33,983 nt of DNA, taken from assembly GCA_015233015.1 (NCBI GenBank), contig JADFYO010000036.1, forward strand, positions 1-33,983, read 5' to 3'. The notes beneath the pieces are model-generated. The model was not told where the DNA came from. It saw nothing but the letters and a program-made list of their open reading frames with translations, and searched no databases. Positions 1 to 33,983 of this stretch are shown in pieces. The DNA is from Nitrospirota bacterium. Its GTDB lineage: Bacteria; Nitrospirota; Thermodesulfovibrionia; Thermodesulfovibrionales; Magnetobacteriaceae. The translations under genes were made by a program, and so were the position numbers. Positions within the stretch are counted from its first letter, which is position 1, and each line of letters opens with the position of its first letter.

Positions 1-127
1 TCATGTAAAATTGACACTCTCAAAGAGAAAATTCCGCACTTACGCTCTTCTTAACTCCACATCTCGTAACTTATTAATACACTATACGTATAACCAGTAC
101 CTCTTTTGTCTTCACCGAGAATTGCTG
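1..127. repeat. Left copy of 127-bp terminal inverted repeat
   Basis: These 127 bases are an exact reverse complement of positions 33857-33983; the match stops abruptly after position 127. The repeat contains the short palindrome TATACGTATA and no convincing gene. A length of exactly 127 equals a k-mer size commonly used by de Bruijn assemblers, so the contig probably stops at a shared repeat node rather than at a natural DNA end. In the genome at least this much sequence flanks the segment in inverted orientation. Confidence 0.95.
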
Positions 128-144
128 TGCGTTCGCTATAACAT

Positions 145-174
145 TTGACGCGGACTGATGAATTGGCGTATATT
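145..174 (+). promoter_or_regulatory. Candidate sigma-70 promoter for the spermidine-synthase-like gene
   Basis: TTGACG (145-150) and TATATT (169-174) are separated by 18 bases, giving a predicted transcript start near 181. The TTG that could serve as an upstream start codon is the first half of this -35 box, which supports translation from the ATG at 190. The resulting leader would be very short. Confidence 0.45.
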
Positions 175-189
175 ATCAGGCGGCCATAT

Positions 190-978
190 ATGACTATCAG
201 GGAAGAATTATATTATTTAAAGCGGGATGTGAACAGCCTCATGGTAACACGCAACGGCGATGTTGTCACCTTGTGGTGCCCGATGAAGACAAAGCAAAGC
301 GAGGTTGACCTTAGAAACCCATATTTACCGATGCTTGAGTATGCGAGGAATTGCCTCTGTGTCCTTCTTTTTGTGCCGGTGCCGGAGCGAGTGCTGGTCG
401 TTGGGCTTGGCGGGGGGACTATTCCCACTGCGATTTCCGCCGTGGCAGATAGGGCGGTCATAGATGTTGTCGAGATAGATGAGGAGGTTGCCGGTATTGC
501 ACAGAGGTATTTTAACTTCAGACAGACAAACCGCCTCCGGCTCTTTATCGGTGACGGCGCTGAATTCATCAGGGAAGCGAGGTCCCTCTACGATGTCGTT
601 GTCTTAGATGCCTACACGGGGGAACATCTTTCTGATTCGATCTATTCGGAGACGTTCTATTCCGATATCTCCCGATGCCTGACAGACAGCGGCATTGTGG
701 CAGTGAATATAATAACCGGCAATAAGGCGTTATTCAAAAATAATCTCAGGCTTATTCACAGGGCGTTCGGAAGTGTATCGACGCTGGACTGCCATGGTTC
801 AAACAATACTGTCATCTTTGCGGGCAAGAAGAAAATACCGGGCGCAACTCTGTGGCACAATGCCGAATTGATTGAACCTAACCTGCCATCCGGCTTTCAC
901 CCTTTGGCCCTTATAGGGGAATTTAAAGGTGTGCCGCTTCTGGAGAGGGCAAAGTGGCAGCTTAATAATATGCTGTAA
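190..978 (+). CDS. Spermidine/spermine synthase-like protein (PABS fold)
   Basis: This 262-residue protein has the Rossmann fold of aminopropyltransferases. A GLGGGT nucleotide-binding loop lies near residues 72-77, followed by an acidic VEID strand end, a GDGAEF motif, and VVLDAYTG, which carries the conserved Asp of the active site. Family members transfer an aminopropyl group from decarboxylated SAM to putrescine, but many short relatives have unproven substrates, so the polyamine role is inference. I chose ATG 190 because AGGCGG lies six bases upstream; an in-frame TTG at 145 would add 15 residues but has no ribosome site and falls in a likely -35 box. It stands alone, converging on tRNA-Leu. 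No speD or other polyamine gene is nearby. Confidence 0.8.
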   Translation: MTIREELYYLKRDVNSLMVTRNGDVVTLWCPMKTKQSEVDLRNPYLPMLEYARNCLCVLLFVPVPERVLVVGLGGGTIPTAISAVADRAVIDVVEIDEEVAGIAQRYFNFRQTNRLRLFIGDGAEFIREARSLYDVVVLDAYTGEHLSDSIYSETFYSDISRCLTDSGIVAVNIITGNKALFKNNLRLIHRAFGSVSTLDCHGSNNTVIFAGKKKIPGATLWHNAELIEPNLPSGFHPLALIGEFKGVPLLERAKWQLNNML

Positions 979-1005
979 CAGTTACTCAAAATTCCATTTT
1001 ATTAT

Positions 1006-1090
1006 TGGTGCCGAAGGCGGGACTCGAACCCGCATAGGTTACCCCACACGCCCCTCAAACGTGCGTGTCTACCAGTTCCACCACTTCGGC
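1006..1090 (-). tRNA. tRNA-Leu (anticodon GAG)
   Basis: On the minus strand the acceptor stem GCCGAAG pairs with CTTCGGC, followed by discriminator A and an encoded CCA. The D-arm contains GGTAGAC and the T-arm contains GGTTCGAGTCCC. The anticodon stem CACGT/GCGTG closes the loop TTGAGGG, giving anticodon GAG. A long variable arm is present, as expected for leucine tRNA. It lies just downstream of cpoB on the same strand, 64 bases away, and could share its transcript or have its own promoter. Confidence 0.95.
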
Positions 1091-1154
1091 CACAGACAAG
1101 CATGTTATACTACAACAGAATTGCCGGTGTTTTCAATCTTTTTTATTTGTTGCT

Positions 1155-2159
1155 CTACGTATGAGTCTTTTTTGTTGTGTCGGGCTTCTTTGCCGGGACC
1201 TGACTACCACCTAGTGATTGCAGCTGCTTCTTTGCCTGTTCTGCCTCTGGTGTCTGCGGGTAGTCGTCTATGATTTGCTGAAGTATTGTCCGTGCAGGCT
1301 TTGGATCTTTTATCTCGATAAACGCCAGTGCCTGCTTCAGCTTTGCAGCGGGGACTTTTTCGCTGTTCGGATACTTTTTCACCACCACATCGTAGCTTAG
1401 AATGGCGTCCTCGTAGCTGCCCTCTTTATAGTATGATTCGCCAACCCAAAAGTGCCCGTTCGAGGCTAACGAACTCGTCGGAAACTCCTTTATAAAGCGG
1501 TTGAATTTATCCCTGCTTTCCTTATACTTACCCGCATTGAAGTCTCTCATTGCCTCGTCATATATTGCCTTAGGATTGGCGGGCTGGGCGGGTGCTTCTA
1601 CCAAAGGCGGTGGAGGAGGAGGCGGCTGCTGAACAGGGGGCTGCTGCAGTTGAACAGGCTGTTGTGGAGAAGGAGCTGCCATCGCCGCCGGCTTCTGTCC
1701 CGGTATTGCGTCGGGGCGTGCGATTATTATACCCTTTTTCTGCAGGGCTGTTTCGATTCGTTCGACCCTTCCCTTTATGTCGTTCAACTCGCCTGATACC
1801 ATCTCCAATTGTGACTTTAATAGCTCACGATCGGTTTTTGAGTCGGCTAAGGCATGGTCAACATAAAATTTTCTCTCCTCGACACGTCCATATAGCTGCT
1901 GGAGTTCGCGGCTCATATTGGTAACCTTGGAGTTCAGACTCTCCTGGCTCTCCCTTATAGCGTTTAACATGTCGGCCTTGCCTTTTTGTGTGTCCGATAT
2001 CGATAATCGACTCTGAATGTCCGTTACGTCTTCTTTTTGCTGAGATTGAGACCTTTTCAAATCACTCACCTCGGCCTTAAGACGAGTAACTTCGTCAGTT
2101 GCACAAGAAGCCATAACCAGTATCAGAACTGCCGGTACTATTTTAGTAATCCGCAACAC
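1155..2159 (-). CDS. cpoB: Tol-Pal system protein CpoB/YbgF
   Basis: This 334-residue periplasmic protein has a lipoprotein-type signal ending in the lipobox-like VMASC (Cys19), a long coiled-coil region at about 22-140, a proline/glutamine-rich linker at about 165-195, and C-terminal tetratricopeptide repeats at about 200-325. This matches CpoB (YbgF), which coordinates outer-membrane constriction with peptidoglycan synthesis at division through TolA. Classical CpoB is soluble; a lipidated form is common outside enterobacteria. Translation starts at GTG 2159 behind GGAGGT. It is the last gene of the Tol-Pal operon, 13 bases after pal, which is its standard position. Confidence 0.92.
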   Translation of the reverse strand: MLRITKIVPAVLILVMASCATDEVTRLKAEVSDLKRSQSQQKEDVTDIQSRLSISDTQKGKADMLNAIRESQESLNSKVTNMSRELQQLYGRVEERKFYVDHALADSKTDRELLKSQLEMVSGELNDIKGRVERIETALQKKGIIIARPDAIPGQKPAAMAAPSPQQPVQLQQPPVQQPPPPPPPLVEAPAQPANPKAIYDEAMRDFNAGKYKESRDKFNRFIKEFPTSSLASNGHFWVGESYYKEGSYEDAILSYDVVVKKYPNSEKVPAAKLKQALAFIEIKDPKPARTILQQIIDDYPQTPEAEQAKKQLQSLGGSQVPAKKPDTTKKTHT

Positions 2160-2172
2160 GGCTTTTTACCTC

Positions 2173-2712
2173 CTATTTGCTGGAAACAAAGTGAGCTCTT
2201 CTGTTCTTTAACCAACATTCCTCAGAGTGCTCCATACATCCCGGCTTTTCCTTTCCAAAGCTGATAGTCTCAAGTCTGCTTGCAGGAACCCCTAAAGATA
2301 CCAAATAGCTCTTTGTCGATTGCGCGCGCTGGTCTCCGAGGGCGAGGTTGTATTCGTTTGAGCCTCTTTCGTCGCAGTGTCCTTCTATCAGCACACTGAC
2401 ATGGGAGTTCTTCAACAGCCAGTCGGCTATCTTTCTGAGGTTTGCCTTCTCTTCTTCAGCGACGTCGTGTCTGTTATACGCGAAATGTATATCCTTGAAA
2501 AGGCTTGCCATTTGTGCCCGAATCTGATCTTCCGACAAAGCACCTTCTCTTATCTTGTCTCTGTCAATTTTTACTACGTCGTCTTTGCCATCCCTGTCCT
2601 TTGTCCCTATGCCTTTTCCCTTTTTGCTGTCGTCAGGAACTGTTACATCTTTCGACGCGCAGCCTGATGCAACAAGGGTAAGAAGCATTAACAGTAAAAT
2701 TATGTGTTTCAT
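2173..2712 (-). CDS. pal: Peptidoglycan-associated lipoprotein Pal
   Basis: This 179-residue outer-membrane lipoprotein has a signal peptide ending in ASGC, which makes Cys18 the lipidated residue. A variable lysine/aspartate-rich linker follows, then an OmpA-like peptidoglycan-binding domain over about residues 75-179. The domain holds the characteristic GHCDERGSNEYN and QRA segments that bind diaminopimelate. I chose ATG 2712 because GGAGG lies seven bases upstream; ATG 2718 is only one base from it, and an earlier ATG at 2754 adds residues ahead of the signal peptide. It follows tolB by 19 bases and anchors the Tol complex to the wall. Confidence 0.95.
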   Translation of the reverse strand: MKHIILLLMLLTLVASGCASKDVTVPDDSKKGKGIGTKDRDGKDDVVKIDRDKIREGALSEDQIRAQMASLFKDIHFAYNRHDVAEEEKANLRKIADWLLKNSHVSVLIEGHCDERGSNEYNLALGDQRAQSTKSYLVSLGVPASRLETISFGKEKPGCMEHSEECWLKNRRAHFVSSK

Positions 2713-2731
2713 TTCCATACCTCCAATGTGT

Positions 2732-4018
2732 TCAATGTGACCATGAAGGGCCAAAGGCCCTTATATTCCTAGGTGATATCCTCTTCTGTCCTTCTCCGCT
2801 TGCCGTCATTACGTAAACCCCCTTCACCCCGTCTCTGTCCGATGTAAAGGTTATCATTCTGCCGTCGGGAGAAAATGACGGTTCCTCGTTATTGCCTGCA
2901 TCAGTCAGCTGCTTAAGGTCAGTGCCGTTGGGTTTTATCGTAAAAATATGAAACCGCCCACCCTCTCTTCCGGAAAACACAATCAAGTCCCCGGCGCGCG
3001 ACCATTCGGGGGTAGTGTTATAATTGCCCTCGAAGGTCAGCCTCCTTGAATCTGTCCCGTCTATGCTCATTATATATAGCTGCGGCACGGTACTCTTGTC
3101 TGACACATAAACTATGGACTTGCCGTCTGGAGACGCTGACGGAGACACATCTATATTGTCAGAATGGGTCATGCGCATAACTTCCTTCGAACCAATATGT
3201 ATGCGGTAAATGTTTGGGGTTCCCTTGGCAGACGATGAAAAAAGCAGGTAGTTCCCGTCTTGCGTCACGTCTCCGGCAAGGTCGGTTGTCCCTGATGAGT
3301 AGAGCTTGTCCTCGGAAACGGAGTCGAAGTCCAGCTCGTAGATGCCCCATTTATTGCCTCTAAGCGAAGAGTAGAAGAGTTTCTTGCCGTCAGGCGACCA
3401 GTGGGGCTTCATCGTTATATCCCCTTTTGAAACTATTTTCTTCATCCTCTGGCCATCGTAATCCATTAAATACAAAGACTTTCTGTCTCCATCCTGTCCT
3501 ATGAATACTATTTTGGAGCTAAAATATGATTTTTGGCCGGTAAGGGCCTCGTAGATATCGTCGGCTATTTTATGGGAAAGCGGCCTTATCAAATCCTTTT
3601 TGGACGAATATTTCTTTTTCAATATATTGCTGGATTCGACAACGTCATACACAGATGCAACCACACCCAATGAGCCGTCTGCCTCAGCCTCAGCCGTCCC
3701 CTTTACGACAGCGTCTATGCCGAGAGGCTTCCAGTTGTCAGGATTAAACGGGGCGGTAGCGGTCTCTATAAACGCGTTCTTATTGATAAACACAAATAAG
3801 CCGGTAGCATCCAGGTCGCTCCTGATAATGTCGGCCATCTCGGTACCTTCTGCGACCCCGGCAAAATCCACTACGGCTATAGGAAGCCTCTTTAAACCCG
3901 GCGAGTTTATGTCTATATATACCCTTGCCGCTGCCCTGTCCGGCAAGCCTAGCAACACAGCCGCAAGTAGTAAACATATCATTGCTGCCAATAATCTATT
4001 TGTCTTGATATTTTTCAT
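2732..4018 (-). CDS. tolB: Tol-Pal translocation protein TolB
   Basis: This 428-residue periplasmic protein has an N-terminal signal peptide (hydrophobic to about residue 31), an alpha/beta domain at about 35-165, and a C-terminal beta-propeller built from repeated SPDGK/SPDGR motifs. Length and architecture match TolB, which binds Pal and is released by TolA. The start codon overlaps the tolA stop by four bases (ATGA), which indicates translational coupling. No unusual features were seen. Confidence 0.96.
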   Translation of the reverse strand: MKNIKTNRLLAAMICLLLAAVLLGLPDRAAARVYIDINSPGLKRLPIAVVDFAGVAEGTEMADIIRSDLDATGLFVFINKNAFIETATAPFNPDNWKPLGIDAVVKGTAEAEADGSLGVVASVYDVVESSNILKKKYSSKKDLIRPLSHKIADDIYEALTGQKSYFSSKIVFIGQDGDRKSLYLMDYDGQRMKKIVSKGDITMKPHWSPDGKKLFYSSLRGNKWGIYELDFDSVSEDKLYSSGTTDLAGDVTQDGNYLLFSSSAKGTPNIYRIHIGSKEVMRMTHSDNIDVSPSASPDGKSIVYVSDKSTVPQLYIMSIDGTDSRRLTFEGNYNTTPEWSRAGDLIVFSGREGGRFHIFTIKPNGTDLKQLTDAGNNEEPSFSPDGRMITFTSDRDGVKGVYVMTASGEGQKRISPRNIRAFGPSWSH

Positions 4019-5016
4019 TGGGTAAACCTTATCCCTACTTCGTAAGTGTCTAACGGCGGCTGGGGCATTGGTACGGATTTGTTTACCGCGCTCAGGGCTG
4101 AGCGGTCAAAAAAGCTGTTTCCTGATGATTTCTCGAGTTTCATACCTTCTATCCTTCCATCCTGCCTTATTGTAAAGACCACAATGGCCTCTAAGCTCTT
4201 CTTGCCGCTGTCAGGGTATGCCCAGCGCTTTCTGACATGAGCGCCAACTGCGTCGCTGTATTCGTTGTTGACTGCATCGCCAAAACTGGGAGACGTGCTC
4301 TGGCTTGCGCCTGTGGGGCTTTGCCCCATTTTCACGTCCTTTCTGCTTAAATCCACGACCGAACGCAGCATTGCGTGCTGCTCGAGTTTCTGCTTTGACT
4401 TCAACATGGAAATCCTGTCCTCAACGACTGAGCTGTCCTTTGCACCGTCTTTGGACGGTTCCTTCGAGGACTGCGCCTTCGTGGGCTGTGCCGTTGTGGG
4501 CTGCTCCTTCATTGGCTGTTCTTTAGGGGGAGTTTTTTTTGTTATTTCAGGTTTTACGGCAACTGTCTCGGGGGTTTTCTTTGCCTCTTTAACTATCGTA
4601 GGTCCCTTTTCTTCTATGGGTTTAGCGGGCGCCGATTTCACCGGTACGGACTTGTGAGTTTCCATTGGCCTCGGCGGTTCCTTCTCTATTTTCGGCACTG
4701 GCGCTGTGTCCGTTTTTGGACTTTCTTTCATCTCATATTTCGCGGCCTTTGCCGGCTCTTCTCTCATAGGATGCTGCTCTTTCTCAACCGGCCTCTGCTC
4801 AACCTGTTTCTGTTCAACCGGCTTTGGTTCTGACCGAGGCACTCCCAAAGAAGGCTGAACTATGGCAGCCTTTACCGGTGAAACAAGATTGACCGTATAT
4901 GTCTTTGGCAAGACATAGCGCGGCTGATGTTTTACCGTGTACATAAATGTCCCAAACACGACAGTATGCAACAACAAAGACGCTATCGTGCTGAATTGAA
5001 CGCTCGGCTGCCTCAT
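4015..5016 (-). CDS. tolA: TolA/TonB-like periplasm-spanning protein
   Basis: This 333-residue protein has one N-terminal membrane segment (about residues 9-27), a long lysine/proline/glutamate-rich stalk (about 50-200), and a C-terminal TonB-type domain (about 245-333) containing RKRWAYP and a VVFTIRQDG strand. It takes the place of TolA between tolR and tolB and should transmit energy from TolQ-TolR to TolB-Pal. The C-terminal domain looks more like TonB than enterobacterial TolA III, as is common in distant phyla. The start could be ATG 5016 or the TTG immediately before it; the ribosome site (AAGGGG) is distant from both. Confidence 0.88.
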   Translation of the reverse strand: MRQPSVQFSTIASLLLHTVVFGTFMYTVKHQPRYVLPKTYTVNLVSPVKAAIVQPSLGVPRSEPKPVEQKQVEQRPVEKEQHPMREEPAKAAKYEMKESPKTDTAPVPKIEKEPPRPMETHKSVPVKSAPAKPIEEKGPTIVKEAKKTPETVAVKPEITKKTPPKEQPMKEQPTTAQPTKAQSSKEPSKDGAKDSSVVEDRISMLKSKQKLEQHAMLRSVVDLSRKDVKMGQSPTGASQSTSPSFGDAVNNEYSDAVGAHVRKRWAYPDSGKKSLEAIVVFTIRQDGRIEGMKLEKSSGNSFFDRSALSAVNKSVPMPQPPLDTYEVGIRFTQ

Positions 5017-5063
5017 CAAAATAGCTCGGTTCCCCTTATTTGGCCCTTATTCCGGCAGTTATA

Positions 5064-5462
5064 TTATATAGCCGACTTTGGTTCGGTTATCATGCCAAGT
5101 TTTTCTATTCCTGCTGCCTTAATCTCTGCCATTATCTCGATAACCTTGCCGTATGGTACGTTTTTGTCTGCCTCGAGATACACATCGGGATTTACATGGC
5201 TTATCGCCTTCAGTTTGTTTATTAATGAGTCCATTGTATGCTTTTCTTTGTTCAGGTAGATGTCGCCGTCCCTTTTTATTGTAATCGTAAACCGCTCTTC
5301 CTTGCTGAGGGCAGCCCCTTTGGTCTTGGGCAGGTCAATATCCAGCCCCTGCTTCATCAACGGGGCGGTTACCATAAAAATTATCAGCAAGACCAACATA
5401 ACGTCCACAAGCGGGGTTACGTTGATTTCGGACATGACGCTTTTATTTCTTTCTACTTTCAC
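5064..5462 (-). CDS. tolR: TolR (ExbD/TolR biopolymer transport protein)
   Basis: This 132-residue inner-membrane protein has one transmembrane helix (about residues 15-37) preceded by the signature SEINVTPLVDVML, whose Asp in the helix is the proton-path residue of the family. The periplasmic domain follows. It uses a GTG start whose last bases overlap the tolQ stop (GTGA), implying coupled translation. An in-frame ATG at codon 10 is an alternative. TolR forms the proton-driven motor with TolQ. Confidence 0.95.
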   Translation of the reverse strand: MKVERNKSVMSEINVTPLVDVMLVLLIIFMVTAPLMKQGLDIDLPKTKGAALSKEERFTITIKRDGDIYLNKEKHTMDSLINKLKAISHVNPDVYLEADKNVPYGKVIEIMAEIKAAGIEKLGMITEPKSAI

Positions 5463-6115
5463 TTCCTTCGGGGGTCATTCCTGTGTTCGTTAATGATGCT
5501 GGCAAAAAAGACCTCAAGGTCTTCCGAGAAGTCGTCCATTTCGATTATCTGCCGTTTAGCTGTGCTTAAAAAATAATTGTAGCCAATGACCGCCGGTATA
5601 GCCGCGGCAAGCCCCGCCGCCGTCGTTATCAGCGCCTCCGCAATGCCGGGGGCAACAACCGCTAATGACGCCGAACCCGCCGCACCAATCCCTCTGAAGG
5701 CGTTCATAATGCCCCAGACGGTGCCAAACAGCCCTACAAACGGCGTCGAAGAGCCGGTTGTCGCAAGGAAGTTCAGATACTTCTCCAGACGCGCCGTCTC
5801 CAGAGCGCCATACCTGTTGAGCGCCCTTCTTACATCTCCCGCGTTTCCCAGAGTGCTGTCCTCATATACGGCAGTGTAAATGCTTGCAAGCGGGCTTATT
5901 TCACAAGCCTTTGCAAGTTTATTAAGTCCGCCAGGCTCTCTTCCGGCGCGAAAATACTTTAGAAAATCACCCGACTCCCGCTTTGCCTTCGAGAAATATC
6001 TCCACTTGTAGATGATAATACCCCACGATACCACTGAAAATATCAGGAGCATCGACAGTACGCCCTTTACGACATACCCAGCCTGTAGAATTAAATTAAT
6101 CGCTGTATAATCCAT
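5459..6115 (-). CDS. tolQ: TolQ (MotA/TolQ/ExbB proton channel)
   Basis: This 218-residue membrane protein has three predicted helices: about residues 14-36, 125-150 and 165-187. The second and third lie around the family-typical TPFVGLFGTVWGIMNAF and GIAEALITTAAGLAAAIPAV segments. It is the stator subunit of the Tol motor, working with TolR. It is the first gene of the operon and sits behind a strong candidate promoter; the ribosome site (GGGA) is weak. Confidence 0.96.
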   Translation of the reverse strand: MDYTAINLILQAGYVVKGVLSMLLIFSVVSWGIIIYKWRYFSKAKRESGDFLKYFRAGREPGGLNKLAKACEISPLASIYTAVYEDSTLGNAGDVRRALNRYGALETARLEKYLNFLATTGSSTPFVGLFGTVWGIMNAFRGIGAAGSASLAVVAPGIAEALITTAAGLAAAIPAVIGYNYFLSTAKRQIIEMDDFSEDLEVFFASIINEHRNDPRRK

Positions 6116-6135
6116 AATTTCCCATTAACAGGACT

Positions 6136-6164
6136 ATTGTACAATGGTTAGCCGAAAAAGTCAA
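6136..6164 (-). promoter_or_regulatory. Sigma-70 promoter of the tol-pal operon
   Basis: Read on the minus strand, TTGACT (6164-6159) and TACAAT (6141-6136) are separated by exactly 17 bases. The predicted start lies near 6129, about 14 bases before tolQ. It sits in the 94-base gap after the GH57 gene, so tol can be transcribed independently of the upstream pair. Confidence 0.7.
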
Positions 6165-6209
6165 GCTCCGATTGGAAATCTAAAGCAGAAATATCCAGCT
6201 CTTAAAGCA

Positions 6210-7832
6210 TCAGTCTGTAATTAGTTTGTTTTTGCCGGAGAAGACCCTGAAATCAAGGTTCTTAAAAATCGAGTTTTTGTATTCCAGCCACTTCAGAAAA
6301 TCTATATTGACCGTATCGGACTTAAAGCTGCCAAGAAGGGCGTTGAAATTTGATATATGCTCTTTTGTCCTCTTAAGGGAATACTCTGTTGCCGTTGCCT
6401 GGGTTATCAAAAATGCCCAGTCGCTGCTTTGGGCAAGCAGGAGTTCCCTTACCATCTGGTTTAGTACCCTCTTGTTTAGCGCATTCGTTTCCTGCGCATC
6501 GTCCGGCATGTCGTAGTATTCGTCCGCAATTTTTTCCATTGCACCGGCCATGAAATGCAGATGTCTGTATATCCAGCCGTTATCATTGTTAAGCCATACC
6601 TCGTAGTAGCCGTTTTCACCCCACGAAGAAGGACTTGGGGCTACGGTCTGATTCATGGGATGATAGCTCAGATATTCAGAAGGGGTGACGGGTTTGATGA
6701 TTTTATCCCGTTGTAATTTCAGGAGAACATGGTACAGGAAGTCCGGCCCTTCAAACCACCAGTGGCCGAAAAGCTCCGCGTCGTACGGGGAGACCATAAG
6801 GGGAGGCCTGTCCATGGCGGAGGAGAGCGCCTCTGCCTGCGTGTATCTGGAGCTGCAGAAATGCCCTGCATGAATCTTTGTTTTATTAAAGGCCGCAACG
6901 GGGTCGTATGGCAATTTATTCTCAGTCTTCCCTGTAATCTTATAGTACTTTAGTCCCGTGAAGACCCTGTTTCCATCGGGGGAAACGTAGGGTTTGATAT
7001 AATCCATTTCAAGATCGTAGCCAATATCCCTGTAGAAGTCGCGGTAGTCGGGGTCGCCCGGATAGCCCGACATAGAACTCCATACCTGCTTAGACGTCTC
7101 GGGGTCCCTTGCAAACACCGCCAGACCGTTTAACGTGTTGACCGCCGAATAAACAGAGAACTTTGGCTTAGGCACAGCGTTGTTAACCCCATGAGATTCC
7201 AGAAAGAAGTACTTAATTCCATATTTCTTCAGGATTTCGTCCAATCCCTCATAGTAAGCACACTCTGGAAGCCATATGCCGGCGGCGGCTTTCCCAAAGT
7301 GTTCATAGTGGCACTGTGTTGCGATGGCAATTTGCGCCTCAACTGCGCGGGGATTTGCCCTGAGCAGCGGCAGAAAGCCATGCGTGGCGCCGCAGGTTAT
7401 TATCTCCAGCCGACCCTTGTCTGAGAAGTGCTTGTATCCGTTTAGCACATTGCCGTTGAGTTCGCCCGTAAAGAAAGTCCTGATCTCTATAAACCTCTTA
7501 TTGTAAAACTCCGCAACATTCAACATGCCGCTGTCATTTTTTACGCGGTTCATCTCTTTTTGGGAAAGCTCTGTCAGCCTGTCCATATACCTTATGAACA
7601 GACCCATAAGATACTCATCGACAAGCATTTCCACAAGGGGCGGCGACAAGGAAACGGTCAATCTGAAGTCCACGCCGTCTGCCTCAAACCTCTTCAACCT
7701 CATAAGAAGCGGCAGGTATGTCTCGAACAGGGCCTCGAAGAGCCAGTGTTCCTCTAAAAAATAATCATATTCGGGATGTTTTACAAACGGCAGATGGCAA
7801 TGCAGTACCGGTAACCAATATCCCTTAATCAT
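6210..7832 (-). CDS. GH57 1,4-alpha-glucan branching enzyme (DUF1957 type)
   Basis: This 540-residue protein belongs to glycoside hydrolase family 57. The N-terminal HCHLPFV motif, WLPECAYYEG with the predicted nucleophile Glu190, and SPYDAELFGHWWFEG with the predicted acid/base Asp351 are all intact. These positions are close to those of characterised archaeal GH57 branching enzymes (nucleophile near 183, acid near 354). Length matches GH57 branching enzymes rather than the longer amylopullulanases. It would create alpha-1,6 branches in glycogen or a related glucan in the cytoplasm. It overlaps the upstream DUF4912 gene by four bases, so the two are probably made together. Confidence 0.9.
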   Translation of the reverse strand: MIKGYWLPVLHCHLPFVKHPEYDYFLEEHWLFEALFETYLPLLMRLKRFEADGVDFRLTVSLSPPLVEMLVDEYLMGLFIRYMDRLTELSQKEMNRVKNDSGMLNVAEFYNKRFIEIRTFFTGELNGNVLNGYKHFSDKGRLEIITCGATHGFLPLLRANPRAVEAQIAIATQCHYEHFGKAAAGIWLPECAYYEGLDEILKKYGIKYFFLESHGVNNAVPKPKFSVYSAVNTLNGLAVFARDPETSKQVWSSMSGYPGDPDYRDFYRDIGYDLEMDYIKPYVSPDGNRVFTGLKYYKITGKTENKLPYDPVAAFNKTKIHAGHFCSSRYTQAEALSSAMDRPPLMVSPYDAELFGHWWFEGPDFLYHVLLKLQRDKIIKPVTPSEYLSYHPMNQTVAPSPSSWGENGYYEVWLNNDNGWIYRHLHFMAGAMEKIADEYYDMPDDAQETNALNKRVLNQMVRELLLAQSSDWAFLITQATATEYSLKRTKEHISNFNALLGSFKSDTVNIDFLKWLEYKNSIFKNLDFRVFSGKNKLITD

Positions 7833-8692
7833 CGGTTAATTCCACTGCCCGAAATGGTACCGCCTGAATCCGACATCTCTTTAAAATCCCCAAACAATTT
7901 CATGATTGACCCGCCGCTGCCGCCACCTTTTATTCTCAATGACCTGAGAAACTCAATAAGCAGACGCAACACGCGGACATCTTTTGACCCGAAAAGGCCG
8001 ATTATCAGCTCAAGAGCTTCCTTGTCCTCGTCAGAAAGATACCTTATATTTTCAATCAGCCTCAACAGCAGCCCTGTAATCTCATTATCTTTAGATTTCA
8101 TGGCCAATAACCTGGAGATGACTTCTATCTCTGTTTCAGTTTGTCCAATAACTTCGCCCTCGTTTTGCTCCCATTTGTGCAGAATGCCCCTGCTTCTGAA
8201 CTCCTCCTTCAGGCCAAGCACCCTAAACGATGGGACATTGATTTGATTGGATTTCAGAAGTTCATGAAACACTCCGTCCCTCTTGATGCCGATAGCTGCC
8301 GTCATAGGTTTGAAATAAGCCGCGCATTCGGCAAATATCTGGCCGTACTGTCCTTTTACCTCTGTGGAATAAATCTCTTTTTCACTGTAATCTTTCTCAT
8401 AATCTATTTGGCGGGCATGTGGTATTTCATAAATCCTGACCTTGAAGCTTGCGGCAGCGGAACTTTGTATCTTATCGATGAGCAGTTGTTCGGTTAATTC
8501 CCAGTAAATATAGACCTTTTTTTCATTGACGGGGAGAATTATAATCGTATCGGCATTATATTTGACAGGGATTTCGTAATCCCCGGCTATAGGGTATCCG
8601 GATGTGTCCGATACTAAAAAGGCTATGCCATGTCCATCTTCACGAATGCCGCCTTTCTCGATGCCTTCAGTTTCAATGAGGGCGTCTTCCAT
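7829..8692 (-). CDS. DUF4912-domain protein
   Basis: This 287-residue protein contains a DUF4912 region at about residues 35-170, recognisable from DTIIILPVNEKKVYIYWELT and the following strand-rich stretch. The C-terminal part is charged and helical, ending in a glycine/serine-rich tail. DUF4912 has no established reaction; its fold resembles all-beta binding domains. The four-base overlap with the GH57 branching enzyme suggests a joint role in glucan metabolism, which is inference. Start ATG 8692 has GGGAG five bases upstream. No signal peptide or membrane segment is visible, so it is likely cytoplasmic. Confidence 0.8.
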   Translation of the reverse strand: MEDALIETEGIEKGGIREDGHGIAFLVSDTSGYPIAGDYEIPVKYNADTIIILPVNEKKVYIYWELTEQLLIDKIQSSAAASFKVRIYEIPHARQIDYEKDYSEKEIYSTEVKGQYGQIFAECAAYFKPMTAAIGIKRDGVFHELLKSNQINVPSFRVLGLKEEFRSRGILHKWEQNEGEVIGQTETEIEVISRLLAMKSKDNEITGLLLRLIENIRYLSDEDKEALELIIGLFGSKDVRVLRLLIEFLRSLRIKGGGSGGSIMKLFGDFKEMSDSGGTISGSGINR

Positions 8693-8898
8693 AGCATCTC
8701 CCTTAACGATTTATTATTAACAACGATATTCAATGGGCAGATACCAGTAAAAACTTGTCATTGCTGGCTATCACTTTCGAAAATCTGGATGCCATAGAGC
8801 TAAACTATTTTTTTATCTGCCCGCTTGCCCGCTTTAGGTAGGTTAGCATAATGCCGCCGGTTATGTAAATAATTTTTCATGCGCGGCGCGCGGCGCAA

Positions 8899-10710
8899 TT
8901 AATCCCGTAAATGCAGTGGTACGCTTGTGGATACAACTCCCTGCTTAAATAGTATTATGCCCTTTATGAAAATAGCGGTCTGGTTATGCAGAAGGTGATG
9001 CCACCATTTCATTGGAACGAATTCGGGAAGCACTACTGTGATGACGCCTTTCTGGTAACTGTTTCTTACGTCGTCGATGTAGTCCATCAGTGGTTCGACG
9101 ATTGAGCGGAAGGGGGACTCCAGGATAACAAGCGGGACTCCCATCCCATATTTTTCCCATTGAATTTTCAGCTTCATTGTAACGGCCGGGTCAAGGCACA
9201 CATACACTGCCGATACGTCGTCAGATATTGCCTTAGCGTACTTAATGGCGTTTAATACTGCCATCTGGAGGCCGGATATGGGGATAATGACGGAGTGGTG
9301 GACGTATTCAACTTCGGGTTCGGCGTTATCAATTGACAGCTGTCTCGAGACAGACTTGTAATGGCGGCTGATTTTCTTTGTGATGAGCATTATGATTGGA
9401 ATGGCTATGATTACCATCCATGCACCGTGAATAAACTTTGTCCCGGCAATTACTACCGATACGACTGCCGTTGTTGCAGCTCCGGTTGCGTTTATGATCA
9501 GGTGTTTTACCCATCCCTTGCCTTTATTTTTGCGCCAGTGCATGACCATGCCTGACTGTGACAATGTGAAAGACAGAAAGACCCCTACGGCGTAAAGCGG
9601 TATAAGCTCGTGTGTGTCACCGGAAAAGGCCACCATAAGCACGGCGGAAACTACGCTTAGTATAATTACACCGTTTGAGAATACGAGTTTATCGCCGCGG
9701 TTTGCCAGCTGTCTTGGCAGAAAGCCGTCTTGTGCCATAATCGAGGAAAGCCGGGGGAAGTCGGCGAATGACGTATTAGCCGCCAATATCAATATCAAAA
9801 AAGTTGTGCCCTGAATAAAGTAGTAAAAAAAACCTTCGGCGAATATGGCCTTTGCCAGTTGTGAAAGTATGGTTTCTGTTTCAGACGGCATTATATGAAA
9901 GCGGTCAGTCAGCAGGGATATTCCCATGAACATGATGCCCAGTATCACGGCCATCCATGTCAGTGTGATGCCGGCGTTTCTGGATTCAGGGGGCCTGAAT
10001 GCCCTAATCCCGTTAGAGACGGCCTCTATTCCAGTCATAGCGGTACAGCCGGAGGCGAATGCCCTCATGACGATAAATATCATCATAACGCTTGAATATG
10101 TCTGTACCACTTTGGGATGCTCTATGTGAGGAATGGACGACAGACGCATCGACCCAAAACCTATAAGGACAAAGATTGCGAAAATAAACGCGTAAGTCGG
10201 CAGTGAAAATATCTTGCCCGATTCCTTGACGCCGCGCAGATTGATAACGGTGATGATTAAAAGTGAGGCGACACACAATACTACCGTATAGTCATGCAGA
10301 AAAGGCAGCGCGGAGGTTACGGCGGCAACCCCTGAGCTGATACTAACCGATACCGTAAGGACATAATCGATAAGAAGCGCCGACCCCGCCGCAAGCCCTG
10401 CGTTATCGCCGAGATTGTCCTTAGCCACAATATAGGCGCCCCCTCCTGAGGGATACTCATGAATGGTCTGAAAGTATGAGATGGCAACGATTGCTATCAG
10501 AGTGGTTATGCCTATCGATATAGGTATAGAAAAGTGTATCATGCCCGACCCGGCAAGCACCAGCACTATGAGTATTTCCTCGGTTGCGTATGCTACCGAG
10601 GACAGGGCGTCCGACGAAAATACGGCCAGGCCGGTGAACTTCGATACGCGTTCGTGTTTCTCTTTCACGGATTCAATGGGGCTGCCGATGAGAAACGTCT
10701 TAATAGACAT
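8899..10710 (-). CDS. KimA-like APC-superfamily transporter (potassium or amino acid)
   Basis: This 603-residue membrane protein has about twelve hydrophobic segments and a soluble C-terminal part (about 450-603). The N-terminus, with FLIGSPIES and LAVFSSDALSSVAYATEEIL, closely resembles the KimA (YdaO) group of potassium importers in the amino acid-polyamine-organocation superfamily, which are also about 600 residues long. Substrate is inferred from that resemblance; amino acid transport remains possible. It sits 109 bases after the Crp/Fnr gene with its own candidate promoter. In Bacillus, kimA is controlled by a cyclic-di-AMP riboswitch, but the leader here is too short to hold one. Confidence 0.8.
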   Translation of the reverse strand: MSIKTFLIGSPIESVKEKHERVSKFTGLAVFSSDALSSVAYATEEILIVLVLAGSGMIHFSIPISIGITTLIAIVAISYFQTIHEYPSGGGAYIVAKDNLGDNAGLAAGSALLIDYVLTVSVSISSGVAAVTSALPFLHDYTVVLCVASLLIITVINLRGVKESGKIFSLPTYAFIFAIFVLIGFGSMRLSSIPHIEHPKVVQTYSSVMMIFIVMRAFASGCTAMTGIEAVSNGIRAFRPPESRNAGITLTWMAVILGIMFMGISLLTDRFHIMPSETETILSQLAKAIFAEGFFYYFIQGTTFLILILAANTSFADFPRLSSIMAQDGFLPRQLANRGDKLVFSNGVIILSVVSAVLMVAFSGDTHELIPLYAVGVFLSFTLSQSGMVMHWRKNKGKGWVKHLIINATGAATTAVVSVVIAGTKFIHGAWMVIIAIPIIMLITKKISRHYKSVSRQLSIDNAEPEVEYVHHSVIIPISGLQMAVLNAIKYAKAISDDVSAVYVCLDPAVTMKLKIQWEKYGMGVPLVILESPFRSIVEPLMDYIDDVRNSYQKGVITVVLPEFVPMKWWHHLLHNQTAIFIKGIILFKQGVVSTSVPLHLRD

Positions 10711-10740
10711 GTATCCTCCCTAGGCTTAAATGCAGCCAAT

Positions 10741-10769
10741 ACTATACCCCAGCGGCAAAAAAAAATCAA
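10741..10769 (-). promoter_or_regulatory. Candidate promoter of the KimA-like transporter gene
   Basis: On the minus strand TTGATT (10769-10764) and TATAGT (10746-10741) are 17 bases apart; the predicted start is near 10734, about 24 bases before the ATG. A GGGAGG ribosome site lies just before the start codon. The location between the Crp/Fnr gene and the transporter gene suggests separate control. Confidence 0.55.
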
Positions 10770-10819
10770 TACGCCTCTCTTAGATTCCCGATGTATTCCC
10801 GCGGGGGGGAAGATACGTA

Positions 10820-11515
10820 TTATTGCTTCATATACTTAATGGCAAGCTGTTTATCTATTTTGAATCCCTTTGAAGTACGGTTGAGGATAATCCCCGATTT
10901 TTTTAACTTAGACATAGTACGCGATACTACCTCTCTGACACTTCCCGTCATCGAGGCGATTTCCTGATGTGTAATATTCAATAAGACTATATCCCCGGAA
11001 GGAGATTTCTCTTCGGCGAGATCCAATATACATGACAGCACTCTCTTTTCGACATCTTTGAATGTCAGGGATTCGACAATCTTCGACAGATGCTGCACCT
11101 TTTGGCAAAGGGTGTGTAGTATTTTGATGCCTTGCCCGCTCAGCCCGTCACACATTAGGTCAAGAAACATTTCGGCAGGTATATTTATTACCGAAGACTT
11201 CTCGAGGGCAATCGCGTTTACCATTTGTTTCCTGCCGGTATAGAGCGGCGCATAGCAGAAATGCTCTCCGGCGGTCATCGTCTTAATAACTATTTCTCTG
11301 CCTTCTTCAGAGGTTTTAAACAACTTGATTGAACCCGACACTAAAATGAATATGTATTTAAGCTCGTCGGACGAAGAGAAAAGCATGTCATTTTTAGCGA
11401 TTGTTTTTACATAGGATTTTCTTTCGATTAACTCAAGTTCATCGGCGCTCAGGTGTGAGAGGCAGGGCAGCGCCCTGAGCTTATTTGGATGCTCTTGTTC
11501 AGTTATGGAACGCAC
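10820..11515 (-). CDS. Crp/Fnr-family transcriptional regulator
   Basis: This protein (231 residues from the GTG at 11515) has an N-terminal cyclic-nucleotide-binding-like beta-roll (about 15-120), a dimerisation helix, and a C-terminal winged helix. The recognition helix reads SVREVVSRTMSKL, carrying the E-x-x-S-R pattern of Fnr-type proteins that read TTGAT half-sites. The N-terminal cysteine cluster of oxygen-sensing Fnr is absent, so the signal is unknown. I prefer GTG 11515 because GGAG lies six bases upstream; ATG 11548 adds 11 residues but has no ribosome site. The start lies inside the preceding DUF2283 gene, overlapping by 17 bases. It could regulate the adjacent transporter, which is inference. 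Confidence 0.85.
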   Translation of the reverse strand: MRSITEQEHPNKLRALPCLSHLSADELELIERKSYVKTIAKNDMLFSSSDELKYIFILVSGSIKLFKTSEEGREIVIKTMTAGEHFCYAPLYTGRKQMVNAIALEKSSVINIPAEMFLDLMCDGLSGQGIKILHTLCQKVQHLSKIVESLTFKDVEKRVLSCILDLAEEKSPSGDIVLLNITHQEIASMTGSVREVVSRTMSKLKKSGIILNRTSKGFKIDKQLAIKYMKQ

Positions 11516-11693
11516 GGCAATCTCCACACATGGTAATTTCCACAGCATTTAATAATTCTATACCATAAATTGTGCCGTCAGGAGCTATATCGATGTTAAT
11601 TTCATCACTTATTTTTATAGTTTCCACCTCGACAACTTTTGTATGCAGCCGTAAATATGCAACATTATACCTTGGATCATAGGTTAATTTCAT
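11499..11693 (-). CDS. DUF2283 small protein
   Basis: This 64-residue protein matches DUF2283: a YDPRYNVAYLRL strand, an acidic INIDIAPDG turn, and YGIELLNA. The family is widespread and uncharacterised, often found beside small regulatory or toxin-antitoxin-like genes. Its 3' end overlaps the start of the Crp/Fnr gene, so the two are probably co-translated. It lies directly behind an extended -10 promoter and a GGAGGAG ribosome site. The last 13 residues, encoded in the overlap zone, contain two cysteines (TMCGDC) not typical of the family core. Confidence 0.75.
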   Translation of the reverse strand: MKLTYDPRYNVAYLRLHTKVVEVETIKISDEINIDIAPDGTIYGIELLNAVEITMCGDCRAFHN

Positions 11694-11716
11694 CTTGAAA
11701 CATCTCCTCCTGTCAT

Positions 11717-11725
11717 ATTATACCA
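11717..11725 (-). promoter_or_regulatory. Extended -10 promoter for DUF2283-crp/fnr
   Basis: The minus strand reads TGGTATAAT, an extended -10 (TG-N) joined to a perfect TATAAT. No good -35 is present at 17 bases, as is usual for extended -10 promoters. The predicted start is about 16 bases before the DUF2283 ATG. Confidence 0.6.
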
Positions 11726-11764
11726 AAATGAGTTCAAAGAAGTAAGATGATTTCTATAACAATC

Positions 11765-11851
11765 GAATCATCCTGAGCCTGTCGAAGGATGCTCCTTTTA
11801 TTTCGCACGTTCCCACAAATCAGGAATCCTTCGACAGGCTCAGGATGATTC
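11765..11851 (+). repeat. Short palindrome-ended repeat element, copy A
   Basis: The left end GAATCATCCTGAGCCTGTCG (continuing AAGGAT) at 11765-11790 is repeated exactly in inverted form at 11826-11851, giving 26-bp inverted repeats around a 35-base centre. A second copy in opposite orientation lies at 29504-29589, with the centre about two-thirds identical after reversal. The CCTGAGCCTGTCGAAGG core is a dispersed intergenic repeat found in many bacterial genomes. No coding sequence is inside, so it resembles a MITE or REP-type element. Confidence 0.85.
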
Positions 11852-11873
11852 AAATATCAGGATGATTCAAATA
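11840..11873. repeat. 17-bp tandem duplication at the end of repeat copy A
   Basis: TCAGGATGATTCAAATA occurs twice head to tail (11840-11856 and 11857-11873). The first copy includes the right end of the palindromic element, so the element's edge was duplicated after or during insertion. Confidence 0.85.
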
Positions 11874-11965
11874 ACTGATTATGTTATAAGGATGATTGTT
11901 ACTCATTTGGCTGCAACTTTGTATTAATAGCATTTCTACAGCCCTTTTAACAAGTTCCATAAACT

Positions 11966-12003
11966 AATAAAGGGGGAAAGGACTACGCCCCTTCCCCCCT
12001 TCT
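11966..12003 (-). terminator. Candidate terminator of the acs-nuo operon
   Basis: On the minus strand, just after the nuoG-like stop codon, GGGGGAAGG pairs with CCTTTCCCCC (one bulged base) across a short loop, followed by TTTATTAG. The T-tract is short, so termination strength is uncertain. Confidence 0.55.
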
Positions 12004-12025
12004 TCAATCGTTTGATTATGCTTAC

Positions 12026-14029
12026 TTAAACCGCGGCTGCCACTGCCTTTTCGGTCTCTTTGAGCCATAACAGTCTTGAGCCGTTTACCACAGGCAGGTT
12101 GGCCTTCTCTATGAATTCGGCCGCGTCTATATCCAGACCCTCTGCCTTTGCAAATGGCTTTATCGATGGGGCTGGCTTTGACTTGAGCGTTGCTTCTATT
12201 TCATTTAAATTAAGCGCAGCAATCTCTGCCCCCGACGCCTTAGCCAGGGCAATGGCTATTTCGCTGTAGGTTTTGGCCTCGCCCTGCGGCTCTACCATTT
12301 TGTACAGATGTCTCATTCTTCCCATGTAATCTACTATCGTACCTCCACGCTCTAAAAATGCGGCGGCTGGAAGCACTATGTCGGCCTCTTTGGCTAATTC
12401 GGTCAGGTGTGAGTTGGCCACTATCAGAAAGTCTGCCTTCGGCCTCTTATCTAATGGTATATCTCCGGCGGCAAAGAGCGTCTTTACGCCTCCCGATGTC
12501 ATACTCTTATAGTTTACGCCTTTTCCTGTGAGATTCAGTGCGGTTATGCCCTTTGCATTTGCCTCGATAGGCATCGAAAGCGCGGCACCCTTCATCGCTG
12601 CCACGTTTTGGGCTGCCTCAAATAGCGCCGGTGACGATATGATAACCGGCGTTTGCGCCTCTGCGTACATTACGGCGGCCTTTTCTATGTCTTCGGTGAC
12701 TGCGGCACCGCTAACGTCAAGCCCTTTGGGAAGCGCAAGGCCCTTGTCAGCGAGTGCCTTCGCAAAGTTTTTCAGCATGTCGGCCTCGCTGCCTTTTAAG
12801 ACAATATCGGCCGCGCCTGCTATTTTTACATCTTCAGAGTTAATCACGATTAGTTTGGCCTTTCTGTCTGCCTTTGTGCGCACTAAGGCATCGAGAGCAG
12901 GATACACACGCTCCCATTGATTTGGATTCAGACCGGTGACGACCATCAAATCCGCTGCCTCTAAATCGACGGCCTCACCAAGCAGCGTTGCAGCGTCGGC
13001 ATAGAGGGATACCGAGGAGTCAATGTTTTCAATGCCGGCCTTCGCGGCATAGGACTTAATGGCGGACGCGTCCTCGTTTGTAATCGAGCCGGAGGTGATT
13101 ATGCCGGCGTCTTTTCCCTTCATCTTTCCGGCGGCGATTTTGATGGCGTCATCCCATGAAGTCGCCTCAAGTTTGCCTGCTACACGTTTCATCGGCGTAA
13201 GCAGCCTGTCATGGGCGGTAAGGCTGTCAAACCCAAAACGCCCTGTGGCGCATATAAAGTGGTCTGCCCTTGCGGTGTTGCCGCCCGCCCTTATTTTCAT
13301 TATATCGTTGTCCTTCTTATATATCCTTACATCGCAGTCGCCGCTGCATGAAAGGCATACTGATTCTATCTTTTCATACTCCCACTCCCTGCCCTTTCTC
13401 CACCTGTCCGCCTCAAGCAGGGCATTTACGGGACATACGTCAACGCAGCTGCCGCAAAACGTGCAGCCCGATTCCTGAAGAGGTTTGTCGTCTGCCGTCG
13501 TTACCTTTGAACCAACCCCGCGTCCCATGAAATCCAGTACGGCCGTGCCCTGTTCCTTGCATACCCTTACGCAACGTCCGCAGAGGATACAATAGTCGGG
13601 GTCGCGCTTGATAAACGGGTTCTTGTCGTCAATGGCAAAGCCGAATTTCTTTCTGGTAAACTGGGACTCCTGTAATCCAAATTCGTAAGCATAGTTTTGC
13701 AGATTACACACGGAGGCCTTCGTACAGGTCATGCAGTCCAGCGGGTGCATGGAGAGAATCAGGTCTATTACGAATTTCCTCACTTCCTGTATCTTTTCGT
13801 TTTCAGTTACCACGTCCATGCCTTCTTTGGTCTTCATAATGCAAGCGGTCATCTGCCTGCCGCCAACCTCAACGAGACACATCCTGCACGCCCCGATGCC
13901 TTTCATCCCCTCCAGATAGCAGAGGTTAGGGATGTGAATCCCCACAGAGGCTGCCGCGTCTATCAGGCTCATACCATCGGGGACTTTATACGGCTTGCCG
14001 TTTATCTTTATGTTTACCAGGTCTGCCAT
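12026..14029 (-). CDS. NuoG-like iron-sulfur/molybdopterin-fold oxidoreductase subunit
   Basis: This 667-residue protein starts with a NuoG-type electron-wire region: a [2Fe-2S] site (Cys37, 48, 51, 63), a His-Cys site (His95, Cys99, 102, 108), two [4Fe-4S] ferredoxin motifs (Cys147, 150, 153, 157 and Cys189, 192, 195, 199), and a further cluster (Cys225, 228, 232, 260). A molybdopterin-oxidoreductase-like domain of about 400 residues follows, shorter than in NuoG or formate dehydrogenase. I see no clear Cys or Sec at the metal position, so I do not call it formate dehydrogenase; the domain may be structural, as in complex I. It is the last gene of the CODH/ACS operon and should work with the NuoE/NuoF-like subunits. 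Confidence 0.82.
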   Translation of the reverse strand: MADLVNIKINGKPYKVPDGMSLIDAAASVGIHIPNLCYLEGMKGIGACRMCLVEVGGRQMTACIMKTKEGMDVVTENEKIQEVRKFVIDLILSMHPLDCMTCTKASVCNLQNYAYEFGLQESQFTRKKFGFAIDDKNPFIKRDPDYCILCGRCVRVCKEQGTAVLDFMGRGVGSKVTTADDKPLQESGCTFCGSCVDVCPVNALLEADRWRKGREWEYEKIESVCLSCSGDCDVRIYKKDNDIMKIRAGGNTARADHFICATGRFGFDSLTAHDRLLTPMKRVAGKLEATSWDDAIKIAAGKMKGKDAGIITSGSITNEDASAIKSYAAKAGIENIDSSVSLYADAATLLGEAVDLEAADLMVVTGLNPNQWERVYPALDALVRTKADRKAKLIVINSEDVKIAGAADIVLKGSEADMLKNFAKALADKGLALPKGLDVSGAAVTEDIEKAAVMYAEAQTPVIISSPALFEAAQNVAAMKGAALSMPIEANAKGITALNLTGKGVNYKSMTSGGVKTLFAAGDIPLDKRPKADFLIVANSHLTELAKEADIVLPAAAFLERGGTIVDYMGRMRHLYKMVEPQGEAKTYSEIAIALAKASGAEIAALNLNEIEATLKSKPAPSIKPFAKAEGLDIDAAEFIEKANLPVVNGSRLLWLKETEKAVAAAV

Positions 14030-14060
14030 TAACTCCTCCTTAATGTAAAATATATGTTTT

Positions 14061-14651
14061 TCAAACCTCTACGGTCTCTAATACTTTTTTATCGGTTATT
14101 TCTATTGCCCCGTATTTGCATACCCTGACACACTCGCCGCATCTGGTACATCTCTTATCCACTATCTCATAGGGGATAAAGCCTGAGAAACGGCCAACCT
14201 TCTTCTCTCCCAGTATAGCGAAGTCCTTACAAACTAGTCTGCACTCGTCACAGGATACACACTTATCGGGGACAACCTTGTAGAGAATACTTCCTTTACA
14301 CTCCCTGTCAGGGCAGCCGCCGGCAACGTGTATGTCGTAGATTTCAGGGGTCTTCTCTAATGTGTCTATGATGAACTTTGCCGTATCCTTGCCCTTTTTG
14401 CACATCGACGCTTCCAGCATCAACGGGGCAACCTGCCTTATAACCTCCAAATCGCGCGGCGTTGCCTCAGCGCCTGAGAGTTTTAAAAATCTTATCCTCA
14501 TCTCGTAGCTTCCCATCGGACACGGCAGACACCTTGCGCACATCGGGCCGTCTATAAACTCGTTGAGAAACAGCAGAGCCTTTTGAACAATACACTTAAA
14601 CTGGTTCGTATCCTCTGTTATCTCTTTCATGTCTTTCTCTTTATCAGCCAT
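14061..14651 (-). CDS. Ferredoxin with NuoF-C-terminal-like domain
   Basis: This 196-residue protein has an N-terminal helical part with Cys38, 41, 44 and 84, arranged C-x2-C-x2-C...C like the N3 [4Fe-4S] site of NuoF (which reads CGKCPPC...C in the neighbouring gene). Two ferredoxin [4Fe-4S] motifs follow (Cys131, 134, 137, 141 and Cys168, 171, 174, 178), with an extra pair at Cys113 and Cys118. It therefore looks like the C-terminal third of NuoF plus its ferredoxin tail released as a separate protein. It lies between the NuoF-like and NuoG-like genes, 4 bases after the former and 31 before the latter. Its likely role is electron transfer inside that complex or to CODH; no exact family name is known to me. 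Confidence 0.8.
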   Translation of the reverse strand: MADKEKDMKEITEDTNQFKCIVQKALLFLNEFIDGPMCARCLPCPMGSYEMRIRFLKLSGAEATPRDLEVIRQVAPLMLEASMCKKGKDTAKFIIDTLEKTPEIYDIHVAGGCPDRECKGSILYKVVPDKCVSCDECRLVCKDFAILGEKKVGRFSGFIPYEIVDKRCTRCGECVRVCKYGAIEITDKKVLETVEV

Positions 14652-14655
14652 TGCC

Positions 14656-16551
14656 CTATCTCCCTATCCCCGTTTTTTCCCTGGTATATCTCGTGCCTTT
14701 CCCTATTTTTACTGCCCCTATCGGGCACGCCATAAAGCAGGCCTTACATTTCGTACACATTGACTGGTCTATGAAATATGACCTTCTGGTCTCTTTTACA
14801 GCATGGAAGGCACAGGCCTGTTTACACAGACCGCAGAGAAAACACTCCGAGTGCTCGATGGTAAAAGAACCCAGCCCGCTGCACACCTTTGCGCGGCAGT
14901 ACTTATCATGGACATGCTCTTCGTACTCTTCTCTGAAATATTTCAGTGTGGAGAGTATCGGATTTGGGGCGCCTTGCCCGAGGCCGCAAAGAGAGCCTTT
15001 TTTGACAAGACGGGCAATCTTTTCAAGACGTTCTATGTCGCCAGGAACTCCCTTGCCCGTTGTTACCCTCTCCAGTATCTCAAGCATCTGATAAGTGCCA
15101 ATCCTGCACGGGGGACATTTACCGCATGACTCCTCCTTTGTAAACGACAGGAAGAACTTCGCGACATCCACCACGCACGTATCCTCGTCCATTACGACCA
15201 TGCCGCCCGAGCCCATCATCGACCCGGCCTTCGTCAGCGAATCAAAGTCAACCTTCAGATCTAAAAACTCCTCTGGCAGACATCCCCCTGACGGGCCTCC
15301 GGTCTGCACCGCCTTGAACTTCTTCCCATCGAGTATGCCGCCGCCTATGTCAAAGATTATCTCTCTAAGGGTAATCCCCATCGGCACTTCCACAAGCCCG
15401 GTGTTCTTTACCTTGCCTGTTAATGCAAAAACCTTAGTGCCGGGGGAATTTTCTGTACCTATGCCCTTAAACCACGCCGCACCGTTTTCAATTATAGGGG
15501 GAACACAGGCATACGTCTCGATGTTGTTGAGATTGCTTGGAAAGCCCCAGACGCCGCCGCCCGGTTCGGACAACCGTGGCGGGCGCGGCCTCGGAAATCC
15601 CCTGTCGCCCTCTATCGACGCCACCAGTGCCGTTGATTCACCGCATACAAACGCCCCTGCCCCTTCTCTTACATCTATTTGGCAGGAGAAGTCCGTACCC
15701 ATTATGTTTTTGCCCAGTAATCCAATTTCCTCTGCCTGCTTAATGGCAAGTTTCAGGTTAACCACAGCAAGCGGATACTCGTGCCTCACGTAAACGAACC
15801 CGTACTGTGCCCCTATGGCATAAGCACACAGCAGCATTCCCTCGAGAAGCCCGTGCGGGTCGCCTTCCATAATAGACCTGTCCATGAACGCACCGGGGTC
15901 GCCTTCGTCGCCGTTTGCTATGACGAATTTTATCGTGCCGGGGGCCTTCTTGGAGTGCCTCCATTTCTGTCCCGCGGGGAAACCTGCACCGCCTCTGCCC
16001 CTGAGGTTTGCATTATCCACCTCTTGCAGGACCTGGTCTGGGGTCATCGCACTAAGGGCCTTTGCCAGTGCCGTGTAGCCGCTGACGGCAATGTAGTGGT
16101 AAATCTGGCGCGGGTCTATAAGGCCGTTATTTTTCAGGGCTATTCGCACCTGTTTTTTGTAATACGGGACGGTTTCCATCATTTCACACGGTTGCGTGGC
16201 GACGGAGTCCCTGTAGAGGAGTTTTCTTACGGGAAATCCTCCAGATATAGTAGATGAAACGATCTCATGGGCGTCAGAGTTTTTGACCTTCTGGTAGTAA
16301 TAGCCCCACGGCTCTACCTTCATTACCGGGCCTTGCTGGCAAAATCCCTGGCAGCCGGTCTTCACTATCTCTACTGACTTATGTTCCGCTCCAAGCTCAC
16401 GCTCTAAGTCTGCCACTACCTTAGTCGAGCCGGAGGCAGTGCAGGCAGTACCGCAGCACATCCTTATTCGCGGCACTCCCTCTTTAAACACCTCTTCTTT
16501 GAGTAGCAGCCTGAGATTATTGAATTCCTCTATGCTTTTAATTTTCTCCAT
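14656..16551 (-). CDS. NuoF-like NAD(P)H:acceptor oxidoreductase subunit (HndC/HydB type)
   Basis: From ATG 16551 this is 631 residues. An N-terminal thioredoxin-like [2Fe-2S] domain (Cys32, 37, 67, 71) precedes the flavin/NADH core with GRGGAGFPAG (185-194) and the FMN-contacting ANGDEGDPGAF. The N3 [4Fe-4S] site follows (Cys476, 479, 482, 522), then two C-terminal ferredoxin clusters (Cys570, 573, 576, 580 and Cys599, 602, 605, 609). This layout is that of the flavin subunit in electron-bifurcating hydrogenases and formate dehydrogenases rather than of complex I. It would oxidise NADH or NADPH, or run in reverse. I chose the start with GAGGG upstream; ATG 16569 would add six residues. It overlaps the NuoE-like gene by 14 bases. 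Confidence 0.9.
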   Translation of the reverse strand: MEKIKSIEEFNNLRLLLKEEVFKEGVPRIRMCCGTACTASGSTKVVADLERELGAEHKSVEIVKTGCQGFCQQGPVMKVEPWGYYYQKVKNSDAHEIVSSTISGGFPVRKLLYRDSVATQPCEMMETVPYYKKQVRIALKNNGLIDPRQIYHYIAVSGYTALAKALSAMTPDQVLQEVDNANLRGRGGAGFPAGQKWRHSKKAPGTIKFVIANGDEGDPGAFMDRSIMEGDPHGLLEGMLLCAYAIGAQYGFVYVRHEYPLAVVNLKLAIKQAEEIGLLGKNIMGTDFSCQIDVREGAGAFVCGESTALVASIEGDRGFPRPRPPRLSEPGGGVWGFPSNLNNIETYACVPPIIENGAAWFKGIGTENSPGTKVFALTGKVKNTGLVEVPMGITLREIIFDIGGGILDGKKFKAVQTGGPSGGCLPEEFLDLKVDFDSLTKAGSMMGSGGMVVMDEDTCVVDVAKFFLSFTKEESCGKCPPCRIGTYQMLEILERVTTGKGVPGDIERLEKIARLVKKGSLCGLGQGAPNPILSTLKYFREEYEEHVHDKYCRAKVCSGLGSFTIEHSECFLCGLCKQACAFHAVKETRRSYFIDQSMCTKCKACFMACPIGAVKIGKGTRYTREKTGIGR

Positions 16552-17044
16552 GTGCCACGCCCTCTTCATCTATCACATTAATAAGGTGTTTTATCTTCTT
16601 AGGGCCTATCGTTCCCATAACCTCTTCGTTAATCGTTACCACAGGGGCCAGGCCGCAGCAGCCTACGCATCCTACCGTCTCGAGCGTCAGCTTAAGGTCC
16701 GGCGTGGTCTGTCCAGCCTTTATATGGTAACGGTCTTTGAGGGCGTTTTCCACTTTTGCCCCCCCTCTGACGTGACAGGCCGTTCCCGTACAGACCCTCA
16801 CTATCTTTTTGCCGCGCGGTGAGAAGTGGAACTGCTTGTAAAAACTCGCCACGCTGTATATCTCAGCCAGAGGGATAGAGAGTTTCCTCGACAACGCCCT
16901 TAAAATGTCCTCGGGCAGGTAACCGTTTTCCAACTGTATCTTATGCAGAGTGGAAACAAGGATTCCCTTTCTCTTGTCATGGCCGTTTAAGACCTCACTG
17001 ACAAGGCCTATCGACTCATTGACATCTATTGCATCTATATTCAT
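16538..17044 (-). CDS. NuoE-like [2Fe-2S] thioredoxin-fold subunit
   Basis: This 168-residue protein has the NuoE/HndA pattern: an N-terminal helical bundle (about 1-75) and a thioredoxin-fold [2Fe-2S] domain with CTGTAC (Cys85, 90) and CVGCC (Cys126, 130). It partners NuoF-type flavoproteins, accepting or delivering single electrons next to FMN. It lies 13 bases after the CODH gene with GGGGGG as ribosome site, and its end overlaps the NuoF-like start, so the two are co-translated. Confidence 0.92.
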   Translation of the reverse strand: MNIDAIDVNESIGLVSEVLNGHDKRKGILVSTLHKIQLENGYLPEDILRALSRKLSIPLAEIYSVASFYKQFHFSPRGKKIVRVCTGTACHVRGGAKVENALKDRYHIKAGQTTPDLKLTLETVGCVGCCGLAPVVTINEEVMGTIGPKKIKHLINVIDEEGVAHGEN

Positions 17045-17057
17045 TATATCCCCCCTG

Positions 17058-19037
17058 TCAGGACGCGGCCTGTTCCTTTTCGAATTTTCTTCTGTCTTCC
17101 ATAGTCATCAGCACCCTCTCGGCACCGAATTTGCCCTGCTCATATTTTTTCAGTTTCAGGGCGGCTCTCTTTTTATCTATCGTGGCAAGCGTCTTTTCGA
17201 ATATCTCTTTCGGGTCGTTTATGAATTCGAGTTTGCCTCCGAATCTCTTTTCCCACAGCTCGGTCTTTATCTTTTTGACCACGCTGCTTGCCTCAACCGG
17301 GCTTTCTGAACCGAATATTATATGCATCCCCGAGGCAACGCAATATGTGCCTATGGCAAGGGCCTTCTCACTCATCCACTCGGGGGCAATTCCCACGGCT
17401 GGCAAATCAGATATATCGTCGCCAAGTCCGCCCTCTTCTACCATCGCCGAGGCTATCGTCAATATCCTCGAATTGTCCACACACGCCCCAAGATGTAAAA
17501 TTGGCGGTATTCCTATGGCCACGCATACCTCTCTGAGGCCAGGGCCGGCCATCTCCAGCGCAGTCTCAGGCGTCATATATCCAGCCTTCGCGCACGCGGC
17601 CGCCCCACAGCCCGTAGATACCACCAGAATGTCGTTCTTGATGAACTCCGTTGCCAGATAGTTGTGGTAACTGTCCTGCATAATGCGGGGATTGTTGCAG
17701 CCGACAACGCCTACGACACCCCTTATGCGCCCGGCCATTATGGCGTCGTTAAGAGGCCTGAATGAGCCTCTGTAACTGCCGCCCTGCATGTACTCTATAT
17801 ATTCGTGGGAGAAACCGGCTATCAACGGTTCAAAGCTCGACACGCGGCTTCCCTCTGTCGTGCGGTTTGGGTAGTTGTCGCAGGCAAGCCTCAGTATCTC
17901 TCTGGCGACTTCCTTTGCCCTGTGCTCATCGTATTGAATATGTATGGCGTCTATCATTTTACCTTTGACCGAGGTGGTTATGACCTTGGTGTGGAACTTT
18001 TTCGCAACCTGAGCAATGGCGGGCATAATGCACTGCACGTCAACGACCATAGCCTCGGCAAGGCCGGTCATTATGGACAGCTCCTGGTTTAAAAACCCTC
18101 CGGCAGTTGGAATGCCATGCCTCATCATCACTTCGTTTGCGGTACAGCACATACCAACGAGGTTTATTCCCTTTGCGCCTTTGCTTTTGGCATACTCTAC
18201 CATTGCCGGTTCGGACGATACATCGACTATCATCTCGGCAAGCGTGGGTTCGTGGCCGTGAAGGACAAGATTGACCTCGTCTCCTTTCATCACGCCTATG
18301 CTGGCCGTTGCATGAACCGGCGTTGGGGTGCCAAATAGTATGTCCGTGATGTCGGTGCTGAACATACTGCCGCCCCAGCCGTCGGCAAGGGATACCTTTA
18401 CGGCGGCCATCATAAGATTTTCAGGGTCCTGGTCAACGCCCATATTGGTACGGTGCATGGCCTCGCAGACCTCCCTGTCTATCCCGCGGGGGATAACTCC
18501 CCATTTTTTCCATATCTCCTGGCGCTTCTTCGGTGCCCTTTTGACATATGAGATCTCGCCCTTTTGGCGGCCAAAGTTCTCGATTATCTTCTCCGCTACT
18601 TCCTTTCCAATCTGCGCCGTGGTCTTTCCCTCTGTGGGAATATCGAGAATACCGGCAACTCTTTTCAGTTTCTTTACATCCTTAATCTGAAAATCAGGTG
18701 CCTCTCCGGTTGCTGCCTCAAGGAGCGTATACGCCATATCTCTGGCGTGGTCGCTGTGTGCGGCAGTCCCCGCGGCGCACATCCTCAGAAAGTTCCTTGC
18801 CGATACCACGGGCAGCGTTGCCCCGCATATACCGGAGGCCGTCTCTTCGGCGTCAGGGCCTACCAGTCTGCAAGGCCCCATGAAGCATATCTTACAGCAG
18901 GCACCCGTGTGGCCAATAGGACAGGGCTTCAACGACTCCGCCCTGTCAAAGGCGGACTTTATTCCATGGTCATGGCCCCACTCCAAAATCTCTTCGGCCA
19001 CTTTATCGACACTTTTTAAATTCTTTATCTCTTCCAT
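17058..19037 (-). CDS. acsA: Ni-containing carbon monoxide dehydrogenase (CODH/ACS alpha-type catalytic subunit)
   Basis: This 659-residue enzyme interconverts CO2 and CO and feeds CO to acetyl-CoA synthase. Cys39 and Cys47 match the inter-subunit D cluster; Cys48, 51, 56 and 71 match the B cluster. Candidates for all C-cluster ligands are present: a His in HGHEPT (260-262), and cysteines in GMCCTANE, VQCIMP, VGCNNPR, STGCGAAAC and LGACVDN. It should therefore be active. Length matches bacterial CooS/AcsA. It sits between acsB and the NuoE-like gene; a 13-base hairpin (CAGGT-CAA-ACCTG, 19068-19080) lies just upstream, after acsB. No nickel-insertion gene (cooC/acsF) is present in the operon. 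Confidence 0.96.
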   Translation of the reverse strand: MEEIKNLKSVDKVAEEILEWGHDHGIKSAFDRAESLKPCPIGHTGACCKICFMGPCRLVGPDAEETASGICGATLPVVSARNFLRMCAAGTAAHSDHARDMAYTLLEAATGEAPDFQIKDVKKLKRVAGILDIPTEGKTTAQIGKEVAEKIIENFGRQKGEISYVKRAPKKRQEIWKKWGVIPRGIDREVCEAMHRTNMGVDQDPENLMMAAVKVSLADGWGGSMFSTDITDILFGTPTPVHATASIGVMKGDEVNLVLHGHEPTLAEMIVDVSSEPAMVEYAKSKGAKGINLVGMCCTANEVMMRHGIPTAGGFLNQELSIMTGLAEAMVVDVQCIMPAIAQVAKKFHTKVITTSVKGKMIDAIHIQYDEHRAKEVAREILRLACDNYPNRTTEGSRVSSFEPLIAGFSHEYIEYMQGGSYRGSFRPLNDAIMAGRIRGVVGVVGCNNPRIMQDSYHNYLATEFIKNDILVVSTGCGAAACAKAGYMTPETALEMAGPGLREVCVAIGIPPILHLGACVDNSRILTIASAMVEEGGLGDDISDLPAVGIAPEWMSEKALAIGTYCVASGMHIIFGSESPVEASSVVKKIKTELWEKRFGGKLEFINDPKEIFEKTLATIDKKRAALKLKKYEQGKFGAERVLMTMEDRRKFEKEQAAS

Positions 19038-19086
19038 TTAAAGGCTCTCCTTATTTAGGGCTGTTCACAGGTCAAACCTGCCTTTG

Positions 19087-21285
19087 TTAAAACATCGACG
19101 GCATAGAAAGCGCCGGATGTTCAACTGACGTAAGGAACTCAAGGAGTTTTTCACCGTCTTCGGCTATCGTCTCATCGGCTATTTTGTCCAGGAAATCAGG
19201 AATGCCCTCCTCTTCTGCCCTTGGTTGAAGGCCTTCCTTAACTCTTTCCTTTAGGGCCTTCGTCATCCATACCACGCGTTTCAGGCCGCCGTCACCAAAG
19301 AGAAACTTCCTGCTGGTGATGAAATTCACCCCTATGCCCATAAACCCGGGCGTCTGTACGCCGCCGCCCACAGTCCCGGCAAGCGATGAGAACTTCATCC
19401 CTATCGGCGTCATCCCCGCGTGTCCCCTTTGCACTATCATAACCCCGTTGGCCTCCGGCACTACGCACATAATACACTCAAAGCACCCGCACGAGGTCAT
19501 CGGATTTTCCATTATCGTATAGGCGTTCATAGTATCGAGGGCGCCGCCGGTTGAGGCCCTTATGTAATCATCGACACCCGTCCACCGGCCATATTTAGGG
19601 TCAATCACTTCACCCTTTATTATAGGCTGATTACCGCCCGATGGGTCTATGCCAAAGGCGGCCTTGCAGTCAAGCCAGTTATACGCACCGCAGAGGCCGA
19701 GGCGCTCAGGCGTTATTACGCATGTGTGGCTTGGCGCAAAGGACTGGCACAGCAGACACGAATAAAACTGCTCCACGGATTCGTCTGTCAGCGAGCCTAA
19801 TCTCTGATCCCTTTCTTTCCATGTCTTGCGTGCCTCTTCGCGCTGCTTTATGACCTCTGCTTCATCCATAAACAGCGTCACCTGAACCTTATCCACAATG
19901 GCCTTGAACCTGCTATGGGTCATCGTGGAGTGAATCTTTGCTATGTCTTCGAGGGTAAAACCCTCGGCCTTGGCCGACTTGCTTACCCTGAGCCAGTTAA
20001 CGTCGCGCTGGCCCATGTGCCATATGCCCTGTCCCTCGTTTATATTATGATGAAGTTTTCTCTCCATTATCGGCTCGTAGTCGGGCTGCATCTCCCTGCC
20101 CGCTACCTCAACAAGGATGCCCATAGGCATCGAGCCGCCGGCCTCGTAACGCTCCTTCCAGTTTTCCCCTTTTATGATTATCTTCCCGTCTTCTATCTCG
20201 TCAAGCTCACGGCCCTTTATAAACTCAAACGCCGGCGTTCTGTTACCGCCGAACTCTATGAATGTATCCTCTTTTCTTATCCTCTCGCCCTCAAACGCGG
20301 GGCCATAGGCAATAGGAATTGGCGGCTTGTGGGATACGATCTTAAGTCCTCTGACCTCTATGGCCTTAGCGACTATTTTCGCGTGGTCAAACTCCTTGTC
20401 AACCTCTTCATATGTACACACACCCGTGGGATGAACTACGGGGACGTCGGAGTCGCAAATCGCTGGGAATCCCATATTTATTGCCCCGGCGCCGGTTGCC
20501 CATTTCACATCGTCAAGCGGACCCAGCGGCAGTGCAAAGGCAAACACCCTGTCCTTCGTATATTTCAGACAGCCCTTGTAATCCCCCGGCTTTACGCCGC
20601 CGTAAATCATCGCCGCCCTCACCGCCCAGTCAAGGGCATAGAGCGTGTGTTCGGTCTGCGTCCCAAGCGGCACTACATAGACATCCCAGCCAAGCTCCAC
20701 CTTCTTTCTCTGTAGCTGTCTCGTTATCGTCTCGCCGTTTGACATACCGGAAAGAAATACCAGTATGTTTTTCTCCTGCAATTCCCTCACAATACGGGCC
20801 GCGGTGTCATCGTCGGGGGCTGCCCCGATAATTGCCGCAAAGCCCGGCATTCTGCCGTCAACCAGCGCAATACCGAGGTTCCTCTGTATCGTGTCGGTTA
20901 TAAACCCGTTATAGACTAATCCGGTTTCAGGGTCTTTCTCCGGCTCAAGGCCCTCCAGATATCTCATCGCAAGCCATATCTCTTCGGCAAACAGGGTTGC
21001 CATACCGCAGTCTAATGCCTCGCCAAGATAGGGCGTCCATTCCTTGTCAGCCGGCTCCGGGTGCAGCAACGCCTTTGCCATCATCAGGGCCTCTTTCATA
21101 TCCTTCAGCGTCTTTACCGCAAATCCAGTCATCGCATATATCATCGGCAGATAAAACGCCGTATCCGGAAACTCGAACACATAGTCATCGCCCTTTTCGG
21201 CAATATGCTTAGATAACAGATGCTCGGCATTGTTGAAAACTTTATGCGCACCCCTTATGGCGCCGGATGCTATGATCTTTGACAT
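19087..21285 (-). CDS. acsB: Acetyl-CoA synthase, CODH/ACS beta subunit
   Basis: This 732-residue enzyme joins CO, a methyl group from the corrinoid protein and CoA into acetyl-CoA. The A-cluster ligands are all conserved: Cys510, 513, 522 and 532 bind the cubane, and Cys599 and Cys601 (in TSCGCFEC) hold the proximal and distal nickel. The spacing equals that of the Moorella enzyme (506, 509, 518, 528, 595, 597) with a constant offset of four. The N-terminal CODH-contact domain is present, so this is the full-length bacterial form. A GGAGG ribosome site precedes ATG 21285. Confidence 0.97.
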   Translation of the reverse strand: MSKIIASGAIRGAHKVFNNAEHLLSKHIAEKGDDYVFEFPDTAFYLPMIYAMTGFAVKTLKDMKEALMMAKALLHPEPADKEWTPYLGEALDCGMATLFAEEIWLAMRYLEGLEPEKDPETGLVYNGFITDTIQRNLGIALVDGRMPGFAAIIGAAPDDDTAARIVRELQEKNILVFLSGMSNGETITRQLQRKKVELGWDVYVVPLGTQTEHTLYALDWAVRAAMIYGGVKPGDYKGCLKYTKDRVFAFALPLGPLDDVKWATGAGAINMGFPAICDSDVPVVHPTGVCTYEEVDKEFDHAKIVAKAIEVRGLKIVSHKPPIPIAYGPAFEGERIRKEDTFIEFGGNRTPAFEFIKGRELDEIEDGKIIIKGENWKERYEAGGSMPMGILVEVAGREMQPDYEPIMERKLHHNINEGQGIWHMGQRDVNWLRVSKSAKAEGFTLEDIAKIHSTMTHSRFKAIVDKVQVTLFMDEAEVIKQREEARKTWKERDQRLGSLTDESVEQFYSCLLCQSFAPSHTCVITPERLGLCGAYNWLDCKAAFGIDPSGGNQPIIKGEVIDPKYGRWTGVDDYIRASTGGALDTMNAYTIMENPMTSCGCFECIMCVVPEANGVMIVQRGHAGMTPIGMKFSSLAGTVGGGVQTPGFMGIGVNFITSRKFLFGDGGLKRVVWMTKALKERVKEGLQPRAEEEGIPDFLDKIADETIAEDGEKLLEFLTSVEHPALSMPSMF

Positions 21286-21377
21286 CTTTTCCTCCTTAAT
21301 CTCTGACTTAACCTATGGAAACAGTAATTTAGTACCGCATCCTGTTTATAACTTGTATATTCACCGTGCACGGGGCT

Positions 21378-22721
21378 TCACGCAGTCCGTGATTTCAGAT
21401 AGCTTGGCAGCGCGTTAGCCTCTCTTGGGCCGACGGTTATCTTCCATCCCTCGAGTTTCTCCTCCAGGGCGCCGCTTAATATAGCCACATAGCCCGGAAT
21501 TATCAACTCCTTATTTGATATTTTACTCTCCACGCCGCTTTCCTTTATGAAGGCGGCTATCTTTGAAGCGGTAAACTTTCCCGCCGCCCATGCGGTCAGC
21601 ACCGAAAGCCCCTCGCAATCCATTATCGCCAGCCACGTTGGAACCTTGCTGTTTTCCACCTCACCGGCCACAATAAAGTATGTCAGAGAGAAGTTCGTAG
21701 TCACCAGAAGCGGTGAGTTCGCCTGTGGATTCCCTATTTCATAGACCTTTTGCTCCACCTGCATCGGCACCTGAGGGTCGGTGTAAATGTTCTGTCTCAA
21801 GGTGAACATGACCAGATTCTTCCACTTCTCAGCACTGGACAATACCACCACCGAGGCGTATTTGGCAATTCCCAGCCCGGCAATCAGGGTCTCAAGCATA
21901 TTGTTCTCTCTTATGGCTATGTTTATCATAGGGTAGCCGAGGCTCTTATTGCCTTTTTTGAGGGCAGCACGCCTGATGTACGTGTTATGCTCTATCATCT
22001 CTTTGGCCGTCTTTGCCCCTGCGTCAAGCACTATGTCCTCAACACCTAAACCCTTGACCTTGTCCGACAAAGTGGACAGGGCGTCAAGACCGTTGGCCTT
22101 TATGCCGAGTGAGGCGCCGCTTGCCTTTGCAAGTTTTGCCATTTCCTCCGCGTTTGCCTCTGTGGCGCCGTAAAGGAGCGGCTTCTTGCCCGCAAAATGG
22201 GAAATAGCCGCCTTGGCCGCGTCAACATTTTCGGTACTCAGGATAACTGCGACGGCAGGCGCCTTTTCGGCGGCGGCCCTGGCCAGGGCCTCAAACTTCC
22301 CCGCGTCGTTCGATTCGTTTATCAGACAAAGGGCGTCTATCTTTAACTTCTGCCCTACCCTGTCAATCTCCGAGGTCAGACAGTCGTTTATCTTAGCCGC
22401 TACAGCGTCGCCGCTTTCGGTGTCTTTTATCGCAATGGCCAATATGGACGGATTTACAAACTTCTTTTCATGGCGAAACATGACCGTCTCCTCGCCAACC
22501 TTAACGGCGCGCGCCCCGGCTCCTATCGTAATCGGCCTTATGGGCGGGGCTGAGGCGTCGCCGAGCTTCTGCTTTGCGTCCTCCGAGACATCGGGACAGG
22601 CGTCGAGAGAGACCTTCCTCTGCGCCAGCTGCATGGCATAGGCAAGGCATGTCGGAAACCCGCACTTCTTACAGTTTGTCTTGGGCAGCATTTTAAATAT
22701 TTCAACTCCAGTTAATGCCAT
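21378..22721 (-). CDS. acsC: Corrinoid iron-sulfur protein large subunit (CODH/ACS gamma)
   Basis: This 447-residue protein carries the methyl group on cobalamin to acetyl-CoA synthase. The N-terminal [4Fe-4S] motif is intact (Cys17, 20, 25, 42, in TNCKKCGFPTC). A TIM-barrel middle region and a C-terminal corrinoid-binding region follow. Length fits AcsC. It sits between acsD and acsB, with GGAGG before ATG 22721. Its activity requires cobalamin; no cobalamin riboswitch was seen upstream. Confidence 0.96.
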   Translation of the reverse strand: MALTGVEIFKMLPKTNCKKCGFPTCLAYAMQLAQRKVSLDACPDVSEDAKQKLGDASAPPIRPITIGAGARAVKVGEETVMFRHEKKFVNPSILAIAIKDTESGDAVAAKINDCLTSEIDRVGQKLKIDALCLINESNDAGKFEALARAAAEKAPAVAVILSTENVDAAKAAISHFAGKKPLLYGATEANAEEMAKLAKASGASLGIKANGLDALSTLSDKVKGLGVEDIVLDAGAKTAKEMIEHNTYIRRAALKKGNKSLGYPMINIAIRENNMLETLIAGLGIAKYASVVVLSSAEKWKNLVMFTLRQNIYTDPQVPMQVEQKVYEIGNPQANSPLLVTTNFSLTYFIVAGEVENSKVPTWLAIMDCEGLSVLTAWAAGKFTASKIAAFIKESGVESKISNKELIIPGYVAILSGALEEKLEGWKITVGPREANALPSYLKSRTA

Positions 22722-22758
22722 CTGTTAACCTCCAGAGATTTAGTCTAAATATTTTTTG

Positions 22759-23700
22759 TTACATAAGCTCAGTGATAAACGCATCGACTGCCGCCGCCGC
22801 ATCGGGATGCCTCATTATGAGAAGCCCCGCCCCGGCCATCAGCAGTGCCGCCGCCGTCTGCGCCTCCCATCCTATGCCGCGCTCCTTCATAGCACCCCAC
22901 GCCGGAAGTATATCCTCTGAGGCAGACACCTCTTTTATCTTCCATACGTACATGCCGACATCCCCCAAAATGGGCTGCTGCATTGTGGCGTCGTTTTGCG
23001 TGAGTGCCGCAAGTCTTATCCTCTCCATAACCGTGTATGTATATTCGAGGCCATAGCCGAGGGCAGAACACATCGGGTCTATTATTACCTTCTCTTTATT
23101 AAATCCCAGCTGAGTTATCATTATATTGAGCTGCTTGGAAAGATTGATATCCAGTTCAGACATGGCTATGAGCAGGTGGTCATGAGCCATAGCGGCCGCG
23201 GCGACTGTCTTATAGTTTGCCTCCTGAGCCTTGCCGATTACACAGTTTCGGCCCTTGGCAACCTCTGCCGCCCTGACGAGGACGTCGGCATCCTTCTCGG
23301 CATGGTTGCTGCCAAGTATTATAAGAGGAACGCTAATCGCGTCCAGCACCTTTTTTACCGTTTCGGCGGCCTCGGCCGCGGAACGATTGCCGTTGTCCGG
23401 GTGTGTGCTGGCAAGGCGAAGTGCTACCGCCTTTGCGTTTAGTTTTTCCACACAGTATTTAGCCCATTTAACAGGGTCGTCTGAGACCCCGGCATATACC
23501 TCTCTTACCGTATCCGGCCAATCTACCGGCGCAATGTCCAGCACATCGAATGCTATGACCGGCCTGTTCGGTACTACGCCCTCGAAGCCATGAAACGGTA
23601 ATACGTTCTCGCCGCCTACTGTGACGGCCTTCTCACCGTTTCCCATGGTTACTGAATATACCTTACCGGTATTTGTCTCTTTTGGCGGCGTGAATGCCAT
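22759..23700 (-). CDS. acsD: Corrinoid iron-sulfur protein small subunit (CODH/ACS delta)
   Basis: This 313-residue TIM-barrel protein pairs with AcsC and together they bind cobalamin. Family-typical segments include FDVLDIAPVDWPDTV, ALRLASTHPD and IDPMCSALGYGLEYTY. Length matches AcsD. The ribosome site GGAGGGG lies directly before ATG 23700. It follows acsE by 81 bases, the largest gap but one within the acs genes. Confidence 0.96.
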   Translation of the reverse strand: MAFTPPKETNTGKVYSVTMGNGEKAVTVGGENVLPFHGFEGVVPNRPVIAFDVLDIAPVDWPDTVREVYAGVSDDPVKWAKYCVEKLNAKAVALRLASTHPDNGNRSAAEAAETVKKVLDAISVPLIILGSNHAEKDADVLVRAAEVAKGRNCVIGKAQEANYKTVAAAAMAHDHLLIAMSELDINLSKQLNIMITQLGFNKEKVIIDPMCSALGYGLEYTYTVMERIRLAALTQNDATMQQPILGDVGMYVWKIKEVSASEDILPAWGAMKERGIGWEAQTAAALLMAGAGLLIMRHPDAAAAVDAFITELM

Positions 23701-23781
23701 TTACCCCTCCATATTCCCAAAATTTAATGTCTTGCCGCTTCCGCGGTATTTATTATTTAACCATTTCCGCTTTTTAGTACG

Positions 23782-24561
23782 CTACATCTCCAGATACGAG
23801 TGCGCGTACAGGGTCTTGTTCATTAAAATATCAACCGTTTTTACCGTAGTTATTATCTCAGCCGGGTCAGCAATGGCAGCTGACAGGCCTTCATATATCA
23901 GGAGCGTTAGAAAGTGCTCGTTCAGTATGTGCCTGATGTGCTTGGGACAACCGTTGGATACGTTGCTGAGACCTACGACGGTCTTCATCGGCGGGTCGTT
24001 CAGGTCCTGAAACATCTTTATCGCCTCAACCACCTTCAGCGCCTGGTCCTGAGTAGTAGCCGCCTGAAGCACCAGCGGGTCGAGATATATATGCTCCATA
24101 GGGATGCCGTACTCAGTTGCCCGTCCCATCATCTCGGCGGCTATGGCGGCACGCTCTTCGGCGTCTGCGGGAAGTCCTCCCTTGCCTACCGTAAGGGCTA
24201 TAACGTCACAGTTATATTTTGCCGTCAGCTCAAGTATTGGGAAACGCTCAGGGTCGTTCGACGTAGAGTTAATCAACGGCCTTCCCCATTCGTTATTGTG
24301 TACTTTCAGCCCCTTCTCCAGCGCCTCGTAATTGGTCGTATCCAGACAAACCGGAGCAGGGACGGCCTCCTGTATGGTTGTTACCATCCACTCCATTAAG
24401 TCCTCCATTCCTTCGGCAGGACCAATGTTAGCGTCTATCATACCCGCGCCCTTTTCAAACTGGGCCTTTGCTATCTCCTGAATCGGCCCTTTGTCACGTT
24501 TCATCATCGCTTCCCTGACACGTTTTGCTATTATACTGAGCTTCTCTCCTATTATAAGCAT
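23782..24561 (-). CDS. acsE: Methyltetrahydrofolate:corrinoid/iron-sulfur protein methyltransferase
   Basis: This 259-residue pterin-binding TIM-barrel enzyme moves the methyl group from methyltetrahydrofolate to the cobalt of AcsCD. Typical segments are the start LIIGEKLSI, DANIGPAEG, PVCLDTTNYEALE, LINSTSNDPER and GLSNVSNGCP. Length matches AcsE. It is the first gene of the operon, with AAAGGAGAG before ATG 24561. No folate-branch genes (fhs, folD, metF) are in the window. Confidence 0.96.
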   Translation of the reverse strand: MLIIGEKLSIIAKRVREAMMKRDKGPIQEIAKAQFEKGAGMIDANIGPAEGMEDLMEWMVTTIQEAVPAPVCLDTTNYEALEKGLKVHNNEWGRPLINSTSNDPERFPILELTAKYNCDVIALTVGKGGLPADAEERAAIAAEMMGRATEYGIPMEHIYLDPLVLQAATTQDQALKVVEAIKMFQDLNDPPMKTVVGLSNVSNGCPKHIRHILNEHFLTLLIYEGLSAAIADPAEIITTVKTVDILMNKTLYAHSYLEM

Positions 24562-24628
24562 GGGTCACTCTCCTTTTTAGGCATAAACAGTCTCCTTTTC
24601 GAAATTATTCAACGCTATTTTAACTTTT

Positions 24629-24658
24629 AATATATCATAAAAAAAACTAAATGGTAAA
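24629..24658 (-). promoter_or_regulatory. Candidate promoter of the acs operon
   Basis: On the minus strand TTTACC (24658-24653) and TATATT (24634-24629) are 18 bases apart, about 68 bases before acsE. A perfect TTGACA lies further upstream (24669-24664) but is badly spaced from any -10. The region is AT-rich. Assignment is tentative. Confidence 0.35.
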
Positions 24659-24705
24659 GCATTTGTCAAAAAAAAATCAGGGGGCTGAAAACTGACTGAA
24701 ACTCT

Positions 24706-24721
24706 TGTAACTATGGTTACA
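24706..24721. promoter_or_regulatory. Inverted repeat TGTAAC-TATG-GTTACA
   Basis: These are perfect six-base arms around four bases, lying upstream of the acs promoter and downstream of the cytochrome gene. A related palindrome lies at 26271-26289. It may be a regulator site; the regulator is unknown. Confidence 0.35.
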
Positions 24722-24761
24722 GGGGATTGGGGACTTGGCGGTTTACACCGTGAGAAGTCAG

Positions 24762-24789
24762 GGGCAGGCAAGGCGTGCTATACCTGCCC
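24762..24789 (-). terminator. Hairpin downstream of the cytochrome c gene
   Basis: GGGCAGG (24762-24768) and CCTGCCC (24783-24789) are perfect seven-base arms with a 14-base loop, beginning ten bases after the cytochrome stop codon. There is no T-tract, so it may stabilise or insulate the transcript rather than terminate it strongly. Confidence 0.35.
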
Positions 24790-24798
24790 TTGCAAAAT

Positions 24799-25062
24799 CT
24801 ACTTAAGACCTAAATCTGTGGCTGCGGCCTTCAAATCGGCCTCGTTGCCTTTAGCTGCGTTCATCATCGGACTTTTCGAATCCTTCGCAGCCTTTACAAA
24901 GGCGTCGGCGGTCTTCAATTTTGCCACGAGAGCTGCCTTATCGGGAGCGACCTTTCCATTGTGGCAAGCTGCGCACTTATCAAAGCCTCCGGCCATTGCC
25001 AATGTAGCAAATCCAAAAACTAATACCAGTGACATTGCTATTATCTTCTTCATCGTTTTCAC
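24799..25062 (-). CDS. Small monohaem c-type cytochrome
   Basis: This 87-residue protein has a signal peptide (cleavage expected after residue 24, LAMA), a haem-binding CAACH motif (Cys30, Cys33, His34), and a candidate axial Met in SPMM (66-67). The mature protein would be only about 63 residues, at the small end for class I cytochromes c. It is presumably a periplasmic electron carrier; partners are unknown. A perfect GGAGGT site lies before ATG 25062. It stands alone between the acs operon and cheV, and its promoter region is shared back to back with cheV. Confidence 0.85.
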   Translation of the reverse strand: MKTMKKIIAMSLVLVFGFATLAMAGGFDKCAACHNGKVAPDKAALVAKLKTADAFVKAAKDSKSPMMNAAKGNEADLKAAATDLGLK

Positions 25063-25123
25063 CTCCTTTATATCACGAACCTTAAATTACGCTGCAATAT
25101 GTATTAAGTATATCCGCCTGAGG

Positions 25124-25153
25124 ATTTTACCACACAAAAACCCCTTGAGTCAA
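25124..25153 (-). promoter_or_regulatory. Candidate promoter of the cytochrome c gene
   Basis: On the minus strand TTGACT (25153-25148) and TAAAAT (25129-25124) are 18 bases apart. The -35 lies within a weak inverted repeat, GTCAA-N7-TTGAC (25149-25165), which could be an operator. Confidence 0.5.
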
Positions 25154-25197
25154 ATTCTCATTGACCCAAATTCCAAAAAAAAAAGTAAGCCCCGAAC

Positions 25198-25224
25198 TAA
25201 TGAAACCTATACAAAAACCGATAA
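25198..25224 (+). promoter_or_regulatory. Sigma-28 (flagellar)-like promoter of cheV
   Basis: TAATGAAA (25198-25205), 11 bases, then ACCGATAA (25217-25224) resemble the sigma-28 consensus TAAAGTTT-N11-GCCGATAA; seven of eight -10 bases match and the spacing is exact, but the -35 matches in only half its positions. Location in front of a chemotaxis gene fits. The predicted start is about 40 bases before the ATG. Confidence 0.5.
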
Positions 25225-25271
25225 GTAAATGTATTATTAATTAGTTAAGTTTCATTTTATGGAGGTTAGGG

Positions 25272-26225
25272 ATGGACAACATCGTGGATGAAGTCGAACA
25301 GAGGGCTAATATAGCCTTATCAAACCAACTGGAGATGCTGACGTTTTACCTGAGCGATGACCAGCTGTATGGGATTAACGTTTTTAAAATAATTGAAGTC
25401 CTGGAATGTCCGTCCAAAGTCACCAAAATGCCTAACTCCCACTTCGCAGTAAAAGGTACGATTAACTTCAGAGGCAAGTCTATTGCCGTGATCGATTTGT
25501 CTGAAGCGCTTGAGATGGCACCCGTTGACTACAAAAACACTATAAGCTACGTTATTGTGTGCGAATACAACGACCTTGTCAATGGTTTTTTAATTAATTC
25601 CCCCAATACACTCATTAACCGCAGCTGGGAGGATGTGAAAAGCCCGTCTGCCGTCATAAGCAGAACCGCCTGCCTGACCGCCCTCGCTTATACGGACGAC
25701 GGCAAGACGATTCAACTCCTTGACATAGAAAAAATACTCTCCGAGGTCATAGGGCTTGATAAAGACCTCTCTGACAATTTTAAGGATGCAATCGAAACCG
25801 AGGCAAAAGAGATCAATTTTAAGGACTACCACCTGCTCATCGTTGACGATTCAAAGTCGGCGAGAGTAATGCTGCAATCTGTCGTTGACCAGCTGGGCGT
25901 CACATATACCCTGTTTGACAGCGCGATAACCGCGTTTCAATTGCTGGAGGATTTTTCAAATGGCGACGTGCCGATTACAGAAAGATTTGCTATGATAATA
26001 TCTGACATCGAGATGCCGGGCATGGACGGATTTACCTTCACGAGAAAGATAAAGGGAAATCCCAAACTTTCGGGGCTTTATATCATATTACATAGCTCGA
26101 TGAGCAACCAGTCCAATATTTTAAAGGCCAAACAGGTCGGCGCCAACGATTTCCTCCCCAAATTCCGGCCCGACGAGATAGCCGGTAAAATCCTCGACAG
26201 GATACGCTCGATAGCGTCAAAATAA
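25272..26225 (+). CDS. cheV: CheV-type chemotaxis coupling protein (CheW-receiver)
   Basis: This 317-residue protein joins an N-terminal CheW domain (about 20-165, beginning LTFYLSDDQLYGINVFKI) to a C-terminal receiver domain (about 187-317). The receiver has the acidic pair Asp192/Asp193, phosphoacceptor Asp245 in SDIEMPG, and Lys297. CheV couples receptors to CheA and is tuned by phosphorylation. GGAGG lies six bases before ATG 25272, and a flagellar-sigma-like promoter precedes it. No other che or flagellar gene is in the window, so it is an orphan here. Confidence 0.93.
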   Translation: MDNIVDEVEQRANIALSNQLEMLTFYLSDDQLYGINVFKIIEVLECPSKVTKMPNSHFAVKGTINFRGKSIAVIDLSEALEMAPVDYKNTISYVIVCEYNDLVNGFLINSPNTLINRSWEDVKSPSAVISRTACLTALAYTDDGKTIQLLDIEKILSEVIGLDKDLSDNFKDAIETEAKEINFKDYHLLIVDDSKSARVMLQSVVDQLGVTYTLFDSAITAFQLLEDFSNGDVPITERFAMIISDIEMPGMDGFTFTRKIKGNPKLSGLYIILHSSMSNQSNILKAKQVGANDFLPKFRPDEIAGKILDRIRSIASK

Positions 26226-26226
26226 T

Positions 26227-26255
26227 TTGACATCGCTATTTCATTATGATACAAT
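26227..26255 (+). promoter_or_regulatory. Near-consensus sigma-70 promoter of the 63-residue gene
   Basis: TTGACA (26227-26232), exactly 17 bases, TACAAT (26250-26255). This is the best sigma-70 match in the window. It begins two bases after the cheV stop codon, so the downstream small gene is transcribed on its own and probably strongly. Confidence 0.75.
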
Positions 26256-26270
26256 ATCCCCCTAAGGTTA

Positions 26271-26289
26271 TGTTACAGTTTATGTAACA
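26271..26289 (+). promoter_or_regulatory. Perfect palindrome in the leader of the 63-residue gene
   Basis: TGTTACA-GTTTA-TGTAACA has seven-base perfect arms and lies about 10 bases after the predicted transcript start. It could be an operator placed to block transcription or an RNA hairpin about 40 bases before the start codon. Confidence 0.45.
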
Positions 26290-26329
26290 GTATTTTAATA
26301 CCAAACCGGCAGACATAAGGGGGTTTTTT

Positions 26330-26521
26330 ATGGCAGACGGCAGCTATTCAATAGCAGTAGGAGCTGTGGCAAAGGCGTTGGATATCGGACGTTTCACAGG
26401 GGCAATGGCCATGAAGCTCATTAACTCAGTCCCTACAAACGACGAACTTCGCGCGCTGGCAACTCCGGCATATAGCCCAAACCCTGAGGGCACAGGCACA
26501 AAAGTAAATATATACGCCTGA
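26330..26521 (+). CDS. Unrecognised 63-residue protein
   Basis: I do not recognise this protein. The N-terminal half is alanine-rich with a probable amphipathic helix (about 8-33); the C-terminal half is polar with proline and glycine. No signal peptide, membrane helix or metal motif is visible. Support for it being real is external: a near-consensus sigma-70 promoter, a palindrome in the leader, a GGGGG ribosome site six bases before ATG, and a strong hairpin after the stop. It follows cheV and converges on the GGDEF/EAL gene, so a motility or signalling role is possible but unproven. Confidence 0.65.
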   Translation: MADGSYSIAVGAVAKALDIGRFTGAMAMKLINSVPTNDELRALATPAYSPNPEGTGTKVNIYA

Positions 26522-26531
26522 GGCCAGGCTG

Positions 26532-26556
26532 CAGACTTATAATATTAATAAGTCTG
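26532..26556. terminator. Hairpin between convergent genes
   Basis: CAGACTTAT (26532-26540) and ATAAGTCTG (26548-26556) form perfect nine-base arms around AATATTA, just after the 63-residue gene. It probably works as a terminator or end-stabiliser in both directions. Confidence 0.5.
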
Positions 26557-26559
26557 TCG

Positions 26560-26577
26560 TTCCTGCGTAAGCAGGAA
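26560..26577. repeat. REP-like palindrome (TTCCTGC-GTAA-GCAGGAA)
   Basis: Perfect seven-base arms with a four-base loop sit inside GTCGTTCCTGCGTAAGCAGG. The form 'gtCaTTCC-GC-aa-GC-GGAATcc' is a dispersed intergenic repeat in many bacteria. Only one copy was seen here. It adjoins the previous hairpin and may help terminate both convergent genes. Confidence 0.6.
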
Positions 26578-26608
26578 TCCAGCTTGATTCTTTGAACGCA
26601 TTTTGGTG

Positions 26609-29377
26609 TTAGTCTAACAGCTTAAAGACGTGTTCTTCTTCGAGGAGTGTATCGAATTCTTCCGCCGGAATTGCCTTGTTGAATATATAGCCCTGCACCT
26701 CGTCGCAATCGAAAATCCTGAGAAGCTCAAGCTGTGCTATTGTCTCCACACCCTCGGCTATTACCTTGACGTTCAGGCTGTGTGCCATCGAGATTATTGT
26801 TGACGTGATTACGGCGTCGGATGGGTCGGTCGTGCAGTTTCTTATAAAATTTTGGTCTATTTTCAATATATCGATTGGGAAACGTTTTAAATATATCAAC
26901 GACGAATATCCCGTTCCGAAGTCGTCTATGGAGATATTTACGCCAAGATTACGTAGTTCTTTCATAGTTTGAATGCTTAGTTCGACGTTTTGCATCAAAC
27001 CGCTTTCGGTTATTTCAATATCCAGGTACTTGGGGTCCAGGCCTGTCTCATCGAGTATTGCGGTTATCTTTTTTGCAAGCATGTCGTCTTTGAACTGATG
27101 CGCGGAGAGATTTACGCTGACACGCTGCGGTGGGAAGCCGTTTTCCTGCCATAATTTATTCTGACGACATGCCTCTCGCAGCACCCACTCCCCGATTGAG
27201 CATATCAGATTTATCTCCTCGGCCAATGGGATGAATCTGGCGGGTGATACAAGACCCATTTGGGGGTGCTGCCATCGAATAAGGGCTTCGCATCCTATGA
27301 GCTTGCCATTTTTGATATTTATCTGCGGCTGGTAGTGCAGCGTGAACTCATTAAGTTTAAGCGCTGTACCCAGCGCCTTCTCAAGGTTAATTTTCTCTAA
27401 CATAGCCACATCCATGGTCGCGTCGTAGAATTTAAACCAGTTTTTCCCGTGCTCTTTTACATAATACATCGCCATGTCGGCGTTTTTTGTGAGCAGCGCC
27501 AGATCATCCCCGTTATCGGGAAATATGCTGATGCCAATACTCACCCCTATGCTGCATTGCTGGTCATTGAGAACAAAAGGCTCGTTCATAGCTATTACTA
27601 TTTTTTCCGCGATACTGGCGGCGTCGGCAGATTTATTGATTTTAGTGAGAAGGATCTGGAATTCGTCCCCTCCCATGCGGGCAACCGTGTCGGACTCTCT
27701 GACAGAAGCTCTGAGCCGGACGGCCACTTCTTTTAAGAGAAGGTCTCCCATATGATGCCCAAGCGTATCGTTTACTAACTTGAATTTATCGAGGTCTAAA
27801 AACATGACGGCAAAGTTGAAAGAAGCCCTTCTGGCCTGAAGCAGTGTCTGCTTTAAGCGGTCCTCATAGAGAGAACGGTTTGGAAGACCGGTGAGCATAT
27901 CAAAGTGGGCTAGTTGTTTGAGGCGTTCTTCGGCGTGTTTGCGCTCGGTGTCGTCGATTTTTACGGCTATGAAATGTGTGATTTTCCCCATAGTGTCCTT
28001 TATCGGAGCTATGGAGAGGAATTCCCAGAAGAGTGTGCCATCCTTCTTTTTATTACACATGTCGGCGCGAAACTCCCCCCCTGCCGTTATCGTATTCCAC
28101 AGGCGTTTGTAAAACTCCGGGGGGTGTTTGCCGGATTTCAATATACCTGGCGTTTTCCCTTTGACCTCGGAAAGCGTATAGCCGGTACTCTCTGTGAATT
28201 TCTGATTTACGAATTCGATATGCCCGTTTGTGTCGGTAATGACAATGGAGCTGAGACTTTGTTCGACGGCAATGGACAGTTTTCTCAAGTCGTCTTCGTA
28301 GCGTTTTCTTATAGTAATGTCGGTTGCCACACAGACGATGTCACCGTTTTCCACTCCTCTCATCTTAGTGAAGCTGCACTGAACCGCCACCTTCCCGCCC
28401 GTTTTGGTTTTTAACCATACCTCTACTCTTCCTGTTTTGTCCGAAGACCCAATGGCGCGTATATCTTTGAGTTTTTCCCCGATAACACTGCCTTCCTCAA
28501 ACAGATTAGCCGCTGTTGTGCCGATAAGCTCATCCGCGTCAAACATGAGGATGTCGCTTACGGCATGGTTAATCGCTTTTATCATTCCGTTAACATCTAT
28601 TACAAGGAGCATATCGCCCATGGCGTTGATTACGCCGTTGAGATAATCCTTGGAGACCGCCGTTTTTAGCAGATTACCGGCCATATCGTTGAACGCAGCT
28701 GCGAGGTCTCTGATCTCGTCGTCTGACTCTGGAACGGTGATTTCCTGGGAGAAATCTCCCTTTCCAACTTTGCTGACAGACAGGGCAAGCGTCGCTACCG
28801 GACTCATAATTTCATGAATCTTCTTTCCGCCAATTATGAATATCAGGACGCCGGCTGCCGTCATAAAGATAAGGATAATTCTCAGATATTTGTTTTTCTT
28901 CCCGGAGATGGTCGCAAACTCGTTCGTTATTATGTTGCTTATGTCAAGCAGTGCGGCACTTTTTTCATGAAGTATTTGTTTCAGGCCAGAGGTTTGTGTA
29001 TCTATATCATAGGCACTTCTCTTAAAAGACTCAAGCAGGATGATATTTTCTCTGAACACGACATCCATATGGCTTGGGGCAGGGGGATATGTAGTACCCG
29101 ATATAACTCCGCCCTTGTAGAGTGTGTAAAGGTTCTGTTCGTACTCTTTGACGGCCTTAACGAGACTCTCCTTGTCGGAGAAGTCTTCGTATGCGGCTGA
29201 TATTGCGTATTTCTCGGCTATCTGCGAGAGCACGCGCTGTTTGCCGGCAAGGTTTATAACCTTGGAATCATCCTTCTGCAAGTGCTGGTAGTAATATATG
29301 GCGGTAAGCTCAAATATCCCTGTCATCGTTACCATAAACAACAGAATATTTACCTTTCTGCTTAAAGACACCCTCAT
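26609..29377 (-). CDS. Membrane PAS-GGDEF-EAL cyclic-di-GMP signalling protein
   Basis: This 922-residue protein has a membrane helix (about 10-29), a periplasmic PilJ/NarX-type sensor region with NLAGKQRVLSQ (about 30-165), a second helix (about 167-187), HAMP (about 188-240), two PAS domains (about 245-365 and 365-485), GGDEF and EAL. GGDEF is intact (569-573) with an RxxD inhibitory site (560-563). The EAL domain has EAL (697-699), DIEITES, DDFGTGYSS and VIAEGVET, so it should be catalytic. It can therefore both make and degrade cyclic-di-GMP in principle. A TATAAT lies only six bases from the ATG, so translation may be leaderless or start elsewhere nearby. It converges on the 63-residue gene. 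Confidence 0.93.
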   Translation of the reverse strand: MRVSLSRKVNILLFMVTMTGIFELTAIYYYQHLQKDDSKVINLAGKQRVLSQIAEKYAISAAYEDFSDKESLVKAVKEYEQNLYTLYKGGVISGTTYPPAPSHMDVVFRENIILLESFKRSAYDIDTQTSGLKQILHEKSAALLDISNIITNEFATISGKKNKYLRIILIFMTAAGVLIFIIGGKKIHEIMSPVATLALSVSKVGKGDFSQEITVPESDDEIRDLAAAFNDMAGNLLKTAVSKDYLNGVINAMGDMLLVIDVNGMIKAINHAVSDILMFDADELIGTTAANLFEEGSVIGEKLKDIRAIGSSDKTGRVEVWLKTKTGGKVAVQCSFTKMRGVENGDIVCVATDITIRKRYEDDLRKLSIAVEQSLSSIVITDTNGHIEFVNQKFTESTGYTLSEVKGKTPGILKSGKHPPEFYKRLWNTITAGGEFRADMCNKKKDGTLFWEFLSIAPIKDTMGKITHFIAVKIDDTERKHAEERLKQLAHFDMLTGLPNRSLYEDRLKQTLLQARRASFNFAVMFLDLDKFKLVNDTLGHHMGDLLLKEVAVRLRASVRESDTVARMGGDEFQILLTKINKSADAASIAEKIVIAMNEPFVLNDQQCSIGVSIGISIFPDNGDDLALLTKNADMAMYYVKEHGKNWFKFYDATMDVAMLEKINLEKALGTALKLNEFTLHYQPQINIKNGKLIGCEALIRWQHPQMGLVSPARFIPLAEEINLICSIGEWVLREACRQNKLWQENGFPPQRVSVNLSAHQFKDDMLAKKITAILDETGLDPKYLDIEITESGLMQNVELSIQTMKELRNLGVNISIDDFGTGYSSLIYLKRFPIDILKIDQNFIRNCTTDPSDAVITSTIISMAHSLNVKVIAEGVETIAQLELLRIFDCDEVQGYIFNKAIPAEEFDTLLEEEHVFKLLD

Positions 29378-29382
29378 GCGGT

Positions 29383-29388
29383 ATTATA
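29383..29388 (-). promoter_or_regulatory. TATAAT -10 box next to the GGDEF/EAL start codon
   Basis: The minus strand has a perfect TATAAT ending six bases before ATG 29377, with only a poor -35 at 17 bases. If used, transcription would start at or near the start codon and the message would be leaderless. No ribosome site is visible before the ATG. Confidence 0.35.
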
Positions 29389-29440
29389 ACACGTACAGGC
29401 GAATATTTTCATTACCGGACCAGGATGTGTATATATCTTT

Positions 29441-29480
29441 AATCATACTAAGATGCAATCATACTAAGATGCAATCATAT
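29441..29480. repeat. 16-bp tandem repeat, about 2.5 copies
   Basis: AATCATACTAAGATGC is repeated exactly at 29441-29456 and 29457-29472, then partially. It lies next to the palindromic element copy B, whose edge also contains AATCAT. Confidence 0.85.
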
Positions 29481-29503
29481 GAGTATCAATCATCCCGTTA
29501 ACA

Positions 29504-29589
29504 GAATCATCCTGAGCCTGTCGAAGGATTACCGATTTATGGAGCAATGCGAAATGAGGGCGCATCCTTCGACAGGCTCAGGATGATTC
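29504..29589 (-). repeat. Short palindrome-ended repeat element, copy B (inverted relative to copy A)
   Basis: The 26-bp ends (29504-29529 and 29564-29589) are identical to those of the element at 11765-11851. The 34-base centre matches the reverse complement of copy A's centre at about 23 of 35 positions, including ATTTCGCA and AAATC. The two copies are thus the same element in opposite orientation. It occupies the gap between the GGDEF/EAL and ubiB-like genes. Confidence 0.85.
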
Positions 29590-29641
29590 AAAATTGTTTA
29601 CCTCATTCAAAATTGCTTACTTCATTCAAAATTGCTTACTT
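29585..29641. repeat. 19-bp tandem repeat, three copies
   Basis: CATTCAAAATTGCTTACTT occurs at 29604-29622 and 29623-29641, with a variant first unit at 29585-29603 that includes the last bases of the palindromic element. There are no spacers, so this is not a CRISPR. Confidence 0.9.
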
Positions 29642-29664
29642 CTATGAGTGCAGTTGGCATTTAG

Positions 29665-31365
29665 TCAGAGTTTTCCTGAGCGCAGTATTGATATTATCAG
29701 CCATATCCCCAGGAAAAAGGCTATCGAGAAACCCAGAGTTCCTATTGCCGGCACGTCAAATACCTTAGCGCCCGTATTTGACAGTGTCAATATCGACGAA
29801 CTCATAATTATAGACGCTATCACTATGCTGAAAGACAACCGGTTAGAGGACTTTTCTAAATCCCTTGTCAGACGGTCTATGCCTGCTATATTAGATTTTA
29901 TCGTGAACTCGCCGGATATCATCCGCCTCAGCAGGACGCGGAGTTTCTTTGGCGTATCTATCAGAGAATCGGCAAGGCCGGACAGGTGTCTCTCAAACTT
30001 ATCGAAAACCCTCTTAGGTCCGTATTTTTTCATCAGCAGCGTTGACGTATATGGCGTTGCGGCGGTTATAAAGTTAAACTCGGGCGCAAGATCCCTGACC
30101 GTATTATCAACGATAAGCAGGCACTTATCTATGAGCAGCAGAGACGATGGGATTTTCAGCTTATGTTTTATTGAAAGATGCGTTATCGTATTCAAATACT
30201 CGGCAAAATTAATCTCGGCAAGCGCGCTGTCATAAAGCGGCAGCAGGAGTTCCATCATATCGGACATAAATTCCTGCCTGAAACGGTCAACATCCATCTC
30301 GTCCGTTATCATTCCAAGCTCTATGAACTGGTCTATCAACGAATCGAAATCCTTATGCACAAGGGCAACAAGGAGCGCCGCGATGCTTTCCATCACTACC
30401 GGGGGCAACCACCCGGCCATTCCGAAATCCACGATTGCGATGCGCCCGTCGTAGAGGATGAACAGATTGCCGGGGTGCGGGTCGGCGTGGAAAAAACCAT
30501 CGTCAAGTATCATCTTAAAATATGCGTTTACAAGCGTTGCCGCTATCTCAGTCCTGTCAAGACCAGCCCTGTCTATCGCTTCCGTATCGCTTATCCTAAT
30601 CCCCTCTATCCTTTCCATTACCAGCACCCGTTCGGATGTAAATTCAGGGTATAGGACGGGGATTTTTATAGTCTTCTCTGCCTTGAAGTTCTTTGAGAAG
30701 CGCTCGATATTTTTGGCCTCTTCAAAGAAGTTCAGCTCTTTTTTTATCGTCCTCGTGAACTCGGCGATGATACCAAGCGGGTTAAAGACCTCCGTGTCCG
30801 GCATGTACCTGAGCATCAGGCCGGCCAACATTTTCATAATACTTATATCGGTTTCAATTATCTCCTTTATTTTAGGGCGCTGTACTTTCACTACCACTTT
30901 GGAGCCGTCTTTTAGTGTTGCATAATGTACCTGTGATATTGACGCAGCGGCTACAGGGGTTTCTTCTATCTCCCCGAATATGTCGGCTATTGGCCTGCCG
31001 AGTTCTGCTTCGATTATTTCTTTGGCGCTATCAAAAGGAAACGGCGGCACCTCGTCCTGCAGCTTCTCAAACTCCATGGCATACTTTTCGGTTATCAAAT
31101 CTGGACGGGATGACAGTATCTGAGCGAGCTTTATAAACGACGGGCCGAGTTCTTCGAATACCTGCCTGAGGCTCACTGCAACCGAGGTCTCTAAGATTAC
31201 ACTGCCGGTTATGAGCTTGATACGTTTTCTGAACGGGATCAATCCATGCAAATTCAACTGCTCGATAAACTGCCCGAACCCGTGCTTTACCAGGACATTG
31301 AGTATCTGCGTTATCCGGTTTATGTTCCGGTAAGTCCTTCTTATTTTAAGAAGTTCGCTAAACAT
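29665..31365 (-). CDS. ABC1/AarF/UbiB-family atypical kinase
   Basis: This 566-residue protein has the UbiB fold. The KxGQ segment reads IKLAQILSSRPDL (Lys79-Gln82), with Ala in place of the usual Gly. An alanine-rich loop AAAS (139-142), Lys160 in VVVKVQRP, GFFHADPHPGN and the metal-binding DFG follow. Two hydrophobic helices near the C-terminus (about 515-535 and 545-563) anchor it to the membrane. Family members support quinone synthesis or lipid trafficking, with ATPase rather than protein kinase activity. The phasin-like gene is five bases upstream, so the two form an operon. No other quinone gene is nearby. Confidence 0.92.
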   Translation of the reverse strand: MFSELLKIRRTYRNINRITQILNVLVKHGFGQFIEQLNLHGLIPFRKRIKLITGSVILETSVAVSLRQVFEELGPSFIKLAQILSSRPDLITEKYAMEFEKLQDEVPPFPFDSAKEIIEAELGRPIADIFGEIEETPVAAASISQVHYATLKDGSKVVVKVQRPKIKEIIETDISIMKMLAGLMLRYMPDTEVFNPLGIIAEFTRTIKKELNFFEEAKNIERFSKNFKAEKTIKIPVLYPEFTSERVLVMERIEGIRISDTEAIDRAGLDRTEIAATLVNAYFKMILDDGFFHADPHPGNLFILYDGRIAIVDFGMAGWLPPVVMESIAALLVALVHKDFDSLIDQFIELGMITDEMDVDRFRQEFMSDMMELLLPLYDSALAEINFAEYLNTITHLSIKHKLKIPSSLLLIDKCLLIVDNTVRDLAPEFNFITAATPYTSTLLMKKYGPKRVFDKFERHLSGLADSLIDTPKKLRVLLRRMISGEFTIKSNIAGIDRLTRDLEKSSNRLSFSIVIASIIMSSSILTLSNTGAKVFDVPAIGTLGFSIAFFLGIWLIISILRSGKL

Positions 31366-31370
31366 CCTTC

Positions 31371-31682
31371 TTATTTCTTGACGTCTGAGCAGCCACCTTC
31401 ATAAGCGGCAAGGCGCTGTGAGAGGGCTGCAATCTTATTGTTAAGTTTTTCTATGTCGTCCTTTGAGGCAAGGTTCATCTTGCCAAGGGCCATATCCATT
31501 ATTTCAGAGATATTTATACCTGAAGCCGCGCCGCTAATCTTCTCCGTCCAATCGTCTAACATTGATTTGCCCTGAGTTTCGCTTAACTGCCCTTTTTCAA
31601 CTAGCCCTTCGACAAACTCTCTGAGCATTTCCTGCGCCCCAAGGGCTGCCATTATCGTGTTCTTCACTAAATCAAGCAACAT
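31371..31682 (-). CDS. Phasin-like small coiled-coil protein
   Basis: This 103-residue protein is mainly helical: an N-terminal segment with LVEKGQLSETQGKSML, a middle amphipathic part, and a C-terminal coiled coil (about 76-95) ending in GGCSDVKK. It resembles the phasin-like proteins annotated near polyhydroxyalkanoate or AarF genes. No PHA synthase is in the window, so a granule role is unsupported. GGAGG lies four bases before ATG 31682. The close spacing with the UbiB-family gene suggests a joint membrane-lipid-related role, which is inference. Confidence 0.72.
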   Translation of the reverse strand: MLLDLVKNTIMAALGAQEMLREFVEGLVEKGQLSETQGKSMLDDWTEKISGAASGINISEIMDMALGKMNLASKDDIEKLNNKIAALSQRLAAYEGGCSDVKK

Positions 31683-31774
31683 TCCGCCTCCTTAACAATA
31701 CTGATGAATTCTAACATAAACAAACCGTTAAATACCAAAATACCTGAAAATCATCGGCTTTGTAACACATACTA

Positions 31775-31804
31775 TCGACAATCACACGTGGTTGATGGTA
31801 AAAT
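31775..31804 (+). promoter_or_regulatory. Candidate promoter of the secreted propeller gene
   Basis: TCGACA (31775-31780) and TAAAAT (31799-31804) are 18 bases apart. The predicted start near 31811 gives a leader of about 74 bases. GGGGG lies ten bases before the ATG. Confidence 0.45.
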
Positions 31805-31884
31805 ACCCCTGTGGAAACGATTGAAAATGAGACAAACTGAATAAAAATGGACACTGAATAATCACTTCAGGGGGTATTATATTT

Positions 31885-33282
31885 ATGTGGAAAAGTTTTG
31901 CTAAGGGTTTATTAGTATCGATGACGTTTCTCGCAATGCTTGTGCCCACACTGTCTCGTGCCGATAACGGATGTACATGGAATAGCTCAGGCGTGACTTC
32001 TTCTAAGGGATGGACTGCTGTGACGTCAAGCTCTGACGGCACTAAACTGGTTGCCGCCAGCAAATATGGAGATATCTGGATGTATTCAAACGGCACATGG
32101 ACGGCAACCGGCGCAAACGGCGGGCTGGACAACTGGACTGCCGTGGCGTTGAATTCAGACGGCACTAAACTGGTTGCCGCCGCTTATGGTGGAGATATCT
32201 GGACGTATTCTAACGGCATATGGCTATCCAATAATGTTAACGGCGGCAAGAGAAAATGGGCTGCTGTGGCGTCTGATTCAACCGGCACTAAGCTGGCTGC
32301 CGCTGACGCTTATGGAGATATCTGGACGTATTCGGGAGGCAAATGGACAGCTAACAATGTCAACGGCGGCTATAACAACTGGAGCAGTATTGCGTCAAGC
32401 TCAGACGGCACTAAGCTGGCTGCCGCTGCTAATAGCGGAGATATCTGGACGTATTCAAGCGGCATATGGACGGCAAATCAGGTTTATGGAGGCAACAACG
32501 ATTGGAGCAGTATAGCGTCAGATTCAACGGGCACCAAGCTGATTGCGGCCGTTAATGACGATGCTGTCTGGACAGACTCCAGCGGCGTATGGACGCCTGT
32601 TTCGACTTTAGCAAAAAAAGACAATTTTCACGCAGTGGCGTCCAGTTCAGACGGCACTATGCTGGCTGCCGCTGCCGATGGCGGAGATATCTGGACGTAT
32701 TCAAGCGGCACATGGACGGCGGGTAATGTAAATGGCGGCGGCAACAATTGGAGCAGTATAGCGTCAAGCGCAGACGGCACTAAGCTGATTGCCGCTATCG
32801 GCTCCAATAACGGCGCTGTCTGGACTGGGACTTGTTCTGCGTACTATGGAATTGCAAGTTCGTGGATTAACGCGATATATAATGAATATTCCTCGTACTT
32901 TGGAACAAAATCCGGTACCATTTCTACATTAACAACGACAGGCGGCACATACTTTATCCAATGGTTTACTAATATGAGGGCAATTTTGGCATGGAACGAT
33001 GGCTATTTATATGCCTATGACGGCACTAGCTGGAACGGCATTAATATCGCATGGGTCAATGGCCCGGATGTTACCGCAGGCTGGCGAATAAGCCAGGTAT
33101 TTAATCAATATGCCTCAATATTGTTAGCGAAATCGGGCAGTTTGATTACATTAACAACGACAACCGGCACATACTATGTGCAATGGTACACCAACGGGGC
33201 TGCCCTTGTGGCATGGACAAACGGGTACATCTATGGCTATTACAATACCACATGGTACTATCTTGGAGTGAAATGGGAATAG
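31885..33282 (+). CDS. Secreted seven-repeat propeller-like protein with C-terminal twin repeat
   Basis: I do not recognise a named family. The 465-residue protein has a signal peptide (cleavage expected after Ala26). Seven repeats of 41 residues follow (W43 onward; the last is shortened), each reading roughly W-x-x-[IV]-A-S-S-x-D-G-T-K-L-x-A-A-x-x-x-G-D-I-W-T-Y-S. This suggests a seven-bladed beta-propeller. Residues just before repeat 1 look like the missing outer strand of blade 7. Cys30 and Cys317 flank that seam and could lock it by a disulfide. The C-terminal part (about 322-465) holds two further repeats of about 65-70 residues, rich in Tyr, Trp and Thr. It is probably surface-exposed or extracellular; no anchor is visible. 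Confidence 0.8.
   Translation: MWKSFAKGLLVSMTFLAMLVPTLSRADNGCTWNSSGVTSSKGWTAVTSSSDGTKLVAASKYGDIWMYSNGTWTATGANGGLDNWTAVALNSDGTKLVAAAYGGDIWTYSNGIWLSNNVNGGKRKWAAVASDSTGTKLAAADAYGDIWTYSGGKWTANNVNGGYNNWSSIASSSDGTKLAAAANSGDIWTYSSGIWTANQVYGGNNDWSSIASDSTGTKLIAAVNDDAVWTDSSGVWTPVSTLAKKDNFHAVASSSDGTMLAAAADGGDIWTYSSGTWTAGNVNGGGNNWSSIASSADGTKLIAAIGSNNGAVWTGTCSAYYGIASSWINAIYNEYSSYFGTKSGTISTLTTTGGTYFIQWFTNMRAILAWNDGYLYAYDGTSWNGINIAWVNGPDVTAGWRISQVFNQYASILLAKSGSLITLTTTTGTYYVQWYTNGAALVAWTNGYIYGYYNTTWYYLGVKWE
32011..32835 (+). repeat. 123-bp coding repeats inside the propeller gene
   Basis: Units begin at 32011, 32134, 32257, 32380, 32503, 32626 and 32749. The stretch GGAGATATCTGG followed by a near-identical (A/G)TATTC-type segment recurs in units 1, 2, 3, 4 and 6, with synonymous sites conserved. 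Unit 5 has diverged and unit 7 is incomplete. Confidence 0.9.
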
Positions 33283-33296
33283 ACCGAGAAGGACGC

Positions 33297-33812
33297 TTAG
33301 TCCTCGAAAACGTCCATGATATTGACTTGCAGCCCATCGATGACTTTAGAGGAAACCACACCTTCGATCTCTGCAATGGAGTGTGTCTTATATCTATCGC
33401 CCTCAATGGTTAAGACCTCGATGGCCTGTAACTCCGGTAAGACGATCCAGTACTCCGGCACCCTGTACTTCTCGTAAATAGCCCTCTTCACGACCATATC
33501 CCTTTCGTAAGTCCCGGTGGATATAATTTCACATACCATGTCTGGAACGCCTCTTATCCAGTCCTGCTCAATGACCGCATTTTCCTTTCTGACAAACAAT
33601 ATGTCGGGTTGAAGCCGGTTCACTCCTTCCTCGAAGATTACGTCAAGAGGGGAATAGTGCAATTTGCCAAGTTTATTCTTTCTGACGTGGCGGCGTATGA
33701 TGTCATATAGATTCTCACTAACTACCTGATGTCTTCTAAATGGACTAGGCCCCATGATTTCCTCACCGTTGATGATTTCCGTTAAGTCTAAGTCTCTTTC
33801 AAGAGTTTCCAT
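33297..33812 (-). CDS. Uma2-family (DUF820) PD-(D/E)XK-fold protein
   Basis: This 171-residue protein matches the Uma2 family: LQPDILFVRKE with the family Asp, VCEIISTGTYERD with the Glu, the downstream Lys/Tyr segment, and VPEYWIVLPE. The fold is that of restriction-type nucleases, but activity of Uma2 proteins is largely unproven and the family is often scattered and multicopy. It converges on the propeller gene, 14 bases apart. Its upstream region runs directly into the terminal repeat. Confidence 0.88.
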   Translation of the reverse strand: METLERDLDLTEIINGEEIMGPSPFRRHQVVSENLYDIIRRHVRKNKLGKLHYSPLDVIFEEGVNRLQPDILFVRKENAVIEQDWIRGVPDMVCEIISTGTYERDMVVKRAIYEKYRVPEYWIVLPELQAIEVLTIEGDRYKTHSIAEIEGVVSSKVIDGLQVNIMDVFED

Positions 33813-33818
33813 AGTAAT

Positions 33819-33848
33819 ATTCTACACTCAGACAAGTGAGTTTGTCGA
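33819..33848 (-). promoter_or_regulatory. Candidate promoter of the Uma2 gene
   Basis: On the minus strand TCGACA (33848-33843) and TAGAAT (33824-33819) are 18 bases apart. The spacer contains the inverted repeat ACTCA-GACAAG-TGAGT (33826-33841), a possible operator. Confidence 0.45.
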
Positions 33849-33856
33849 TACCATAT

Positions 33857-33983
33857 CAGCAATTCTCGGTGAAGACAAAAGAGGTACTGGTTATACGTAT
33901 AGTGTATTAATAAGTTACGAGATGTGGAGTTAAGAAGAGCGTAAGTGCGGAATTTTCTCTTTGAGAGTGTCAATTTTACATGA
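33857..33983. repeat. Right copy of 127-bp terminal inverted repeat
   Basis: This is the exact reverse complement of positions 1-127; the base preceding it (33856) breaks the match. A 61-codon open frame crossing it has no family resemblance or ribosome site and is not called. Confidence 0.95.

Follow-up and report, generated by a model that had tools for sequence, protein, structure and literature searches.

The gene at positions 31885 to 33282 of the window (the whole 33,983-nt stretch of a Nitrospirota contig that was analysed) encodes a protein in which seven repeats of one kind are followed by two of another. It raises the question of what this second kind of repeat is, and what it does for the protein that carries it. 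We delimited the parts of the gene as follows.

31885..33282, plus strand: coding sequence P0001 (open reading frame), 465 aa, predicted exported seven-blade propeller with twin C-terminal module
31870..31874, plus strand: possible ribosome-binding site GGGGG, about 10 nt upstream of the ATG, inferred from sequence
31885..31962, plus strand: putative signal peptide, residues 1-26, with a type I-like site following S-R-A (by eye, orthologue alignment and model)
31966..32007, plus strand: N-terminal strand, residues 28-41, predicted to complete blade 7; includes Cys30 (31972-31974) (model strand 30-39 and repeat register)
32008..32130, plus strand: blade unit 1 (repeat spacing)
32131..32253, plus strand: blade unit 2 (repeat spacing)
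32254..32376, plus strand: blade unit 3 (repeat spacing)
32377..32499, plus strand: blade unit 4 (repeat spacing)
32500..32622, plus strand: blade unit 5, irregular in the window protein and in both orthologues (repeat register and alignment)
32623..32745, plus strand: blade unit 6 (repeat spacing)
32746..32835, plus strand: blade unit 7, three strands, with Cys317 (32833-32835) at its end (repeats, model and register)
32866..33054, plus strand: tail module unit 1, residues 328-390, helix and five strands (tail profile and model)
33088..33276, plus strand: tail module unit 2, residues 402-464 (tail profile and model)

The N-terminus is in keeping with the secretion that had been predicted: residues 1-26 resemble a signal peptide with a type I-like cleavage site, placed by eye and by alignment after S-R-A in the window protein and after S-H-A in its orthologues, and they have pLDDT values below 50 in the AlphaFold2 model. 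At the other end, the second tail unit stops one residue before the end of the protein. Directly past the gene, on the minus strand (33297-33812), lies a member of the Uma2 family (putative restriction endonuclease-like; Pfam E 3.4e-26). Two intergenic tandem arrays are found upstream, at 29441-29479 (16 nt, 2.4 copies, 100% match) and at 29586-29642 (19 nt, 3 copies, 94%). The translations of a long minus-strand run at 12026-24561 resemble a carbon monoxide dehydrogenase/acetyl-CoA synthase (Wood-Ljungdahl) cluster that includes electron-bifurcating subunits.

The first kind of repeat forms, by prediction, a complete ring. The seven units of 41 aa (repeat family D2) start at residues 42, 83, 124, 165, 206, 247 and 288, with an exact spacing of 123 nt in all seven copies, and Tandem Repeats Finder reports the array with period 123 and score 494. 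It had been proposed that seven such repeats amount to a full propeller, and structure prediction had been named beforehand as the check on ring closure. AlphaFold2 modelled the whole protein with a mean pLDDT of 83.2, from an input alignment of 27 rows in which the propeller was covered by the window protein and one orthologue only; the strands fall in seven groups, the modelled ring is closed, and structure searches agree. Foldseek and VIA-align match residues 29-316 to seven-blade propellers of WD40 type, the nearest solved chain being 5yzv_A (VIA-align Z 32.2, rmsd 2.5, 273 aligned). Blade 7 contributes three strands of its own and an insertion, and takes its fourth from the N-terminal strand (residues 30-39), as indicated by both the model and the repeat register. 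The model thus shows a closed seven-blade beta-propeller, Asp-box/WD40-like, in which the N-terminal strand completes blade 7.

The ring shares with the WD40 and Asp-box (sortilin, PSII/Ycf48-like) superclusters the seven four-strand blades of about 41 residues and the closure by an N-terminal strand. 5yzv_A is the nearest solved chain, and near paralogues of the window protein reach the BNR_6 cut-off: one paralogue, 46% identical over residues 22-464, scores 27.4 against a cut-off of 27. The window protein differs in that no propeller family is above the Pfam cut-off, and no WD40 (PF00400) row appears at E up to 1. It has neither an SxDxGxTW motif nor a match to a BNR model; its turns read S-x-G-x-W instead, without the Asp of the Asp-box. 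As a fold, the ring with its repeats belongs to a known class, and the propeller alone is ordinary. Related units also occur in a giant ORF (a 5578-aa open frame; L121:5023-19899, genome G003, contig C77) with 12 propeller units, some of them 63-69% identical to the window protein.

The DNA of the array had been taken to record a recent homogenisation of the repeats, with unit 5 having drifted. The shared core and shared synonymous sites were confirmed. The stretch GGAGATATCTGG occurs in units 1, 2, 3, 4 and 6, with units 5 and 7 deviating there, and over all units the same synonymous codon is used in 0.706 of 367 unit-pair comparisons of codons for the same residue, versus 0.321 expected from the codon usage of 15 window genes or 0.343 from that of the gene itself. 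When only units 1-4 and 6 are compared, agreement at synonymous codons is 0.728 (235 comparisons) within the window ring, which is more than between window units and the units at the same positions of the orthologues (0.626 of 123 for G005, 57% identical in protein; 0.562 of 112 for G002, 54% identical). The orthologues behave alike, with agreement of 0.555 (G005) and 0.604 (G002) within each ring versus 0.500 between the two; these counts over pairs of units depend on one another. This much favors exchange among units.

The recency of the event is another matter. Mean DNA identity among units 1-4 and 6 is only 0.717; seven units are present in the window protein and in the G005 and G002 orthologues alike, so that the comparison of repeat number across relatives, suggested along with the prediction, gave seven in each of the three; and in the alignment all three show an irregular unit 5 and the insertion in unit 7. 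Unit 5 thus did not drift newly in the window protein. Because DNA identity is about 72%, the number of units is constant and units 5 and 7 are specific to their positions, we read the array as a ring whose seven units are old and have since exchanged sequence in patches, rather than as a recent amplification. Highly similar blades are known in propellers from many lineages, according to the available text of PMC9218822. The window ring resembles the highly repetitive, recently amplified propellers described there in its repeated blades and in the mean protein identity of units 1-4 and 6 (0.637, near the 60% median cut given in that text), and differs from them in its lower identity over all seven units (0.555) and in the position-specific units kept between species.

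A further proposal was that Cys30 and Cys317, the only cysteines of the 465-aa protein, close the ring. Their positions suit this role: the repeat register aligns Cys317 with Ser274 and Cys30 with Gly275 of blade 6, adjacent residues of its C-D turn. Since the two cysteines thus occupy neighboring positions of the blade 7 C-D turn, a disulfide at the seam is plausible. The pair is, however, missing from both orthologues, which have Trp and Tyr (G005) and Trp and Thr (G002) at these places, and from every other homologue examined. We suggest that in the window species a Cys30-Cys317 disulfide may plausibly lock the seam across the chain break. That Cys30 serves instead as a lipoprotein anchor is very improbable: it is the fourth residue past the likely cleavage site, as judged by eye, but the D-N-G preceding it does not fit a lipobox, and the orthologues carry Trp in its place.

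The second kind of repeat proved to be the distinctive part of the protein. The distinct twin-repeat C-terminus that had been noticed is recovered by a tail profile at residues 328-390 and 402-464. The unit has 63 aa, comes mostly in pairs, and is aromatic-rich and almost uncharged (over 135 units, 23.9% F/W/Y, 1.8% K/R and 2.7% D/E). Searching with the C-terminal repeat alone, as had been advised, revealed how widely it is used. In the organism's own genome (3.78 Mb in 149 contigs, 99.23% complete), a protein search with the window protein gave 30 places; within the stretches around these matches a strict tail model recovered 47 units, spread over 23 ORFs, and a later model placed the tail on 24 distinct ORFs. 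A Pfam scan of 21 of these 24, the window protein among them, showed that at least six propeller classes bear it. Its propeller partners are SBBP (four ORFs, three with DUF7948), RCC1 (three), Vgb-lyase, NHL and PQQ/BamB (one each) and BNR-like rings, and further partners are a subtilase, an Ig I-set protein and DUF3443. InlB-type repeats (PF18998) often intervene. Of the 26 own-genome ORFs with InlB-type repeats, 19 also bear the tail, as do five of the seven SBBP ORFs.

No Pfam row was above cut-off over the tail in the 21 own-genome ORFs scanned. NCBIfam gave no row for the window protein and none above cut-off over the tail in 10 further proteins, and PHROGs rows for the tail all had E above 0.04. 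The tail is a separate, lineage-specific domain, uncatalogued, present in 24 ORFs of a single genome, where it is joined to several exported folds unrelated to each other. A search of the open PMC literature found no description of it, and no paper in which both Magnetominusculus and a propeller appear.

The domain is confined to a narrow group of bacteria in the collections searched. It is present in all seven genomes of the genus Ca. Magnetominusculus, and, in a sample of 395 genomes from the phylum searched at E 1e-6, in six, three from the genus and three from its family. A GTDB-wide pattern scan, which relies on short exact motifs that distant relatives can escape, returned 25 loci confined to four MAGs. 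A tblastn search of mobile elements (50,697 phage and 72,556 plasmid records) at E 0.01 gave no match, and none of 107 pattern matches in viral contigs was confirmed. Related propellers of a sister genus (g3) have another tail at their end, one with spaced cysteines: in six sequences (L025, L027, L030, L035, L040, L044) a C-terminal domain of about 130 aa starts near LPYLHTNTNN, and Pfam gave no match over it in the five that were scanned. The ring is thus common to these lineages, and the tail varies between them.

The position of the tail was quantified over 74 distinct tail ORFs from loci of nine genomes, 72 of which have a complete 3' end. Among these 72, the tail ends within one residue of the protein end in 57, at 2-10 residues in nine, and is internal in six; two units are present in 60, three in six and one in six. 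The last residue is K or R in 43 of the 57 ORFs that end within one residue of the tail. In two DUF3443 orthologues the tail lies near the N-terminus, shortly past the signal peptide.

Modelled alone, the tail reaches a pLDDT of 90.7, with a helix and five strands per unit, twice. The top two VIA-align rows belong to one protein, the LGFP domain of Corynebacterium glutamicum mycoloyltransferase A (MytA; 6sx4, 6swz), with Z 6.7, rmsd 8.8-9.1 and 95-97 residues aligned; the next row has Z 4.9. A VIA-align Z below 8 can reflect a common arrangement, and families that it leaves unlisted are possible relatives too. By the description available in PMC11299179, an LGFP unit has about 54 residues with a helix and three to four strands; the modelled topology of the tail fits that description, although the structural match (Z 6.7, rmsd 8.8) is weak. 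The same text cites pull-downs of LGFP to peptidoglycan-arabinogalactan (PMC11299179).

At the level of sequence profiles, homology to LGFP is unsupported: HHalign of the tail against LGFP gave a P-value of 0.049 and a probability of 1.1, and 49 of 200 column-shuffled decoys scored as high. PF08310 has no row for the window protein and matches none of 20 genomes, with two control genomes positive. Foldseek of the tail model against the PDB had no match reaching E 0.001; Polo-box and CPAP, at the top of that list, were rejected (E 3e-3 or worse, TM-scores near 0.2), and the two rows of a PDB sequence search with the tail profile (best E 0.14) were taken as chance. Against viral models, the 30 best Foldseek rows, none of them significant, include two actinophage amidases; one of these amidases, that of Gordonia phage Gsput1, ranks 28 (E 0.18), and the Gsput1 endolysin has an LGFP-like stretch (E 1e-2).

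The tail and the LGFP repeats (PF08310; corynebacterial mycoloyltransferase A, actinophage lysins) would share, going by the model, an N-terminal helix followed by an antiparallel sheet; they have in common tandem copies at the C-terminus, conserved aromatics and exported carriers, and LGFP is the best structural match of the tail. They differ in that the tail lacks a PF08310 match and profile-profile support, has five strands and 63 residues, usually comes in two copies versus five for LGFP, and belongs to another kind of cell envelope. Because there is no PF08310 match and HHalign does no better than with shuffled columns, we limit the claim to function: the tail would work like an LGFP domain, rather than be one.

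On this analogy the tail most likely attaches exported propellers to the cell envelope, and we give an even chance to the fuller reading, in which the exported ring and twin tail form a non-covalent attachment to the envelope or a surface polymer that presents the propeller. The window protein would leave the cytoplasm by the Sec pathway and probably cross the outer membrane by type II secretion; a gene for the type II secretin GspD is present in the genome, and both routes are proposed for these bacteria in the available text of PMC8353452. The twin tail would then hold the protein non-covalently on the envelope or a surface polymer, as LGFP does on the corynebacterial wall. The organism is Gram-negative-like and would therefore lack the wall polymer of LGFP, which counts against the analogy. 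Because about two dozen other exported proteins, propellers and some enzymes, carry the tail, the cell appears to display a varied set of them through one common tail, with the propeller as the presented, ligand-binding part. The ring-plus-tail family is in this respect a variant of known shared attachment tails. A bolder version, possible but doubtful, is that this genus of magnetotactic Nitrospirota evolved a display tag of its own for universal use. The twin aromatic module could then be joined to nearly any exported domain and be recognized by a single envelope polymer or by the stand-alone twin-module proteins, and dozens of propellers, each replaceable by another, would appear on the surface under one attachment code. 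If the tail is for attachment, it is a portable surface-attachment module and a structural cousin or look-alike of the LGFP repeats outside Actinomycetota, and sequence alone suffices to identify a large part of the surface proteome in this uncultured magnetotactic lineage.

Other functions would account for parts of the same evidence. The tails may bind one another, with stand-alone twin-tail proteins as adaptors, and assemble an extracellular sheath or matrix of propellers. The near-uncharged, aromatic-rich units would suit such contacts, and exported proteins of 202-224 aa with little beyond the twin module do exist in three of the seven genus genomes (G006, G005, G001), each encoded by a gene divergent to an adjoining tail-bearing propeller gene (L127:4896-5501, L129:3510-4181, L125:1016-1669). 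The own genome, however, lacks a close stand-alone copy, the best match being 42% to a 587-aa frame, and we consider assembly unlikely. Less probable still is a C-terminal sorting signal for an outer-membrane secretion machine. The type IX secretion CTDs offer a parallel, as one C-terminal domain common to many unrelated exported proteins, and the tail does close the protein within one residue in most ORFs, usually with K or R last. Yet its C-terminal position is not obligatory, and because two DUF3443 orthologues carry it near the N-terminus, a purely C-terminal signal is argued against; moreover, none of 11 tail proteins scanned matched an NCBIfam sorting-tail model. A search for SprA_N gave no match in the own genome, with the control genomes equally without a match, so its outcome points neither way. 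We likewise assign a low probability, slightly below that of a sorting signal, to an inert stabilizing or spacing domain whose family expanded by duplication without a special role. For 16 of the 23 own-genome tails, the nearest among the tails compared comes from that genome too, as lineage-specific duplication would produce, but one tail has been maintained on unrelated domains in seven genomes, despite differing N-terminal parts.

Two further observations concern the setting of tail genes. In sister genera a papain-type protease that also has a lectin-like domain bears the tail, as does an Lcl_C protein (L124:2366-4324, L123:1745-3313). Five tail genes lie on one strand within 20 kb at L048 (G000 C65:1-20000), a likely site of duplication and exchange.
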